Origin: BD2-11 clade cluster bacterium bin43
GTDB lineage: Bacteria > Gemmatimonadota > Gemmatimonadetes > Longimicrobiales > Gaopeijiaceae
Direction: 5' to 3'
NCBI GenBank assembly: GCA_002238605.1
Contig: MPMR01000001.1
Location: forward strand, 62,001-126,000
Length of the DNA: 64,000 nucleotides
Positions 1 through 64,000 of this stretch are shown in pieces. Below the pieces are notes generated by a model. It saw nothing but the letters and a program-made list of their open reading frames with translations, searched no databases and had not been told where the DNA came from. Made by a program: the position numbers and the translations under genes. How positions within the stretch are numbered: the stretch's first letter is position 1; each line of letters begins with the position of its first letter.

Positions 1-1
1 C

Positions 2-445
2 TCGGTGCGCAACGGGGTGCGCGACGCGGTCGCCACGCGCTCGATCAACGAGATCTTCTCGCCGGACCGCGCCGAGCTCGCCGACAACATCGAGGGGGCC
101 ATCCAGAGCAATGCGCAGGATCGCATCCAGGTGGTGCAGGCCTTCGTGCGCGACATCCAGGCCCCGGAGGGCGTGCGCCAGGCCATCGAGGAACGCCAGC
201 AGCGCGAGCAGCAGGTGGCGCAGGAGCGCTTCCAGACCGAGATCATCCAGGAGCGCGCCCGCCAGCAGATCGAGGAAGCGAGAGGTATCGCGGAGGCGCA
301 GCAGATCATCTCCGAGGGGCTGACTCCGGAGTACCTGACCTTCCACTACATCGAGAAGCTGGGCGAGCTGCCCGCGGGCTCGGTGGTATACGTGCCCACC
401 GAGGGCGGGATTCCCCTGATGCGGTCGCTCGGCGGCGGCGGCTAG
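2..445 (+). CDS. SPFH/prohibitin-family membrane protease regulator, C-terminal part (5' truncated by window)
   Basis: The open frame enters from the left edge, so only about 147 C-terminal residues are visible. They show the end of a Band 7 domain (SPDRAELADNIEGAIQ) followed by a charged, Q/E/R-rich helix typical of the coiled coil of SPFH proteins (roughly residues 55-105 of the visible part), then a conserved-looking tail (AQQIISEGLTPEYL, then LPAGSVVYVPTEGG) as in bacterial prohibitin homologues. Family members form membrane-anchored oligomeric rings that modulate membrane proteases such as FtsH. The stop is 6 nt before the next start, so it probably heads or belongs to the same transcript. 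Assignment rests on motif and composition; the N-terminal membrane segment is outside the window. Confidence 0.8.
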   Translation, partial: SVRNGVRDAVATRSINEIFSPDRAELADNIEGAIQSNAQDRIQVVQAFVRDIQAPEGVRQAIEERQQREQQVAQERFQTEIIQERARQQIEEARGIAEAQQIISEGLTPEYLTFHYIEKLGELPAGSVVYVPTEGGIPLMRSLGGGG

Positions 446-451
446 CGCGCG

Positions 452-1642
452 ATGGGGGTCTCCCAGCCGGACGCCGGCGCACCGGGACCCCGGCAGGGCC
501 GCCGGGCGCCCGCGGCAGCCGGAAGGGAGCGCGGGAAAGAGCGCCGACCGCGCCCCGTCCGCGGGCGAACGCGCGCGCCGTGGGGGGTCGCAGCGCTCGG
601 GCTTGCCGCCCTGGCCGCCTCCTGCTCCCCCCTGTACGTCCTGCGCGCGGGATGGGAAGAGGCGCGCATCCTGACGGCCCGCCGGCCGATCGAGGACGTC
701 ATCCTCGACCCGGATACCGACGACAGCACGCGCGGCAAGCTCACCTTCGCCCGACTGGCGCGCGCCTTCGCCATCGAGGAGCTCGGGCTCGACGTCGGCG
801 ACTCCTACACGACCTACACCCGCCTCGACCGCGACACCTTGGCGATGGTGCTCTCCGCGGCCGAAAAGGACCGACTGGCGGCAAGGACCTGGTGGTTCCC
901 CGTGGTGGGCCGGGTTCCCTACCGGGGGTTCTTCGACCTCGACGACGCTCTCGACGAACAGCGCAAGCTGGAGGAGGAGGGGTTCGACACCTGGCTGCGC
1001 CCCACCTCGGCCTTCAGCACGCTGGGGTGGTTCGCGGATCCGCTGATGTCCACCGTCCTGCGCCAGGACGAGATCGGGGTGGTCCAGACCATCCTGCACG
1101 AGGTCTCGCACGCCCACCTCTGGGTGGCGGGAAGCGTCAGCTTCAACGAGAGCTTCGCCACCTTCGTAGGCAATGCGGGCGCGGCCGCATTCTTCTGCGC
1201 CGATTCCGGCGAAATCGAGACCGTACGGTGTACGCGCGCACGTCGGCGCTGGGGCGACGCGATGAAGTTCTCGGTATTCCTGGACGGCCTGGTGGCGGAC
1301 CTGGAACGCGTCTACGACGATGCCGCGCGAACCCGGGAAGAACGCCTCTCGGCGCGTGAACGGGTTTTCGCGGAGGCTCTGGCGCGCTTCACCGCCGAAG
1401 TGCAACCGACCTTCGAAGCGAGCACCTACGCGGGCTTCGTGGACACCCCGCTCAACAACGCCACGCTGCTCGCGCGCATCCGCTATTACCACCGGTTGCC
1501 CGACTTTCAGGCGCTGCTCGACGACCACGACGGTGACCTGAGGACCGCGGTGGCCTGGATCGCGTCACGGGCTCCGGAACTCGCCGATCCGTTCGACGTG
1601 CTGCCGCGCGCTTCCGCGGCATCTACGGATGGAATATCGTAA
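452..1642 (+). CDS. PF10023-like zinc aminopeptidase, lipoprotein
   Basis: This 396-residue protein has a long basic leader, a hydrophobic stretch and a lipobox-like AASC with the cysteine near residue 58, followed by LYVLRAGWEEARIL and RRPIEDVI. That is the usual N-terminal signature of the COG4324/PF10023 predicted aminopeptidase family. The zinc motif HEVSH lies near residues 216-220 and is followed by the family-typical FNESFATFVG block, which would supply the third ligand. It is likely anchored on the periplasmic face and cleaves peptides. It starts 6 nt after the SPFH stop. The ATG at 452 gives an unusually long n-region, but no ATG, GTG or TTG was seen nearer the signal sequence in this frame. 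Confidence 0.82.
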   Translation: MGVSQPDAGAPGPRQGRRAPAAAGRERGKERRPRPVRGRTRAPWGVAALGLAALAASCSPLYVLRAGWEEARILTARRPIEDVILDPDTDDSTRGKLTFARLARAFAIEELGLDVGDSYTTYTRLDRDTLAMVLSAAEKDRLAARTWWFPVVGRVPYRGFFDLDDALDEQRKLEEEGFDTWLRPTSAFSTLGWFADPLMSTVLRQDEIGVVQTILHEVSHAHLWVAGSVSFNESFATFVGNAGAAAFFCADSGEIETVRCTRARRRWGDAMKFSVFLDGLVADLERVYDDAARTREERLSARERVFAEALARFTAEVQPTFEASTYAGFVDTPLNNATLLARIRYYHRLPDFQALLDDHDGDLRTAVAWIASRAPELADPFDVLPRASAASTDGIS

Positions 1643-1648
1643 CTTCTT

Positions 1649-1678
1649 TTGTTTATTTGGGTTATGAAATCATATCTT
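1649..1678 (+). promoter_or_regulatory. candidate sigma70-type promoter for the small lipoprotein
   Basis: TTGTTT at 1649-1654 and TATCTT at 1673-1678 are separated by 18 bp in an AT-rich island right after the aminopeptidase stop. The next start codon (1730) lies about 45 nt downstream of the expected transcription start. Seen by eye only. Confidence 0.35.
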
Positions 1679-1729
1679 CGACGGATGCGGTCGGGAGTCC
1701 TACCTGAACCCTTGACGGAGGCAGGCATC

Positions 1730-2125
1730 ATGCGACGAACCGGAATGAAACTCGCGATGGCATTGTCGCTCATCATGCTTTGCTCGGCGTGCGTCTCCAC
1801 GGGCAGCAGTGATGGAACTCGCCGCGACCCCGACCTGATCCTGGCCGAGGAGCTGGCGGACTATTCCACGATGAGGCTTACCGACGCGATCCGTCAGCTG
1901 CGCCCCCGCTGGATGAGCGTGCGTGGATCGGCCACGGGCAGCGCGGTGCCCGTCGTCATGGATGGCGGGGTTCCGCAGGACTGGGCGATCCTGGACTCGC
2001 TCCGCCCCGACCAGGTGCAGTCGATTCGCTTTCACAGCGCTGCCGACGCCACCATGCGCTGGGGGACAGGCTACCCCAACGGGCTGATCGAGGTCTTGAC
2101 CCTGAGAGGACGGGGAGGCTGGTAG
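1730..2125 (+). CDS. small lipoprotein with a TonB-receptor plug-like domain
   Basis: I chose the ATG at 1730 because a GACGGAGG-like ribosome site precedes it and it gives a short signal peptide ending in the lipobox LCSAC. The mature part of about 110 residues contains a segment reading ILDSLRPDQVQSIRFHSAADA, then WGTGYPNGLIEVLT. This resembles the end of TonB-receptor plug domains (a pattern like sIevLkga.a..yG..ganGvIlitT), but no barrel follows. Stand-alone plug-like lipoproteins of this size recur in Gemmatimonadota, as far as I recall. Function is unknown; a role as an accessory to an outer-membrane transporter is only an inference. Confidence 0.6.
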   Translation: MRRTGMKLAMALSLIMLCSACVSTGSSDGTRRDPDLILAEELADYSTMRLTDAIRQLRPRWMSVRGSATGSAVPVVMDGGVPQDWAILDSLRPDQVQSIRFHSAADATMRWGTGYPNGLIEVLTLRGRGGW

Positions 2126-2252
2126 CGGCGCGTCCGCCCGTCGGCGGCGTTCCCCTTCGGGAGCCGCCATCCAGTCACGGATGACGGCGCCCGGGGACGG
2201 CCCGAGCGGGGTGCCCGCGGAGGTTGCGAGAGGCTTTGCCGGGCGCGAACGT

Positions 2253-4709
2253 ATGGGTATGGAAGACACCCCCACCCACAGCTACTCCCCCTCCCGGGTC
2301 GAAGCGAAGTGGCAGCGAATCTGGGAGGAGCGCGGCGCCAACGCGTTCTCGGCCGAAGAACTGCGCGACTGCGGGTCGCCGTTCTTCAACCTCATGATGT
2401 TCCCCTACCCCTCCGCCGAGGGGCTTCACGTGGGCAACATCTACGCCTTCACCGGCGCCGACATCCACGGGCGCTATCAGCGGCTCCGCGGCCACGACGT
2501 CTTCGAGCCCATCGGCTTCGACGCCTTCGGCATCCACTCCGAGAACTTCGCGCTGAAGCACGGGACCCATCCGATGGACCTGATCCCGGCCAACGTCGCC
2601 AACTTCACGCGCCAGCTGCGCCGTATCGGGGGAATGTTCGACTGGGATCACTCGGTGGACACCACCTCCCCCGACTACTACCGCTGGACCCAGTGGATCT
2701 TTCTGAAGCTGTTCGAGGCCGGGCTCGCCGAGCGAAAGAAGGCGCCCGTCAACTGGTGCCCGTCGTGCATGACCGTGCTGGCCAACGAACAGGTCGAGGA
2801 CGGCCTGTGCGAGCGCTGCGACGCCACCGTCGAACAGCGGGTGATCGCCCAGTGGTTCTTCCGCATCAGCGACTACTCCCAGCGACTGCTCGACAACCTG
2901 GACCACATCGACTGGTCGGAGTCGACGCGCAAGGCGCAGGCGAACTGGATCGGCCGCAGCGAGGGCGCCCGGCTCGTCTTCCCGGTGGCCGGCTCGGACG
3001 AGGTCATCGAGGTCTTCACGACCCGCCCGGACACCATCTTCGGGGCGACCTACATGGTGCTCGCTCCCGAACACCCGCTGGTGGACGGCATCACCGCCCC
3101 CTCCCATCGCGACGACGTGCGCGCGTACATCGACCGCGTGGCCGCCATGGACGTGGTCAGCCGCCAGAAGACGGCCGGCGAGAAGACCGGCGTCTTTACC
3201 GGAGGGCACTGCGTGAACCCCGCCACCGGCGCGGAAATCCCGGTCTGGGTCGCGGACTACGTGCTCGCCGGGTACGGCACCGGGGCGATCATGGCGGTGC
3301 CCGGCCACGACGAGCGCGACTTCGAGTTCGCGAACGAGTTCGGGCTGCCCGTGGTGCGGGTGGTGGCGGGGCCGGAAGACGGTGCCGACACCCCGCTCGA
3401 GGAGGCCTACACCGACAACGCCGCCGGGCGCATGGTCAACTCCGGGCGCTTCGACGGGCTGAGCGTGCCGGAGGGCAAGGCCGCCATCACCGCCGCCCTG
3501 GAAGAGCGGGGGCTGGGCGAGAAGCAGGTCAACTACCAGCTGCGCGACTGGTGCATCTCGCGCCAGCGCTACTGGGGCCCGCCCATCCCCATCGTGTACT
3601 GCCCGGACTGCGGCGCGGTCCCGGTGCCCGAGCGGGAGCTGCCGGTGATCCTGCCCCGCGTCGAGGACTTCAAGCCCGACGACGACGGCGTGAGCCCGCT
3701 CGCGCGCGTGGAGTCGTGGTACAGCGTGGACTGTCCGGCCTGCGGGGGCGTCGCGCGCCGCGAGACCGACGTCTCCGACACCTTCCTGGACAGCTCCTGG
3801 TACTTCCTGCGCTATCCGTCGGTGGGACGCGACGACATCGCCTTCGACCCGGACATCACCCGGCGCTGGCTCCCGGTGGACAGCTACATCGGCGGCAACG
3901 AGCACGCGGTGCTGCACCTGATGTACGCGCGCTTCATCACCATGGCGCTGCACGACATGGGGCTGCTGGACTTCGAGGAACCCTTCAGCCGCTTCCGCGC
4001 CCACGGCATCATCGTCAAGGACGGGCGCAAGATGTCGAAGACCCGCGGCAACGTGGTCACGCCCGATCCGGTCATCGAGGAGTTCGGCGCCGACACCTTC
4101 CGCCTGTACCTGATGTTCCTGGGGCCCTTCACCGAGGGCGGGGACTACCGCGACGACGGCATCCGGGGACCGCTGGGCTTCCTGAGGAGGCTCTGGGACG
4201 CCGTGCTGCGCGCCGCGGACAACGACGCCGATCCCGATCCCCGGCTGGAAGGGCGGCTGCATCGCACCATCGAACAGGTGACGCGCCAGATCGCGGATCT
4301 CCAGTACAACACCTGCATCTCGGGGATGATGGAGTACCTGAACGCGGTGCGCGCGGGGGGACGGACACCGGCGCGGGCCGAGATCGAGCCCGTCGTGCTC
4401 ATGGTGGCGCCCTTCGCGCCGCACATCGCCGAGGAGCTGTGGGAGCGGCTCGGACACGAGGGCGGCCTGTTCGGGCGCGCCCGCTGGCCCGAATACGACC
4501 CGGAAAAGGCCAGGCGGCGCATCGTGAAGTTGGCGGTTCAGGTCAACGGCAAGGTGCGCGGCACCATCGAGGGTCCTTCGGAGATGAGCCAGGAGGATGC
4601 GGTGGCGCTCGCGCGCGAGCAGGAGAACGTCGCGCGCTTCCTCCGGAACGGGAGCGTACGACGGGTGATCTACGTGCCGGGGCGGCTGATCAACCTGGTG
4701 GTCGGGTGA
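2253..4709 (+). CDS. leuS: leucyl-tRNA synthetase
   Basis: This class I aminoacyl-tRNA synthetase charges tRNA(Leu) in the cytoplasm. In order it shows the N-terminal SRVEAKWQRIWEE, an active-site HIGH-type motif written HVGN (after PYPSAEGL), a zinc-binding pair CPSC and CERC, the CP1 editing domain with TTRPDTIFGATY and GYGTGAIMAVPGHDERDFEF, the KMSKS loop written KMSKTRGN, and the C-terminal VQVNGKVRGTI. About 818 residues is normal for bacterial LeuRS. ATG at 2253 or 2259 fits the family N-terminus better than an ATG 72 nt upstream at 2181. The motif HVGN instead of HVGH and the stretch FGIHSENFALKHGTHP instead of the usual FGLPAEQYAI form mark a divergent LeuRS subtype. Confidence 0.95.
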   Translation: MGMEDTPTHSYSPSRVEAKWQRIWEERGANAFSAEELRDCGSPFFNLMMFPYPSAEGLHVGNIYAFTGADIHGRYQRLRGHDVFEPIGFDAFGIHSENFALKHGTHPMDLIPANVANFTRQLRRIGGMFDWDHSVDTTSPDYYRWTQWIFLKLFEAGLAERKKAPVNWCPSCMTVLANEQVEDGLCERCDATVEQRVIAQWFFRISDYSQRLLDNLDHIDWSESTRKAQANWIGRSEGARLVFPVAGSDEVIEVFTTRPDTIFGATYMVLAPEHPLVDGITAPSHRDDVRAYIDRVAAMDVVSRQKTAGEKTGVFTGGHCVNPATGAEIPVWVADYVLAGYGTGAIMAVPGHDERDFEFANEFGLPVVRVVAGPEDGADTPLEEAYTDNAAGRMVNSGRFDGLSVPEGKAAITAALEERGLGEKQVNYQLRDWCISRQRYWGPPIPIVYCPDCGAVPVPERELPVILPRVEDFKPDDDGVSPLARVESWYSVDCPACGGVARRETDVSDTFLDSSWYFLRYPSVGRDDIAFDPDITRRWLPVDSYIGGNEHAVLHLMYARFITMALHDMGLLDFEEPFSRFRAHGIIVKDGRKMSKTRGNVVTPDPVIEEFGADTFRLYLMFLGPFTEGGDYRDDGIRGPLGFLRRLWDAVLRAADNDADPDPRLEGRLHRTIEQVTRQIADLQYNTCISGMMEYLNAVRAGGRTPARAEIEPVVLMVAPFAPHIAEELWERLGHEGGLFGRARWPEYDPEKARRRIVKLAVQVNGKVRGTIEGPSEMSQEDAVALAREQENVARFLRNGSVRRVIYVPGRLINLVVG

Positions 4710-4873
4710 GGTTGGTTCCCCGGTACACCGCGCCGGCGTACTGCGCCCGCTCCAGCCCCGTTCTTTCCCGCCACGCGAGCGGTAGCCGCTGCTCCGCCCG
4801 TTCGCGCGCGCCACGCCCGCGTGCTGCGAACTGTATGCGCCGCCTTCACTTATCGCGGCGTCGGGATTCGCGA

Positions 4874-4909
4874 TTACACAATTTACGTAATTTACGCATT
4901 TTGCGTATT
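4874..4909. repeat. 9-bp tandem array, TTACGTAAT-like (4 units)
   Basis: In the 266-bp gap between leuS and tkt, four successive 9-mers read TTACACAAT, TTACGTAAT, TTACGCATT and TTGCGTATT with no spacers. This AT-rich patch stands out sharply from the GC-rich surroundings. The unit contains the palindrome TTACGTAA. A second array with the same unit lies at 40116-40142. I see no gene in the rest of this gap. Confidence 0.7.
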
Positions 4910-4975
4910 TCCGTCGCTTGTCCCTGCCCGCCGTCTCGTCCCTGCCCCGCTCCCGCACCCTGAGGAAAGGCTGAA

Positions 4976-7018
4976 ATGCCCGCTTCCCCGCTTCCGGACG
5001 CCGCACTTTCGCGCCTGGCGATTGACGCCGTGCGCGTGCTCTCGATGGACGCCGTGCAGAAGGCCAACTCCGGGCATCCGGGGGCACCGATGGGGCTGGC
5101 GCCGGTGGGATATCTGCTCTGGACCCGACACCTGCGCCACAACCCGGCGAACCCGGAGTGGAGCAACCGGGACCGCTTCGTGCTCTCGGCCGGGCACGCG
5201 TCGATGCTCATCTATTCGCTGCTGCATCTGACCGGATACGATCTGCCGCTGGAGGAGATCCGGAGTTTCCGGCAGTGGGCATCGCGCACGCCCGGGCACC
5301 CCGAGTACGGGCACACGGCGGGGGTGGAGACCACGACGGGGCCGCTGGGTCAGGGGGTCGCCAATTCCGTGGGGATGGCGCTGGCGGAGCGCTGGCTGGC
5401 GCACCGGTTCAACCGGCCCGGGCACGCGGTGGTGGATCACCACACCTGGGCGCTCTGCTCGGACGGCGACCTGATGGAGGGGATCTCGCACGAGGCGGCC
5501 GAGTTCGCCGGCCATCAGCGGCTGGGCAAGCTGAACTGGGTGTTCGACGACAACCGCATCACCATCGATGGCGGGACGGATCTCTCGTGCTCCACCGACC
5601 ACGAACAGCGCTTCCGCGCCTACGGGTGGGACGTGCGCCGGGTGGAGGACGGCACCGACCTGGCCGCACTGGACACGGCGCTGGCGGGGGCGCGGGCAGA
5701 GGTGGAGCGGCCCTCGCTGGTGGTCGTGCGCACCACCATCGGGTACGGGAGCCCGGCCAAGGCGGGGTCGTCGAGCGCGCATGGGGCGCCGCTGGGGGTG
5801 GAGGAGGTGGATGCCACCAAGCGCAACCTGGGCTACCCCTCCCGCGACCCCTTCCACGTGGAGGCGGAAGCGCTGGCGCACTGGCGGGAGACGGCGGGGC
5901 GGGGGGCGGGGCTGGAGGAGGTATGGCGGAGGCGGTGGGCGGCCTACCGGGCGGAGCATCCCGCGGCGGCCGAAGAGCTCCGCGCCGCCTTGGCGGGCGA
6001 GCTGCCGGCCGGCTGGGACGCGGACATTCCCGACCTGAGCGCGCCGCCGAAACCGCTTGCGACCCGGGTGTACTCCGGGCAGGTGCTCCAGGGGCTGGGC
6101 AGGCGCATCCCCAACCTGTTGGGCGGCTCGGCCGACCTGGCGGGATCGAACAAGACGACCTTGCCGTGGGAGGAGAACCTGCTGCCCGGGACGCCGGGCG
6201 GGCGCACGATGCATTTCGGCGTCCGCGAGCACGCCATGGGGGGCATCCTGAACGGGATGGCGCTGCACGGAGGCGTCCGCCCGTACGGAGGCACCTTCCT
6301 CATCTTCTCGGACTACATGCGCCCCTCGATCCGACTGGCGGCGCTCATGCATATTCCGGCCACCTACGTGTTCACCCACGACAGCATCGGGGTCGGTGAG
6401 GACGGCCCCACCCACCAGCCCATCGAGCAGCTGGTGTCGCTGCGCGCCATCCCGGGCGTGTTGGACCTGCGCCCCGGCGACGGGCCCGAGACGGCGGAAG
6501 CGTGGCGGGCGGCGCTCGCGTACACCGACGGGCCCAGCTTTCTGGCGCTCACCCGCCAGGCGGTGGCGATCATCGACCGGAGCGTGGCCGCCCCCGCGAC
6601 CGGCCTGCACCGGGGCGGCTACGTCCTTCTGGAAGCGGACGGCGGGGACCCGGAAGTGATCCTTATCGCGAGCGGCTCGGAGGTCGGCGTGGCCGTGCAG
6701 GCGCGCGCCACGCTGCAGGCGGAGGGGGTGCCGACCCGGGTGGTGTCCCTGCCCAGCTGGTTCCTCTTCTCCCGCCAACCGCAGCGCTACCGCGACGAGG
6801 TGCTTCCCCCGAGCGTCACGGCTCGCGTGTCGGTGGAAGCCGGGACCACGGCCGGATGGACCCGCTGGACCGGCGACCGGGGCGCTTCAGTCGGCATCGA
6901 CCACTTCGGGGCGTCCGCCCCGGGCGCGGTGCTCTTCGAGCAGTTCGGGATCACCGCGGAGGCGGTGGTGGCCAGGGCGCGCCCGCTGGCGAGGGTGCCG
7001 CAGCCGGTCCGGGGATAG
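4976..7018 (+). CDS. tkt: transketolase
   Basis: A 680-residue thiamine-diphosphate enzyme of the non-oxidative pentose phosphate pathway, moving two-carbon ketol units between sugar phosphates. Visible signatures are [13 protein letters not shown] near the N-terminus, [14 protein letters not shown], the ThDP motif beginning GDGDLMEG-like (seen as [19 protein letters not shown]) and ending near DDN, the pyrimidine-domain block [18 protein letters not shown], and [20 protein letters not shown]. Length is typical. The start has a good ribosome site (GAGGAAAGG, about 5 nt before ATG). It lies 266 bp after leuS, so independent transcription is possible. Confidence 0.96.
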
Positions 7019-7245
7019 CCGTCAGGGTCGCTCCGGCGGCCGACGAACGCGGGTATCACGCGGTTCAGCTCTCGGGGCACGGAGCGCTGGAGCTGGGGCA
7101 TTGCCTGAAGCCGGGTCCGCCTCGGAGTCTCCACCTGACGACATCGGAATCGTGGTTTGCAACACGTGAGAGGACGATAGCCCTGCCGTCGATCCCGACC
7201 GAGAACAATACCCCTTCTTCGTCGGTTTCCCAGATGAGAGAAAGC

Positions 7246-8094
7246 TCAAGCGAGAACGCCTTCCCTTCCCGACCCGTCTCGAATCGACTCTCCCTTCGCG
7301 GCCCGAATCGCCAACCCGAGCGACCACAGAACATTCTCCAGCATGAACCCTGCGAGCGGCTCCATCCGGCCCACATCAGCATTCTGAAGCGCCCCGATGT
7401 AGCGGTCCCGATCGGCACTCTTGATCACCATGGGCGGCAGGCCGGATCTCAGCAGGACGTAGTTGGTGAGCAGCCGCGCGGTGCGACCGTTGCCATCATC
7501 GAACGGGTGAATCCGCAGGAAGCTCCAGTGCGATTCGGCAAGAAACAGAGGTAACCGAGACTCACTCAACGCCGAATCGCCCAAATCGAGCCGAAAGTCA
7601 CTGATCCACGCCTGCATGAGCGCCGGCGTCTCCTCCGGCTCCGCGAATCGATGTAGTTCTCCGGTCGCAGTTCGCACGTGGTTCGGCTGCGTCTTGTACT
7701 CTCCCGGAACGATCCGCTTCCGGGTCTGCTGCCCGTCCGGAGTCTGCGCGATGTGCCAGAATGGCTCTTTCAGAAGAATCTTGTTCAGATCCCGGATGTC
7801 GCCCTCACCCAGAACGCGCTCGGCACTCGCCAGATTGCGGGTGTGGTCGACCGAAGCATCGTGTGCCTTCATCTCCTCGTAGTGCCGCATTGGATGCCCG
7901 CCAGCCGTTCGGCCATGGATGAGCAGCAACTCGGTCTCGTAGTAGGAAAGCGTATTCCCCTCGATGTGGTTGCTGTTGTAGTTCCACTCGAGGCGCAGCT
8001 TCCGCCACAGCCGCTCGTCATCTTCCTCCCGCATGGTTGCCCGGCGTTCCCGCCATTCCGAGATCGCCGCCGCGAGTGCCTCCGAGTCCATCAT
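7246..8094 (-). CDS. Fic-domain protein, class II (N-terminal inhibitory helix)
   Basis: This protein of about 282 residues carries the full Fic catalytic motif HPFDDGNGRTAR, which transfers AMP (or another phosphate-containing group) from a nucleotide to a target hydroxyl. An N-terminal SNHIEGN matches the (S/T)xxxE(G/N) inhibitory motif, placing it in class II, where the glutamate blocks productive ATP binding in the resting state. Upstream of Fic the sequence YYETELLLIHG matches the usual Fic_N region. A GGGGAGG ribosome site sits directly before two adjacent ATG codons (8094 and 8091), so either could start translation. It follows the DUF4143 ATPase by 109 bp on the same strand. The target is unknown. 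Confidence 0.9.
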   Translation of the reverse strand: MMDSEALAAAISEWRERRATMREEDDERLWRKLRLEWNYNSNHIEGNTLSYYETELLLIHGRTAGGHPMRHYEEMKAHDASVDHTRNLASAERVLGEGDIRDLNKILLKEPFWHIAQTPDGQQTRKRIVPGEYKTQPNHVRTATGELHRFAEPEETPALMQAWISDFRLDLGDSALSESRLPLFLAESHWSFLRIHPFDDGNGRTARLLTNYVLLRSGLPPMVIKSADRDRYIGALQNADVGRMEPLAGFMLENVLWSLGLAIRAAKGESIRDGSGREGVLA

Positions 8095-8203
8095 CCTCCC
8101 CTGCATGTTCCGCTGGCACCTGCCCGCCAGGCTCGTAGACCGCAGACCGTAAGGTACCGCGATTTGCCTACCTTGCCGCCCGGGTTCCACGCCCTGCACG
8201 CCC

Positions 8204-9481
8204 TCACGGCCCCAGCGCCCCCACCGGAATCACGGCCACGCCATCGGGCCGCTGGTAGCCATATCCGCTGCCGACGATGACGGCGAGTGCTGCCGGTTCA
8301 CCGCTACGGGTCGTGTCCACACGATTCCCGAACTTGAGAAGCGCGGCTGCCGCTTCGTCGATTCGTCCCTGGCCCAGCTTCACTTCGAACGCGGCCCATC
8401 GGCCGGGACCGGCATCCACGATCGCGTCCACTTCGAGGCCCGTGTTGTCACGATAGTGGTATACGCGCCCGCCCATCGCCTGAGCGTACACGCGCAGGTC
8501 TCGAACGACCATGGACTCGAAGAGAAAACCGAACCACGGGATGTCCTTCATGAGGTTCCCGGGTCCGGCATTCAGCGCCGCCGTCGCGAGGGATGGATCC
8601 GTGAAGTGTCGTTTCGGGGAGCGTCTGAGGCGTGATCGGGACCGAAGATGAGGGGCCCACGGTGGCTGCTGCTCAACCACCATGAGGCGTTCGAGCGCTG
8701 CGAGGTAGGAACGGGCAGTCTCCTTCGTGAGCGAATGGTCGGTGCCGCCTGCATCTCTCGCCATGGTCGCGACCGACGTGCAGGTAGCCGTGTTTCGCGC
8801 CAGCGTCTGGAGGAACCGGCCAACTCTCGCCGGATCCCTCACGATCCCGTCCACCCGCCTGATGTCCACCCGGCGGATTTCGTCCAGGTAGTCGCGGTTG
8901 GCCAGCAATGCGCCTTCCTCGGCCTTCCGGCGAAAATGCCCGGGCCAGCCACCGACGCAAATCAGCGTGGCCAAGTCCCGAAGGGGCAGGTCGTGAACCA
9001 GGCTGGGTACGGGCTCTCCGTCGAGGATTCGCTTCAAGGAGACCTGTCCCGTTGCGCGCCCGAGCTCGAACAGCGACATGGGACGGAGCCGAAGGCGGCT
9101 CATCCGGCCGGCTCCCGTATGCCGCGGGATGTCATCGGGTGGAACGGCTGAGCCGGTGAGGATGAAGTGGCCCAAGCCCGGGCGATCATCGACGGCGCGT
9201 CGCACGTAGTTCCAGATGTCGGGCTCGGCCTGCCACTCATCGATCAATCGCGGAGTCGCTCCTTCCAGGAGCAACCTCGGGTCGACAGCCATGGTCTGGG
9301 GCACGGCCGGATCGGCATCCATGAGCACTTCGCTCGCCGCCGCCTGCCGGGCCGTCGTGGTCTTGCCGCAGACCCTCGGCCCCTCGATCACGACAGCTCC
9401 CGCTGCCGCGAGCCTTTCGGTCAATTCACGGTCAGCAATGCGGGGACGATAGCCTGACACGGATGTGGGATCGGGTGTCAT
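8204..9481 (-). CDS. AAA-family ATPase with DUF4143-type C-terminal domain
   Basis: About 425 residues. A Walker A motif (GPRVCGKT, residues 34-41) is followed by a Walker B-like LIDEWQ and the sensor segment ILTGSAV; the second half has the MSLFELG signature and a C-terminal nuclease-fold-like block (YHYRDNTGLEVDAIVD, then AFEVKLG) typical of DUF4143 ATPases (COG1373). That block resembles a PD-(D/E)xK core, with D, E and K present. The ATG at 9481 is preferred to a TTG 36 nt upstream because it sits 7 nt after a -10-like CATACT, so the mRNA may be leaderless. Cellular role in this family is poorly known. A decayed paralogue lies at 29171-30323. Confidence 0.85.
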   Translation of the reverse strand: MTPDPTSVSGYRPRIADRELTERLAAAGAVVIEGPRVCGKTTTARQAAASEVLMDADPAVPQTMAVDPRLLLEGATPRLIDEWQAEPDIWNYVRRAVDDRPGLGHFILTGSAVPPDDIPRHTGAGRMSRLRLRPMSLFELGRATGQVSLKRILDGEPVPSLVHDLPLRDLATLICVGGWPGHFRRKAEEGALLANRDYLDEIRRVDIRRVDGIVRDPARVGRFLQTLARNTATCTSVATMARDAGGTDHSLTKETARSYLAALERLMVVEQQPPWAPHLRSRSRLRRSPKRHFTDPSLATAALNAGPGNLMKDIPWFGFLFESMVVRDLRVYAQAMGGRVYHYRDNTGLEVDAIVDAGPGRWAAFEVKLGQGRIDEAAAALLKFGNRVDTTRSGEPAALAVIVGSGYGYQRPDGVAVIPVGALGP

Positions 9482-9488
9482 GTAGGGG

Positions 9489-9517
9489 AGTATGGCAGAT
9501 CGCGCGTGGTTTTGCAA
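9489..9517 (-). promoter_or_regulatory. promoter for the DUF4143 ATPase, built into the TTGCAA array
   Basis: Read on the minus strand, TTGCAA (9517-9512) is followed after exactly 17 bp by CATACT (9494-9489), then 7 nt and the ATG at 9481. The -35 hexamer is the core of the gene-proximal repeat of the 23-bp array, so anything binding the repeats would compete with RNA polymerase. Confidence 0.5.
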
Positions 9518-9610
9518 CGATATCAGCCGTCTGTTTGCAACCTATAAGACGGTCTGTTTGCAACGCACTTGATCGTGCGTTCGCAACTTCATCAGCCATG
9601 GATTTGCAAT
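9511..9610. repeat. five TTTGCAAC boxes phased at exactly 23 bp
   Basis: TTTGCAAC begins at 9511, 9534 and 9557, a one-mismatch copy (TTCGCAAC) at 9580 and another (TTTGCAAT) at 9603: five boxes, every step exactly 23 bp. The core TTGCAA is a perfect palindrome. The spacers between boxes are only partly similar (ATATCAGCCGTCTG versus TATAAGACGGTCTG, for example), so it is the phasing that is conserved. It lies immediately upstream of the DUF4143 ATPase and overlaps its promoter, which suggests a cooperative operator. Confidence 0.8.
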
Positions 9611-9691
9611 TCGCCTGTTTGACGACCCCCCCTTGCCGCCTTGACGATCGACCGCCATGCGGCTCCCGATCCACTCCGATCCCTCCGGGCG

Positions 9692-12600
9692 CTACCCGCC
9701 AGCCAGGCGCCCCGCTACGGCCAGCGCGCGGCGGACGAGGTTTCGCTCGATGGTTGCGGTGGGGGAGGGATCACCGGCGAGCGAATCGGCGCGGGTGCGC
9801 AGTGAGGCAACCGCTTCAGCATCGGCAGAATCGGTGTCGGACCCACCGCTGGCGCCCGCCCCCACGACCCCGAGCAGGAACCGCACCAGCTGCTCGTCCG
9901 GATCGAAGGGACGGCCCTGACCGAGCGATTCCGGCCATTCGAGCGCGGTTTCCAGATGGCCGCGGGCGGCCGTGCGGTTCCCTTCATCGAGTTCGTCGAG
10001 CGCGGCTCCGACATGCGCCAACTCGTAGAGACGGTGGCTCTCGCGGGCGTTCTCCGAGGGAAGGACGTGCGTGTCCGCCAGGATCCGGATCGCCTCGCCG
10101 TGGTCGCCCGCCTGAAGAAGCGAGCGCACGTGCAGGAGATCGAGGTTGAAGTCGCCCGGGAAGAGCTCCCGACCCCGGCCGGATGCTTCGAGCGCCTCTG
10201 CCCAGCGTCCCGCTTCCTGCAGGTGCCGGACGAGGGCAACGTGGAGCAGACGGCTGCCGGGAGCCACCGCGACCGCGCGCCGAAAGTCGGGCCCCGGGTC
10301 GCCGCCCATCGCCCCCGTCAGGTGCGCGCGCGCCGCATACGCGGGCCCGTAGTCGGGCTCGTCGGTGAGGGTGGCCAGCACCTCGGCCGCCTCGGCGTCG
10401 CGGTCGAGCGCCCACAGGTTCAGGCCGAGCAGGTAGCGCCAGCCCCAGTGCGGGTTCTCGCGCGCCGCCCAGCGCAGGACCGGCAGGGTCTCGGCGCGGA
10501 AGGGAAAGGCGAAATCGGGATCCACCCCCGCGCTCAGCATGCCGGCATCGTCGACCAGGAAGGCGTGCCACGCCGCGGCCACGGGGCCGCCGTCCACCTC
10601 GTCCGCCAGCTCCAGCAGGTGCGCGGCATCGCTTGGCAGTCCCCGGTTCGCGTAGCTCACGGCGAGCTCCAGCAGCGTCTGCCCCGGGTACTCGCTCCGC
10701 ATCGACGCGGTGAGGCGGGCAGCGGCGGACCCGCCCGCGGCCTCGGCGTCCCCGGATCCTTCGCCACGCGCCGCTAGGTACCGCTCCGCCAGCGCGAAAT
10801 GGTTGAGCGGGTCCAGCTCAAGCAGCTCCGCCAGCACGCCCGCCGCGCCGGCATCGTCCCCCTCCAGACGGGCCGCGATCGCCAGCACCTCGCGCGCGGG
10901 AATGCTTGCCCGGTCATGGTCGAGCGCCAGCCCGGCGTTGCGGCGCGCCTCCGCCAAGTCCCCCCCATCGAGCGCCAGCTCCGCCAGCCGAACGCGCGCC
11001 GCGGCGCGGAAGGCCACCGACCGGGCGGCCCACCCGAACGCGTCGAGCGCGTCGGCGCGGCGGCCGAGGGCGCGATACAGGTTCCCCGCGAGGAAGTTGG
11101 CTTCCGGATCGTACGTGTCGAGCTGGAGCACGCCCCGCGTGTGGACGAGCCCCTCCTCGTAGCGGGCCGACCTCAGTGCCAGCGCGCCCAGGCCCAGCAG
11201 CGCCTCCCGGTTCCACGGTTCGGCCGCGAGCGCCCGGTCGTAGAGCGCCCGCGCCTCAGGGTAGCGGCGACCCCGCGCCAGCTCCCGCGCCTCGAACACG
11301 AGCCGATCCGTCTCCGGGAGCGCGTCCCACGCTTCGGCGCTCGTCGCAAATGGCCGGGACACGACGCGATCGCCATCGAGACCGCAAATGCCACCGAGGC
11401 CGGCCTCGCCCGGGTTGGAACATCCCTCCAGCCCCAGTCCGGGCACCGAGACGCGCCACGGGCTGTCGGGCGCCACATCAACCTCGACCACCACCGGCTC
11501 GAGCGGTTCGAGCGCCACCGTCCGCGCCGCGACCTGCTCACCGCCGGACCATGCCTTCACCGTGTCGGCACCAGCCGCGAACGCCTGGACCACCACCCGA
11601 AGGCGGCCATCCTCCTGTTCAACGTGCAAGGCGCCGTAGGGGGAGGCGTCGGTGAGACCGCCCGTGCCCTCGAGCGGGAACCACACCTCGGTCCAGCGGC
11701 TGGCCGAGAGCGGGTCGAACGCGGCCTGAGAGATGGGGTTGCGGTCGGCCCCGGGCTGGTACTGCACGTGCAGTCGGCCCGCCTGGAACTCGACGTACTG
11801 CCCGTCGGTGTCGGTGAGCAGGTCCTCCCAGATGCCGCCTTCGCGCGACAGCGCCCACAGCCACATCTTCCGTCCGGGCATGTCCTCATGGCGGGCCCAA
11901 TGTCCCCAGCCGTACTCCTCCTCGTGATAATAGCCGCCGAAGAAGTCGTTCAGCGCGCCCACCACGTGGTACGACTTGCTTCCCCCGAACGCGTTGTTGC
12001 GGTAGAGGGGCAGGAAGCGCCCATCCTCGTCCACGGGCCACGGGCGCACCCGACCGGAGTGCTCCAGGTAGGCGTTGCCGGGCACGAACAGCTCCAGGTC
12101 GTCCTGGGCGAAGGCCGCGGCCGTCATCCAATTGTAGTAGGGCTGTTCCAGTGGGGTCGGGTTATGCCACAGAACACGCGTCTCGAAGGCGGCACGGTCC
12201 GCAGGCAGGCGGATCTCGACCCGCCACGGGGTGCGCGACGGGAGGTCCATGGCGCCGACGATGGTGCTCACGCTCCCGTCCGGGTTCTCCCGCACCACAT
12301 AGTCGACAGGCGTGGCGGTGGCCGGCGTGTGCCCGATCACCCCGAAGTTGAACTCGATACCGCCCGAGGTCCACGGCCCGCGCAGGGCGATGTCCCGGAA
12401 TTTCATCACTTCGTTCCGGTAGATGAACTCGTGGCCGGTCGCCTTCACCACGGCGCCCCACACCTTGCCGCCCACTTCGGGAAGGACGAAGACCTCGATG
12501 AGATCGTTCTCCATCCTCACGACCTTCCATTCCCGGGGCTCCGGCGTCGCCGCGTATCCCTCGAAGGAGTGGTACGGGTACAGCCTCCGGTCAGTGGCGA

Positions 12601-12775
12601 GCACCGGCACCGGATTCGGGTCCGAGAACGGGTAGGTGTCGAGGACGCGCTCTTCCTCCGAGATCCGGGCGCGGGGCCCGGGAGCGCACGAGGCTGCGAT
12701 CAGGATGGCGCAGAGAAACGCCGCTGAGACCAGCCCGCAAGATGTCGCGGCTGTTCGCCGATCGTGTGGTCTCAT
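9692..12775 (-). CDS. DUF5107 and TPR repeat lipoprotein
   Basis: A 1027-residue exported protein. The signal peptide ends in the lipobox IAASC (Cys30). Residues of about 60-400 match the DUF5107 region, a galactose-mutarotase-like beta fold (VFVLPEVGGKVWGAV, then GGIEFNFGVIGHTP, NWMTAAAF, FGGSKSYHVVGALNDFFGGYYH). The second half is a series of alanine- and leucine-rich TPR-like helical hairpins (for example RYPEARALYDRALAAEPWN and AEARRNAGLALDHD). This DUF5107-plus-TPR architecture is known in Gemmatimonadota and Bacteroidota and is often near carbohydrate genes; substrate unknown. Its ATG directly follows the higA stop (TAGATG), so it is probably translated by re-initiation. Confidence 0.83.
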   Translation of the reverse strand: MRPHDRRTAATSCGLVSAAFLCAILIAASCAPGPRARISEEERVLDTYPFSDPNPVPVLATDRRLYPYHSFEGYAATPEPREWKVVRMENDLIEVFVLPEVGGKVWGAVVKATGHEFIYRNEVMKFRDIALRGPWTSGGIEFNFGVIGHTPATATPVDYVVRENPDGSVSTIVGAMDLPSRTPWRVEIRLPADRAAFETRVLWHNPTPLEQPYYNWMTAAAFAQDDLELFVPGNAYLEHSGRVRPWPVDEDGRFLPLYRNNAFGGSKSYHVVGALNDFFGGYYHEEEYGWGHWARHEDMPGRKMWLWALSREGGIWEDLLTDTDGQYVEFQAGRLHVQYQPGADRNPISQAAFDPLSASRWTEVWFPLEGTGGLTDASPYGALHVEQEDGRLRVVVQAFAAGADTVKAWSGGEQVAARTVALEPLEPVVVEVDVAPDSPWRVSVPGLGLEGCSNPGEAGLGGICGLDGDRVVSRPFATSAEAWDALPETDRLVFEARELARGRRYPEARALYDRALAAEPWNREALLGLGALALRSARYEEGLVHTRGVLQLDTYDPEANFLAGNLYRALGRRADALDAFGWAARSVAFRAAARVRLAELALDGGDLAEARRNAGLALDHDRASIPAREVLAIAARLEGDDAGAAGVLAELLELDPLNHFALAERYLAARGEGSGDAEAAGGSAAARLTASMRSEYPGQTLLELAVSYANRGLPSDAAHLLELADEVDGGPVAAAWHAFLVDDAGMLSAGVDPDFAFPFRAETLPVLRWAARENPHWGWRYLLGLNLWALDRDAEAAEVLATLTDEPDYGPAYAARAHLTGAMGGDPGPDFRRAVAVAPGSRLLHVALVRHLQEAGRWAEALEASGRGRELFPGDFNLDLLHVRSLLQAGDHGEAIRILADTHVLPSENARESHRLYELAHVGAALDELDEGNRTAARGHLETALEWPESLGQGRPFDPDEQLVRFLLGVVGAGASGGSDTDSADAEAVASLRTRADSLAGDPSPTATIERNLVRRALAVAGRLAGG

Positions 12776-13081
12776 CTAGGCGACCGCGTGCCGAGGCGTG
12801 ACCTGTTCGGCGATCTCGCGACCCGCCTCGATCTCCGTTCGGCGAAGCTCCCAGGTCTTCTGCAGGTTCAGCCAGAGTTGCGGAGTCGTCCCGAAATATC
12901 TCGCCAGCCGCAAGGCCGTGTCGGCGGTCACGCCCCGCTGCCCGTTCAGAATCATTGTCACCCGGTTGACCGGCACGCCGAGCGCCTTCGAAAGCGCATT
13001 GGCCGACAGCCCCAGTTCGTCGAGTTCCTCGCGCAGGACTTCGCCCGGATGTACCGGCCTCATGCCGTTCCTCGCATTCAT
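12776..13081 (-). CDS. higA: HigA-family antitoxin/regulator without an adjacent HigB
   Basis: A 101-residue XRE-type protein. It opens with RPVHPGEVLREELDELGLS, the hallmark of the HigA addiction-module antitoxin family, followed by the helix-turn-helix (NALSKALGVPVNRVTMILNGQRG) and the family block DTALRLARYFGTTPQLWLNLQ. The ATG at 13081 has a strong GAGGAGGAG ribosome site. HigA normally represses its own operon and neutralises a RelE-fold toxin encoded just upstream. Here the 80 bp upstream up to icmF hold no such gene, so it is an orphan, or has been recruited as a regulator. It abuts the DUF5107 gene with no gap. Confidence 0.85.
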   Translation of the reverse strand: MNARNGMRPVHPGEVLREELDELGLSANALSKALGVPVNRVTMILNGQRGVTADTALRLARYFGTTPQLWLNLQKTWELRRTEIEAGREIAEQVTPRHAVA

Positions 13082-13161
13082 CTCCTCCTCCTCAGGCATA
13101 ATCCACGATTCCTACCGTACCCGCCATGCGTGGAGAAAAAACGACGGTCACCTCGCATCAC

Positions 13162-16100
13162 CTACATGTTCCGCCGGTACTGCCCCCCGACTTCGTAGAG
13201 CACGGAGGTGATCTGCCCCAGCGTGCTCACCTTGCAGGCCTCCATGAGCGAGGCGAAGGTGTTGCCGCCCGCCAGCGCCACGCGCCTCAGTTCGTCCAGC
13301 GCGGCGTCGGCGCGGCCCCGGTTGCGCGCCCTGAAGGCCCGGTTTGACGCGATCGCGTAGTCCTTCTCTTCGGGGTTGGCGCGGATGACCTCCTCGGGCA
13401 CCCGCGTGGGCGACCCCTCCGGCCCCAGGAAGGTGTTCACCCCCACGATCGGCAATTCCCCGCTGTGTTTGCGCGACTCGTACTCGAGCGACTCGTCCTG
13501 GATGCGGCCGCGCTGGTACATGCGCTCCATCGCCCCAAGCACGCCCCCGCGCTCCGACAGCCGCAGGAACTCGCGCATGACCGCTTCTTCCACGAGGTCC
13601 GTCAGCTCCTCGATGATGAACGAGCCCTGCAGCGGGTTCTCGTTCCTGGACAGCCCCAGCTCCCTGCTGATGACGAGCTGAATCGCCAGGGCCCGGCGCA
13701 CGCTCTCCTCGGTGGGCGTGGTGATGGCTTCGTCGTAGGCGTTGGTGTGCAGCGAGTTGCAGTTGTCGCAGAGGGCGTAGAGGGCCTGCAGCGTGGTGCG
13801 GATGTCGTTGAAGGCGATCTCCTGCGCGTGCAGGCTGCGTCCCGACGTCTGGATGTGGTACTTGAGCCTCCGGGAGCGGGCGTTGGCGCCGTACACGTGC
13901 TTCATCGCCTTCGCCCAGATGCGGCGCGCCACCCGCCCCAGCACCACGTACTCCGGGTCCATGCCGTTGGAGAAGAAGAACGACAGATTGGGCGCGAAGT
14001 CGTCGATGCGCATCCCGCGCGAGCGGTAGTACTCGACGTAGGTGAAGCCGTTCGCGAGGGTGAGCGCGAGCTGGGTGACGGGATTGGCGCCGGCTTCCGC
14101 GATGTGGTATCCGGAGATCGACACCGAATAGAAGTTCCGCACCCCCTCGTCGATGAAGTACTGCTGGATGTCGCCCATCAGGCGAAGCGCCAGCTCGATG
14201 GAGAAGATGCAGGTGTTCTGGGCCTGGTCCTCCTTGAGGATGTCCGCCTGGACGGTGCCGCGGACCACGGCGAGAGTCTTGCGCCGGATGCGCTCGTAGA
14301 CGTCGGCCGGAAGGACTTCGTCGCCGCTCACGCCCAGCAGCATGAGGCCGAGGCCGTCGTTGCCCTCCGGCAGCGCGCCCTGGTAGCGGGGACGCTCCAC
14401 GCCGCGCTTGCGGTAGAGGGCCTGGATGCGCTCCTCTACCTCCGCTTCGAGCCCGTTCTCGCGGATATGGAGCTCGCACTGCTGGTCGATGGCCGCGTTC
14501 AGAAAGAAGCCGAGCAGCATGGGCGCCGGCCCGTTGATGGTCATCGAGACGCTGGTGGACGGGTCCGCGAGGTTGAAGCCGGAGTAGAGCTTCTTGGCGT
14601 CGTCCACCGAGGCCACGCTCACGCCCGAGTTGCCGACCTTTCCGTAGATGTCCATGCGCTCGTCCGGGTCCTCGCCGTAGAGCGTCACCGAGTCGAAGGC
14701 GGTGGAGAGCCGGTTGGCCAGGCTGGCGCGGCTGAGGAAGTGGAAGCGCCGGTTGGTGCGCTCGGGGCCGCCCTCGCCGGCGAACATGCGCTGCGGATGC
14801 TCCTCGAGCCGCCGCAGGGGAAAGACTGCGGCGGTGTAGGGAAACGCCCCCGGGACGTTCTCGGTGAGCCGCCAGCGCAGCACCTCGCCCCAGTCCCGGA
14901 AGCGGGGGAGCACCACCCGGGGGATGCGCGAGCCGGCGAGCGATTCGCTGAACAGGCTCCGCTCCACCTTCCTGCCACGAACCTGGTAGGCGTAGGTGCC
15001 GGCCCGGTAGCGGCGCTTCACGGCCGGCCATTCCTCGAGCAGGGCCAGACTGCGTTGGTCGAGGCGCGCGCGCCTCCGCCGGTAGAGGTCGACCAGGCGG
15101 GCGAGCGGTTCGTCTTCGCCGGCCGCGGCGGGGAGGTCGGGCGCGACCTCCTCCGGTTCGTCCCCGGCGGGCGCGCCCGACGCTCCGGGTACCGCCCCTC
15201 CCCCGCGCCAGCCGGAAGCCCGCGTGTCAGCGTTGGCGGGCCGGGGGGCGCTGCCGGCAGTGTCCCCTTCCCGCAGCAGCCGGATCGCTCCGTGCAGCTG
15301 GTACAGCTGGCGGGCCAGGGCGGCCTGCTCGTCGGCGCGCCGGTCGTAGTCGCGGCCCGCCTCCACGATCTCCGCCAGGTAGCGGGTGCGTTCCGGCGGA
15401 ATCGGCGTGTGTTCGGCACGGTCGTCGTCGACGGGATCGTGCTCGGTCGCGAGGGGCGCGCCGGTCTTGCGCCGCAGCTGGTCGAGGAGCGCCAGGTACA
15501 GACGGTTGACGCCGGCGTCGTTGAAGCGCGAGGCCACCGTGCCGTACACCGGAAGCGCCGCGTCGGGCACGGTCCACATGCGGTGGTTGCGCCGGTACTG
15601 CTTGCGCACGTCCCGGAGCGCATCCAGCGCCCCCGGGCGGTCGAACTTGTTGATGGCGACCACGTCCGCGTAGTCCAGCATGTCGATCTTCTCGAGCTGG
15701 CTGGCGGCGCCGTACTCGGCCGTCATCACGTACAGCGACACATCGGAGTGCCCGACCACTTCGGCGCCGAACTGACCGATCCCGGGCGTCTCGATGATCA
15801 CCAGGTTGTAGCCGGCGGCCTTGCAGATGTCCACCGCGTGGCGCGCGTGCGGCGACAGGCCGAGGGTCGAGGCGCGGGTGGCCAGCGAGCGCATGTAGAC
15901 CCGCGGGCTGGCGGCGGCGTTGACCCGGATGCGGTCGCCCAGCAGCGCGCCCCCGGTGCGGCGTTTGGACGGATCCACCGAGACGATCGCGACCCGGCCG
16001 TCGGGGGTGCCGGACAGGTAGCGCCGCACCAGCTCGTCCACCAGCGACGACTTGCCCGAGCCGCCAGTGCCCGTGACGCCCAGCACCGGCACGCGCCGCG

Positions 16101-16689
16101 CGGTCGCCATCTCCGCCACCATCTCCATCGCTTCGGCCGTGCCCGGGTATCCGTTCTCGGCCGCCGAGATCAGGCGCGCGACCGCCCCCACGTCCGCCCG
16201 CCCGAGCGCGCGCACGTCGTCCTCCGGATCGTCGAGCGACGAGCGCACCGAACGGCGGGCACCCTCGAGCACTTCGTCGATCATCCCCTGGAGCCCCATC
16301 GCCCGCCCGTCGTCGGGAGAGAAGATCCGGTCGATGCCGCGCCGGTGCAGTTCTTCGATTTCCGTGGGGAGGATGGTCCCGCCCCCGCCACCGAAGACGC
16401 GGATGTCCGCGCTCCGCTCGCGCAGCAGGTCGCGCACATAGGTGAAGAACTCCATGTGCCCGCCCTGGTACGAGCTGATCGCGATGGCGTGCGCGTCCTC
16501 CTGGATCGCACACTCGACGATCTCGAGGGCGGAGCGGTTGTGCCCCAGGTGGATGACTTCCGCGCCGGAGTCCTGGAGGATCCGGCGCATCACGTTGATG
16601 GCGGCGTCGTGTCCGTCGAAGAGCGACGCCGCCGTGACTACCCGGATGGGCTGAGCGGTACGCGGCGGGGCGGCAGCAAGGCGATCCAT
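13162..16689 (-). CDS. icmF: fused isobutyryl-CoA mutase (IcmF)
   Basis: This 1175-residue adenosylcobalamin enzyme interconverts isobutyryl-CoA and n-butyryl-CoA (some members act on other branched acyl-CoAs). Domains in order are a B12-binding domain (about residues 15-145, [10 protein letters not shown] with the base-off histidine, then LGHN), a G-protein chaperone domain with Walker [13 protein letters not shown] near residue 205 and NKFD, a linker rich in A/P/G/D, and the catalytic TIM barrel from about residue 580 ([15 protein letters not shown], then [19 protein letters not shown]). The built-in GTPase distinguishes it from separate MeaB systems. A perfect AAGGAGG ribosome site precedes the ATG, 10 bp after the diacylglycerol-kinase-like gene. 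Confidence 0.95.
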
Positions 16690-16699
16690 CCAGCCTCCT

Positions 16700-17650
16700 T
16701 CACGGCACGATCACCGAGAGCGCCGAGGGGACGACATCCACGCGCACCTTGCCCGTGCGCGATTGATGCACGTCGCCGTCGACCTCGTAACGTACGCGCT
16801 CGCCGAACTGCACGGCAAAAGCGCGATGCTGGCGCAGAGAAACCTCCTTCGCGCCCACATGCCTGCCCTTCTCGGCGAGGCTGAACAGCCGGGCCCGTCC
16901 CAGCGGCGAGGAATCGGCGATCGCGCACGCGTCCAGCCGCCCATCCTCGAGGTCCGCGTCCGGGGCGATCGGGAATCCGCCCCCGAAGATGCGTCCGTTC
17001 GATATGGTGAGGATGAGGTGCCGTCCCTCGGTCCTCCAGCCACCGCCGTCCGACAGGCGCAGCCGCGAACTCCGGTACAGGAACAACTGCTGCAGGGCGG
17101 TGACCTTGTACAGGACCGCCCCCCGCAGGAAGCGGGCTCTCAGGCTGGCGTCGATGACGGCGATGTCGAACCCGAAACCCACCAGGTTCAGGAAGTGGCG
17201 CGGGGTATCGCGCCAGGCTGTGCCGGATGCCACCTCCGGATAGGGTGCGGGACGCCACCCCGACACCACCCGCCCCACGTCGATACGGCGGGTCCGGCCC
17301 GCCGCCAGGGCCGCCACCGCCTCCTCCGGGTCGCCGTAGCTCAGCCCGAGGCTCCTGGCGAAATCGTTTCCGGTTCCCGCAGCCAGCAGGCCCAGCGACA
17401 CATCCGTGCGCCCGGATGCCACCACGCGGTCGGCCACTTGGCTGCAGGTGCCGTCACCCCCCACGGCCACGATCAGCTCCGCCCCGGCGGCGATTGCCTT
17501 GCCCGCGAGTTCGGCTTCCTCGCCCGGCGCCGTGGTCGACGCCCACTCGTAGGCATCGAGGTGCCTGTCGAGCAGCCCACGGTAGAGGGGGATGCGGCGC
17601 GCGCCCCGTCCGTGGCCGGAAGCCGGGTTGAAGACGACGAAGGTGCGCAC
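16700..17650 (-). CDS. diacylglycerol/sphingosine kinase-like lipid kinase
   Basis: About 316 residues with the DAGK catalytic-domain signatures [11 protein letters not shown] at the N-terminus, [12 protein letters not shown] (the GGDGT nucleotide loop) and [17 protein letters not shown]. The family phosphorylates lipid hydroxyls (diacylglycerol, sphingoid bases, ceramide) with ATP at the inner face of the membrane. The GTG at 17650 lies 8 bp after the preceding stop and puts the first conserved strand ([11 protein letters not shown]) at the N-terminus; an ATG at 17707 would overlap the upstream gene by 49 bp. The lipid substrate cannot be read from sequence, but its position in an AOS/IcmF operon points to lipid metabolism. 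Confidence 0.88.
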
Positions 17651-17658
17651 CCCGTCGC

Positions 17659-18321
17659 TCAGATGTGCTCCAGTTCCTCGAATACCTGGACGCCGTTCCT
17701 CATCCACTGCTCGCGAAACGGATAGGTGGCCACCTGGTCCAGGGTCAGCTGGGAGGTCATCGGGTGCTCATGCAGCGTCAGCGACCCCAGCTCCTCCTCG
17801 TGCTCGCTGTGCGGCCCCTGCATGTGGATGTCCACCTTGAAGCGGTCGTCGCCATTGACCATGAACGACTGGTAGAGGTGATCGACCTTCGCCGACCGGT
17901 GGTCCGCGATCTCGAAATCCAGGACGCGCTGGTCTCCGTCGCGCACCTCCACCCGCATGCGTCCGTCCGAGGGCTGGAGGCTGATGTCGAGATCCTTCAT
18001 GTAGTGCGGAAGATGCCAGCGCTCGATGGCGTGCTCGCGCGACGCCTCCGTGCTCGTCCCGACGAGGTAGGGGTAGAATGCGGATTTTGCCATACCCTGG
18101 CCCGGACTCACCAGGGGCGGGACGATGACCGAAAGCACGATCTCCTGATAGGGTCCGACCATGCTGTCGGTGAAGTCGAAGGCGGTGACCGCAAGGATGC
18201 TTGCCTCGTGCTGCACTTCGAGCGGCTGCAGGTGCGGGGGAAGGATGCGGCGGGCATCCGAGGTGGCGATTTCGAAGAAGGCGCTGACCGCCTCCGAATA
18301 GTGATACCGGGTCAGGGGCAT
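17659..18321 (-). CDS. acetoacetate decarboxylase-fold protein
   Basis: A 220-residue soluble protein. The early part (AVSAFFEIATSDARRILPPHLQPLEV) followed by ILAVTAFDFTDSMVGPYQEIVLSVIVPP is typical of the acetoacetate decarboxylase-like (ADC) superfamily, in which many members are not true decarboxylases. I could not confirm the Schiff-base lysine, so a catalytic role is not claimed. Its ATG overlaps the end of the AOS gene by 10 bp and its stop lies 8 bp before the kinase gene, so it is the second gene of a tight operon and may act on a beta-keto product or ligand related to the AOS reaction. That last point is inference. Confidence 0.65.
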   Translation of the reverse strand: MPLTRYHYSEAVSAFFEIATSDARRILPPHLQPLEVQHEASILAVTAFDFTDSMVGPYQEIVLSVIVPPLVSPGQGMAKSAFYPYLVGTSTEASREHAIERWHLPHYMKDLDISLQPSDGRMRVEVRDGDQRVLDFEIADHRSAKVDHLYQSFMVNGDDRFKVDIHMQGPHSEHEEELGSLTLHEHPMTSQLTLDQVATYPFREQWMRNGVQVFEELEHI

Positions 18322-19721
18322 TTTCCGTATTTCTTGAGAATGGAGACGATGATCTCGGCGCCCTCCTTCAACTCCGCCCGGGTGTGGGATGCCGAGATGG
18401 ACATGCGGAAGCGCGACTTGTGCTTGCCCACCGCCGGGAAGCGGACGGGGTTGATGTAGACGCCCGCGTGCAGCAGATCCTCCGCGATCTGGAAGATGCC
18501 GGCGTCGTCGCGGATCATGATGGAGATCACCTGCGAAGTGGAGTCCCCGACGTCCACGCCCGCCTCGCGCATGAGTGCGTGCATGTAGCGGGCGTTGTCC
18601 CACAGCCTCTCGCGGAGCTCCGGTTCGGACCGGGCGATCTCGAGCGCCTTCAGGAGCCCGGCCGTCACCGGGGGCGGAAGCGCGCAGGAGAAGACGCGGG
18701 AACGCGCGAAGCCGCGCAGATAGTAGATGAGTTCGGCGGGTCCGGCGACGAACCCTCCCAACCCGCCCAGGCTCTTGGAGAAGGTTCCCAGGTGGATGTC
18801 GACCTCGTCGTCGAGACCGAAGTGCTCGGCGACGCCCCGGCCGTTGGGCCCGTAGACGAAGGTGGAGTGCGCCTCGTCGATGAGGAGGCGCGCCCCGTGC
18901 TTGCGGCAAACGTCCACGATCGCGGGCAGATCGGCCACGTCCCCGTCCATCGAGTACACACCCTCGACGACCACCAGCTTCTTGCCGCTGAACCCGTTCA
19001 GCTTGCGGTCCAGATCCGCCGCGTTGTTGTGCTTGAAGAAGCGGGATGTCGCCTTGGACAGGATCATCCCGTCAACGACGCTCGCGTGGGCCAGCTTGTC
19101 CGCCACCACCAGATCGCCCGGGCGCATCAGGCCGGCGATGAGCCCGACGTTGGCGCTGTAGCCGGTCGGGAAGATGAGTGCGGCTTCCTTGCCCTTGAAG
19201 GATGCGACCTCGTTGGCGAGGCGCTTGTGCAGGTCCGTGGTGCCGGAGAGCACGGGCGATCCGGAGGCGCCTGCCCCGTACTTGCGCACGGCGTCGCAGA
19301 TGGCCTCGATCACCTCCGGGCGGTAGGAAAGCCCCAGATAGTTGTAGGACGCGAAGTTGATCAGGCCCTCGAGGTTTTCCCGGGTCTTGGGATCCTCGAT
19401 CTCGACTCGGGTCGCGGGCGCGGAACCCAGCGGCAACCCGTAGAGGTAGTAGCCCGCCCCGAACTCGGCGTCCTTCCACCACTCCCCGAAGGGCTCCAGA
19501 ATCCCGAAGGGATCGGTGCCTGCTCCGAAATAGAAGTTGGTGTAATCGTAGTCGCTCAGGCCCCGCAGCGGCGGCCGGTCATCGTCCTGGGGGGTCGAGC
19601 CGTGGGAGGCGCCGCGCGCTCCGTCCGAATCGACGGTAGCGAGATCCGTTGCTCCGTCGGCCGCCGCCCGCCGCGTTGACGCCGAAGCGGATTTCCTGCT
19701 AGCGTTTCGAATGTCACTCAT
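18312..19721 (-). CDS. alpha-oxoamine synthase family PLP acyltransferase (SPT/KBL/BioF-like)
   Basis: A 469-residue fold-type I PLP enzyme that would condense an acyl-CoA with an amino acid and release CO2. Family markers are NFASYNYLGLSYRPEV, GASGSPVLSGTTDLHKRLA, EGVYSMDGDVADLP, LLIDEAHSTFVYGPNGRG and the PLP-lysine loop GTFSKSLGGLGG. The EGVYSM.GD and GTFSKS blocks are close to those of bacterial serine palmitoyltransferases, but KBL and BioF share much of this, so the amino-acid substrate is open. No biotin or threonine genes are nearby; instead it heads an operon with an ADC-fold protein, a lipid kinase and IcmF and faces phospholipid genes. That favours a lipid (sphingoid-base-like) role. 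Confidence 0.85.
   Translation of the reverse strand: MSDIRNASRKSASASTRRAAADGATDLATVDSDGARGASHGSTPQDDDRPPLRGLSDYDYTNFYFGAGTDPFGILEPFGEWWKDAEFGAGYYLYGLPLGSAPATRVEIEDPKTRENLEGLINFASYNYLGLSYRPEVIEAICDAVRKYGAGASGSPVLSGTTDLHKRLANEVASFKGKEAALIFPTGYSANVGLIAGLMRPGDLVVADKLAHASVVDGMILSKATSRFFKHNNAADLDRKLNGFSGKKLVVVEGVYSMDGDVADLPAIVDVCRKHGARLLIDEAHSTFVYGPNGRGVAEHFGLDDEVDIHLGTFSKSLGGLGGFVAGPAELIYYLRGFARSRVFSCALPPPVTAGLLKALEIARSEPELRERLWDNARYMHALMREAGVDVGDSTSQVISIMIRDDAGIFQIAEDLLHAGVYINPVRFPAVGKHKSRFRMSISASHTRAELKEGAEIIVSILKKYGKCP
19676..19705 (+). promoter_or_regulatory. candidate promoter for the plsC operon
   Basis: TTGACG at 19676-19681 and TAGCGT at 19700-19705 are 18 bp apart, reading toward plsC. 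The element lies inside the N-terminal codons of the divergent AOS gene. The -10 region (TGCTAGC followed by GT) resembles the one before the second DUF4143 gene (TGCTAGCTT). Confidence 0.4.
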
Positions 19722-20546
19722 ATGTTTGCCCGATGTTCTTCCGATCGGACCACACCCGCCATTCAGGACACGTCATTGGACCTCCGTGGCGCCTTGACTC
19801 TCACCGCGCTCGGCGCGGCGCTACTGGCCTGCGACCTTGTTCAGCGCCTCCTGATCGCACCCATGGCGCGATTGCTGCCGGGGAACCGTGACGCTCTGCT
19901 CACGGAGTGGCAGCGCTTCACGGCCCATGTGGTCATCTTCTTCCTTCGCCATATGGGCGGAGTGCGTTTCGGCGAGTTGCCGGACATCCCGTCAACCCGC
20001 GGCGTGCTGGTGCTCATGAACCACCAGTCGCTGCTCGACATCCCGCTCGTCGTGGCGTCGATGCGCGGCGTCTACCCCCGCATCGTCACGCGCAGGCGAT
20101 ACGCCCGCGGCGTTCCCCTAATATCCCACATGACAAGGCTGTACCGATACCCCTTGGTCGATGCGAGAGCAACCCTGCGCGGCGAGCTGAAGCGGCTTCG
20201 CCGGGAAGCGGCCGCTTCCACGCACCCCCTCGTCATCTACCCGGAGGGAACCCGGAGCAGGACGGGTCGCATCGGCCCCTTCAAGACGCTGGGGCTGGCG
20301 ACCATTCTGGCGGCGCGCCGCTGGAGCGTGTACGTCGTGGTGGCGGACGGATTGTGGAAGTGGACGCGACTCAGGGACTTCTTCGGAAACCTATCGTTGA
20401 TGCGCACCCGCGTCGAGTGCCTGGGACCCTTCGAATCGCCGGCGGCGGATGCCGATCTGGATGGGTTCATCATGGAGATGCGGGGCGTCATGATCGGAAT
20501 GCTCGACGAAATGCGGGGCGTCCCCACGGCGGCGGAGCCCGTATGA
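19722..20546 (+). CDS. plsC: 1-acylglycerol-3-phosphate acyltransferase (PlsC family)
   Basis: A 274-residue membrane-associated acyltransferase that should convert lysophosphatidate to phosphatidate. It has an N-terminal hydrophobic helix (GALTLTALGAALLACDL), the catalytic motif NHQSLLD (HX4D), a substrate-binding arginine region and the motif YPEGTRSR. The chosen ATG abuts the divergent AOS start with no gap; a TTG at 19776, just before the membrane helix, is a plausible shorter start. Its stop overlaps the next ATG (ATGA), so it is translationally coupled to the Tam41-like gene. Substrate range is inferred from family and neighbours. Confidence 0.88.
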   Translation: MFARCSSDRTTPAIQDTSLDLRGALTLTALGAALLACDLVQRLLIAPMARLLPGNRDALLTEWQRFTAHVVIFFLRHMGGVRFGELPDIPSTRGVLVLMNHQSLLDIPLVVASMRGVYPRIVTRRRYARGVPLISHMTRLYRYPLVDARATLRGELKRLRREAAASTHPLVIYPEGTRSRTGRIGPFKTLGLATILAARRWSVYVVVADGLWKWTRLRDFFGNLSLMRTRVECLGPFESPAADADLDGFIMEMRGVMIGMLDEMRGVPTAAEPV

Positions 20547-21574
20547 CGGGCTCGGAGGCGCCCATCGAGCACCTGGTTTCCGGGCTGCGGGAGACCGGCG
20601 GCGACGGGCTGCTGGCGGTGCTGGCGTACGGCTCGCGGCTCGTGTCGGCAAGCCCGGACCGGCACAGCGCCTGGGACCTGGTCGTCGTGGTCGAAGACTA
20701 CCGTGCGTTCTATCGCGCCCTCCACGAAGACGGACACACGGCGCGCAGTGCGACGTTGCTCGCGACCGTGAGCCGCGTGCTGGCTCCGACCGTCATCGCC
20801 TTCTGGCCGGCTCCGCCGGACGGACCGCTGGCCAAGTGCCTCGTCCTCTCGCGCGCCGACTTCCAGCGGGAACTGGGGCCGCGCCGCCTCGACCACTTCT
20901 GCCTGGGCCGGATGGCGCACCACATCTCGGTGGTGCATGCCCGCGACCCGGACGCGGCCGCGTGGGTCGAGGGGCTGGTGGCCCGCGCACGGCAGATGGT
21001 GCTCGACTGGACGCTCCCGTTTCTGGGGGGTTCGTTCTCCGTGGACGATTTCTGCCGGCGCATGCTCGAGATCTCGTACGCCGGAGAGATCCGGCCGGAA
21101 CGCGGAGGCCGGGCAAGCGCCGTGTACGAGGCCCAGCGGGAGACGCTGCGTGGCATCTACACTCCCATCCTGGAGGCCCAGGTGGCGTCGGGGATGCTCA
21201 AGCGGACGAACGGCAAGTACCGCGCGGCTCATCCCGCGTCGCCCGTGGCCCAGCTCAGGCTGAACGCCTACTTCGGCATCAGCAAGGCACGCGCCACCAC
21301 CCGCTGGGTCAAGCACATGCTCACGTTCGACAGCTGGTTCCCCTACATCGTGCGCAAGGTCGAACGGCGCACCGGGATGACGATCGAGATCACGCCCCTG
21401 GAGCGGCGATTCCCCTTCCCGCTCCTGCTCCCCAAGGCGTTGCGGGTGCTGCGGGCACGCGGCCGGGAGCGAAACGGAAGCACAACGACGACGCGGACCG
21501 CCGCCGACAGGGCGCACGGACGCCGTACGGCCGGGCCACGCGGCCGGAACCACTCCGGGGGCAAGGTCCCTTGA
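20543..21574 (+). CDS. Tam41-like phosphatidate cytidylyltransferase (nucleotidyltransferase fold)
   Basis: A 343-residue soluble or peripheral protein. The N-terminus has a nucleotidyltransferase pattern AYGSR followed by WDLVVVVEDYRAFYRALHED, which parallels the Tam41/Mmp37 pattern (YGSG, then DFVFTVDDP.AWH..N). Further on, SFSVDDFCRRMLEISYAGEIR followed by ETLRGIYTPIL lines up well with the Tam41 region SFSEEDLFIEIAGLSYSGDFR and its FRELYGSIL-like end. Tam41 makes CDP-diacylglycerol from phosphatidate and CTP. Position between PlsC (makes phosphatidate) and a CDP-alcohol transferase (uses CDP-diacylglycerol) fits exactly. The junctions are ATGA and TTGA overlaps. The alignment is from memory, so this is a strong hypothesis, not a proven call. 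Confidence 0.68.
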   Translation: MTGSEAPIEHLVSGLRETGGDGLLAVLAYGSRLVSASPDRHSAWDLVVVVEDYRAFYRALHEDGHTARSATLLATVSRVLAPTVIAFWPAPPDGPLAKCLVLSRADFQRELGPRRLDHFCLGRMAHHISVVHARDPDAAAWVEGLVARARQMVLDWTLPFLGGSFSVDDFCRRMLEISYAGEIRPERGGRASAVYEAQRETLRGIYTPILEAQVASGMLKRTNGKYRAAHPASPVAQLRLNAYFGISKARATTRWVKHMLTFDSWFPYIVRKVERRTGMTIEITPLERRFPFPLLLPKALRVLRARGRERNGSTTTTRTAADRAHGRRTAGPRGRNHSGGKVP

Positions 21575-22305
21575 GACCCGAGCTGACGGTGCTGGTCGCG
21601 GTGGCGGGGTTCGCGCTCGCCACCATGCCGATCTTCGCGCTGAGTGCCGCCAACCGTGCGGTGGATGCGCTCGAGTCGACTACCCGGGGCAAGTTCGTTC
21701 TCGGATCCTTTGCGCGCCGCTGGTTCTACTGGTTCGTGCGGCCCGTGGAGAAGGCCTCGCTCGCTCTTGGGCTTGCGCCGCTCTTCTACAACCTGCTCGG
21801 GGTCGCGTTCGGCGGGGTCGCCGGGTGGTTGTTCGCGTCCGGCCGATATGCCATGGGCGGCTGGTCGCTCCTGCTGAGCGGCGTCGCCGATGCCCTGGAC
21901 GGGCGCATCGCGCGGGCGCGTGGACTGGCTTCGCCCCGTGGGGCGTTCCTGGACTCGACCCTCGACCGTTTCGCCGAGGTGGCCGCGTTCGTGGGGCTCG
22001 CGGTGGCGTTTCGCGGCTCCGGGGCGGCGCTCGCCGTGGTGGCGGCGGCGCTGGGTGGCTCGCTGCTTGTGAGCTACACGCGCGCGCGCGGAGAGAGCCA
22101 GGGCGTCCTGTGCACGGCGGGCGTCATGCAGCGCGCCGAACGGCTCCTGCTGATCGGCTTCGGGGCGATCCTGGACGGCACCGGTTCCGCGCTGCTCGGG
22201 CGCGACGCGGGCACGGTCCTGCTGGCCGTGCTCACGGTGACCGCGGTGGGCACCATGGCGACCGCCGTCTTCCGCACGGTGTGGATCGCGCGAAGACTGA
22301 CGTAA
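21571..22305 (+). CDS. CDP-alcohol phosphatidyltransferase
   Basis: A 244-residue integral membrane enzyme with five or six hydrophobic segments. The complete family motif DGx2ARx8Gx3Dx3D is present (DGRIAR, then G, then D and D in GAFLDSTLD), so the two-metal active site is intact. Members join CDP-diacylglycerol to an alcohol such as glycerol-3-phosphate, inositol phosphate or serine; the acceptor cannot be told from the motif. The start is a TTG overlapping the upstream stop (TTGA). It closes the PlsC and Tam41-like operon. Confidence 0.9.
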   Translation: MRPELTVLVAVAGFALATMPIFALSAANRAVDALESTTRGKFVLGSFARRWFYWFVRPVEKASLALGLAPLFYNLLGVAFGGVAGWLFASGRYAMGGWSLLLSGVADALDGRIARARGLASPRGAFLDSTLDRFAEVAAFVGLAVAFRGSGAALAVVAAALGGSLLVSYTRARGESQGVLCTAGVMQRAERLLLIGFGAILDGTGSALLGRDAGTVLLAVLTVTAVGTMATAVFRTVWIARRLT

Positions 22306-22386
22306 CGTCAGGGTTTGGGGCGCGGGGGACGCTGCGGTCCAAACAGATGTTCCGGCAATAGTCGCCCCGGCCGAGTCGACCCTGCT

Positions 22387-25300
22387 CTACGCGCCGCCCC
22401 GCCGCACCGGGATCGTCACCGCCTCACCGGGGTCGGGCCGGATCCCCCGCTCGTCCAGCTGCCGGTAGAGGGCAGGCATCTCGTCGGTCACGATCTCGTT
22501 CAGCCGCTCGATCAGGGGAGGCACCCTCTCCCAGGCCCGGTCGAGCTGCCAGAGCTGGTCGGCGGTGGGGGGCGTGCTGGATGACTCGATGGCGCCGGCG
22601 CCGCGCGCGCCCGCGGCGGCCTGGTTGATGTCGCGCCCGAGTTCGCGCGCTTCCTCGAGCAGGCCGCTCACCTCTTCGCTCAACTCCTCGGGGGTCTCTT
22701 CCTGTTCGCGCAGGAGGGAGCTGACCTCCATGAGCTGGGTGGTTACGCGCCCGACGGCCTGGCCGGCCTCGTAGACGGGACCGGCGAGGTCGTAGGCGCT
22801 CATCAGCGCCGCCTGGCGGGCCTCCAGGTCCGCGCGGCTCATCTCGACCCGGGGATCCAGGCGGATCGCCACCTGCCGTTCCTGCGTCACGCCGGCGGTC
22901 TCCTGCCGCACCGTGTAGGTGCCGGGGAGCACCCGCGGGCCGCGCGCCTGGCCACCCCCGAAGCCTCCGCCGAACTGCTGGGCCGGACCCGAGGGCGTGT
23001 AGGGCGGTTCGATCCGGAGATCCCATCTCACCTGCTGAACGCCCGCGGCCGCCGGCCCGGTGAGTTCGCGCACCACCTCGCCGCCGCCGCCAAGGATGGT
23101 GATCTTCGCCTGTCCCGACGCGTCTGCGGCGGCCTCCCGGCCACCGCCATCGCCGTCCCCACCGTTTCCGGCCGGCGACGCGGCCACCACACCACCCCCC
23201 GCGCCGGCCTCTCCGACGTAATAGCGGATGAGCGCCCCGGCCGGCGGATTGGGCGACACGTACACCCCGGGCGTCCATCCCTGGGGCGTGTAGGGGTTGT
23301 ACAGGGTGGCCCGCCGCACCGGGAACAGGTGCGCGTCGGCGGCCAGCACCTCCGCGGTCAGGCCCTCCAGGGGAGCGATGTCCTCCATGATGTAGATTCC
23401 GCGCCCGTGCGTCCCCAGCACCAGGTCGTTCTCGCGCGGGTGGATCTTGATGTCGTCCACCGGCACCGCGGGCAGACCGTTGGCGAGGGCCATCCACTGC
23501 TCCCCGCCGTCCACCGAGAAGAACACCCCCACCTCGTTGCCCACGAAGAGCAGTCCGGCGGTGCGGTGGTGCTCGGTGATCACGTTGACCGAGGTCGCGG
23601 GCAGGCCGTCGACGATGCGGCGCCAGCTCTCGCCGTAGTTGTCGCTCGCGTAGACGTGGGCGGCGAAGTCGTTGTTGCGGTGGCCGTCGAAGGTCGCGTA
23701 GACGGTGGCGACGTCGTGCGCCGAGGCGACCACCCGGCTCACGTAGGTGCGCTCGGGCAGCCCGGGGATGTTGCGGGTGACGTCCGTCCAGGAAGCGCCG
23801 CCGTCCCGCGTCACGTGCACCCTGCCGTCGTCGCTGCCCACGTAGAGGAGCCCCGCGTCGAACGGCGACTCCGAGATCGTCTCCAGGTTGCCGTAGGACG
23901 CCTGTCCGTCGTTGGCCGACATCTGCGGCTCCGAGCCGGCCACGCCCATGATCTCCAGCTCGGCACGGTCCATCGCGTGAGTCAGATCGGGGCTGATCTC
24001 CTCCCAGGTCATCCCGAGATCGCGCGAGCGGAAGAGCACGTTGCTGCCCACGTAGACGGTGTTCTCGTCGTGCTGCGACAGGAGCACCGGGGTGTCCCAG
24101 TTCCAGCGAAGCTCCCTCTCCTCGTCATCTTCCAGGGGACGCCCCACGGGCCGCATGCGGGTGCGCTCCATGGTCACCAGGTCGACGCGCATGAGGTTGC
24201 CGCCCTGCGACTCCGAGAACATCACCCGCGGGTTGTCCGGATGCATGACGGTGTAGAAGCCGTCCCCGCCCCCCACGTTGTACCAGTCGCGCGTGCGGAT
24301 GCCCTGGTTGGACCAGGTGTCGCTCGGGGCGCACCAGGAGCCGTTGTCCTGCAATCCGCCGCACACGTGATAGGGATCGCGCATGTCCACGCCGATCTCG
24401 TAGAACTGCGCAAGGGGAATGTTGGTCAGCTGGCGCCATGTGCGCGAGCGGTCCCAGCTGATCGCGATGCCGCCGTCTCCGCCGAGGATGAGATGGTCGG
24501 AGTTGGCGGGGTCGATCCACATGGCATGGTGATCGGGATGAACCTCGCTGGCGGCGTCGGGGGTGAAGGTGTTGCCCCCGTCGAGCGACTTGTACAGGCT
24601 CGACCCGGCCGTGTAGATGCGCTCGGGGTCGCCGGGATCGACCCAGATCTGGCTGTAATACATGGGCCGGTTGTTGGTCGTGCTGATCTGTTCCCAGGTC
24701 TCGCCCCGGTCGGTGGAACGGTAGACGCCGTTGCGCGAGGAGCCGCTCCCGCCGCCGCCGAAGCCCTGCCCGGGCGTGCGCTTGTCGGCCTCCACGATGG
24801 CGAACACCAGGTTGCCGTCACCCCGGTAGATGTCCAGCCCGATGCGTCCCATGTCGCCATCGGGGAGCCCGTCCGTGAGCTCCACCCAGGAAGCCCCCCC
24901 GTCGGTGGTGCGGTGGATGCCGCTCCCGGGCCCGCCCCCGTTGAAGCCCCACGCGGTGCGCCGGCGCTGGTACATGGCGGCGAACAGGGTCTCGGGATCG
25001 TTGGCGTCCATCGCCAGGTCGATGGCCCCCGTGTCCTCGTCCACGAAAAGCACCAGTTCCCAGCTCTCCCCGCCGTCGGTGGTCTTGTAGACGCCCCGCT
25101 CCGGGTTGGCGCCCCACAGCCGACCGACCGCCGCCACGTACACGATGGACGGGTCGCGCGGGTGGATGCGAATGCGCGAGATGTGGTGGGTTTCCGCCAA
25201 CCCCGTGTGCCGCCACGTGCGCCCGGCGTCGGTGGATTTGTAGACGCCGTTCCCCCAGGGCGAGCTCTGGCGGTTCTGCGGCTCCCCGCTTCCGACCCAC

Positions 25301-25638
25301 ACCACGTTGGGGTTGGAGGGCGCCACCGTGACGTCCCCGACCGAGGTGGTCGGCTCGTTGTCGAAGACCGGCTCGAAGGTGGTGCCGTGGTTGACGGTCT
25401 TCCACACGCCGCCGGTGGCGGTGCCCACGTAGAAGGTCGACGGATCCGACTCCACCACGGCCAGGTCCGAAACACGCCCGCCCATGATGGTCGGACCGAT
25501 GTTGCGCCACTCCAGGTTGGCGACCGCCGCCTCCACCCGCGCCGCGTCCACCTGCGCAACGGCGCCGGACGGCCAGACCGGCGCAAGCACGGCGACCAGG
25601 GCCATCCCCACACGCAACGAACGGCTCTTGAAACTCAT
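22387..25638 (-). CDS. exported sortilin/VPS10-like Asp-box beta-propeller protein
   Basis: 1083 residues with a cleavable signal peptide ending near GAVAQ. The body begins NLEWRNIGPTIMGGRVSDLAV and carries about nine Asp-box repeats of the S.DGG.TW type (STDAGRTW, TTDGGESW, TTDGGASW, STDRGETW, TRDGGASW, SVDGGEQW and others), typical of the VPS10/sortilin-like propellers annotated as glycosyl hydrolase or WD40/BNR-like. After the propeller comes a G/A-rich linker, a beta-sandwich-like part (TILGGGGEVVRELTG) and a helical C-terminus. The ATG has a GGGAG site 6 nt upstream. These proteins are abundant and exported in Gemmatimonadota and Bacteroidota; enzymatic activity is not established. Confidence 0.85.
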   Translation of the reverse strand: MSFKSRSLRVGMALVAVLAPVWPSGAVAQVDAARVEAAVANLEWRNIGPTIMGGRVSDLAVVESDPSTFYVGTATGGVWKTVNHGTTFEPVFDNEPTTSVGDVTVAPSNPNVVWVGSGEPQNRQSSPWGNGVYKSTDAGRTWRHTGLAETHHISRIRIHPRDPSIVYVAAVGRLWGANPERGVYKTTDGGESWELVLFVDEDTGAIDLAMDANDPETLFAAMYQRRRTAWGFNGGGPGSGIHRTTDGGASWVELTDGLPDGDMGRIGLDIYRGDGNLVFAIVEADKRTPGQGFGGGGSGSSRNGVYRSTDRGETWEQISTTNNRPMYYSQIWVDPGDPERIYTAGSSLYKSLDGGNTFTPDAASEVHPDHHAMWIDPANSDHLILGGDGGIAISWDRSRTWRQLTNIPLAQFYEIGVDMRDPYHVCGGLQDNGSWCAPSDTWSNQGIRTRDWYNVGGGDGFYTVMHPDNPRVMFSESQGGNLMRVDLVTMERTRMRPVGRPLEDDEERELRWNWDTPVLLSQHDENTVYVGSNVLFRSRDLGMTWEEISPDLTHAMDRAELEIMGVAGSEPQMSANDGQASYGNLETISESPFDAGLLYVGSDDGRVHVTRDGGASWTDVTRNIPGLPERTYVSRVVASAHDVATVYATFDGHRNNDFAAHVYASDNYGESWRRIVDGLPATSVNVITEHHRTAGLLFVGNEVGVFFSVDGGEQWMALANGLPAVPVDDIKIHPRENDLVLGTHGRGIYIMEDIAPLEGLTAEVLAADAHLFPVRRATLYNPYTPQGWTPGVYVSPNPPAGALIRYYVGEAGAGGGVVAASPAGNGGDGDGGGREAAADASGQAKITILGGGGEVVRELTGPAAAGVQQVRWDLRIEPPYTPSGPAQQFGGGFGGGQARGPRVLPGTYTVRQETAGVTQERQVAIRLDPRVEMSRADLEARQAALMSAYDLAGPVYEAGQAVGRVTTQLMEVSSLLREQEETPEELSEEVSGLLEEARELGRDINQAAAGARGAGAIESSSTPPTADQLWQLDRAWERVPPLIERLNEIVTDEMPALYRQLDERGIRPDPGEAVTIPVRRGGA

Positions 25639-25986
25639 GTCGTCTCCCGGTTCTGAATGAGCACTCCGTTGAACTCACATTGTACGTTGCGGGCTTCCGT
25701 CGGGGGAGCCTCCGCAGGTAGCGCCCGTCCATCACGGATTCGCACGGGTGGCGAGGTCCGGCGGCACACCGGAACCTGTCCGCCGCGGCCCGGGCCGGCC
25801 TCCCGGGGACGCCCCGCCGTTGTTCACATCGGAGCCCACGCACTACACTGTAATCTGCGCCGGAAGCGGGACGCGCGAACCGCGAGAGTCGATCACCACG
25901 AAGGCCGGTTTCCGGACGCGAATTCAAGCACGCCAAGCGGGGCGAACCCGATGACGGGATGCCCCCGGGATGATGAGGAGGCTCCG
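25639..25986. other. 348-bp divergent intergenic region
   Basis: This gap separates the divergent VPS10-like and serine hydrolase genes. Apart from the promoter-like pair at 25820-25849 and the two ribosome sites at its ends, I see no coding signal or strong hairpin in it. Confidence 0.5.
25820..25849 (+). promoter_or_regulatory. candidate promoter for the serine hydrolase and M28 operon
   Basis: TTGTTC at 25820-25825 and TACACT at 25844-25849 are 18 bp apart, about 137 bp before the ATG at 25987. Confidence 0.35.
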
Positions 25987-27495
25987 ATGAGACACCCCTG
26001 GATCCGCAACCCTGCCGGCGCCGCGGCGCTCGCGCTTCTCCTGCTCTCCGCTCCTCCGGCTCATGCCCAGCAAGCGCTCGCGGATGATCCCGGCGTCGCC
26101 GAAGCCCTGCATCTGCTGGATATCTGGATGGATGCCGCGCAGGCCTACGGGGGCATCCCCGGCGCCTCCCTCTCCGTCGTGCATGATCAGGAACTGGTGT
26201 GGGCGAAGGGATACGGGTACGCGCACCTGGAGGGCGAGGAGCCCGCGAGCCCGTCGACCATGTACTCGATCTGCTCCATCTCCAAGCTCTTCACCGCGGT
26301 CGGCGTGCTGCAGCTGCGCGACCAGGGCAAGCTGGGGCTGGACGACGCCGTGGCGAAGCACCTGGACTGGTTCAACATCAAGGACGATTACACCGAGGCG
26401 GGACCGGTCGACATCGAGGGGCTGCTCACGCACAGCTCGGGTCTCCCGCGCGAGGCGGGCGTACCGTACTGGACGGGGCCCGACTATCCCTTCCCGACCC
26501 CCGAGAAGATCGTCGAGACCCTGCCCACGCAGTCGATGCTCTATCCGCCGCGGACCTATTTCCAGTACTCGAATCTCGCACTCACGCTGGCGGGCGAGAT
26601 CGTCGCGGAGGCGTCGGGGGAGAGCTACGACGACTATATCCGGGCCAACATCCTGGACCCGCTGGGGATGTCCAGCACCTTCACCGACCTGGAGGACCGC
26701 TTCCGCGGCAACCGCCTGGCCACCGGTTACACGGCGCGCGGACGGGACGGCAAGCGACATGTGATCCCGGACTACTGGGTGCGCGGCATCAGCCCGGCCG
26801 CCGGGTTCATCTCGACCGTCGAAGACCTCGGGCGCTTCGCCTCCTGGCAGTTCCGCGTACTCGATGGCGATGACGCCCTGCTCGACCGCAACACGCTGCG
26901 CGACATGCATCGCGTGCACTGGTCGGAGCCTGACGGGAACACCACCTACGGGCTGGGCTTCTCGGTGTGGAAGTCGGACGGGGACACCTTCGTGGGCCAC
27001 GGCGGCTCCTGCCCGGGATACCGCAGCCACCTGCTGCTGCGGCCCCAGGACAAGGTCGCCACGGCGTTCATGACCAACGGCCAGGGGGTTAACTCCCGGC
27101 AGTTCGCCCAGACCGCTTTCGACATCGTCGCGCCCGCGCTCCGGCGGGCGGCGAAGAAGTCGTCCGGGACTCCGGCAGACGCAGGCATGGTTGCGCCCGA
27201 TGGCGCCGGCAACGCTTCAGCCGAGAGCCTCGAGCCCTTCACCGGCACCTACCAGCGGCCCCTCGGCGGGGAGAGCGCGGTGCTGATCTGGCAAGGCGAC
27301 CTGCACGTGCTGTCGCTCCCCACCAATAACCCCCTCAACTCCCTGACCCGGCTCCGCCACATCGAGGACGGCACCTTCCGGCGGGTGCGCGACAACGACG
27401 ATCTGGGCGAAGCGTTCATCTTCGAAGAGATGCCCGATGGACGCATGCTGATGTGGCGCAACGACAACTACAGCGTCCGCCCGGCGGGGATGTGA
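25987..27495 (+). CDS. class C beta-lactamase-type serine hydrolase, exported
   Basis: A 502-residue secreted protein; the signal peptide ends around APPAHAQ. The penicillin-binding/beta-lactamase active-site triad is present: SISK (SxxK nucleophile motif, after MYSIC), YSN (in FQYSNLAL) and HGG (in FVGHGGSCPGY). A C-terminal domain of about 100 residues (from EPFTGTYQRP) is like those found in D-aminopeptidase or esterase relatives. Such proteins usually hydrolyse D-amino acid peptides or esters rather than antibiotics. A GAGGAGGCT ribosome site precedes the ATG. Its stop overlaps the GTG of the M28 gene, so the two are coupled and probably cooperate in extracellular peptide breakdown. Confidence 0.9.
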   Translation: MRHPWIRNPAGAAALALLLLSAPPAHAQQALADDPGVAEALHLLDIWMDAAQAYGGIPGASLSVVHDQELVWAKGYGYAHLEGEEPASPSTMYSICSISKLFTAVGVLQLRDQGKLGLDDAVAKHLDWFNIKDDYTEAGPVDIEGLLTHSSGLPREAGVPYWTGPDYPFPTPEKIVETLPTQSMLYPPRTYFQYSNLALTLAGEIVAEASGESYDDYIRANILDPLGMSSTFTDLEDRFRGNRLATGYTARGRDGKRHVIPDYWVRGISPAAGFISTVEDLGRFASWQFRVLDGDDALLDRNTLRDMHRVHWSEPDGNTTYGLGFSVWKSDGDTFVGHGGSCPGYRSHLLLRPQDKVATAFMTNGQGVNSRQFAQTAFDIVAPALRRAAKKSSGTPADAGMVAPDGAGNASAESLEPFTGTYQRPLGGESAVLIWQGDLHVLSLPTNNPLNSLTRLRHIEDGTFRRVRDNDDLGEAFIFEEMPDGRMLMWRNDNYSVRPAGM

Positions 27496-29111
27496 GCGCC
27501 GCCAGCCCGCATGCCATCCGGGCGCTGACGCGGATGCCAGGGTCCGCCCTGGTGCTGGCGTTCCTGGCCATCCCCGCAACCGGGGACGCCCAGAACGCCA
27601 GGCCACGCGACCCCGCCGAGGCCTTCCCGGTCGACCGGGCGATGATTGCGCGCATCCGCGAGGAAGGGCTGAAGCGCTCCCAACTGGCCAACACCCTCTC
27701 CTACATGACCGACGTGCTGGGCGGCCGCCTGACCAACTCCGACGCCATGGACCGGGCGCAGCGCTGGGTGGTCGGGGAGATGGAGCGCATCGGGCTGGTA
27801 AACGTAGAGCGCGAGCCCTTCATGCCCTACGGCGCGAGCTGGGACAACGAGTACGTCTCGGTCCACATGACCGCCCCCTCCTACCAGCCGCTGGTGGCCT
27901 ACCCGATCGCCCACACGCCGGGGACCGGCGGACATCTCGAGCTGGACGTGGTCATCGCGGACGTGCGCACGATCAACGACTTGGCCTCCCTGCGGGGCAG
28001 GCTGCGCGGCAAGGCCGTGCTCTCCACCCCGCCGCCCGCCATCGACCTGACCCGCTTCGCGACCGGCACCCCGCGCAGGAGCGAGGAGGAGATGCGGCGG
28101 CTGGCCGAGGACGTGATTCCCCCCGCACCCGCGCCCGACGACTACTTCTCCCGCCTGTACCCCGACGCACCCGCCAACCCCGACATCCTCACCGCCGCGG
28201 AGCGGCTCGCCTTCTACGTGGAGGAGGGGGTGGCGCTGGTGCTCGAGTCCAGCAGCGGCTGGCCGGGAGCCGTGCGCGGCTTCGCCCGGGCCGGTGCCCG
28301 CATCGACCGGTGGTCGCGGGATGCGACCCTGGCTTCCGTGCCGGTGGTGGCGGTAACCCCCGAACACTACAACCGCATGTACCGCATCCTGCGGCGTGAC
28401 ATCCCGGTCACGGTGCAGGCAGAGGTGCGCAACCGGCACGGGGAGGGGGTGACCGAAGCCCGCAACGTGCTGGGCGAGATCCGGGGCACCGACCTGGCGG
28501 ACGAGGTGGTGATGCTGGGCGCCCATTTCGACACCTGGCACGCGAGCCCCAACGCGAGCGACAACACCTCCGGGGTGGCGGTCATGCTCGAAGCCGCGCG
28601 CATCCTGAACGCCGTCGGGGCGCGCCCTCGCCGAACCATCCGCGTGGCGCTCTGGTCCGGCGAGGAGCAGGGGCTGTTCGGTTCGAGCGCCTACGTGCGC
28701 AAGCACTTCGGCGATCCCGCATTCGGCACCACACCCGAATACGAGACGTTCTCCGTGTACTTCAACCAGGACTACGGCCCCGGCCAGTACCGGGGCGTCT
28801 GGCTGCAGGAGAACGAACACGTGCGCCCCATCTTCGAAGCCTGGATGGAGCCCCTGCGCGACATGGGCATGACCACGCTCTCGACCCAGGGCGTCGGGAG
28901 CACCGACCACGTCCCCTTCGACGGCGCCGGGCTGCCGGCCTTCCAGTTCCTGCAGGCGCGCGTGGGCGGCACCGGAGGCCATACCAACCTCGACTTCTAC
29001 GACACCCTGCCCATCGACGAACTCATGAAGAACGCGGTCATCATGGCGTCCTTCGTCTACCATGCGGCCATCGCGGACGCGCGCATCCCGCGAAAGGGGA
29101 TCGGACGGTAA
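27492..29111 (+). CDS. M28-family zinc peptidase, exported
   Basis: About 539 residues with a signal peptide ending near GDAQ. The M28 ligand set is visible: His and Asp in GAHFDTWH, bridging Asp in NASDNTSG, the catalytic/ligand pair of glutamates in SGEEQGLFGS, Asp in NQDYGPG and the final His in GGTGGHTNLD. A PA-like insert occupies the middle. It should remove N-terminal residues or act as a carboxypeptidase on exported peptides. The GTG at 27492 overlaps the upstream stop and gives a better signal peptide (with an arginine) than the ATG at 27534. Confidence 0.92.
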   Translation: MSAASPHAIRALTRMPGSALVLAFLAIPATGDAQNARPRDPAEAFPVDRAMIARIREEGLKRSQLANTLSYMTDVLGGRLTNSDAMDRAQRWVVGEMERIGLVNVEREPFMPYGASWDNEYVSVHMTAPSYQPLVAYPIAHTPGTGGHLELDVVIADVRTINDLASLRGRLRGKAVLSTPPPAIDLTRFATGTPRRSEEEMRRLAEDVIPPAPAPDDYFSRLYPDAPANPDILTAAERLAFYVEEGVALVLESSSGWPGAVRGFARAGARIDRWSRDATLASVPVVAVTPEHYNRMYRILRRDIPVTVQAEVRNRHGEGVTEARNVLGEIRGTDLADEVVMLGAHFDTWHASPNASDNTSGVAVMLEAARILNAVGARPRRTIRVALWSGEEQGLFGSSAYVRKHFGDPAFGTTPEYETFSVYFNQDYGPGQYRGVWLQENEHVRPIFEAWMEPLRDMGMTTLSTQGVGSTDHVPFDGAGLPAFQFLQARVGGTGGHTNLDFYDTLPIDELMKNAVIMASFVYHAAIADARIPRKGIGR

Positions 29112-29113
29112 AT

Positions 29114-29146
29114 CGGCTGATTCAAAAACCGATCTTGAATCAGCCG
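29114..29146. promoter_or_regulatory. 12-bp inverted repeat, probable operator
   Basis: CGGCTGATTCAA (29114-29125) and TTGAATCAGCCG (29135-29146) are perfect inverted copies with a 9-bp spacer. The right arm contains the TTGAAT -35 hexamer of the following gene. There is no T tract, so a terminator for the M28 gene is less likely than an operator. Confidence 0.6.
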
Positions 29147-29164
29147 GCACCCACGTGCTAGCTT
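29135..29164 (+). promoter_or_regulatory. promoter of the second DUF4143 ATPase
   Basis: TTGAAT (29135-29140), 18-bp spacer, TAGCTT (29159-29164), then only 6 nt before the ATG at 29171. This implies a leaderless transcript under control of the overlapping inverted repeat. Confidence 0.45.
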
Positions 29165-29170
29165 GACCGC

Positions 29171-30323
29171 ATGATTCCAAGAGATCTGGCCCCGGAACTC
29201 CTCAGGGCCGCCGGCCAGGCGCCTTCCGTCACGCTCACCGGTCCGCGGCAGGGCGGAAAGACGACTCTTCCCCGAGCATCCCTATCGCACTCTGGAGGCC
29301 CCCGACGACCGGCGGTTCGCGACAGAGGATCCCCGGGCATTCCTGGCTCAGTTTCCGGAAGGCGCGATCATTGACGAAGTTCAGCGTGTCCCGGATCTGC
29401 TCTCCTACCTGCAAGGCATCATCGACGAGAACCCGGCACCCGGACGCTGGATTCTCACCGGTTCCCAGAACCTCTCGCTGCTGGCGTCGGTCAGCCAGTC
29501 GCTGGCCGGACGAACCGAAGTGCTGCATCTGTTGCCGCTGACCTGGAACGAGATCCGACGCTTCGATCCGCATCCCGGTTGCGTCGAAGAGGCGCTGTTC
29601 TCGGGAGGCTATCCGCGCATCTTCGACCGGCGGCTCGACCCGGTCCGCTGGTTGCGTTCCTACGTCGCCACCTACATCGAGCGCGATGTCCGCACCATCA
29701 GCAACGTCGGGGATCTGACGACCTTTCAGCGCTTCGTCGAATTGTGCTCCGGGCGCACCGGCCAGTTGCTCAACTACTCCGGCCTGGCCGGCGACTGCGG
29801 AATCTCCCAACCCACCGCCAAGGCGTGGATCAGCATCCTGGAGACAAGCTTCATCGCCTTCCGCCTGCCCGCCTTCCACGCCAACCTGCGAAAGCGGCTC
29901 GTCAAGATGCCGAAGCTGTACTTCTACGACACCGGCCTCGCCTGCTGGTTGATGGGCATCCGGGAATCCGGACAGCTTCGATCGCATCCGCTGCGGGGGG
30001 CCATTTTCGAGACCTGGGTGGTTTCGGAGATCGTCAAGCAACGTATAAACCGGGGCGAGACCCGGGGGCTTTCCTTCTATCGTGACCGAAGCGGCGCCGA
30101 GGTCGACCTGGTCATCGACCAGCCTTCCGGACGCACCCTGCTGGAGGCCAAGTCCACCGGAACGCCGTCCGCGAGCCTGCTCCGTGGGGCCGAGCGGGTG
30201 CACGGCCATTTCGGCCGTGGGACAGCGCCCGATGTGGCCGTCGTATACGGAGGCGAAGACCTTCAGGAGCGCACGAGCGGACGACTGATACCGTGGCGGA
30301 TGCTGGGGAACACAACCTGGTGA
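29171..30323 (+). pseudogene. frameshifted DUF4143-type AAA ATPase
   Basis: The N-terminus in one frame reads MIPRDLAPELLRAAG and the Walker A TGPRQGGKTTL. Right after the P-loop, near 29264-29270, the coherent protein switches frame: it resumes as LFPEHPYRTLEAPDDRRF, then the Walker B-like IIDEVQ, the sensor WILTGSQNLSLLAS and the DUF4143 part (YVATYIERDVRTI; FYRDRSGAEVDLVID; LLEAKS) up to a stop at 30323. Compared with relatives, roughly three or four residues between KTT and LFPEH are missing, so a small deletion is the likely cause. Everything after the lesion is intact, so decay is recent, or there is an assembly error. About 384 codons in total. Confidence 0.75.
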
Positions 30324-30381
30324 GAATCGGCACCGCCGGCGCGTGAAGCAAACCACCCGCAAACCTAGTATGTTGGAAGCC

Positions 30382-31065
30382 ATGAATACCCACCGCATCG
30401 TGCTCTTCGCACTCCTCGCCGCCACCCAGGCCTGCTCCGGGGCCGGCCCCGGAGCCGGCCCCGGCGCACCCCCGCCCGCCGCGCGCCCCGACGCAGACCG
30501 CATCGCCCGGCTCGAGGCCATCTACCAGGCGCGCGCCGACAGCCTTCTGCTCAACCCGCACGAGGCCGACGTGCATTTCATCACCGGGATGATCGGGCAC
30601 CACGCCCAGGCGCTGGTCATGGCGGGTTTCGCGCCCGAAAACGGCGCCAGCCCCGCGGTCCAGGTCCTCTGCGCGCGCATCATCAACGCCCAGAGCGACG
30701 AGATCGCGATCATGCAGCGCTGGCTGCGCGAACGCGGCCTTCCGGTGCCCGAGATCCACATCGAGGGCAGCACGCTCATGGTCCACGGGCCGGAGCACGC
30801 GATGAACATGCCGGGGATGATATCTCCCGAGCAGCTGCGCGAGCTGGAAGCGGCCCGGGGACCGGACTTCGACCGGCTCTTCCTCACCTACATGATCCAG
30901 CACCACGAGGGCGCCGTCACCATGGTGCACGATCTCTTCGCCGCCGACGGCGCGGCCCAGGGCGACTTCATCTTCAAGATCGCCTCCGACATCCAGGTCG
31001 ATCAGGCCACCGAAATCGCCCGCATGGAGCTGATGCTCGCGGAGATGACGACGCCCGGCCCGTGA
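30382..31065 (+). CDS. DUF305-domain lipoprotein
   Basis: About 227 residues. The signal peptide ends in ATQAC, so the protein is probably lipidated. Two DUF305 hallmarks are present: FITGMIGHHAQALVMA and FLTYMIQHHEGAVTMVHDL, each with the paired histidines, plus methionine-rich intervening sequence (HAMNMPGMI). Family members are periplasmic four-helix proteins thought to bind metal, often copper. ATG at 30382 has a GGAAG ribosome site and gives a proper signal peptide; two upstream ATGs (30343, 30370) would add a charged extension. Confidence 0.85.
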   Translation: MNTHRIVLFALLAATQACSGAGPGAGPGAPPPAARPDADRIARLEAIYQARADSLLLNPHEADVHFITGMIGHHAQALVMAGFAPENGASPAVQVLCARIINAQSDEIAIMQRWLRERGLPVPEIHIEGSTLMVHGPEHAMNMPGMISPEQLRELEAARGPDFDRLFLTYMIQHHEGAVTMVHDLFAADGAAQGDFIFKIASDIQVDQATEIARMELMLAEMTTPGP

Positions 31066-31169
31066 CCTGGAGCAAAGCCCCTCGATGCCGGCCCCGACCT
31101 GCCTGCCCGCGCTGACCCGACCCCACCGCCTGTTCTGACCGATACATCCACTCGAAACGAGGAAGTGAC

Positions 31170-33170
31170 ATGACCTCTCCGCGATCGACGCGTGACCGCG
31201 TCCGGGTCCCCGCGCGCCTCGGTGCGCTCCTCTCCTGCGCGGTGCTGCTGGTGCTCCTGCCGGCCTGCTCCGCCTACCAGTCCCCCGACACCGGCATGGC
31301 TCCCGCAGGGCTCGCCCCGCTGCGCGTGAACGCACCGGCTCCGGATCCGCGCGTCGGCCTGGCCCCCGGCCTGTTCGACGCCGGAGAGGCCGCATGGAAC
31401 CTGCGACTGATCTCGACGACTCCTCCCACGGAGCCCTTCGTCGGCCAGACCAACTCCGACCTGGCCTTCACCGGCGATTACGTCATCCAGGGCAACTACG
31501 ACGGCATCCAGATCTGGGATATCTCCGATCCGACCAGCCCGGAGTCGGTGGTCACCTACCGGTGCCCGGCGTCGCAGAGCGACGTATCGGTCCACGAGAA
31601 CCTGCTCTTCGTGTCGGGCGAGGGACTCGGCGGGCGGCTCGACTGCGGCGACGAGGGCGTCCAGGAGGCGGTGAGCCACGACCGGCTGCGCGGCATCCGC
31701 ATCTTCGACATCACCGACATCACCGCGCCCGAATACGTCGCCAACGTGCAGACCTGCCGCGGCTCGCACACCCACACCGTGCTCGAGCATCCCGGCGACG
31801 ACGAGAACGTATACATCTACGTTTCGGGCTCTTCCGCGGTACGGCCCGCGGAGGAACTCCCGGGCTGTTCCGATGGGCCGGTCGAGGACAACCCCAACAC
31901 GGCGCTCTTCCGCATCGAGGTCATCCGGGTGCCCCTGGCGGATCCGGCCAGCGCCGAGATCGTGAGCTCGCCCCGCATTTTCGGGGACCTGGTGGCGCCT
32001 CCGACCCATGGCCTGGCGCCCGATGACCTCCTGGAAATCGAGGAAGCGCGCGAGCGCGGCGCCTTCATCATGGAAGGCGCGGGCCAGCCGAGGGTGCTAC
32101 GCGACCGGCAGGTGGTTCAGCTGCTCGAACAGATCGTGCAGCAGCGGGGCGGCGAAGGTCCCCCGACCGCCGCGGACAGCGCGACCCTGCGGCAGATGCT
32201 TCCACAGATGGCAGCGCAAAGGGCCGCCAGAAGCAGCAGCGGGCCGACCCAGTGCCACGACATCACCGTGTACCCCGCCATCGGGCTCGCGGGCGGCGCC
32301 TGCGGCGGATACGGCATGCTGATCGACATCAGCAACGCGGAGGCCCCGTTCCGTCTCTCCGAAGTGGCCGACTCCAACTTCTCGTACTGGCACTCGGCGA
32401 CGTTCAACAACGACGGAACCGCCGTCATGTTCACCGACGAATGGGGCGGCGGCGGATCCCCGAAGTGCCGCGCATCCGACCCGATGGAGTGGGGCGCCAA
32501 CGCCGTGTTCACCATCGAGGACGGCGACATGGTGTTCCAGAGCTACTACAAGATGCCGGCACCCCAGACGACGCTCGAGAACTGCGTCGCGCACAACGGC
32601 TCGCTCATCCCCATTCCGGGCCGCGACATCATGATCCAGGGCTGGTACCAGGGCGGCATCTCGCTCATCGACTGGACCGATCCGGCCAGCCCGGTCGAGA
32701 TCGCGTTCTTCGATCGCGGACCGGTGGATGCCGAGGTCATGCGGAGCGGCGGCAGCTGGTCGGTCTACTGGTACAACGGCCTGATCGTCAACTCCGAGAT
32801 CGCGCGCGGGCTCGACATCTTCGAGCTGACCACGAGCGAGGTGATGACGCAGAACGAGATCGACGCGGCCAACTCGGTGCGTCTGACCCAGCTCAACTCC
32901 CAGGGCCAGCCCATCTTCGAGTGGCCTGCAACCTACGCGCTGGCTCGTGCGTATCTGGACCAGCTGGAGCGGCACCGCGGGCTGAACGCGGCGCGGATCC
33001 GGGAGGCGCGGAGCGAGCTGGCCAGGACCGAGGAGATGGCGTGGCCGGCGCAGGGTGCGGCGCTGCGCTCCCTGGCCGACGCGCTCAGCTCCGATGCCCT
33101 CGGAGCGCTGGATCGAGCCAAGGTGGCGAAGCTGGCCGACGCGGTGCGCGACCTGGCAGCCGCGGGCTGA
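31170..33170 (+). CDS. LVIVD-type beta-propeller lipoprotein, copy 1
   Basis: 666 residues; lipobox LLPAC near residue 33. The body has LVIVD-like blade motifs: GNYDGIQIWDISDPTSPESV, IRIFDITDITAPEYVANV, YGMLIDISNAEAPFRLSEV and ISLIDWTDPASPVEIAFF. Histidine-rich conserved segments (CRGSHTHTVLEHPGDDENVY; QCHDITVYP) suggest metal or ligand binding, but no known active site is recognised. GAGGAAGTGAC precedes the ATG as ribosome site. It is followed 85 bp later by a close paralogue. The segment near 32080-32250 (a charged helical insert) is where the two copies differ most. Confidence 0.8.
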   Translation: MTSPRSTRDRVRVPARLGALLSCAVLLVLLPACSAYQSPDTGMAPAGLAPLRVNAPAPDPRVGLAPGLFDAGEAAWNLRLISTTPPTEPFVGQTNSDLAFTGDYVIQGNYDGIQIWDISDPTSPESVVTYRCPASQSDVSVHENLLFVSGEGLGGRLDCGDEGVQEAVSHDRLRGIRIFDITDITAPEYVANVQTCRGSHTHTVLEHPGDDENVYIYVSGSSAVRPAEELPGCSDGPVEDNPNTALFRIEVIRVPLADPASAEIVSSPRIFGDLVAPPTHGLAPDDLLEIEEARERGAFIMEGAGQPRVLRDRQVVQLLEQIVQQRGGEGPPTAADSATLRQMLPQMAAQRAARSSSGPTQCHDITVYPAIGLAGGACGGYGMLIDISNAEAPFRLSEVADSNFSYWHSATFNNDGTAVMFTDEWGGGGSPKCRASDPMEWGANAVFTIEDGDMVFQSYYKMPAPQTTLENCVAHNGSLIPIPGRDIMIQGWYQGGISLIDWTDPASPVEIAFFDRGPVDAEVMRSGGSWSVYWYNGLIVNSEIARGLDIFELTTSEVMTQNEIDAANSVRLTQLNSQGQPIFEWPATYALARAYLDQLERHRGLNAARIREARSELARTEEMAWPAQGAALRSLADALSSDALGALDRAKVAKLADAVRDLAAAG

Positions 33171-33188
33171 ACGGAAACCCGACGGAGG

Positions 33189-33221
33189 TGCGGTTCGTCC
33201 CTGATCAGGGGGCGAACCGCA
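33189..33221 (+). terminator. hairpin between the two LVIVD-type genes
   Basis: TGCGGTTCG (33189-33197) pairs perfectly with CGAACCGCA (33213-33221), with an inner CCCT/AGGG extension around a short loop. It lies 18 nt after the stop of copy 1. No T run follows, so strength as an intrinsic terminator is uncertain. Confidence 0.5.
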
Positions 33222-33255
33222 GCTCCCGTACATCCATTCTCAGATAGAGGAATCG

Positions 33256-35259
33256 ATGACCTGTCTACCATCGACGCGTGACCGCATCCAGACCCCGGCG
33301 CGCCCGGGCGCGCTGTTTTCCTGCGCGGCGCTGGTCGTGCTCCTGTCCGCATGCGGCGGTTATTCGCCCCCCGGAACCGGCATGACTCCGGCAAGCCTCG
33401 CGCCGCTGAGCGTGAATCCGCCCACACCCGACCCGCGCGTGGGGTTGGCGCCGGGACTCTTTGACGCCGGTGAAGCGATCTGGAACCTGCGCCTGGTCTC
33501 GGCCACGCCCCCGACCGAGCCCTTCGTGGGTCAGACCAACTCGGACCTCGCCTTCACCGGCCCGTACGCGATCCAGGGCAACTACGACGGCATCCAGATC
33601 TGGGACATCTCCGACCCGGCCAACCCCGAGTCGGTGATCACCTACGTGTGCCCCGCCTCGCAGAGCGACGTCTCCGTCTACGAGCATCTGCTCTTCGTGT
33701 CGGGCGAGGGGATGGGCGGGCGGCTCGACTGCAGCGGGGAGGGAATCGAGGAGGCCGTGAGCCACGACCGGCTGCGCGGCATCCGCATCTTCGACATCTC
33801 CGACATCACCGCGCCCGAGTACGTCGCCAACGTGCAGACCTGCCGCGGCTCGCACACGCACACCGTGCTCGAGCACCCCGGCGACGACGAGAACGTGTAC
33901 GTCTACGTGTCCGGCTCCGCTCCGGTCCGGCCCGCCGAGGAGCTTCCGGGCTGCTCCGATGCCCCCCCGGAGGAGGATCCCAACACGGCGCTCTTCCGCA
34001 TCGAGGTCATCCGCGTGCCCCTCGCCGATCCGGCGAGCGCCGCGGTCGTGAGCTCGCCCCGCATCTTCGAGAACCTGGTGGCGCCGCCGACCCACGGGCC
34101 GGCCCCCGATGACCTCGCGCAAATCGAGGAAGCCCGCGAGCGCGGCGCCTTCATCGTCGAAGTCATGGGACAGGAGATGGTCATGCCGGACTTCGCGGTC
34201 GAACAGATACTCGGACAGATGTTGGCCGAGCGCGGGGAGGAAGGACCACCCACCGCCGCGGACAGCACGATGTTGCGCGAGATGCTTCCCATGATGATCG
34301 CCGCACAGATGCCGGGGAGCGACGACGCCGGCCCGACCCAGTGCCACGACATCACCGTGTACCCGGCCATCGGCCTCGCGGGCGGGGCCTGCGAGGGGTA
34401 CGGCATGCTGATCGACATCAGTGACCCGGAGAACCCGGTGCGGCTCTCCGAAGTGGCCGACTCCAACTTCTCGTACTGGCACTCGGCGACGTTCAACAAC
34501 GATGGCACGGCCGTCATGTTCACGGACGAGTGGGGCGGCGGCGGATCGCCCAAGTGCCGTGCCTCGGACCCGGTGGAGTGGGGCGCCAACGCCATCTTCA
34601 CCGTCGAGGACGGGGAGATGGTATTCCAGAGCTACTACAAGCTGCCCGCGCCGCAGACGCCGCAGGAGAACTGCGTCGCGCACAATGGTTCGCTCATCCC
34701 GATCCCCGGCCGCGACATCATGATCCAGGGCTGGTACCAGGGGGGTATTTCCCTGATCGACTGGACGGATCCCACCAACCCGGTCGAGATCGCCTACTTC
34801 GACCGCGGGCCCGTCGACGGCGAGGTGATGCGGATGGGCGGCAGCTGGTCGGTCTACTGGTACAACGGCGTGATCGTCAACTCCGAGATCGCGCGCGGGC
34901 TGGACATCCTCGAGCTCGTTCCCAGCGACGTGATGACCCGGAACGAGATCGACGCGGCCAACGCCGTTCAGCTGACCCATCTCAATTCCCAGGGCCAGCC
35001 CATCTTCGAGTGGCCGGCGACCTTCTCGCTGGCCCGGGCCTACCTGGACCAGCTGGAGCGGCATCGGGGTCTGGACGCTGCCCGAATCGCGTCGGCGCGC
35101 GGCGAGCTGGACGCCGCCGAGGGCATGATGGGGTCGGGGCGCGCCTCGGCGCTGCGCTCTCTGGCGGATGCGCTGGATGGCGACGCCGGCAGAGCGCTCG
35201 ATTCCGCGAAGCTAGAGAAGCTGGCGGAGGCCGTGCGGGAGCTGGCCGACGCGGGTTAG
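33256..35259 (+). CDS. LVIVD-type beta-propeller lipoprotein, copy 2
   Basis: 667 residues, nearly collinear with copy 1 and clearly very similar over most of the length; lipobox LLSAC. The same blade motifs recur (QIWDISDPANPESV; IRIFDISDITAPEYV; LIDISDPENPVRLSEV; LIDWTDPTNPVEIAYF) along with the SHTHTVLEHPGDDENVY block. The helical insert (EVMGQEMVMPDFAVEQIL and following) replaces the one in copy 1. Many of the differences look synonymous or conservative, so both copies appear to be maintained. A GAGG site precedes the ATG at 33256. Confidence 0.8.
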   Translation: MTCLPSTRDRIQTPARPGALFSCAALVVLLSACGGYSPPGTGMTPASLAPLSVNPPTPDPRVGLAPGLFDAGEAIWNLRLVSATPPTEPFVGQTNSDLAFTGPYAIQGNYDGIQIWDISDPANPESVITYVCPASQSDVSVYEHLLFVSGEGMGGRLDCSGEGIEEAVSHDRLRGIRIFDISDITAPEYVANVQTCRGSHTHTVLEHPGDDENVYVYVSGSAPVRPAEELPGCSDAPPEEDPNTALFRIEVIRVPLADPASAAVVSSPRIFENLVAPPTHGPAPDDLAQIEEARERGAFIVEVMGQEMVMPDFAVEQILGQMLAERGEEGPPTAADSTMLREMLPMMIAAQMPGSDDAGPTQCHDITVYPAIGLAGGACEGYGMLIDISDPENPVRLSEVADSNFSYWHSATFNNDGTAVMFTDEWGGGGSPKCRASDPVEWGANAIFTVEDGEMVFQSYYKLPAPQTPQENCVAHNGSLIPIPGRDIMIQGWYQGGISLIDWTDPTNPVEIAYFDRGPVDGEVMRMGGSWSVYWYNGVIVNSEIARGLDILELVPSDVMTRNEIDAANAVQLTHLNSQGQPIFEWPATFSLARAYLDQLERHRGLDAARIASARGELDAAEGMMGSGRASALRSLADALDGDAGRALDSAKLEKLAEAVRELADAG

Positions 35260-35313
35260 TGGAGTGACGTCAGGTCGGGCGCCTGGTGCCTGACCGGGAT
35301 CCCGCGGAAAGTT

Positions 35314-35343
35314 ACGGCCCGTCCCCATCGGGGGGCGGGCCGT
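35314..35343 (+). terminator. strong hairpin after LVIVD-type copy 2
   Basis: ACGGCCCG (35314-35321) pairs with CGGGCCGT (35336-35343); the inner CCCC/GGGG extends the stem. GTTTCCC follows. It occupies the same position and has the same layout as the hairpin after copy 1, so it was probably duplicated with the gene. Confidence 0.6.
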
Positions 35344-35373
35344 GTTTCCCATGGCCAGCGGCGGAACGCCGTG

Positions 35374-35613
35374 TCACCGGACCTCCACCGACAAGGGCTC
35401 CGCAGGATTGAGCCCATTCTCCAGCAATGTCTCGATGAAGAGACGTTTTGCGGCCTGCAGGTTGCGCCGCGCTTCCCGGGGAGTGTCTCCGTGACTCTCG
35501 CACCCGGGCAGCTCGACTACGCGCGCCAGGTAGCACCGGGTGCCGTCCGTACAATCCTCAAGGCTGACCTCTTCCCTGTAGGGGAGTCCTGCGTAGTACT
35601 CAACGTTTTTCAT
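35374..35613 (-). CDS. HicB-family antitoxin
   Basis: 79 residues from the ATG at 35613 (a GTG at 35628 is also possible). The pattern CYLARVVELPGCESHGDTPREARRNLQAAKRLFIETLLENG is the classic HicB antitoxin core (ELPGC, then GDT..EA..N...A). HicB binds and inhibits the HicA mRNA interferase. No DNA-binding tail (Arc or HTH) is visible after the core. The start lies inside the end of the preceding HicA-like frame, the normal hicAB arrangement. Confidence 0.8.
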   Translation of the reverse strand: MKNVEYYAGLPYREEVSLEDCTDGTRCYLARVVELPGCESHGDTPREARRNLQAAKRLFIETLLENGLNPAEPLSVEVR

Positions 35614-35836
35614 GGCGGATGTCCCCACTCACCTGTTCAAGATCTTCGATGAGCCTCAGTGCAGTCCGAACATAGCCCGCAGGTAACGACCTGTGACGCG
35701 CTACGGTCGCGACGAGTCGCGGATGGTCAGGGTGCCAATATACACTATGCCTGCCTCCTTCGCGCCTCTTGAAGCTGTAGCTCGCCCGAATCTCCGGGCG
35801 ACAGGATGGAAGAATGACGCGTTCCATGCCCTCCAT
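35600..35836 (-). CDS. HicA-like toxin candidate
   Basis: A 78-residue basic protein just upstream of and overlapping the HicB gene. The core SYSFKRREGGRHSVYWHPDHPRLVATVARHRSLPAGYVRTALRLI recalls HicA: a positively charged strand, a histidine in the position of the catalytic GSHH-type motif (here GGRHSVYW) and a closing KPGTLRSIL-like helix (LPAGYVRTALRLI). The N-terminal helix of HicA is not convincing (ERVILPSCRPEIRA), so the gene may be divergent or damaged at its 5' end. Start codon uncertain (ATG at 35836 or 35827). Confidence 0.45.
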   Translation of the reverse strand: MEGMERVILPSCRPEIRASYSFKRREGGRHSVYWHPDHPRLVATVARHRSLPAGYVRTALRLIEDLEQVSGDIRHEKR

Positions 35837-35946
35837 ATCTTGCCGCACGCGTGCGCGCGCCGTACTAGTCAATTGGATGCAAGGCTCTTCGCGTCGCTGG
35901 AAATCGGTGGCGGGAGGGAAGCCGCTCACTCTGGCCGGAGGTCGAG

Positions 35947-36762
35947 ATGGTGGAAGTTGATCGCAAAACCTTCCTCGCAAGCCTTCCCGCGGGTGCTCTC
36001 GCCGTCATGTCTCACGAGGACAAGGCGGAGGCGCTCGAGCACTACATGGAAGACGAGCTGGACGACAGGATCGCCGCACGGCGAGGGGAGGCGGACGGAG
36101 AAGCCGGCTCCATCATCACCCTCGATGAGCTGGAGCAGGAGGGACCCCGGGCGCCGCGCGGCACCGGGCGGCTCTTCCAGCCGACGGAAGACGAATTCGC
36201 GCCGATGCCGGACGCCCCGACGCTGCTCGACTTCTTCCGGCTGCGCTTCGCGCCCGCGAACCACGTCCTGCAGAGCGCCACGCACGCGCTCACCACGGGA
36301 CAGCCCGAGCGGACGATCTTCGCGTGCCTGATGCACGACGTGGTGCTCAACCTGATCAAGGGCGACCACGGCTGGTGGGGCGCCCAGCTGATCGAGCCCT
36401 ACGTGGACGAGCGCATCTCCTGGGGCATCCGCTACCACGGGCCGCTGCGCTTCTATGCCGATGACGAGTTCGGCTACGAGTATCCGGAGATGTACAATCG
36501 CATCTTCGGGCACGACTACGTGCCGGAGCCCTACATCAAACAGGCCTACGAGTTCGCGCGCGGCCACCGCTACTACGCGGAGGCGCGGCTGATCACGGTG
36601 AACGACACCTACGCGTTCCAGGACAACATGGACGTCGACATCGAGGTGTTCACCGACATCATCGGGCGCCAGTTCAAGCAGCCGAAGGAAGGGCTGGGCT
36701 ACGACAACAGCCCGGTCGCGCACATGTGGCGCACGATGGCGAACCCGAACAGGCCGCTGTAG
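35947..36762 (+). CDS. HD-domain protein, possible metal-dependent hydrolase or oxygenase
   Basis: 271 residues. A histidine series HVLQSATHAL, LMHDVV, GDHGWWGAQLIEP and IRYHGPLRFY has the spacing of HD-domain enzymes, particularly the PhnZ/MIOX-like group (H, HD, H, H, D); a later Asp (NDTYAF or QDNMD) could be the last ligand. About 85 residues precede the HD core, and a long Tyr/Asp-rich C-terminal part follows. The reaction is unknown. A GGAGGTCGAG ribosome site leads the ATG. It has no operon partner on its strand; the HicAB-like pair is divergent. Confidence 0.6.
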   Translation: MVEVDRKTFLASLPAGALAVMSHEDKAEALEHYMEDELDDRIAARRGEADGEAGSIITLDELEQEGPRAPRGTGRLFQPTEDEFAPMPDAPTLLDFFRLRFAPANHVLQSATHALTTGQPERTIFACLMHDVVLNLIKGDHGWWGAQLIEPYVDERISWGIRYHGPLRFYADDEFGYEYPEMYNRIFGHDYVPEPYIKQAYEFARGHRYYAEARLITVNDTYAFQDNMDVDIEVFTDIIGRQFKQPKEGLGYDNSPVAHMWRTMANPNRPL

Positions 36763-37153
36763 AGGCAAGAACTTCTCAAAGGGAGCCGGGACGAGTTCGG
36801 AGTGTTGCACTCGGACCGGCGGCGAGGTTCCGAGCCGGATCGAGGCTCGCCGGAACCTGGAGCGCGCGTCGAGACCCGCGGGCTCGGCCTGATCGGCCGG
36901 GTTCGCGGGCTTGCCATTTGCCGGCGACGGATGTGCGTGGCCCCGGTTGGTCCTCCGGTCCCGGATCAGCCCGGCTCTTCCCGGGGGACGGGTGTCCATG
37001 CCGGGATCCTGACAATTCCCTTGCACCCGGATCGTTGAGCGCGGCTGCCTGACCGGTACCTTCAGAGTATGGTAAAGGACCGCATGATGACCCGCCGGCG
37101 TCGGATGGTCACGTGTGACGAGTGTGCGTTTGCCGACATTGGTGTTGGCGGGG
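36763..37153. other. 391-bp intergenic region, no recognisable feature
   Basis: GC-rich sequence between the HD-domain gene and the outer-membrane barrel gene. I see no convincing small gene, hairpin or promoter. A GTG at 37115 in frame with the barrel gene could move that start upstream. Confidence 0.4.
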
Positions 37154-40063
37154 ATGGGGGGCAGTCAGGTGGATGAGAAGGCAAGGCAGGAACGGATCGG
37201 AGCCCGGCACCGACGCACCGTCGGGGGCTTGGCTCCGAGTTTTCTTGTGATGGCTCTGTGCTCGCTGGCGATGGTTCGGCCCCTCCCGGCATTGGCCGCG
37301 CCCCTGCCACACAGCCCTGCGGCATCGAGCGCCCCGGCCGCGCCGCTGCAGGCGCCGCAGGAGTACCGGGTGCGGGGCGTCGTGACCGACTCGTCGGGCG
37401 CGGCGTTGCACAACGCCATGGTGGTGGCGCTTGCGAGGCAGGACTCGGTGCTGGTCGAGTACACGCTCAGCTCCCAGGACGGCCGCTTCACCATCGAGGG
37501 CCTGCCGGCGGGCGGCTACATCCTCCAGGTCACGCTGATCGGTTACGGGACGCTGCGCCGCGACTTCGACATCGCCAACACCGATATCGATGCCGGCGGC
37601 ATCGCGCTCTCGTCCACGGCGCTGGAGATGGACTCGGTGGTCGTCAGCGTGGAGCACGTCCCCTTCGTGAATCAGCGCGACACCTTCAGCTACAACGTGC
37701 AGGCGTTTCCAACGCCGCCCAACGCGACCGTCGAGGAGCTGTTGCGGCGGCTTCCCGGGATCGATGTCGACGCCGACGGGTCGATCACGGCACAGGGCGA
37801 AGCGGTCGCGAAGATCCTCGTGGACGGCAAGGAGTTCTTCGGCGACGATCCGACGGTCGCGTTGGAGAATCTGCCCGCGGACGCCATCGAGCAGATCGCC
37901 GTGTACGACAAGGAATCGGACATGGCCGAGTTTACCGGCATCCCCGACGGCGAAGAGGAACGCACGATCAACCTGAAGCTCAGGGAAGAGGCGAGAAGCG
38001 GCTATTTCGGGCGCGCCCGGGGCGACATCGGGGGCGACGGCGGCAGCCGGGCCCGGCTTACCGCGCCCGTGGGCAGCGAAGCGAGGTACAACGGTTCGCT
38101 TTCCCTGAACCGCTTCTCGCCCACCGTCCAGCTGGCGCTGACCGCAAACGCGAACAACGTGAACCAGGGACGCTCCCGCGGTGGCTTCCCGAATCTCGCC
38201 GCCGGCATGCCGGGTGGAGGCGGCGGGAGGTCGAGCGACGGTCTTACCGAAACGATGAGCCTCGGGGTCAACGGAAGCCGGGAATACAGCGAAGAGACCT
38301 GGCTGCGGGGCAGCTACACCATCAGGCAGCTGGACAACCTCCAGGACCGGAGCCTGCAGCAGCGGGCCCTGTTCGGATCGGATGTCGCGTCGCTGGTCGA
38401 CCAGACGAGCAAACAGGAAGCCGGCAACGTGAGTCATCGCCTGGACCTGAACGGGCAGGTCGAATTCTCGGAAGGGCATGGGCTGCGGCTGCGCATGAGA
38501 GGAAATGCGCGCGGGTCCTCGCTCACCTCGTTCGCCAATCGGCAAACGCACACCCTCGGCGGGGACATGCTCAATTCCGCCACCACCGCCTACGGGGTGA
38601 ACGGGGACGAACTGGGCGGGGACGGTCGGCTCACCTGGCGCAAGCGCCTGAACGAGGAGGGCCGCAGCCTCGTCGCGGAACTGACGAGCGACCTCGAGGA
38701 TTCCGACCTCTCCGCCGACCTGTCTTCGCTGGTTACGGGAGAGAGGCTCACCAGGGACGCCGGAGAGGATGTCGACGATGTGCGCGAGATCCTTCAGGAG
38801 CAGTCGCGCGTGGGGTGGACCCGCAGCAATTCGGCGCGCCTCTCGCTGACCCAGCCGCTCGCGGAAGGCCACACCATCGAGCTGTTCGGCCAGCGTAACG
38901 CGACCCACCAGGACCGCAACAATGCGGTCTACGATCGCGTCGACGGCACTCTGGTTCACAACCCCGGGATGAGCTCGGGATTCGAACGAGCCTACACCTA
39001 TCTCCAGGGCGGCACCCGCTACAGCCGCAACACCGAGAGCTCCTGGCTCACGCTCGGGATTCGCGTGCAGAGATCCAACCTCGACGGCGTCATCCTGGGC
39101 CGGAACGAGTCCATCGCCAACGGCTACACGCACCTGCTCGGCAACGCGCGGCTGAAGAAGGAGATCAAGGAAGGGCAGACCCTCCAGGTCCGCTACGAAG
39201 GCTCGAGTCGCGAGCCGTCGCTGACGCAGCTCCAGCCCTACGCCGACAACACCGATCCCCTCAACGTCTACTCCGGGAACCCGGATCTGCGACCGGAATA
39301 CCGGCACCGGGTCAACGCCGACTACCGACTGTTCGACGAGGTGACCTTCATCAACCTCCGCACCTTCGCCCGCTTCACCTACACCGACGACAACATCTCG
39401 ACATCGCGGGTTTTCGACGAGCGCGGCTTTCAGACGCGGATGCCGGTCAACACCAGCGGCGAGTGGTCCGGCAACATGGGAGCCAACTTCGACACGCCGG
39501 TCCGGAGGCTGGGCATCGACGTGGAGCTCGAATACGAGGTCTCCTATTCGGAGGGGACGGAACTCGTGAACCACGCGGCCAACGAGAGCCGCATCCTGCG
39601 CAACTCGCTCGAGATCGGGGTGGACAACCGGGAGAAGGACCGGCTGGACGTGCGCGCTTCGGTCAGCTTCAACTTCAACAACGTCGCGTACTCGCTGAAC
39701 CAGGAGCTCGACCGCGGCTACGTCAACAGTCAGTACCGCGCGGAAGCTACCTGGCACATCGGTGACGCCTGGACCCTGGAATCGGATTTCCGCCACCGGG
39801 TCTTCGACCAGGGCCTCTTCGGGGAGGCGCGCAACGTCGCGCGCTGGGATGCCGCCATTTCCCGGCGGGTGCTCGAGGAACGCGCCGAGATCGAACTGCG
39901 AGCCTACGACCTCCTGAACCAGAACCAGGGCGTCGCCATCACCAATTCGGCGAACTACATCGAGGAGTCGCGGACGGACGCGCTCGGGCAGTACTTCATG
40001 CTGAGGGTGATGTACCGGCTGGGAACGCCGATGAACCGTAGGGGGTCGAGGAGAGGGCGGTAG
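37154..40063 (+). CDS. outer-membrane beta-barrel protein, TonB-dependent receptor-like, with carboxypeptidase-regulatory domain
   Basis: About 969 residues. After a signal segment (LAPSFLVMALCSLAMVRPLPALAAP) comes a CarboxypepD_reg-like domain (YRVRGVVTDSSGAALHNAMV, then DGRFTIEGLPAGGYILQVTLIGY), a plug domain (VEELLRRLPGIDVDADGSITAQGEAV, then KILVDGKEFFGDDP) and a long barrel with aromatic/alternating strands ending YFMLRVMYRLG. This is the architecture of the outer membrane beta-barrel family used for uptake of large or peptide substrates. No TonB box is obvious. Start uncertain: ATG 37154, GTG 37169 (better ribosome spacing) or GTG 37115. Confidence 0.85.
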   Translation: MGGSQVDEKARQERIGARHRRTVGGLAPSFLVMALCSLAMVRPLPALAAPLPHSPAASSAPAAPLQAPQEYRVRGVVTDSSGAALHNAMVVALARQDSVLVEYTLSSQDGRFTIEGLPAGGYILQVTLIGYGTLRRDFDIANTDIDAGGIALSSTALEMDSVVVSVEHVPFVNQRDTFSYNVQAFPTPPNATVEELLRRLPGIDVDADGSITAQGEAVAKILVDGKEFFGDDPTVALENLPADAIEQIAVYDKESDMAEFTGIPDGEEERTINLKLREEARSGYFGRARGDIGGDGGSRARLTAPVGSEARYNGSLSLNRFSPTVQLALTANANNVNQGRSRGGFPNLAAGMPGGGGGRSSDGLTETMSLGVNGSREYSEETWLRGSYTIRQLDNLQDRSLQQRALFGSDVASLVDQTSKQEAGNVSHRLDLNGQVEFSEGHGLRLRMRGNARGSSLTSFANRQTHTLGGDMLNSATTAYGVNGDELGGDGRLTWRKRLNEEGRSLVAELTSDLEDSDLSADLSSLVTGERLTRDAGEDVDDVREILQEQSRVGWTRSNSARLSLTQPLAEGHTIELFGQRNATHQDRNNAVYDRVDGTLVHNPGMSSGFERAYTYLQGGTRYSRNTESSWLTLGIRVQRSNLDGVILGRNESIANGYTHLLGNARLKKEIKEGQTLQVRYEGSSREPSLTQLQPYADNTDPLNVYSGNPDLRPEYRHRVNADYRLFDEVTFINLRTFARFTYTDDNISTSRVFDERGFQTRMPVNTSGEWSGNMGANFDTPVRRLGIDVELEYEVSYSEGTELVNHAANESRILRNSLEIGVDNREKDRLDVRASVSFNFNNVAYSLNQELDRGYVNSQYRAEATWHIGDAWTLESDFRHRVFDQGLFGEARNVARWDAAISRRVLEERAEIELRAYDLLNQNQGVAITNSANYIEESRTDALGQYFMLRVMYRLGTPMNRRGSRRGR

Positions 40064-40425
40064 TTGGTCCGCGGGTGAACCGCGCGAGCAGGCGCGGGGC
40101 TGGCTGGGTCACGGATTACGTAATTTACGTATTTTATGTAATCTGCTCGATCCAGCGCCGAGGCATCGCCGTTCAAATGCCGGGGGGAGAGTTCACCTGC
40201 GGGCTGGCGGTGCATTGGAGATGGCCAGCCGCACTGGGCGCGGCGCCCCTGGCACGGTCGAGGTCGCGGTTCACGGAAACCCACGCTGTCCGCGTTGCGT
40301 GCTCTGCGCGCATGGCATAGCCTTGCGGAAGTTTCAGTCTCGTCACGTCCGAGGGTCCTCGTGCATGGCGGCCCGCACCCATTGAAGACGCAGCGCACAC
40401 CACGTCACACGGAGCAAGAGCGCAA
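40064..40425. other. 362-bp intergenic region holding a TTACGTAAT array
   Basis: Between the barrel gene and the Ig-repeat lipoprotein. It contains the 9-bp array at 40116-40142. The remaining sequence is GC-rich without a recognised gene. Confidence 0.5.
40116..40142. repeat. 9-bp tandem array, TTACGTAAT-like (3 units)
   Basis: TTACGTAAT, TTACGTATT and TTATGTAAT follow one another without spacers. The first unit is identical to one in the array at 4874-4909, and both arrays are preceded by GATTAC or GGATTAC-like sequence and lie between same-strand genes. Confidence 0.7.
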
Positions 40426-42060
40426 ATGCGAGCAATCCGAGTCCTGGCCCTGGTCCTGATGACGGCAGGAGCTCCCTTGTGGGTGGCGACCTGCGGCGGT
40501 GACGGCGGTACGGAACCGACCCCTACCACCCCTCCCACGCCTCCCCCACCCCCGCCACCCGCGAATCGCGCGCCGACCGCCACGGGCAGCATAGATGCCC
40601 AGACGGTCGTCGCCGGGGAGAGCGTTTCGGTCAATGTGGCCGGAACCTTCACCGACCCGGACGGCAACACGCTGTCCTTCTCGGCGGCGAGCTCCGACGA
40701 CGCGGTCGCCACAGCCTCGGTTTCGGGGAGCAACGTGACCATCAACGGCGTCGCGGCAGGAACCGCGACCGTGACCGTGACGGCAAGCGACCCGGGCGGA
40801 CTGTCCGCGACCCAGAGCATCAGCGTGACGGTCGAAGCCGTCAACCAGGCGCCCGTGGGAGAGGGCATCATCGACGACCAGGGTATGGTCGTGGGCGATG
40901 AGGTTACCGTGGACGTGACCGACAACTTCAGCGACCCGGACGACGACGAACTGACCTACGCCGCCACCAGCTCGGATACGGCCGTGGCGACCGTCGCGAC
41001 CGAGGGTGCGATGGTGACCATCACGGCCGTGGCCGCGGGAAGCGCCACCGTAACCGTGACCGCCACCGATCCCGGCGAGCTCTCGGCCAGCCAGGAGTTC
41101 GGCGTGACCGTCGAGGAATCCAACGAGGCACCCGTGGCGGAAGGCGCCATCGACGACGTGACCGTGGTCGCGGGCAGCGAGGCGACGGTGGACGTGACGG
41201 ACAACTTCAGCGATCCGGACGGTGACGACCTGACCTACGCCGCGACCAGCTCGGATGAGGCGGTGGCAACCGTCTCCACCGAGGGTGCCGTGGTGACCGT
41301 CATGGGCATCGCGCCGGGCGACGCCACCGTGACCGTGACCGCCTCGGACGCGGGCATGCTTTCGGCCAGCCTGGAGTTCGGCGTGACCGTCACGCCGCCC
41401 CCGGTGCCACCCGAGATCACCGACACGATCCCGACCCACGACATGATCGTGGACAGCATGGTGGTGCTCGACGTGTCGTCGTACTTCGAGGACGCCGAGC
41501 TGACCTACATGGTGACGACCTCGGACGAGATGGTGGCGTCGGCGTCCGTGGACGGCAGCACGGTGACCACGACGGGCACGGGCGCCGTCGAGGACAGCAT
41601 CAGCGTGGCGATGCTGGCGGTGACAGCTACGAACGAGGACGGGTTGTCGGTCACGCAGGACTCGATCATGGTGCGAGTGCACCAGGAGGCGTATGCGAGT
41701 TTGGCGGGGATTACGGTGACGGAGGACGGGGTTCTCATGGCGGAACTCGTCCCGGGCTCGCCCATCGCGCTTGGCTTTTGCCTCCAAGTCAACAACTTCC
41801 CTGTCGGCGGTCAGGCCTTCACCGTGATCTGGTCGGAGTGGCAGCGTGCGGTGGGCGGTGGATGGGTCGTCGCGCAAGACAACAACAAGGCCCACCGAGG
41901 CGGTACAACCCACGACCCGAGTAATCCAGGGGGCTCGGTCTGCCCGATCAACATCGACGAGGACGGGTTCCCGCCGGGCACATACCGCCTGGTCGGCCAT
42001 GTGGTGCTTGGAGAGGATTCCGGGTACTACGCGACCGACACCTTCGAGAAGCAGCCGTAG
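40426..42060 (+). CDS. Ig-like/cadherin-type repeat lipoprotein
   Basis: 544 residues, probably surface-anchored. The signal peptide ends with a loose lipobox (WVATC) followed by GGDGG and a Pro/Thr linker. Three closely similar repeats of about 85 residues follow, each of the form APv.eg.Id...vv.Ge.vtVdVtdnFsDPDgDeLtYaAtSSD..VAtv, ending TVTVTASDpGgLSA. This is the dystroglycan/cadherin-like bacterial Ig pattern with calcium-type DPDGD motifs. A fourth degenerate unit (YFEDAELTYMVTTSDEMVA) and a unique C-terminal domain with two cysteines (FCLQVN; SVCPIN) complete it. A role in adhesion or as scaffold is inferred. Confidence 0.8.
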   Translation: MRAIRVLALVLMTAGAPLWVATCGGDGGTEPTPTTPPTPPPPPPPANRAPTATGSIDAQTVVAGESVSVNVAGTFTDPDGNTLSFSAASSDDAVATASVSGSNVTINGVAAGTATVTVTASDPGGLSATQSISVTVEAVNQAPVGEGIIDDQGMVVGDEVTVDVTDNFSDPDDDELTYAATSSDTAVATVATEGAMVTITAVAAGSATVTVTATDPGELSASQEFGVTVEESNEAPVAEGAIDDVTVVAGSEATVDVTDNFSDPDGDDLTYAATSSDEAVATVSTEGAVVTVMGIAPGDATVTVTASDAGMLSASLEFGVTVTPPPVPPEITDTIPTHDMIVDSMVVLDVSSYFEDAELTYMVTTSDEMVASASVDGSTVTTTGTGAVEDSISVAMLAVTATNEDGLSVTQDSIMVRVHQEAYASLAGITVTEDGVLMAELVPGSPIALGFCLQVNNFPVGGQAFTVIWSEWQRAVGGGWVVAQDNNKAHRGGTTHDPSNPGGSVCPINIDEDGFPPGTYRLVGHVVLGEDSGYYATDTFEKQP

Positions 42061-42114
42061 CCCAGATGTGACCGCTCCCGGTCCTGCCGGATCTTTCTGA
42101 CGCGCCACAGGTCG

Positions 42115-42159
42115 CGTTTCGGCGCCCCCGCTCGTTGAAGAGACAGGGGCGCCGAAGCG
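42115..42159. terminator. strong hairpin between convergent genes
   Basis: CGTTTCGGCGCCCC (42115-42128) pairs with GGGGCGCCGAAGCG (42146-42159) with a single mismatch and a 17-nt loop. It lies 55 nt after the stop of the plus-strand lipoprotein gene and may serve both directions. It lacks a clear T tract. Confidence 0.55.
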
Positions 42160-42249
42160 TGGGATCCTGCAAGACGGTCGACCGCGGGCCGCGGGGGCCG
42201 CTTCATCCTCGTCAGGCTCCGGCTCGAGCCGAGCCCGTCGAGCCAAGCC

Positions 42250-42336
42250 TCAGTCGCTCACCGGCGGCGGATCCTCTTCCTCCTCCTCTTCCGGCGGCCG
42301 CGGGCGGCTCATGCGCAGCGTGACTCCGCCGAATCG
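42250..42336 (-). pseudogene. orphan C-terminal tail copied from the M14 peptidase gene
   Basis: Read on the minus strand, this stretch encodes FGGVTLRMSRPRPP, then a run of glutamates, DPPPVSD and a stop. The M14 gene ends FFGGVTLRMNRPRPP with the same acidic tail and stop. The DNA copies (42248-42332 and 46160-46243) are nearly identical over about 85 bp. No start codon or upstream domain accompanies it, so it is a fragment left by duplication or deletion. Confidence 0.8.
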
Positions 42337-42503
42337 GATCGCAAGCAGTCGGATCGGGCGCACGAGGCCGATGACGGTCGGTGCGCGTCGAGAAGAAGCG
42401 GGGCCCAATCCGGGGCCGGTTCTCTGGCACGTTGGCATGTGTCGCGGCGGCACCCGAGATCAGCATCGAGACGCCGGCTTGGCGCACCGAGGTCCCTGCC
42501 CGG

Positions 42504-45500
42504 TTACCGCACACGCAGCGCCCACACGGAGATGTGATCGGGCAACCGTCCTCCGCCCGGCGACGTGACCTTGATGCTGGTCGGGCTGAGCGCGCCGGCT
42601 GGGGTCCAGTGGAAGTACAGGGACGAGCCCGCCCGCACACGGCGACCGGTTAGGCGAGGGGTGCGGGAGGAGGAGGGGTAGGGTTGGAGACGCCCGTTCT
42701 CCCGATCATTGGTGAAGATGTCGTGCAGATCCCAGGTGGTCATGCCGAATGCTTCCCAGCCTTGCAGATCGAGCCAAAGGGTGATGTAGAAATCGGCGAG
42801 AATCAGCTCGGGTCGCCAGGATCCCTGAGGGCTGACATCGACCAGGGATGCGAAGCCCCGTGTTGGGGATTGTGTGAGGCGCTGCAGCAGCGCGCGCTCA
42901 CCTCCGGGGTAATCGCCGCCCCAGCGGTCCATGGCGTAGCGAAGGACGATGGAGGGGATCCCGTAGACTTCTCGACCCTCCAGCAGGCAGGGGCCCGAGT
43001 TTCCTTCGTCTGGCTTGCCGACCCAACTGCACTCCTCTGGAGCACCGGAGATTCTTCGAGTGCCATCGCCCCGATGGTCCCATCCGAAGAACAGAGCCAT
43101 ATCGACATACCAGCCCCCGTACCAATGGCGCCTCTCGTCCCATGGGGAAAACGCACTCCAGTCGAGTTCCTGGCCGGAGCCGTGTCCGAAGAGACGATAG
43201 CCGACGAGTTGCTCCGCGAGGGTGGCGCCCCCTTCCAATTCCCAAGTAGTCAGACCGGAACCACGATAGATCGCACCAAACTGAATGATGTGCGTGACTT
43301 CGTGGGCGATCAGTGCAGGGTAGGATTCAAGCACATCCTGCTTGGTAAGCGCGTCCCCGACGGCGCCTCGCGGGTCTGGCACCTTTCCGTAGAAGATCTC
43401 TGCCTGATTGCTTGTCGGGCAGTGCTGGCGTGAAAGGAGGTCACGCCCCCAAACCCAACCGCCGAGATTCTCAACCCGATTCACCTCCTTCGTCATCAGC
43501 ACCAGGAACCGGCCGTTGCCATCCACATCGGATAGGCCGCCGAAGTAATCGTCGTGAACGCCCTTGATGTTGGTCGAATAGAAGGCATCCAGATTGGCCA
43601 GCTCGGTGTCCGTGAAGGTTTCGGCGGGATTGTCGAGGTCGTCCAGCCAGATCGAACTGTTGCCTACTAGGCGCACCAGAGCGCGCACCTGCCCGGCACT
43701 GCTGCATGTTACTTCATGGTCCGCATATAGCGTCAGCGTATCCCCCACCTGCAGATCGCGCCGCGCATCCGCGAGCGCGGGGCGAGTCGCCCGCCCCAGC
43801 CTCCGCAGCAGCGCCTCACTCCGCGCCATGATCTCGTTGTGTGCTCTCGCCCGCCGCGTCCGCAGGGTGTCGTCGGCGAGCGGCCATTCGTCAGGGTTGC
43901 TGCCCATCGAGGCTGCCGCCATCGAAAAAGTTGGCCCCCGGTTGAACGCCGCCGCTGACCCGAACGGTCCTTGAGCCAAAACCGACATCGCAGTCCGACT
44001 CGTTTCGTCGCTCTCCCCTTTCTCCGCCGCGACGATGATGCGACCGCCGTCCGCTCCCACGACGGTTGCGTCACCCGGAGTGCCGGTAAGTGCAACCGGG
44101 GTAAGGGAGGCGGCATCTTCCGACGTGGATACCACCCCGATCAGGTATTCACCGCCCGCCACATCGGCTGGCAGGTAGACACAGCCGTTTCCGGCATATG
44201 TCGACCGATACCATCCAGGCTCCAACGCCATGTCTTCCTTACTGCGCGGCGTCACCCCAACGGTCCGCGCGTCGCTCTCGCCCCCAACCGCCACCCGCAG
44301 TTCCTCCCTTCGCGGCGGTAGGCAGTCGGCCTGTGGTACCGTGATGGTCAGGCTGTTCCCGGTCGCGGCGGTCACCCGCGCGCCACGACCGCCCACGGAC
44401 ACTTGGTTCTGCCCGGCGGTGGCCGAGAACCCAGAGCCTGTGATCCTCGCGGACGCGCCCTCGACCAGCACGCCCGGCTCGACGCCCGAGATCACCACTT
44501 CCCCCTGCGTCCGCGTCTGCACCGTCACCCGGAAGCTCAACTGGGCGCTCAAGCCTCCGGGGTCGCTGGCAGTCACCGTCACGACCGCCGATCCGGCCGA
44601 GACCGCACCGATGCCGAATTCGCCACCCGACACCAGGGCCAGGACAACTGCAGCGTTGGAGCTGCCCGCCGCGTAGGTCAGCGCATCGCCATTCGGGTCG
44701 CGGAAGTGGCTGCTTCCCCGCCAAGTGCGCGCTTCATCGACGGTCAGGCTCAGATCGGGAATGGTCGACACAACTTCGGGAGCGTCATTGGCCGCCCGCA
44801 CCGTCACGGAGAAACGCTGCTGTGCCGTCAGCCCGCCCGGATCCGTGGCCGTGACGGTGATGCTCGCGGTCCCGACCGCCACTCCCGTCAGCGTCACCGT
44901 AGCGCCAGCAACCGCGGCGGTCGCGACACCGCTGTTGGAACTCGCCGCGGCGTAGCTCAGCGTCTGTCCGTCGGGATCGTTGAAGAACGGCGACACCTCG
45001 AGGGTGCCCGCCTGCCCGGGCTCCACCGACTGCCCGGGGATGCTGCCGATCGCAATCGGTTCCCGATTAGGCACTGTGACAGCGAACATCTGTTGAACCG
45101 CCATCCCTGCAGGATCGGTAACCGTAACCGTCACCCTCGTGCTACCGGGCGCCCGCCCGGTGATCGTCAGGGTGCTGCCGACCGATTCAACGGAGGCCAC
45201 CCCGGCGTTGGCGCTGGCCGCGGTGAAGGTCAGGGCATCTCCGTCCGGGTCGGTGAAGTAGCGCGCCAGGTCGAACTCCAGGGTATTCCCGGCAAGGAGG
45301 GTCCTGAATGGGATGGTGTCGAGAACAGTCGGTGCCCGATTCGGTACCGTGACCGCGATGTCCTGCTCCGCAGACAACCCATCGGGATCGCGAGCGGTCA
45401 CCGTAACCGTGGACATCCCCTGGGTGATCGCCGTCAGCGAAACCACGCTCCCGGACACCGATGCCGAGACTGCCGTCGCGTCCGAGTTCGCCACCGAATA

Positions 45501-46001
45501 GCTCAGCGCGTCCCCGTCCGGGTCATTGAAGTACGCCGATACATCCACGGAAGCTGTGTCCCCGACAAAGACGGATTGTGCCGGGACAGCATCCACCGCG
45601 ACCGGGGCCTGATTGGGCACGGTGACGGTAAACGTCAGCTGTGCCGACATGCCGCCTGAGTCTTGGGCTGTAACCGTTACGGTCGCCACGCCCCGTGCGG
45701 CCGCGGTCACTGTCACCACGCTCCCGGACACCGTGACGGACGCGGTCGCGGCATTCGAACTCGCCGCCGTGAAGGTCAACGCGTCTCCGTCCGGATCGGT
45801 GAAGTAGCTGGCCACGTTCACCATGACCGTCTGCCCTGCGGTTACCGTTTGAGGCGAGATCGAGCCGCTTGCCAAAGGTCCCCGGTTCGGAGCTGGCGCG
45901 GGAGCGGGTCCCGTCCCGGCATCGCCGCAGGCCGCCGCTGAAAGGACGATCAGTGCGATGCCGCCGAGTAGGAAACTGCGTTGCGGAAAAGATTTGCTCA
46001 C
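42504..46001 (-). CDS. Ig-repeat lipoprotein with HExxH metalloprotease domain
   Basis: About 1165 residues. The GTG at 46001 gives a compact signal peptide ending in LSAAAC (Cys25); ATGs at 46091 and 46067 would add up to 30 residues. The first part has five Ig/cadherin-like repeats (YFTDPDGDALTFTAASSN, YFNDPDGDALSYSVANSD and similar). An IPT/TIG-like unit follows (VVISGVEPGVLVEGASARITGSGF). The C-terminal half is a peptidase with zinc motif HEVTH (in YPALIAHEVTHIIQFGAIY), then ELEGGATLAEQL supplying a likely third ligand Glu. It resembles hyicolysin-like M30-type or related gluzincins. It is probably a surface protease presented on Ig stalks. Flanked by the M14 gene and by the copied M14 tail. 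Confidence 0.82.
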   Translation of the reverse strand: MSKSFPQRSFLLGGIALIVLSAAACGDAGTGPAPAPAPNRGPLASGSISPQTVTAGQTVMVNVASYFTDPDGDALTFTAASSNAATASVTVSGSVVTVTAAARGVATVTVTAQDSGGMSAQLTFTVTVPNQAPVAVDAVPAQSVFVGDTASVDVSAYFNDPDGDALSYSVANSDATAVSASVSGSVVSLTAITQGMSTVTVTARDPDGLSAEQDIAVTVPNRAPTVLDTIPFRTLLAGNTLEFDLARYFTDPDGDALTFTAASANAGVASVESVGSTLTITGRAPGSTRVTVTVTDPAGMAVQQMFAVTVPNREPIAIGSIPGQSVEPGQAGTLEVSPFFNDPDGQTLSYAAASSNSGVATAAVAGATVTLTGVAVGTASITVTATDPGGLTAQQRFSVTVRAANDAPEVVSTIPDLSLTVDEARTWRGSSHFRDPNGDALTYAAGSSNAAVVLALVSGGEFGIGAVSAGSAVVTVTASDPGGLSAQLSFRVTVQTRTQGEVVISGVEPGVLVEGASARITGSGFSATAGQNQVSVGGRGARVTAATGNSLTITVPQADCLPPRREELRVAVGGESDARTVGVTPRSKEDMALEPGWYRSTYAGNGCVYLPADVAGGEYLIGVVSTSEDAASLTPVALTGTPGDATVVGADGGRIIVAAEKGESDETSRTAMSVLAQGPFGSAAAFNRGPTFSMAAASMGSNPDEWPLADDTLRTRRARAHNEIMARSEALLRRLGRATRPALADARRDLQVGDTLTLYADHEVTCSSAGQVRALVRLVGNSSIWLDDLDNPAETFTDTELANLDAFYSTNIKGVHDDYFGGLSDVDGNGRFLVLMTKEVNRVENLGGWVWGRDLLSRQHCPTSNQAEIFYGKVPDPRGAVGDALTKQDVLESYPALIAHEVTHIIQFGAIYRGSGLTTWELEGGATLAEQLVGYRLFGHGSGQELDWSAFSPWDERRHWYGGWYVDMALFFGWDHRGDGTRRISGAPEECSWVGKPDEGNSGPCLLEGREVYGIPSIVLRYAMDRWGGDYPGGERALLQRLTQSPTRGFASLVDVSPQGSWRPELILADFYITLWLDLQGWEAFGMTTWDLHDIFTNDRENGRLQPYPSSSRTPRLTGRRVRAGSSLYFHWTPAGALSPTSIKVTSPGGGRLPDHISVWALRVR

Positions 46002-46161
46002 GGATGTGCTTCGAGCGCGAGAGAAAGTCCAGATGCCATATGGTCCGGGTCGTCCGGCAGGAGACATTTTCTTCCTGATGTTCAGGCTCATGGACTGGCG
46101 GGGACGCGCCAGCATATTCCCCTGACAACCAACATGCAATTGTCCCGTCGGCCATCGCGCC

Positions 46162-49100
46162 TCAATCACTCACCGGCGGCGGATCCTCTTCCTCCTCCTC
46201 TTCCGGCGGCCGCGGGCGATTCATGCGCAGCGTGACCCCTCCGAAGAAGGTGGAGCCCGAGCGCTCGACCTTGTGGTCGCCCTCGTACAGGTAGTCGAGG
46301 ATGGCCTGGTCCCACGAGAGCCCTGCCTTCGCGACCAGCTCCATCCATGGTCCGTAGGCGGTCTCGTCGGGAGCCTCGGTGGTGCCGCTCCAGATGGTGA
46401 CCCGCGGGTTGTAGCCGCCCCCGCCCCCTCCCGATGATCCCTTGAGGGGCATCTGGATCAGGACGCTGTCGGTCATGGGCAGGCGGAAGACGTCCGTGTC
46501 GAAGTCGGCGCCGTAGCGCTGGTAGCGGGCGTAGGTGCGCTGGTTCATCTCGAAGACATCGCGGTTCGAATTGATGCCCTGCGTGATGTAGTCGCGCAGC
46601 TGGAAGGCGGCGTCCCGGTGCCGCGGGAACTCCGGGTTGTCGATGTAGCCGAATCCCGGCATGAACCAGCCCTTGTTGAATCCCCAGTTGCGCTCGGTTA
46701 CGCGCCCGCGGCGCACGAGCCCCGTGTATTCCGAGAAGAGCTGCACCACCTGGTGCGAGGGATAGCCGTGCGGGTTCAGGAAGATGTCGGGCAGCCACGC
46801 CTCCCAGAGCCGGCCGCGCACCTTCGATTCCGGGTAGATGGGATGGTCGTCGCCCGAGCCCGAACTGACGTCGATGCCGAGCGAACCCAGGTAGCCGGCG
46901 TGCAGGATGTAGTCGGGGGTGGAGCGGTACAGGTCGTACGCCAACTGCGCGCCATCGGGGTTGGTGAAGGGGTGGATGATGACGTTCACGCGGTCCAGCT
47001 TCGGGCGCTGCTCCGGGTCGGTGAGGAGCAGCTCGGCGTGGCGCAGCACGTGGCTGGTGGAGGACACCTCGTTGGCGTGCTGGCGCGCGGAATAGATGAC
47101 GGTCGGCTTGTACGTGGTGGCCTTGGCGCGCGACCAGTGTGAGGCGGTGATCGCCGGCATCAGGTCCATCGCCCAAGTGGTCTTGCTCAGGTAGGACTCA
47201 CCGACCTGGTAGACGTGCGCCTCCTCGAAGGTCGCCCCCATCTGCGCCAGGATGCGATGGCCCTCCGGCGGCGGCATGGGCGTATCCCACTGGACGAGGC
47301 GCTCGCCCGAGTAGCTCCAGCCCTCGGGGAGGAGCGCGCGCCAGTCCGGTAGCGGGGCGGGCGTGCCATTGGCCGCAAGATGGATGGTGCGGCGGGACTC
47401 GGGGTCCTCTTCATGCGTCCATTCGGCGTGCACCTCCAGCGATCCCAGACCCGGGAACGCCAGCGCCGATCCGTACATGCCGCGGTCGCGCATGGCCTCG
47501 ATGTGCCCGAGGGTCGCCTCGACCTGCTCGGCCGAGAGCATGCGCTCGTCGACCTGCAGGGGCTGGGCGTAGGCGAGCAGACTGTCGCGCATGTCGGCTT
47601 CGGTGTCGACGCGCACGCGCAAGGCGAGGTGCGAGAGGCCGGGCGTGCCCTCGCGCACGTGTGCTTCGCGCGCGGAGGGGCGCTCCATGGTGATGCGCGG
47701 GATGTCCAGGCGCACCTCGCCGGTCTCGCCGGAGCGGTCGCGATATCGGACGACCACCGCAGGCCGCGAGGTGGCGAACCCCGAGAGGGAGATGTTGGCG
47801 GTTCCCGCCGTACCGTCCGATTTGGCCGTCATCAAGGGGATGACGCGGCCGGGGAAGGTGAGCCCCTGCCCTCGCGAGTTGCGGCCGATCAGGTCGAAGA
47901 ACTCGATGGTGCCGAAATACACCTCCTCGTGGAGGGCATCCATGGTGGAGTGGATCTCGTTGTCGATCTCCAGGCGGTAGTCGGGCTCGCTCAGCTGGAC
48001 CTCGGCCACCAGCTCACCGAAGAACGGGGCATCCGCGTTTCCGCCCCGCGGGATGCCCTCGTGGCGCTCCATGACGTAGTCGTAGACGGCCGGCAGGATG
48101 GTCTCCTGGTAGTAGTCCCAGAACGCCTCCGGGTCGGTGACGATGCGTTCGTCCGCCAGGACGCGGTCCGCGGTGCGCGCCTCGATCCAGCCGGTGGTGA
48201 CGCGCACGTGCTCGTAGTCGCGGAAGCGGTCGACGTACGGGCGCATCACCCACTTGGGGTCGAAGGTCTCGGTGAGGAATACATCGCCGGACGGATCGGT
48301 CACTTCGACTTCGTAGGTCGGGCCCTCCAGCACCTCCTCGAAGCGGATCCGTTCCAGGTCGATGCCCAGGTCGCGCGCCAGCACTTCGTCGATGGGGAAG
48401 ATCTCGTGCAGCCAGCGCACCGGCGTGTGGATGGCCTGCTGGGGCCACTCCTCGGGCGGGTCGTTGCGCCGGAAACGGATGAGGATTTCGCCGATTTCGG
48501 CGCCCTCCAGTTGCGGGCGCACGCCCTCGTACAGCCAGTAGTAGCCCTGTTTGAAGGCCGAGCGTACTTCGACGACGGTCGCTTCCGGGTCGGCGCCGCG
48601 CTCGAGGAGGGCGCTCCGCACCTCTTCCTCCAGCCGGCGGCGCGCCTCCGGCGGCTCGCTCAGGCGGGCGTGGACGGTGACCGGCTCCCCGGATGCGACG
48701 GCCGGGAGCACGTCTTCGTCGACGATGGCGCGGAAGCGCTCCACCTCGGAGGGCAGCGTGATGGACTCGGAGAAGATGGAGGCTGCGTTCTGCACGTCGC
48801 GGTCGTCGACCGTCACGTTAATCTCGCCGGCGCCCAGCGCGGCCGCGCGCTCGCGGACGAGGTCGGCGAGGCCGGGATCGGGCTTCTCCACGGAGATCAG
48901 CACTTCGGCGGCGGCCAGGTCGCGGCCGGCGAGATCTGCCAGGATGCGGTCGAGCTTGTAGAGGCCGATGGCCGCCTGACCCGCGGGGGAGCGGCCGGAG
49001 AGCGCACTCCAGAGTGCCTGCTCCACATCGTCGAGGGTGGGGCGGTCGTCGCCCCGGGCATCCAGGTGGGGGAGGGTGAGGGCGAGGTGGTCGAGGGCGC

Positions 49101-50508
49101 GGCGCGCTCCCGCAGGGTCCCCACCGGTCACCACCAGCGAAGGCTTGCTGCCGAAGGCGTCGGGCACGAGCTGGATGAGTCCCTCCCCGGGCTGGAGGGC
49201 GGCAAGGTCGACCCTGCCGCTGTCGGCGAGCTGCTCCGTGAGCGGGTTGTCGGTGCCGGCCAGCACCAGGGTGGGACGGGAGGCGGGGCGGTCCAGGCCG
49301 GCGGCGGGCTCCACCAGCGGCACCACCAGCCCGGTCGCCTCCAGCCCGAGGCGGGCGGCAAGGTCGGGCAGCGCCTCCACCGCGGCCGCGCCCGGGGCGA
49401 GCAGGGCGTCGATCCGGTCGGGGATCTCGTTGTTGTCGGAGTCGCCCAGCAGGCCGTCGGGGGTGTACAGGTTGGACAGGTCGAGCGACCCCTTCGCCCC
49501 GCTGCCCGGTCGACCCGCGACCGGTCCGGGCGCGTCCGGGGCGGCCCGGCCCGGGATACGCACCACCGGACCGGAGGCAAGGCGCACCTCCACCGAGCCC
49601 AGGCCGGGATAGGCGAACGGGTCGTCCGACTGTTCCGGTGCATCGGCCGCCTGCGGGTCGTCCTGCCCGGCGGGGTCCGCCCCGGGGTCAGCCGCGGCCG
49701 GCGTGTCCTGCCCGGCGGCGGCGTCCTGCCCGGTCGTGGTCGGGACGTCCTCTCCGGCGGCGAGCGCGCGCAGCACCCCGGCCGCCTCCCCGACATCGGC
49801 CACCGCTACCCGCACGTTCGCGATCAGGCGGTTCACCCCGTCCGATCCGGCGCGCGCACGGGCCTGCCAGAGCCGGACCTCCTCCACCTCCACCCCCGAC
49901 CCTTCCAGCGCCGCGCGCAGATCGTCGCCCGCATTCGTGAGCGGCGGCGCCGACAGGGTGCGCGTGTGCGGCAGCGCGCCCGCGAACATGCGGGCCGCCG
50001 CCACCAGCCCCTCGTCATCCCCACCCACCACCACCACCCAGCGCCGGCCGTCCGCCTCGCGCACCACCACCGCCCCCTCATCCGCATCGAGCGAGGCCGG
50101 ATCGACCCCCGGCGAATCCAGCCCCGACGCGGCCAGGCCACCCCGGCCCACCACGACCAGCACCCCTTCCGCCTCCGTGCCGCGAGCCAGCGGCAGGTCC
50201 AGCGCCATGGTCTCGAAGCCCAGGCGGGCCGCAATCTCGGCGGCTGCGCGCGTCTCGCCCGGCGTCGGCGCCTCTCCCGTCACCAGCGAGGCGTTGACAA
50301 AGTCCGGCACCTCGTCGCCGTTGGTATCCAGGACCAGGCCGCCGATCTCGAAGAGCGTGCCGAGGTCACCAGGAGTGGAGACGGCCGGCGCTGCCTGGGA
50401 GGCCCCGGGCGCGGGCACCAGCGCCCACAACGCCAACGCGGCCATGGCCGACAGCCACGCCGCCAATGCCGGACGTCGCAAGAAACCCGCGATGCGTCCT
50501 GCGTCCAC
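46162..50508 (-). CDS. giant exported M14-family zinc carboxypeptidase
   Basis: About 1448 residues from the GTG at 50508, chosen because a signal-like segment follows at once (FLRRPALAAWLSAMAALALWALVPAPGASQA). The N-terminal third repeats a motif with calcium-loop-like sequences (LDTNGDEVPDF; GDSDNNEIPDR). The middle is beta-rich. The C-terminal M14 domain has zinc motif HxxE in ARQHANEVSSTSH and a third ligand His in LNPHGYPSH, with TNPDGAQLAY nearby, as in carboxypeptidases. The tail is acidic (PPEEEEEED). Family members trim peptides or cell-wall material. An upstream extension in the same frame runs through cstA on the same strand and is not real. It follows cstA on the same strand. Confidence 0.82.
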   Translation of the reverse strand: MDAGRIAGFLRRPALAAWLSAMAALALWALVPAPGASQAAPAVSTPGDLGTLFEIGGLVLDTNGDEVPDFVNASLVTGEAPTPGETRAAAEIAARLGFETMALDLPLARGTEAEGVLVVVGRGGLAASGLDSPGVDPASLDADEGAVVVREADGRRWVVVVGGDDEGLVAAARMFAGALPHTRTLSAPPLTNAGDDLRAALEGSGVEVEEVRLWQARARAGSDGVNRLIANVRVAVADVGEAAGVLRALAAGEDVPTTTGQDAAAGQDTPAAADPGADPAGQDDPQAADAPEQSDDPFAYPGLGSVEVRLASGPVVRIPGRAAPDAPGPVAGRPGSGAKGSLDLSNLYTPDGLLGDSDNNEIPDRIDALLAPGAAAVEALPDLAARLGLEATGLVVPLVEPAAGLDRPASRPTLVLAGTDNPLTEQLADSGRVDLAALQPGEGLIQLVPDAFGSKPSLVVTGGDPAGARRALDHLALTLPHLDARGDDRPTLDDVEQALWSALSGRSPAGQAAIGLYKLDRILADLAGRDLAAAEVLISVEKPDPGLADLVRERAAALGAGEINVTVDDRDVQNAASIFSESITLPSEVERFRAIVDEDVLPAVASGEPVTVHARLSEPPEARRRLEEEVRSALLERGADPEATVVEVRSAFKQGYYWLYEGVRPQLEGAEIGEILIRFRRNDPPEEWPQQAIHTPVRWLHEIFPIDEVLARDLGIDLERIRFEEVLEGPTYEVEVTDPSGDVFLTETFDPKWVMRPYVDRFRDYEHVRVTTGWIEARTADRVLADERIVTDPEAFWDYYQETILPAVYDYVMERHEGIPRGGNADAPFFGELVAEVQLSEPDYRLEIDNEIHSTMDALHEEVYFGTIEFFDLIGRNSRGQGLTFPGRVIPLMTAKSDGTAGTANISLSGFATSRPAVVVRYRDRSGETGEVRLDIPRITMERPSAREAHVREGTPGLSHLALRVRVDTEADMRDSLLAYAQPLQVDERMLSAEQVEATLGHIEAMRDRGMYGSALAFPGLGSLEVHAEWTHEEDPESRRTIHLAANGTPAPLPDWRALLPEGWSYSGERLVQWDTPMPPPEGHRILAQMGATFEEAHVYQVGESYLSKTTWAMDLMPAITASHWSRAKATTYKPTVIYSARQHANEVSSTSHVLRHAELLLTDPEQRPKLDRVNVIIHPFTNPDGAQLAYDLYRSTPDYILHAGYLGSLGIDVSSGSGDDHPIYPESKVRGRLWEAWLPDIFLNPHGYPSHQVVQLFSEYTGLVRRGRVTERNWGFNKGWFMPGFGYIDNPEFPRHRDAAFQLRDYITQGINSNRDVFEMNQRTYARYQRYGADFDTDVFRLPMTDSVLIQMPLKGSSGGGGGGYNPRVTIWSGTTEAPDETAYGPWMELVAKAGLSWDQAILDYLYEGDHKVERSGSTFFGGVTLRMNRPRPPEEEEEEDPPPVSD

Positions 50509-50693
50509 ACCTGAACGTCTACGGCCGGCCGCTCGTGGGCCGTGGGTCGCCAGCCCTCCAGCGTCGGGCGCGTCACGTCCCTCGTCGCCCGCCGCTGAAC
50601 CGCGGTACGCCGGCCCCACAACCTCCGTCGCAACCTTCAGCCTGCTCCGGCCCGCCCCGAACCGCGCGCGGAGCGCCTCCGGCCGGAGCGCGC

Positions 50694-52463
50694 TCACGAA
50701 CCGTGACGCGCCGGAGCCCCCGGTCCGCCCGCGGCAATCGCCATCCGGATCGCCGCCAGCGCCTCGAACACGAGCCACAGCACCAGCACGAAGATCAGGC
50801 CCCCGACCCCGAACAGGAGCCAGGTCTCGCTGGTCCAGTAGCCGATCATGTTGATGACCATGGCCCAGGTCGTCATCACGAGCAGGAAGCTCAGCGGCAC
50901 GACCGTCACCCAGATCCTCCGCTTCAGGCTGAAGAGGAAGAGGCTGATGACAAGAAGGCTCATTGCCCCAGTGAGCTGGTTGGTGGTGCCGAAGAGCGGC
51001 CAGAGGCGCATGCCCCCGGCGCCGCGGTCCACCCCAAGCGCCAGCAGGGCGCAGCTGGAGACGGCGAGCGTCGTCGCAATCCATCGATTCTGCGCGAACT
51101 TGATCTTGTACTCGGCTCCCAGCTCGGAGATGATGTAGCGCTGCAGCCGAACCCCCGTGTCCATGGTGGTCGCCGCGAAGCTGATGACCACCACGGCCGC
51201 GAAGGTGACCGCGAGCCCCTGTGGAATGCCGATCCCCTGCGCCAGGAATCCCACGCCCTGGACGAACGCCTGGGTCGCACCCGCCGAAGCCGATGCGAAC
51301 GACCCGTAGTGATCGTGCCAGCCGTCCACCCCCACCACCACCGCGAACCCCGCCGTGGTTGCCAGAATCGCGGTGAGCGCCAGCGATCCCTCGCCGATCG
51401 CGCCCCCGTATCCCACGTAGCGCGCGTCCGTTTCCTTGTCGAGCTGCTTGGACGACGTCCCCGAGGACACCAGCCCGTGGAAGCCGCTGATGGCCCCACA
51501 GGCGATGGTCACGAAGAGGAGCGGGAACCAGTTGGGAGTGTCGGGCGGCAGATTCGTGTTGATCGCGGGCGCCACCACCGGGGCGTTGGTAAAGATGATG
51601 CCGAGCCCGATGATGCCGAGCGCCACGAACAGCTGGTGGCTGTTGACGTAGTCGCGGGGCTGGAGCAGCAGCCAGACCGGCAGCACGCTGGCGAAGAAGG
51701 CGTAGACGAAGAGGATGATGACCCAGCCCGCGCGCACGCCGTCGGTGGTCGCCGCCGCAGCGGCGGCCGCCTGATCGCCCCCGCTGGCCGCTATCTGGGC
51801 AGCCGTGGGCGCGAAGCCGAAGAAGTCGGGCAGCTGGAGCGGGACCGACTGGCCCACCCAGATGAGGAAATAGAGCACCGCCAGCGCTCCGAGCGACGGC
51901 AGCAGCAGCCCGGCGCCCGACCGGTAGATGAGGAAGCCCACCGTGATCGCGACCACAAGGCTGCCCCAGACGGGAAGCACCGCCCCCGGGTTGCCGATGA
52001 ACAGGTTGGAGATGACGACGGCGAATACCGCGTTCACCAGCAGCAGCAGGAAGAAGATCACCAGCATGAAGAGCACCCGGCCCCGGTCCCCCACGATCTT
52101 GCCTGCCAGCGTCCCGATGGAGTTCGCCTTGTGCCGGGTCGAGATCCACAGCGTGCCGAAGTCATGCACCGCGCCCGCGAAGATGGTGCCCAGCACCACC
52201 CACAGGAACGCGGGCAGCCACCCCCAGATGACCGCGATCGCCGGACCCACGATGGGTGCCGCTCCCGCCACCGACGTGAAGTGGTGGCCGAACAGCACGT
52301 TGCGGTTGGTGGGCAGGAAGTCCACCCCGTCCTCGAACTCGTGCGCCGGCGTGCGGAAGTCGGGGTCGAGCCGGTAGATCTTCTGGGCGACGTACCGGGA
52401 ATAGACCCGGTATCCGGTGGCGAACGCGGCCAAACCGATCAGTAGGAGTACGATTGAGCTCAC
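50694..52463 (-). CDS. cstA: carbon starvation protein CstA, peptide or pyruvate transporter family
   Basis: 589 residues and more than a dozen hydrophobic segments. The N-terminus (GYRVYSRYVAQKIYRLDPDFRTPA, then NRNVLFGHHFTSVAGAAPIVGPAIAVIWGW) and FGTLWISTRHKANSIG match CstA closely, as do DYVNSHQLF, GAISGFHGLVSSGTSSKQL and TTMDTGVRLQRYI. CstA-type carriers take up peptides or pyruvate when carbon is scarce. The GTG at 52463 has an AAAGGA ribosome site; a possible longer frame upstream lacks membrane-protein character. Its place next to exported peptidases fits a peptide-scavenging role. Confidence 0.93.
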   Translation of the reverse strand: MSSIVLLLIGLAAFATGYRVYSRYVAQKIYRLDPDFRTPAHEFEDGVDFLPTNRNVLFGHHFTSVAGAAPIVGPAIAVIWGWLPAFLWVVLGTIFAGAVHDFGTLWISTRHKANSIGTLAGKIVGDRGRVLFMLVIFFLLLLVNAVFAVVISNLFIGNPGAVLPVWGSLVVAITVGFLIYRSGAGLLLPSLGALAVLYFLIWVGQSVPLQLPDFFGFAPTAAQIAASGGDQAAAAAAATTDGVRAGWVIILFVYAFFASVLPVWLLLQPRDYVNSHQLFVALGIIGLGIIFTNAPVVAPAINTNLPPDTPNWFPLLFVTIACGAISGFHGLVSSGTSSKQLDKETDARYVGYGGAIGEGSLALTAILATTAGFAVVVGVDGWHDHYGSFASASAGATQAFVQGVGFLAQGIGIPQGLAVTFAAVVVISFAATTMDTGVRLQRYIISELGAEYKIKFAQNRWIATTLAVSSCALLALGVDRGAGGMRLWPLFGTTNQLTGAMSLLVISLFLFSLKRRIWVTVVPLSFLLVMTTWAMVINMIGYWTSETWLLFGVGGLIFVLVLWLVFEALAAIRMAIAAGGPGAPARHGS

Positions 52464-52643
52464 GGAAGCCGTCCTTTGTTGAGGTAACGGGGGCGCGTCC
52501 CGGGGAAACGGAACACGCCCGCCAACCTGCCGGGGCGCAAACCAAGGCCATGTTACGTTGCCGCCTCCGCGACGGGCAACCGGGGGAGCGCTGGGCGACT
52601 GGGCCGGGACGCGGTCACATGCCAAGTGCGCCCCGGTGCTCGG

Positions 52644-54641
52644 CTACGCGGGCTTAACGTCCTCCGCGTCCCTCATGAAGAGGGGCTTGACGTCGCAGCC
52701 ATCGAAGAGGCGGCGGATCTCGTCGCAATGTTCGATGAACGTCTCCGCGGAAACCCAAGTGTAGGACCAGCAGCTAAACGCAACGAGAGGGAGTTGCAGG
52801 AGGTGTTGGGCTTCTCTCTCGGCTTCGCTCAGGTGCCTGCGCGCGTGATCGGATCGTCCTCCAAGCCATTCGACCAACGACATCGCCTGCCAATTGCCGA
52901 TGCAACCAAGTATGTCGCGCTCCGGTTCACCACTGGGGCCTTCCTGCCACCCTTCCAAGTCCGCCTTACGATAGGCTTTCAGCACGGGCAGGAAGTCATC
53001 AGGGCTTGCCGCTCCGGTGTCGCCCCACCTCGCCATGCCAAGGCAGAAGGGCGCCGCATCTGGGAGAAAGGAAGGTGGGTCCTCCGTCGAGATGGATCGG
53101 TAGTAGTCCGCGGCTTCCCCGAAATCCCCCACCGCGATTCGCGCGAAGGCCAGCTTCCGTTCCCAATCACTCCTTTCGTACTCGGAGCCTTCGGTGCCTC
53201 GAAGCGCGTTCGCCAGAAGTTCGACCGCGGTTTCTCGTTCGCCCCGGGACAGCTTCAAGTGGCTCGCCACCGTCGCTTGTTGAGACGCAGAGAGCTGCGA
53301 CACGATCGGGCTGCCGCCAACGAACCCGGAACGATCCTTGTCCAACTTCTCCAGGAGGAGAACACCGGAGAACACCAGCTGGAACGTGTCATCGCCGGGG
53401 ACGACTTCGTGTTTTTCTCGAAAGAACAGCTCAATGGCCCGCACCGCTCCATCATACGTGTGCGGACCCAACACCCTTGCCAGCTCAATCAGGTGCTCGG
53501 GCGATAGCGCCGCGGCGGTAGAGCGTCGATCCAGTAGCCTCGTGACATGGCCTGTCTGGCGCGCCTTGCCGTAGGTGCAAGCCATTGCAAAGAGCACCTC
53601 TGAGTCCTCGGGATACCGCTCCTCGATTATAGCGAGCCGGTCACGAATTTCCGCATGAGAATCAAACGGGTCGGCCTCAAAATAGCATCCGGCAACTGCG
53701 TCGGAGCCGAACATGATCCGGGTTGCCTCCATTTTCCGGTATATGCGCCGCATACACTCAAGGACTCCCTCGCGATCATCAACGTTCTCGGATCGAATGC
53801 GTTTGGTCAGCCCTTGGTATGACCTCGCCAACTTGGTTCGCGGCCGCTTGTCGGTGTAGATCGGCTGCCGGAGAAGGTCCATGCTCTGGTAGTTTCTGAT
53901 TTCGAGCAACTCGCCGGATGGGACCTTCAATCGTTGCTGAAATCTATCTTGAAGATCTTCCAGAATCCCATCCTCGTCGTCGGCATCGGGAATTGCCGCC
54001 ATCACGAAGTGAAGTCGAACAGGGTTACGCCCCGGAGCGGGACGCTCGTTCCGAATTGCGTCGACGATGCCTGCAGTTCCATCGAGGCTCTGGTCATCGG
54101 GACGGAACATCATCACGACCGCATCGGGAAGATGGCGCGTGCAGATGCCACCCACGTCGGTGACGCCGGTTCGCGAGTCCAGGAGCACATAATCGTACCC
54201 AAGCATCCGCCATTGTTCGCGGAGATCCTCGAACATGACGTACCCGTCGTACTTCAGGTACAACTCATTCCAGTCGATCGCGCCAAGTCGCCTTCCGTAA
54301 TCGTCATTCAACGCACCCGACGGCATCAGCGCGATTTTGCCTGGACAGTCCGTCGGGGTCGCGTTGACGATGTGGTCCTCGGCTCGCGGAGCGCGCATCG
54401 TTTCCATGAAGCACCCGACGTATTCGACGATACCCGGGTGCATGGAGCGAGCTTGACCCTCCTCGTGCGGCGGGGCTTCCCTGAACGTGCCCCAAGTGCC
54501 GGCGTGAATGGCCGGTGCTTCGAGGTCGAAGTCAACCACCAACACCTTCTGGCCGGATGCCGCAAGTTCGTAGGCCACGTTGACCAGGGCGAGCGTCCGA
54601 CCCACGCCCCCCTTGTAGGAATAAAAGGTCGTGACGTACAT
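52644..54641 (-). CDS. KGGVGR-variant P-loop ATPase with helical C-terminus
   Basis: 665 residues. The N-terminus MYVTTFYSYKGGVGRT (deviant Walker A, K10-T16) followed by LVNVAYELAASGQKVLVVDFDLEAP matches the ParA/MinD-like SIMIBI group, in the KGGVGR variant where the final Lys of KGGVGKT is Arg while the leading signature Lys is kept. DYVLLDSRTGVTDVGG supplies Walker B and a switch. The C-terminal half (from about residue 280) is helical and TPR-like. Such proteins often occur in variable or defence loci. Its ATG overlaps the stop of the MqsA-like gene, making it the third gene of the operon. Confidence 0.8.
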   Translation of the reverse strand: MYVTTFYSYKGGVGRTLALVNVAYELAASGQKVLVVDFDLEAPAIHAGTWGTFREAPPHEEGQARSMHPGIVEYVGCFMETMRAPRAEDHIVNATPTDCPGKIALMPSGALNDDYGRRLGAIDWNELYLKYDGYVMFEDLREQWRMLGYDYVLLDSRTGVTDVGGICTRHLPDAVVMMFRPDDQSLDGTAGIVDAIRNERPAPGRNPVRLHFVMAAIPDADDEDGILEDLQDRFQQRLKVPSGELLEIRNYQSMDLLRQPIYTDKRPRTKLARSYQGLTKRIRSENVDDREGVLECMRRIYRKMEATRIMFGSDAVAGCYFEADPFDSHAEIRDRLAIIEERYPEDSEVLFAMACTYGKARQTGHVTRLLDRRSTAAALSPEHLIELARVLGPHTYDGAVRAIELFFREKHEVVPGDDTFQLVFSGVLLLEKLDKDRSGFVGGSPIVSQLSASQQATVASHLKLSRGERETAVELLANALRGTEGSEYERSDWERKLAFARIAVGDFGEAADYYRSISTEDPPSFLPDAAPFCLGMARWGDTGAASPDDFLPVLKAYRKADLEGWQEGPSGEPERDILGCIGNWQAMSLVEWLGGRSDHARRHLSEAEREAQHLLQLPLVAFSCWSYTWVSAETFIEHCDEIRRLFDGCDVKPLFMRDAEDVKPA

Positions 54642-55249
54642 CAGGCTGCGGCACTGACGCCCGGATGGAAGCCCAGGCTCGGCTCCCAGGTTCCAGGGGT
54701 CCATCTCTCGAAATCCTTGCGGATATCCTGCTGGCTCGAGTCCGGCAGGAAGAATGTCGGGGACGGAGACCGAACCGGCGTCGGCAACCCGGATGAATCC
54801 GGCTCCACCAATACCCGTAGCCGCCGCATGACCTTTGGATCCTGGAGCAACCTGAGATAGCGGTCGGCCGAGCGATTCTGAGTCACCTCTCCGCGTTCCC
54901 AACGACCCAGGGTGGCCTTCCCGAACCCGGTCAGGTGCGCGAACTCGGCACGGGTGAAGCCGTAGCCTTCGCGCGTGGCGCGAATCTCGGCGGGTGTGAG
55001 GATTCCCAGGTGGCGGCAAACGGCCTCGTGGTAGGCCACCTCGGCATCCGGCCCCGTATAGGAGTCGCCGCAGTTGGAACAGGTGTGCACCCGCACATCC
55101 GCGCTGAGTTCCACGGCTTCCTCGCCGGCTCCGTAGATGAAAGGGTCTCGCACGAGCTCCGCGCGGAGATTCGTGGTTTCGCACAGTTCGCACCACGTCG
55201 GTCCGGGGAGGGAGCTCAGCACGGTGGGCGGTGAGGCGATCTTCGTCAT
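54641..55249 (-). CDS. MqsA-like zinc-finger and helix-turn-helix antitoxin
   Basis: 202 residues. The N-terminal zinc site is formed by CELC (Cys20, Cys23) and HTCSNC (Cys57, Cys60). A helix-turn-helix of the MqsA/XRE type follows (LTPAEIRATREGYGFTRAEFAHLTGFGKATLGRWERGEVTQ), where LTGFGKATLGRWERG is the recognition part. The C-terminal tail of about 60 residues is proline- and charge-rich. MqsA proteins bind the toxin through the zinc domain and operator DNA through the HTH. The ATG overlaps the stop of the candidate toxin gene (ATGA) and its own stop overlaps the ATPase start. Confidence 0.85.
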   Translation of the reverse strand: MTKIASPPTVLSSLPGPTWCELCETTNLRAELVRDPFIYGAGEEAVELSADVRVHTCSNCGDSYTGPDAEVAYHEAVCRHLGILTPAEIRATREGYGFTRAEFAHLTGFGKATLGRWERGEVTQNRSADRYLRLLQDPKVMRRLRVLVEPDSSGLPTPVRSPSPTFFLPDSSQQDIRKDFERWTPGTWEPSLGFHPGVSAAA

Positions 55250-55629
55250 TGTGACGTCTCGCTTTTGTGAAAGCTGCGGAGGCGAACGTTGGAGCCCAGA
55301 ATCTGGAGCTTCACGTAGATGAGAGGCTCGTTGGGAGCGAGTCGAGCCTTCATCACCCACGCCTTCTCACCAACCGGTTTCCGGAGCTCAAGGCTTTCCA
55401 AGGGCACGCCATCGTCAAGAAATCTTCGCACGGCCCGCCACATGCTCGCGTCCGTCAGAGGCAGACCGGTTTCCGGGTTCACGATGTCTCGGAAGCGAAT
55501 GACCGTTGGACGTGTCCTGGTGAAGGTGTACGCCCGCCTCCGTCTCTGGATCAGCGCGACCATCTGACGCCGTATCTCCGGGTAGTTGTCATGCTCGGCT
55601 TCGGGATTCGAGTCCGTTGACCGGCTCAT
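55246..55629 (-). CDS. MqsR-like candidate toxin
   Basis: 127 residues, basic. The C-terminal strand pair EPLIYVKLQILGSNVRLRSFHKSE resembles the end of MqsR (a pattern like VYLKITV...LIVSFKEK), and the middle includes a central aromatic/basic helix (SMWRAVRRFLDDG). Partner context (first gene before an MqsA-like antitoxin, 4-bp overlap) supports a toxin role, most likely an RNase of the RelE/MqsR fold. Sequence similarity is weak by eye. Start is ATG 55629 or GTG 55635. Confidence 0.55.
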   Translation of the reverse strand: MSRSTDSNPEAEHDNYPEIRRQMVALIQRRRRAYTFTRTRPTVIRFRDIVNPETGLPLTDASMWRAVRRFLDDGVPLESLELRKPVGEKAWVMKARLAPNEPLIYVKLQILGSNVRLRSFHKSETSQ

Positions 55630-55637
55630 CGGCACTG

Positions 55638-55647
55638 CTCATATGAG
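55638..55647. promoter_or_regulatory. palindrome CTCATATGAG, proximal operator candidate
   Basis: A perfect 10-bp palindrome 9 bp upstream of the candidate toxin ATG. It shares the core TCATATGA with the one at 55697-55710; centres are 61 bp apart, close to six helical turns. Confidence 0.55.
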
Positions 55648-55696
55648 ATGATCTGTCCTGGGATACTCGGAGTTGCGGTCATGATTCGCCCATAAA

Positions 55697-55710
55697 GTAT
55701 CATATGATAC
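55697..55710. promoter_or_regulatory. palindrome GTATCATATGATAC, distal operator candidate
   Basis: A perfect 14-bp palindrome. On the minus strand it contains TATGAT, which could be a -10 box. Likely target of the HTH protein of the operon. Confidence 0.6.
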
Positions 55711-55747
55711 CTCATCGGACGCAAGCGCCCCTCCTCCTTCGCCGCAC

Positions 55748-56725
55748 TCACACACCCCGCTCCGAGGCCGGCAGCATCCGTCCCAAGCGCTCCAACCCCT
55801 GGAGGCCGCGCAGACGCCCGTCCAGAAGCGGTACTTCATGGACGGGATGGGCGGCGAACGCCTCCCGCACGCGGCGGATGTGGCGCGCCTGCCGGTCGCG
55901 CCGGGCCCCCAGCAACGTCCCGTCCGCGTCTTCGGGGACGACCTGGTTCAGGAAGATGGCCGCGACCGGGATCCCGTACTTGTCGAGCATCTTCACCGAC
56001 CGCTCGGTCTCCGCGACCGGCAGATGCTCCGGCGTGACGACGAAGACGAAGCCGCTGCGATGCGGGTCGGTGATCAGGGCGCGCGCGCGCTGGAACCGCG
56101 CCTGGCGCTCGGTGAGCGCGCCGAGCACCGGATCCTCGCCGGCATCCTCGGATCCCGCCGCGGCGCCCGCCACGTTGCGCCACATGCGCCCGGGCACGTT
56201 GACCTCCCGGCGCCGCGAGATGAGCCCGCTGATCCAGGCGCCCATCAGCTCCGGGAGCGCGAGCAGCCGCAGCGTGTGTCCCAGCGGGGCGGTGTCGAAG
56301 ATGAGGCGGTCGTAGGCTTGGCCGGCTTCCTCGGCGATCCGTGTAAACCGGTCGAACAGGGCGGACTCCTCGGCCCCTGGCGTCACGCGCGCGATGTCGA
56401 TCTGGCGCTCGACCTCGGCCATCAGACGCGGCGGCGTACTGTCGGCGATGCGCGCCTTGACGTCGTCGATGTAGCGGTCGGCTTCCTCGGCGGGATCGAT
56501 CTCGAGCGCCCACAGCCGCGGGCGAACCTCGCGGGCCTCTCCTCCGAGCCGGGTTTCCAGCACGTCCGACGTCGAGTGCGCGGGATCCGTCGAGACCAGC
56601 AGCGTGCGGTGCCCCTCGCGCGCGGCCTCGAGGGCCATGGTGGCGGCCAGGGTGGTCTTGCCGACCCCGCCCTTGCCGCCGAAGAAGACGACCTCCCGGT
56701 CGAGAATGCGGCGCGGCCTGGCCAT
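55748..56725 (-). CDS. ArsA/GET3-family ATPase
   Basis: 325 residues. The deviant Walker A GGKGGVGKTT (residues 16-25), DPAHSTSD (switch I with the ArsA signature), FDTAPLGHTLRLL (switch II) and VTPEHLPVAETERS are typical of ArsA/TRC40-type ATPases. Members pump arsenite with ArsB or insert tail-anchored proteins. No arsB, arsR or arsC is present, so arsenic resistance is unlikely. It is preceded on the same strand by a CC-terminal small protein and a cupin. Confidence 0.9.
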   Translation of the reverse strand: MARPRRILDREVVFFGGKGGVGKTTLAATMALEAAREGHRTLLVSTDPAHSTSDVLETRLGGEAREVRPRLWALEIDPAEEADRYIDDVKARIADSTPPRLMAEVERQIDIARVTPGAEESALFDRFTRIAEEAGQAYDRLIFDTAPLGHTLRLLALPELMGAWISGLISRRREVNVPGRMWRNVAGAAAGSEDAGEDPVLGALTERQARFQRARALITDPHRSGFVFVVTPEHLPVAETERSVKMLDKYGIPVAAIFLNQVVPEDADGTLLGARRDRQARHIRRVREAFAAHPVHEVPLLDGRLRGLQGLERLGRMLPASERGV

Positions 56726-56806
56726 CAGCGTTGAGCCGGACCGGGCCTCACCGGCGATTCGTTCCGCGGGCCGCGCGGGGTCCCGGCTTCATCCGCGGGC
56801 CCGGTC

Positions 56807-57118
56807 TCAGCAGCATCTGAATCCGCCGTCGGGAGGACGGGGCATGCCGATGCGCCGGTGCCACTGGTGAAACTCCTCGATCACGTCGGGATAGAGCTCG
56901 AGGGCGTAGAAGGCCACCGGGTTCGGGGCTCCCAGCAGGTCCGCAAACCCCAGGAGCAGGAAAGTGTCGCGCTCTTCGCGGTACGCTCGATAGATCTGGG
57001 ACCGGTAGGGCGCGAAGTAGATGCCCTCGTAGATCTCGCCCGCGGCCCGCAGGCCCTTCCTCACGCGCCGGATGGCCTTCCGGATCCGGGACGCCAGCCG
57101 ACCCTCCCTACCCGGCAT
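56807..57118 (-). CDS. small CC-terminal protein (cory-CC-star-like), ArsA partner
   Basis: 103 residues ending in GGFRCC directly before the stop. The body has an amphipathic basic N-terminus (ASRIRKAIRRVRKGLRAA), then YEGIYFAPYRSQIYRAYREERDTFLLLGFADLLGAPNPVAFY. I recall a family named for its C-terminal Cys-Cys-stop that occurs beside ArsA-related ATPases, and this fits. Terminal cysteines suggest metal binding or thiol modification. ATG 57118 has a GGAGG site 9 nt before; ATG 57127 is the alternative. Overlaps the end of the cupin gene by 11 bp. Confidence 0.75.
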   Translation of the reverse strand: MPGREGRLASRIRKAIRRVRKGLRAAGEIYEGIYFAPYRSQIYRAYREERDTFLLLGFADLLGAPNPVAFYALELYPDVIEEFHQWHRRIGMPRPPDGGFRCC

Positions 57119-57500
57119 CGTATTCATCCTCCGTCACCGGATCTCCCCAGCTCGTCACCGCGTTCACGTTGAGCGCGATGTGGGTCATGGCTCCGCCGGG
57201 CGCGGCGCCGTGCCAGTGGTTCTCGCCGGGCTCCACGACGATGAGGTCTCCCGGCCCGGCTTCCCCGACGGGCTCGCCTTCCTTCTGGTATCGGCAACGG
57301 CCCTCCACGATGTAGAGCATCTGATGGCCGCTGTGCGTGTGCCAGTTGGTGCGCGAGCGGGCCTCGAAGTGGACGCGGTAGACGTTCACCCGGGGATCGG
57401 CGGGGAGGGCGCCCTCGATGCGGCGCAAGCTCCCGGGGCCGGTGAAGTTGACCGGATCCGAGGATTCGCGCTCCAGGGTCTCAAGGGGGAAGACGTTCAT
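57108..57500 (-). CDS. small single-domain cupin
   Basis: 130 residues. Cupin motif 1 is visible in WHTHSGHQMLYIVEGRCRYQKEG and motif 2 in PGDLIVVEPGENHWHGAAPG, giving a likely His-rich metal site. It resembles the quercetinase/carboxymuconolactone-associated cupins, but the substrate is unknown. It is the first gene of a three-gene operon with the CC-terminal protein and the ArsA-like ATPase, and is divergent from nadA (start 57676). Confidence 0.85.
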   Translation of the reverse strand: MNVFPLETLERESSDPVNFTGPGSLRRIEGALPADPRVNVYRVHFEARSRTNWHTHSGHQMLYIVEGRCRYQKEGEPVGEAGPGDLIVVEPGENHWHGAAPGGAMTHIALNVNAVTSWGDPVTEDEYDAG

Positions 57501-57675
57501 CTTTGCAGTCTCGCCGTTTTGCGGTTTGCAGAGGTGTTGCCGCGTGCCCATGATCGCGCCTGTCGCGTGCATTGGCCAGTGGACTCCCGTGCCGGGGCTC
57601 AACATATTTCCGGGCTGAAGCAAGTGGATTCCGGAGCCGAAGCAGGAATCACGCAGTCGACCGTCTCGCAGAACA

Positions 57676-58668
<993 letters not shown>

Positions 58669-58669
58669 G

Positions 58670-59602
58670 GTGAACCGGCCGGTCGCTCCGTCGGGCCCGG
58701 ATGTCGACCGCATCATCCGGGCGGCGCTGGCCGAAGACCTCGGGGACGCGGGCGACATCACCAGCCGGGCGGTGATCCCGCGGGGCGCGCGCACGAGCGC
58801 GGCGCTGGTCGCGCGCGAAGCGGGGGTGGTGGCCGGCCTGCCGGTCGCCGCGCGCGTGTTCGCGCTGGTGAACCCGGAAGTGGCGACCGAACCGCTGTGC
58901 AGGGACGGGAGCGCGGTGACCGGAGGCAGCGTCCTGGCCCGCATCCACGGATCGGCGAGGGACGTGCTGGCCGCTGAGCGGACCGCCCTCAACTTCCTGG
59001 GACACCTGAGCGGCATCGCCACCCGCACCGCCCGTTTCGTGACGGCCGTCGCGGGAACGCGCGCCCGCATCCTCGACACGCGCAAGACCACGCCCGGGCT
59101 GCGCGCGCTGGAGAAGTACGCGGTGCGCGCCGGCGGCGGAGCCAACCACCGCATCGGCCTCTACGACGCGGTGCTGATCAAGGACAACCACATCGCGGTC
59201 GCGGGGAGCGTCGCCCGAGCCGTGAAAGCGGCCCGCGCCGGGACCGGCACAGCCATCGAAGTGGAAGTCGAGACGTGCGGCCAGGCACGAGAGGCGGTGG
59301 AGGCGGGCGCGGACATCATCCTCCTGGACAACATGGACCCTGCGACCATGCGTGAAGCGGTGCGCCTCATCGACGGAAGAGCCCTCACCGAAGCATCCGG
59401 GGGCATCGACCTGGAACGTGTGCGCCAGGTGGCCGGGACGGGGGTGGACCGGATCTCCGCGGGGGCGCTGACCTATGGCGTTCCGCGCCTGAACGTCGCC
59501 CTCGATTTCGAGAGCGCCGGCCCCGACGCCGGCCCTGACCTCGACGACGCCGGCCCCGACCTCGACAGCGCCGGCCCCGACCTCGTGAACGCCGCCCCGT
59601 GA
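58670..59602 (+). CDS. nadC: nicotinate-nucleotide pyrophosphorylase (carboxylating)
   Basis: 310 residues from a GTG just after the nadA stop. It converts quinolinate and PRPP to nicotinate mononucleotide. Visible signatures: EDLGDAGDITSRAVIP, ERTALNFLGHLSGIATRTA, ILDTRKTTPGLRALEKYAVRAGGGANHRIGLYDAVLIKDNH, EVEVETCGQAREAVEAGADIILLDNM and EASGGIDLERV. The final 30 residues are an extra tail made of AGPDLD-type repeats that is not part of the family fold. Its stop overlaps the GTG of the next gene (GTGA). Confidence 0.95.
   Translation: MNRPVAPSGPDVDRIIRAALAEDLGDAGDITSRAVIPRGARTSAALVAREAGVVAGLPVAARVFALVNPEVATEPLCRDGSAVTGGSVLARIHGSARDVLAAERTALNFLGHLSGIATRTARFVTAVAGTRARILDTRKTTPGLRALEKYAVRAGGGANHRIGLYDAVLIKDNHIAVAGSVARAVKAARAGTGTAIEVEVETCGQAREAVEAGADIILLDNMDPATMREAVRLIDGRALTEASGGIDLERVRQVAGTGVDRISAGALTYGVPRLNVALDFESAGPDAGPDLDDAGPDLDSAGPDLVNAAP
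59512..59602 (+). repeat. 21-bp repeats encoding the AGPDLD tail of NadC
   Basis: The codons for AGPDLDD, AGPDLDS and AGPDLVN, preceded by AGPD, are near-identical 21-bp DNA units. This is a microsatellite-like expansion at the 3' end of nadC. Confidence 0.7.
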
Positions 59603-60441
59603 GTCCGCCGCACGCGACTCCGCGCGAATTGCGCCGCCTTCACGACGAAGCCTCGCGCAACCGCGAGAGCTTCTACCTCGATCCCGAGACCGGCCTGGCC
59701 GTCTTCACCGAATTCGGCCTGCGCCAGCGGGGCAGTTGCTGCTGGAGCGGCTGCCGCCATTGCCCCTACGAAGCTGAGCGGGCAGACACCGTGGAGGGCG
59801 GCCCGGCCGTGGAGCCTCCGCGGTGGCTTACCCCCTTGCGCCCTCCGCCCGAGCCCGTCGACGTGCTCTTCTGGAGCGGCGGCAAGGACAGTTTTCTCGG
59901 CTACCGGGCCCTAGTGCGCGAGGGGGCCCGTCCCGTCGTCCTCCTGACGACCTTCGACGCGGCCAGCCGGACGATCGCGCATCAGGAGCTGCGGGTGGAT
60001 TCGGTGATCCGGCAGGCCGAGCACCTGCACGCGCCCCTGCTGGGCGTTCCCCTTCATCCCGGCCTCGCCTACGAAGCGCGCATAGCCGAGGCCGTCGCGT
60101 CGATCCCGGCGATCGCGCGTTTCGTCTTCGGCGATCTGCACCTCGAGCACATTCGCGAGTGGCGCACGGGGGCGTTCCGGGAGCTCGCGGAGAGCCGCAG
60201 CGCATCGCTACATTTCCCCATCTGGCAGGTGCCCTACGAGGCGCTGATGGCGGACCTGGAGGCCAGCGGCATCGTCTGCGAAGTGTCCGCCGTTACCGAT
60301 GCGGCGCTGGGCGCGCTCGTCCCCGGCCAGCGCTTCGACCGGGAGGTGATGTCGCGGCTCCCCAACGGCGTGGACCGCTTCGGCGAGAACGGGGAGTTTC
60401 ACACACTTGCAAAGGTCTGGGAGGTGGTCGACCTCCCTTGA
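59599..60441 (+). CDS. DUF5522 and Dph6-like ATP-pyrophosphatase fusion
   Basis: 280 residues. The N-terminal 60 residues carry CCWSGCRHCPY after FTEFGLRQRG, the DUF5522 cysteine motif that could bind a metal cluster. From about residue 85 there is an adenine-nucleotide alpha-hydrolase domain with P-loop-like SGGKDS, then FGDLHLEHIREW and the C-terminal GVDRFGENGEFHTL, as in diphthine-ammonia ligase-type (Dph6/MJ0570) proteins. In bacteria the role is unknown; activation of a substrate by adenylation for amidation or tRNA modification is possible. Starts with GTG inside the nadC stop, so it is coupled to NAD synthesis genes. Confidence 0.8.
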   Translation: MSPPHATPRELRRLHDEASRNRESFYLDPETGLAVFTEFGLRQRGSCCWSGCRHCPYEAERADTVEGGPAVEPPRWLTPLRPPPEPVDVLFWSGGKDSFLGYRALVREGARPVVLLTTFDAASRTIAHQELRVDSVIRQAEHLHAPLLGVPLHPGLAYEARIAEAVASIPAIARFVFGDLHLEHIREWRTGAFRELAESRSASLHFPIWQVPYEALMADLEASGIVCEVSAVTDAALGALVPGQRFDREVMSRLPNGVDRFGENGEFHTLAKVWEVVDLP

Positions 60442-60499
60442 CAGCCTTGGGCGAGCAGTGCCACTCTGTGAATGGGTGTCATACTTCATACTTGGTGAT

Positions 60500-60739
60500 A
60501 TGATGCGCACGACCATCTCCCTTCCCGACAGCCTCGCCAACCTCGCCCGAAGCGAGGCCCGGCGGCGAGGTGTGAGTTTTTCCGCCCTCGTCCGTCTTTC
60601 CCTTGAGCGGCATTTGTGCCGATCAGCCGGAGACAGGCTGCCCTGGCAAGGCATCATCGCGGACTCCTCATACGCCGCGCGCGACCTCGATCGAGCGATG
60701 GCGGCCCGATGGCCTGACGATGTTGCTGGCGATCGTTGA
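60500..60739 (+). CDS. VapB-type ribbon-helix-helix antitoxin
   Basis: 79 residues. The N-terminus MMRTTISLPDSLANLARSEARRRGVSFSALVRLSLERHL is a ribbon-helix-helix domain (strand RTTISLPD, then two helices), typical of antitoxins partnered with PIN toxins. The C-terminal part (WQGIIADSSYAARDLDRAM) would wrap the toxin. Two ATGs (60500, 60503); a CATACT box lies 7 nt before the first. It overlaps the toxin gene by 20 bp. Confidence 0.8.
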   Translation: MMRTTISLPDSLANLARSEARRRGVSFSALVRLSLERHLCRSAGDRLPWQGIIADSSYAARDLDRAMAARWPDDVAGDR

Positions 60740-61130
60740 CAGCGGACCACTCCTGGCAAGCGCGAACTCCGCCGATCCCGATCACGCGGCTTGCGTGGAA
60801 GCGCTGACCGAGTCCGGCGTCGATCTCGTCATCCCGGCTCTCTGCGTCGCGGAAGTCACGTGGTTCCTCGGACGCCGCCACGGGGCTCAAGCGGAAAGCC
60901 GGTTCGTGGACGCCCTGTCCAGGTTCACTGTCCTGGCCCCTGACGCGAAAGATTGGCCCCGCATTGCCGGCCTCGTCCGCCGATACGCGGATCTTCCACT
61001 CGGAACCACGGACGCTTCAGTCGCGGTGCTAGCCGAAAGGCTCGCGACGACGCGGATCATTACGCTCGACAGGAGGCACTTTTCGGTGCTGCGCAACGCG
61101 CGCGGGCAAGCGTTCGATCTTCGCCCCTGA
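60720..61130 (+). CDS. VapC-type PIN-domain RNase toxin
   Basis: 136 residues. The PIN acidic residues are present: Asp in [10 protein letters not shown], Glu in VAEVTWFL, Asp in [14 protein letters not shown] and Asp in TLDRRHF. This set coordinates the Mg2+ needed for RNA cleavage. The start overlaps the antitoxin gene. No other product seems likely. Confidence 0.88.
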
Positions 61131-61163
61131 GTTGGGCGGGTTCGATCTGATCCGGACCCGTTC

Positions 61164-64000
61164 TCACTTCCGCGCCAAGCGCAGCGCGTCCTCCTGCAAC
61201 ACCTCGTCGAGGTTGCTCACCAGCCGGTCGGCGTCGTCCTCGTCGAAGACCAGCGGCGGCTTGATCTTCACCACGTTGTGGAGCGGGCCGTCGGTGCTGA
61301 GCAGGATGCCTCGGTCGCGCATGCGCTCCACCAGGCAGGTCGCGTGGCGGGGGGCCGGTTCGAGCGATTCGCGGTCCGTCACCAGCTCGATGCCCTGGAA
61401 GAGGCCGGTCCCGCGCGCGTCTCCCACGATCGGATGGCGTTCCACCAGGCGCTCCAGTCCCGCGAGCAGCCGCTCCCCGACGCGGCGGGCGTGGTCCTGC
61501 AGCCCTTCCCCTTCGATCACGTCCAGAACCGCCAGGCCGATGCTGCACGACACCGGATTGCCGCCGAAGGTGTTGAAGTACTCCATCCCGTTGTTGAAGG
61601 AGTCGGCGATCTCCGGGGTGGTGACCACGGCGGCGAGCGGATGGCCGTTGCCGATGGGCTTGCCCATGGTGACGATGTCCGGCACCACGCCGTGGTCCTC
61701 GAAGGCCCAGAAGGACGAGCCGGCCCGCCCGAACCCCACCTGCACCTCGTCGGCGATGCAGACGCCCCCGGCCGCCCGCACACGCTCGAACGCGTCCCGC
61801 AGGAAGCCGTCCGGAAGCACGATCTGGCCGCCGCAGCTCAGGATCGACTCGAAGAGGAAGCCGGCGGGCCGTCCCCCGAGCGCGTCGATCGCGCGGCCAA
61901 CCTCCTCCGCGTAGCGCGCGCCGCAGTCGGGATCCGAGAACCGGTAGCGGCCGCGGTAGCCGTCCGGCATGGGGACGCACGCCACCCACGGCGGCGGCCC
62001 CGCGCCCCCGGGCCCGTCGAACTTGTAGGAGCTGAGCTGCACCAGGGAGCTGGTGTTGCCGTGGTACCCACCCTCCAGCACGACCATGCCCTCGCGGCCG
62101 GTGTGGGTGCGGGCCATGCGCAGCGCCAGCTCGTTGGCCTCGCTCCCGGTGCAGACGAAGAAGCAGACGCCGAGCGGGTCGGGTAGTGTGCCCGCGAGAC
62201 GCCGGGCGTACTCGGTGAGGCTGTCGTGCAGGTAGCGGGTGTTGGTGTTGAGCACCGCCATCTGCTCGATGCCAGCCTTCACCACGCGCGGGTGCGCGTG
62301 GCCCACCTGCGCGACGTTGTTCACGCAGTCCAGGTACGGCTGGCCCCCGTCGTCGAACAGGTAGGCGCCGCTGCCGCGCACCATCTCCAGCGGACGCCGG
62401 TAGGAGATGGAAAGCGACGGCCCGAGCAGCTTTCGGCGCGCGTCCAGCAGCTCCGGGGCCTCATTCCTGCCGGCCGGGGTCAGCTCCGGGATCCCCAGGA
62501 CCAGGTTAGGATCCGGCGAATTGCTCAGCCACACCTCGCGCTGGCTGGGCGGCGCCACGCCGGGGAAGTCGCCTTCGCGGCCCAGCAGGTCCGTCATCAG
62601 CTGGAAGTGCAGATGCGGGGCCCAGTCTCCGTTCTCCGGATACGGCCCGATTCTGCCGATTTCGTCTCCGGCGGCGATCTGCTGCCCGGGCTCGAGCCCC
62701 GCCAGGGAATCGCGCGACAGGTGGCCGTAAAGAGTGTACCACGCCCCGACCTCACCGGCGTCGGCTCGCGCGCCTGAGTCGGCCGCCCCCCCGGCTTCTC
62801 GCGCGCCTTCTTCGCGTGCCTCGTGCCGCAGAACGATGGTCGGCCCGTAGTCGAGGTGCGCATCGTTGTCGCGGAAACTGTGCACGGTCGCGGCGAAGGG
62901 AGCGTGGACCGGCGTGCCGGGTTCGGCGAAGAGGTCGATGCCCACATGGACGGTTCGCCGCTCGAGCCCGTCCTCACCCTGGATGGCGAAGGCGTCGGAA
63001 TCGTACCACCGGCGCGCTTCGTCATAGCGTCCGACGCCCACGCCGGCCCCGACGGCGCGCATGTGCCGGAACAGCAGATCGGTCCAGCCGCGCGCATCGA
63101 GGTCGCCCGTGGTTCCGAGCCATCGGCTGCCCATGCTCAGGTCGAAGACGGTGTGCGGACCCTCGGCCAGCGCTCGCGGCAGGACCGGCGCGAAACGGCC
63201 CTCGTCACGCTGGCGCCCGAGCCAGGCGCGCAGCGGCCCTGCCCGCGGACACGCTTCCAGGTTACACGCCTCGCGCAACCGATAATGGACGAAGGTCGGG
63301 TGGAACTCCTCCCCGCGGTCGAGGCGTTCCAGAAGTTCCCAGACGTGCGCTTCGCTGATGCTCAGATACTCGTTGCCCGGCTCCCGGGCCCGCTGGTAGG
63401 CAGCCATGGTCGCGCTCAGGCAGAGCCGCATCCCGGTGAGCGGAAAGACGGCCGCGATTTCCTCCTCCCCGAGGGGATACTCCTCGTGGAAGCCGCTCAC
63501 GAGCTGCGCCAGGGCCCCGACGGGATCGCGCTTGGAAAGCATCGCGTAGGCTCCCGCGACTGCCGGTTCGGAAGCCAGCCAGGTGCGCATGGCATCGCCG
63601 AAGTCGATGATGCCGGTGACGCGCCGATCGCCGTAGCGGCCCCCCGGCGGCGTCTCCTCGACCCGGTTGGCCAGCACGTTGTAGTCGTTGGCGTCCCCGT
63701 GCACCACCTGGGTTCGAAGGGCCGGGATCAGGGGCGCCAGCCGCTTCTCGCAGTCCGCCATCCTGCGGCGTAGCAATGCCCGGCGGTCCTTCGCCTTCAC
63801 GCTCCCCACCCGCTCCTCGAAGATGGCGGACGCGGTGCGCAGGTCCCAGTGGAAGCCGGTCTCGGACGCCGGATGCTCGAAATCGGCGAGCGCGGCGTCC
63901 AGGCGGGCCAGCACGCCTCCCCAGGAGCGCAACAACTCCGGACTCTGCGGGCATACCTCGGCAACCGGCACGCCGGGCAGCCAGGTGACGAGACGGAGGG
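61164..64000 (-). CDS. trifunctional fusion: APH-type kinase, M23 peptidase, class III aminotransferase (N-terminus outside window)
   Basis: At least 944 residues, running off the right edge (upstream codons read [14 protein letters not shown], a typical kinase N-lobe). Domains: choline/homoserine-like kinase with [10 protein letters not shown] and IIDFGDA; an M23 LytM-type domain with HVGIDLF (HxxxD) and HLHFQL (HxH) so the zinc ligands are kept; and a class III PLP domain with [30 protein letters not shown] and the PLP lysine in [14 protein letters not shown]. The kinase and aminotransferase domains resemble the mammalian hydroxylysine kinase and its phospho-lyase, which act in sequence. 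The middle peptidase-like domain is unexplained. Substrate is unknown. Confidence 0.9.

Follow-up and report, generated by a model that had tools for sequence, protein, structure and literature searches.

Evenly spaced boxes upstream of DUF4143 ATPase genes are probable operators of the genes that they precede

Why a short box should recur at an unvarying step of 23 bp directly in front of an ATPase gene, and which protein reads it, is the question raised by one locus of the window, the 64,000-nucleotide stretch of DNA analysed here. The gene codes for a 425-aa protein that matches Pfam AAA_14 (E 2.5e-11) and DUF4143 (E 2.4e-35), both above the curated cut-offs, and the PADLOC model PDC-S01 (E 1.1e-66); by sequence it is classed as a member of PDC-S01, a candidate single-gene phage defence. 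Its start codon, ATG at 9481-9479 on the minus strand, is backed by conservation among orthologues, the stop lies at 8204, and the boxes sit ~30 to 130 bp upstream of the start. The features of the locus are:

7246-8199, minus strand: Fic gene (PADLOC match, PDC-S04/SoFic-like), adjoining the ATPase gene
8204-9481, minus strand: DUF4143 ATPase gene, 425 aa (AAA_14, predicted winged helix, DUF4143/PD-(D/E)XK-like), PADLOC PDC-S01
9489-9494, minus strand: -10-like CATACT, from the sequence; CATACT or CATGTT at the same spot in orthologues
9511-9518, minus strand: box 1 (gene-proximal), GTTGCAAA, including the -35-like TTGCAA; kept in orthologues
9534-9541, minus strand: box 2, GTTGCAAA; kept in orthologues
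9557-9564, minus strand: box 3, GTTGCAAA; kept in orthologues
9580-9587, minus strand: box 4, GTTGCGAA, one mismatch; from the sequence
9603-9610, minus strand: box 5, ATTGCAAA; from the sequence

A sequence-only reading of this DNA had listed five TTGCAA boxes starting at 9511, 9534, 9557, 9580 and 9603. On the plus strand we find TTGCAA at 9512, 9535, 9558 and 9604 and TCGCAA at 9581, so that four boxes are exact, the fourth carries one mismatch and every start had been placed one base too low, while the four steps of exactly 23 bp stand; in the direction of the gene the boxes run ATTGCAAA, GTTGCGAA and three copies of GTTGCAAA. The best five-box score, taken over periods of 10-40, is 34/35 in the 209-bp intergenic stretch, and none of 3,000 dinucleotide shuffles matched it (maximum 28, mean 24.1). 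Footprinting across three orthologues, from the window and two congeneric genomes, showed that the boxes are kept and the spacers between them have diverged. We conclude that the phased boxes are real. The spacing given for the gene-proximal box as a -35-like element also holds, with TTGCAA of box 1 (9517-9512) followed after 17 bp by CATACT (9494-9489) on the minus strand; the ATG comes 8 nt after CATACT, and the ATPase mRNA would thus be leaderless or nearly so. Same-face phasing was rejected, as a step of 23 bp makes ~2.19 turns, not an integral number, and rotates each box by ~70 degrees. The core is palindromic as described, but this is incidental, and a palindromic site was likewise set aside, as the boxes of most relatives are asymmetric.

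The host genome carries ~20 DUF4143 genes. Pairs of the form TTGCAA-N15..19-TTGCAA occur genome-wide at the window array and in one other place only, directly upstream of a DUF4143 gene that is ~71% identical to the window gene and is preceded by four boxes at 23 bp. Several other DUF4143 genes of the host have 23-bp arrays of other words, including CTGACGCT, TTTTCACC and ATCGACA; among the host paralogues the period is common and the box word is not. Across the three genomes checked, exact box pairs, the form of site that this count covers, were found at DUF4143 arrays only. The genus of the window has 4-22 DUF4143 domains per genome versus 0-3 in the other genera of the family, a strong lineage-specific expansion. 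Some of the host copies look damaged: one short frame of 315 aa (L023/L026, G000:C57:55612-55941) has no Walker A in frame and still has a clean four-box ATCGACA array at 23 bp, and a second DUF4143 domain match within the window (29679-30155, plus strand) lies in a 382-aa frame that lacks both a Walker A match and an array and may be a broken or truncated gene. The window also holds a 279-bp tandem repeat of 2.4 copies at 40735-41391.

Comparable arrays are present when the regions upstream of DUF4143 genes are scanned in related and unrelated genomes, the check that the sequence-only reading had called for. In related genomes the best period is 23 bp at 17 of 20 loci and 22 bp at one. Species genomes queried with a three-paralogue alignment yielded 80 loci that by record title belong to Gemmatimonadota, Spirochaetota, Bacteroidota, Rhodothermota, Pseudomonadota, Bacillota, Actinomycetota, Chloroflexota, Nitrospirota, Acidobacteriota and others. 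With 33 periods compared in the upstream scan, 23 bp was the best at 65 of 79 loci; 44 loci score at least 25/28 at 23 bp and at most one does so at any other period, and none of the 75 downstream control stretches reaches that score at 23 bp. When 183 distinct genes were sampled in all, 23 bp was best for 85 of 103 in the subfamily of the window, drawn from about ten phyla (counts that take in related genes and hence are not independent), for 12 of 13 in the next score band, and for seven of 16 in the band after that, with four more at 22 bp. Even allowing for this non-independence, chance is a poor explanation for a period that is so sharp and found in so many phyla. The upstream scan found no array for ~15% of the window subfamily and, among the 183 distinct genes, none for most members of the more distant DUF4143 subfamilies.

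At the 23-bp period the box word varies from gene to gene (TTGCAAA, TGCACAAT, TGTAAA, CAAATCACCCG and ACATTTTCCGG), and paralogues within one genome have different boxes at the same spacing. Arrays of 23 bp are also found on plasmids of Bacteroides ovatus, B. uniformis, Collinsella aerofaciens, Prosthecochloris aestuarii, Actinomyces oris, Lentilactobacillus hilgardii, Mycobacterium riyadhense and Thioclava; plasmids of Rhizobium, Rhodoferax, Sphingomonas, Chelativorans, Peteryoungia and Qingshengfaniella, whose proteins belong to another clade, have 22-bp arrays, some of them weak. No array was seen in the plasmid records of Allochromatium and Thermus, the latter with an insertion sequence just upstream of the gene. 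The period follows the protein clade, with 22 bp in a related clade: on the protein tree the 22/23-bp character changes three times, as against at least eight times (mean 9.8) with shuffled labels, and one genome carries both kinds of array, divided by protein clade. Three loci from Clostridia and Bacteroidota (L131, L146 and L152) have almost identical long boxes (GCCAAA..CGGAAGT) spaced at 23 bp, which could mean that the gene was transferred together with its array or that the boxes converged.

Arrays were called with a 9-bp core and mostly comprise 3-4 boxes, with up to seven; pairwise identity is 0.82-0.89 in the core, where the method itself selects for it, and weaker in the flanks. They are located within ~220 bp of the start codon. 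The minimal -10 pattern, TAnnnT, lies 14-22 bp past the centre of the last box in 53 cases versus 23 expected, in an interval picked after the histogram had been seen. Spirochaetota show TATACT-like hexamers at a nearly fixed distance after the last box, and in Bacteroidota TAnnTTTG often follows it. Because -10-like elements come just after the last box, the array is predicted to span the -35 region and the sequence upstream of it.

What kind of protein might read such boxes is suggested by an AlphaFold model of the window ATPase (mean pLDDT 90.9), which places an AAA domain at residues ~10-160, a helical part, a winged helix at 217-293 with its recognition helix at 253-265, and a PD-(D/E)XK-like domain at 314-420. 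The last of these is predicted to be alpha/beta, with strands at E350-356 and E362-368, and in 80 sequences E322, E350 and D352 are invariant and E366 and K368 nearly so; with these PD-(D/E)XK-type residues the domain is a putative nuclease. A sequence search found no significant match among solved structures. In a fold search with the model, the archaeal Walker ATPases 2qen and 2fna ranked highest (Z 14.2 and 13.2), followed by NB-ARC/CED-4 (Z ~11), and the model aligns with 2qen, 2fna, CED-4 and NLRs over residues 6-304. As modelled, the nucleotide-binding, helical and winged-helix domains follow one another in NB-ARC-like order, which would place the protein with the STAND ATPases; the C-terminal sensor of superhelical repeats is absent from the AlphaFold model, which ends in the alpha/beta nuclease-like domain.

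We compared the identity of protein segments with the similarity of boxes, correcting for overall identity, and the association peaks at residues 252-262 in all three overlapping data slices (r 0.17-0.34). The recognition helix plus wing ranks first of 388 shifted alignment positions in partial correlation with box similarity, and when relatives of less than 50% or less than 55% identity are searched for one with a similar box, the helix alone does better than the other segments, ranking first of 98. The wing is backed by the partial correlation and not by this choice of donor, and is not robust. Helices with SRNT(I/L)S pair with TGCACAAT and those with SRPT(I/V)Y with TGTAAA, and similar boxes recur across different phyla together with similar recognition helices. 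Box similarity thus appears to track the recognition helix modestly: the effect is small and correlative, and yet larger than that of any other segment.

The surroundings of the genes gave no sign of a conserved partner, with no family of neighbouring ORFs present at more than four of ~80 loci in an all-against-all comparison. The Fic gene beside the window ATPase is not part of a generally conserved pairing; a further instance is a Rhodoferax antarcticus plasmid (L242), where a Fic gene stands ahead of a DUF4143 gene, and Fic (PDC-S04/SoFic-like) and DUF4143 ATPase genes are both candidate single-gene defences. Carriage by phages was considered and set aside, only eight loci being found in the viral collection. 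The ATPase gene is patchily distributed, with some copies on plasmids and most of those found on chromosomes. Within the genus of the window, three genomes have the orthologue with its array, one (G001) has a plain empty site, one has a gene fragment and no array, and four (L226, L228, L229 and L230) have lost the ATPase and retain TTGCAA boxes; the congeneric assemblies are fragmented, and single cases of gain or loss may be assembly effects. Boxes can thus outlast the gene, perhaps merely where the losses are recent or where a paralogue reads them, and these four genomes are a natural setting in which to see whether boxes decay once their reader has gone. The pattern of gain and loss fits a defence or addiction gene.

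The array, its fixed pitch, its changing box, its promoter-proximal position and the link to the recognition helix were all computed directly, and no other sites or partners appeared in the cases checked. We consider it probable that each ATPase binds its own array and regulates its own promoter, with the array acting as the operator of the ATPase-coding gene. The ATPase is favoured as the reader because whether the period is 22 or 23 bp goes with the protein clade, also within a single genome, because no neighbour family recurs and exact pairs are confined to DUF4143 arrays in the three genomes, and because the box covaries with the recognition helix. The same lines of evidence (arrays elsewhere, a clade-linked period and recognition-helix covariation) speak for the earlier suggestion that the boxes are under selection for protein binding, with the ATPase as the likeliest ligand. 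Each PDC-S01 protein would read an asymmetric box of ~9-15 bp through the winged helix that lies between the AAA and PD-(D/E)XK-like domains, and several protomers or dimers would bind in a row, one per 22-23 bp, at a pitch set by how the proteins of a given clade pack on DNA. Binding may be cooperative and nucleotide-dependent. With the last box covering or abutting the -35 region, occupancy would control transcription of the gene, more likely negatively (autorepression) than positively, as the last box overlaps the site of RNA polymerase. Set against this reading are the small size of the covariation, the boxes that persist in four congeneric genomes after loss of the ATPase, and the lack of an array in ~15% of the subfamily and in many other DUF4143 subfamilies. 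We infer repression of the ATPase's own gene, perhaps with a wider role in defence.

An ATPase-bound array might instead serve mainly as a platform on which the nuclease is assembled or stored, either as a cis-encoded inactivating lock or as a reference site, with control of the promoter secondary. The pitch is stricter than plain repression requires, an AAA domain with a winged helix resembles the STAND proteins, which multimerise (PMC4381067), and the PD-(D/E)XK residues E322, D352, E366 and K368 are invariant or nearly so. However, the array stands at the promoter in most loci, a position that promoter control accounts for without extra assumptions, and we judge a platform of this kind rather unlikely. 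A more specific version, in which the array is an address plate where the gene's own STAND-like nuclease forms an ordered multimer at a fixed 22- or 23-bp pitch and is held in check until triggered, while co-evolution of box and helix insulates the copies within a genome, is put forward tentatively, as a possibility with the balance against it.

Binding and control by a host transcription factor or nucleoid protein would also place an array at the promoter, and the ATPase as ligand is, after all, something that we infer. A shared host regulator is nevertheless hard to reconcile with paralogues that differ in box and share one spacing within a single genome; arrays of both periods occur together in one genome, sorted by protein clade, box pairs lie nowhere else in the three genomes checked, and similar boxes in different phyla go with similar recognition helices, all of which makes a host factor very unlikely. 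Least credible is an array that merely rides along with the gene as part of a mobile or replication element, be it iteron-like, centromere-like or made of transposon-end repeats. The patchy gene, its presence on plasmids and the empty site within the genus would suit such an origin, but the arrays are one-sided direct repeats confined to the upstream side, no recombinase family recurs nearby and most copies are chromosomal. Two known repeat systems were also compared and rejected: CRISPR arrays have repeats of ~23 bp or more, unique spacers and cas genes, whereas here a conserved core of ~9 bp recurs in a 23-bp period with no recurrent neighbours, and plasmid iterons accompany an initiator gene at an origin, whereas here the encoded protein is a DUF4143 ATPase and the loci are mostly chromosomal.

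The operator that we favour has partial parallels among known systems. Iterons of plasmid initiators are short direct repeats spaced by about two helical turns and bound by an adjacently encoded protein, usually with autoregulation; DUF4143 arrays differ in having no initiator or origin, and in boxes that diversify from gene to gene at a fixed pitch. Toxin-antitoxin operators show that mobile stress or defence genes can repress their own promoters through locus-specific operators, but these consist of one or two palindromes, in contrast to the phased 3-7 direct repeats before a single ATPase-nuclease gene. The nearest functional analogue among STAND proteins is MalT, a multimerising protein that binds cooperatively to MalT boxes in promoters (PMC4381067). 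MalT contacts DNA through a separate domain and activates genes other than its own, whereas the DUF4143 ATPase has a predicted internal winged helix and no sensor repeat, and its sites are confined to its own gene in the cases checked.

PDC-S01, an ATPase fused to a PD-(D/E)XK domain, has been ranked the fourth most common defence across prokaryotes, validation pending (PMC12988326), and the single locus met most often in rumen genomes (PMC13356809); the passages on PDC-S01 in these two accounts make no mention of an upstream array, an operator or a DNA-binding winged helix. In the open-licence literature searched, no previous account of phased arrays for DUF4143 or PDC-S01 came to light, and the arrays are apparently a widespread and previously unreported cis-element of a very common uncharacterised gene. 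They represent a predicted ligand site for thousands of PDC-S01 proteins, and the recognition helix may offer a route to predicting box specificity. Functional clades can be told apart by the array period (23 bp, 22 bp and none), and the arrays together would form a natural set of matched protein-DNA pairs in which the specificity of a winged helix shifts while the geometry of assembly stays fixed.
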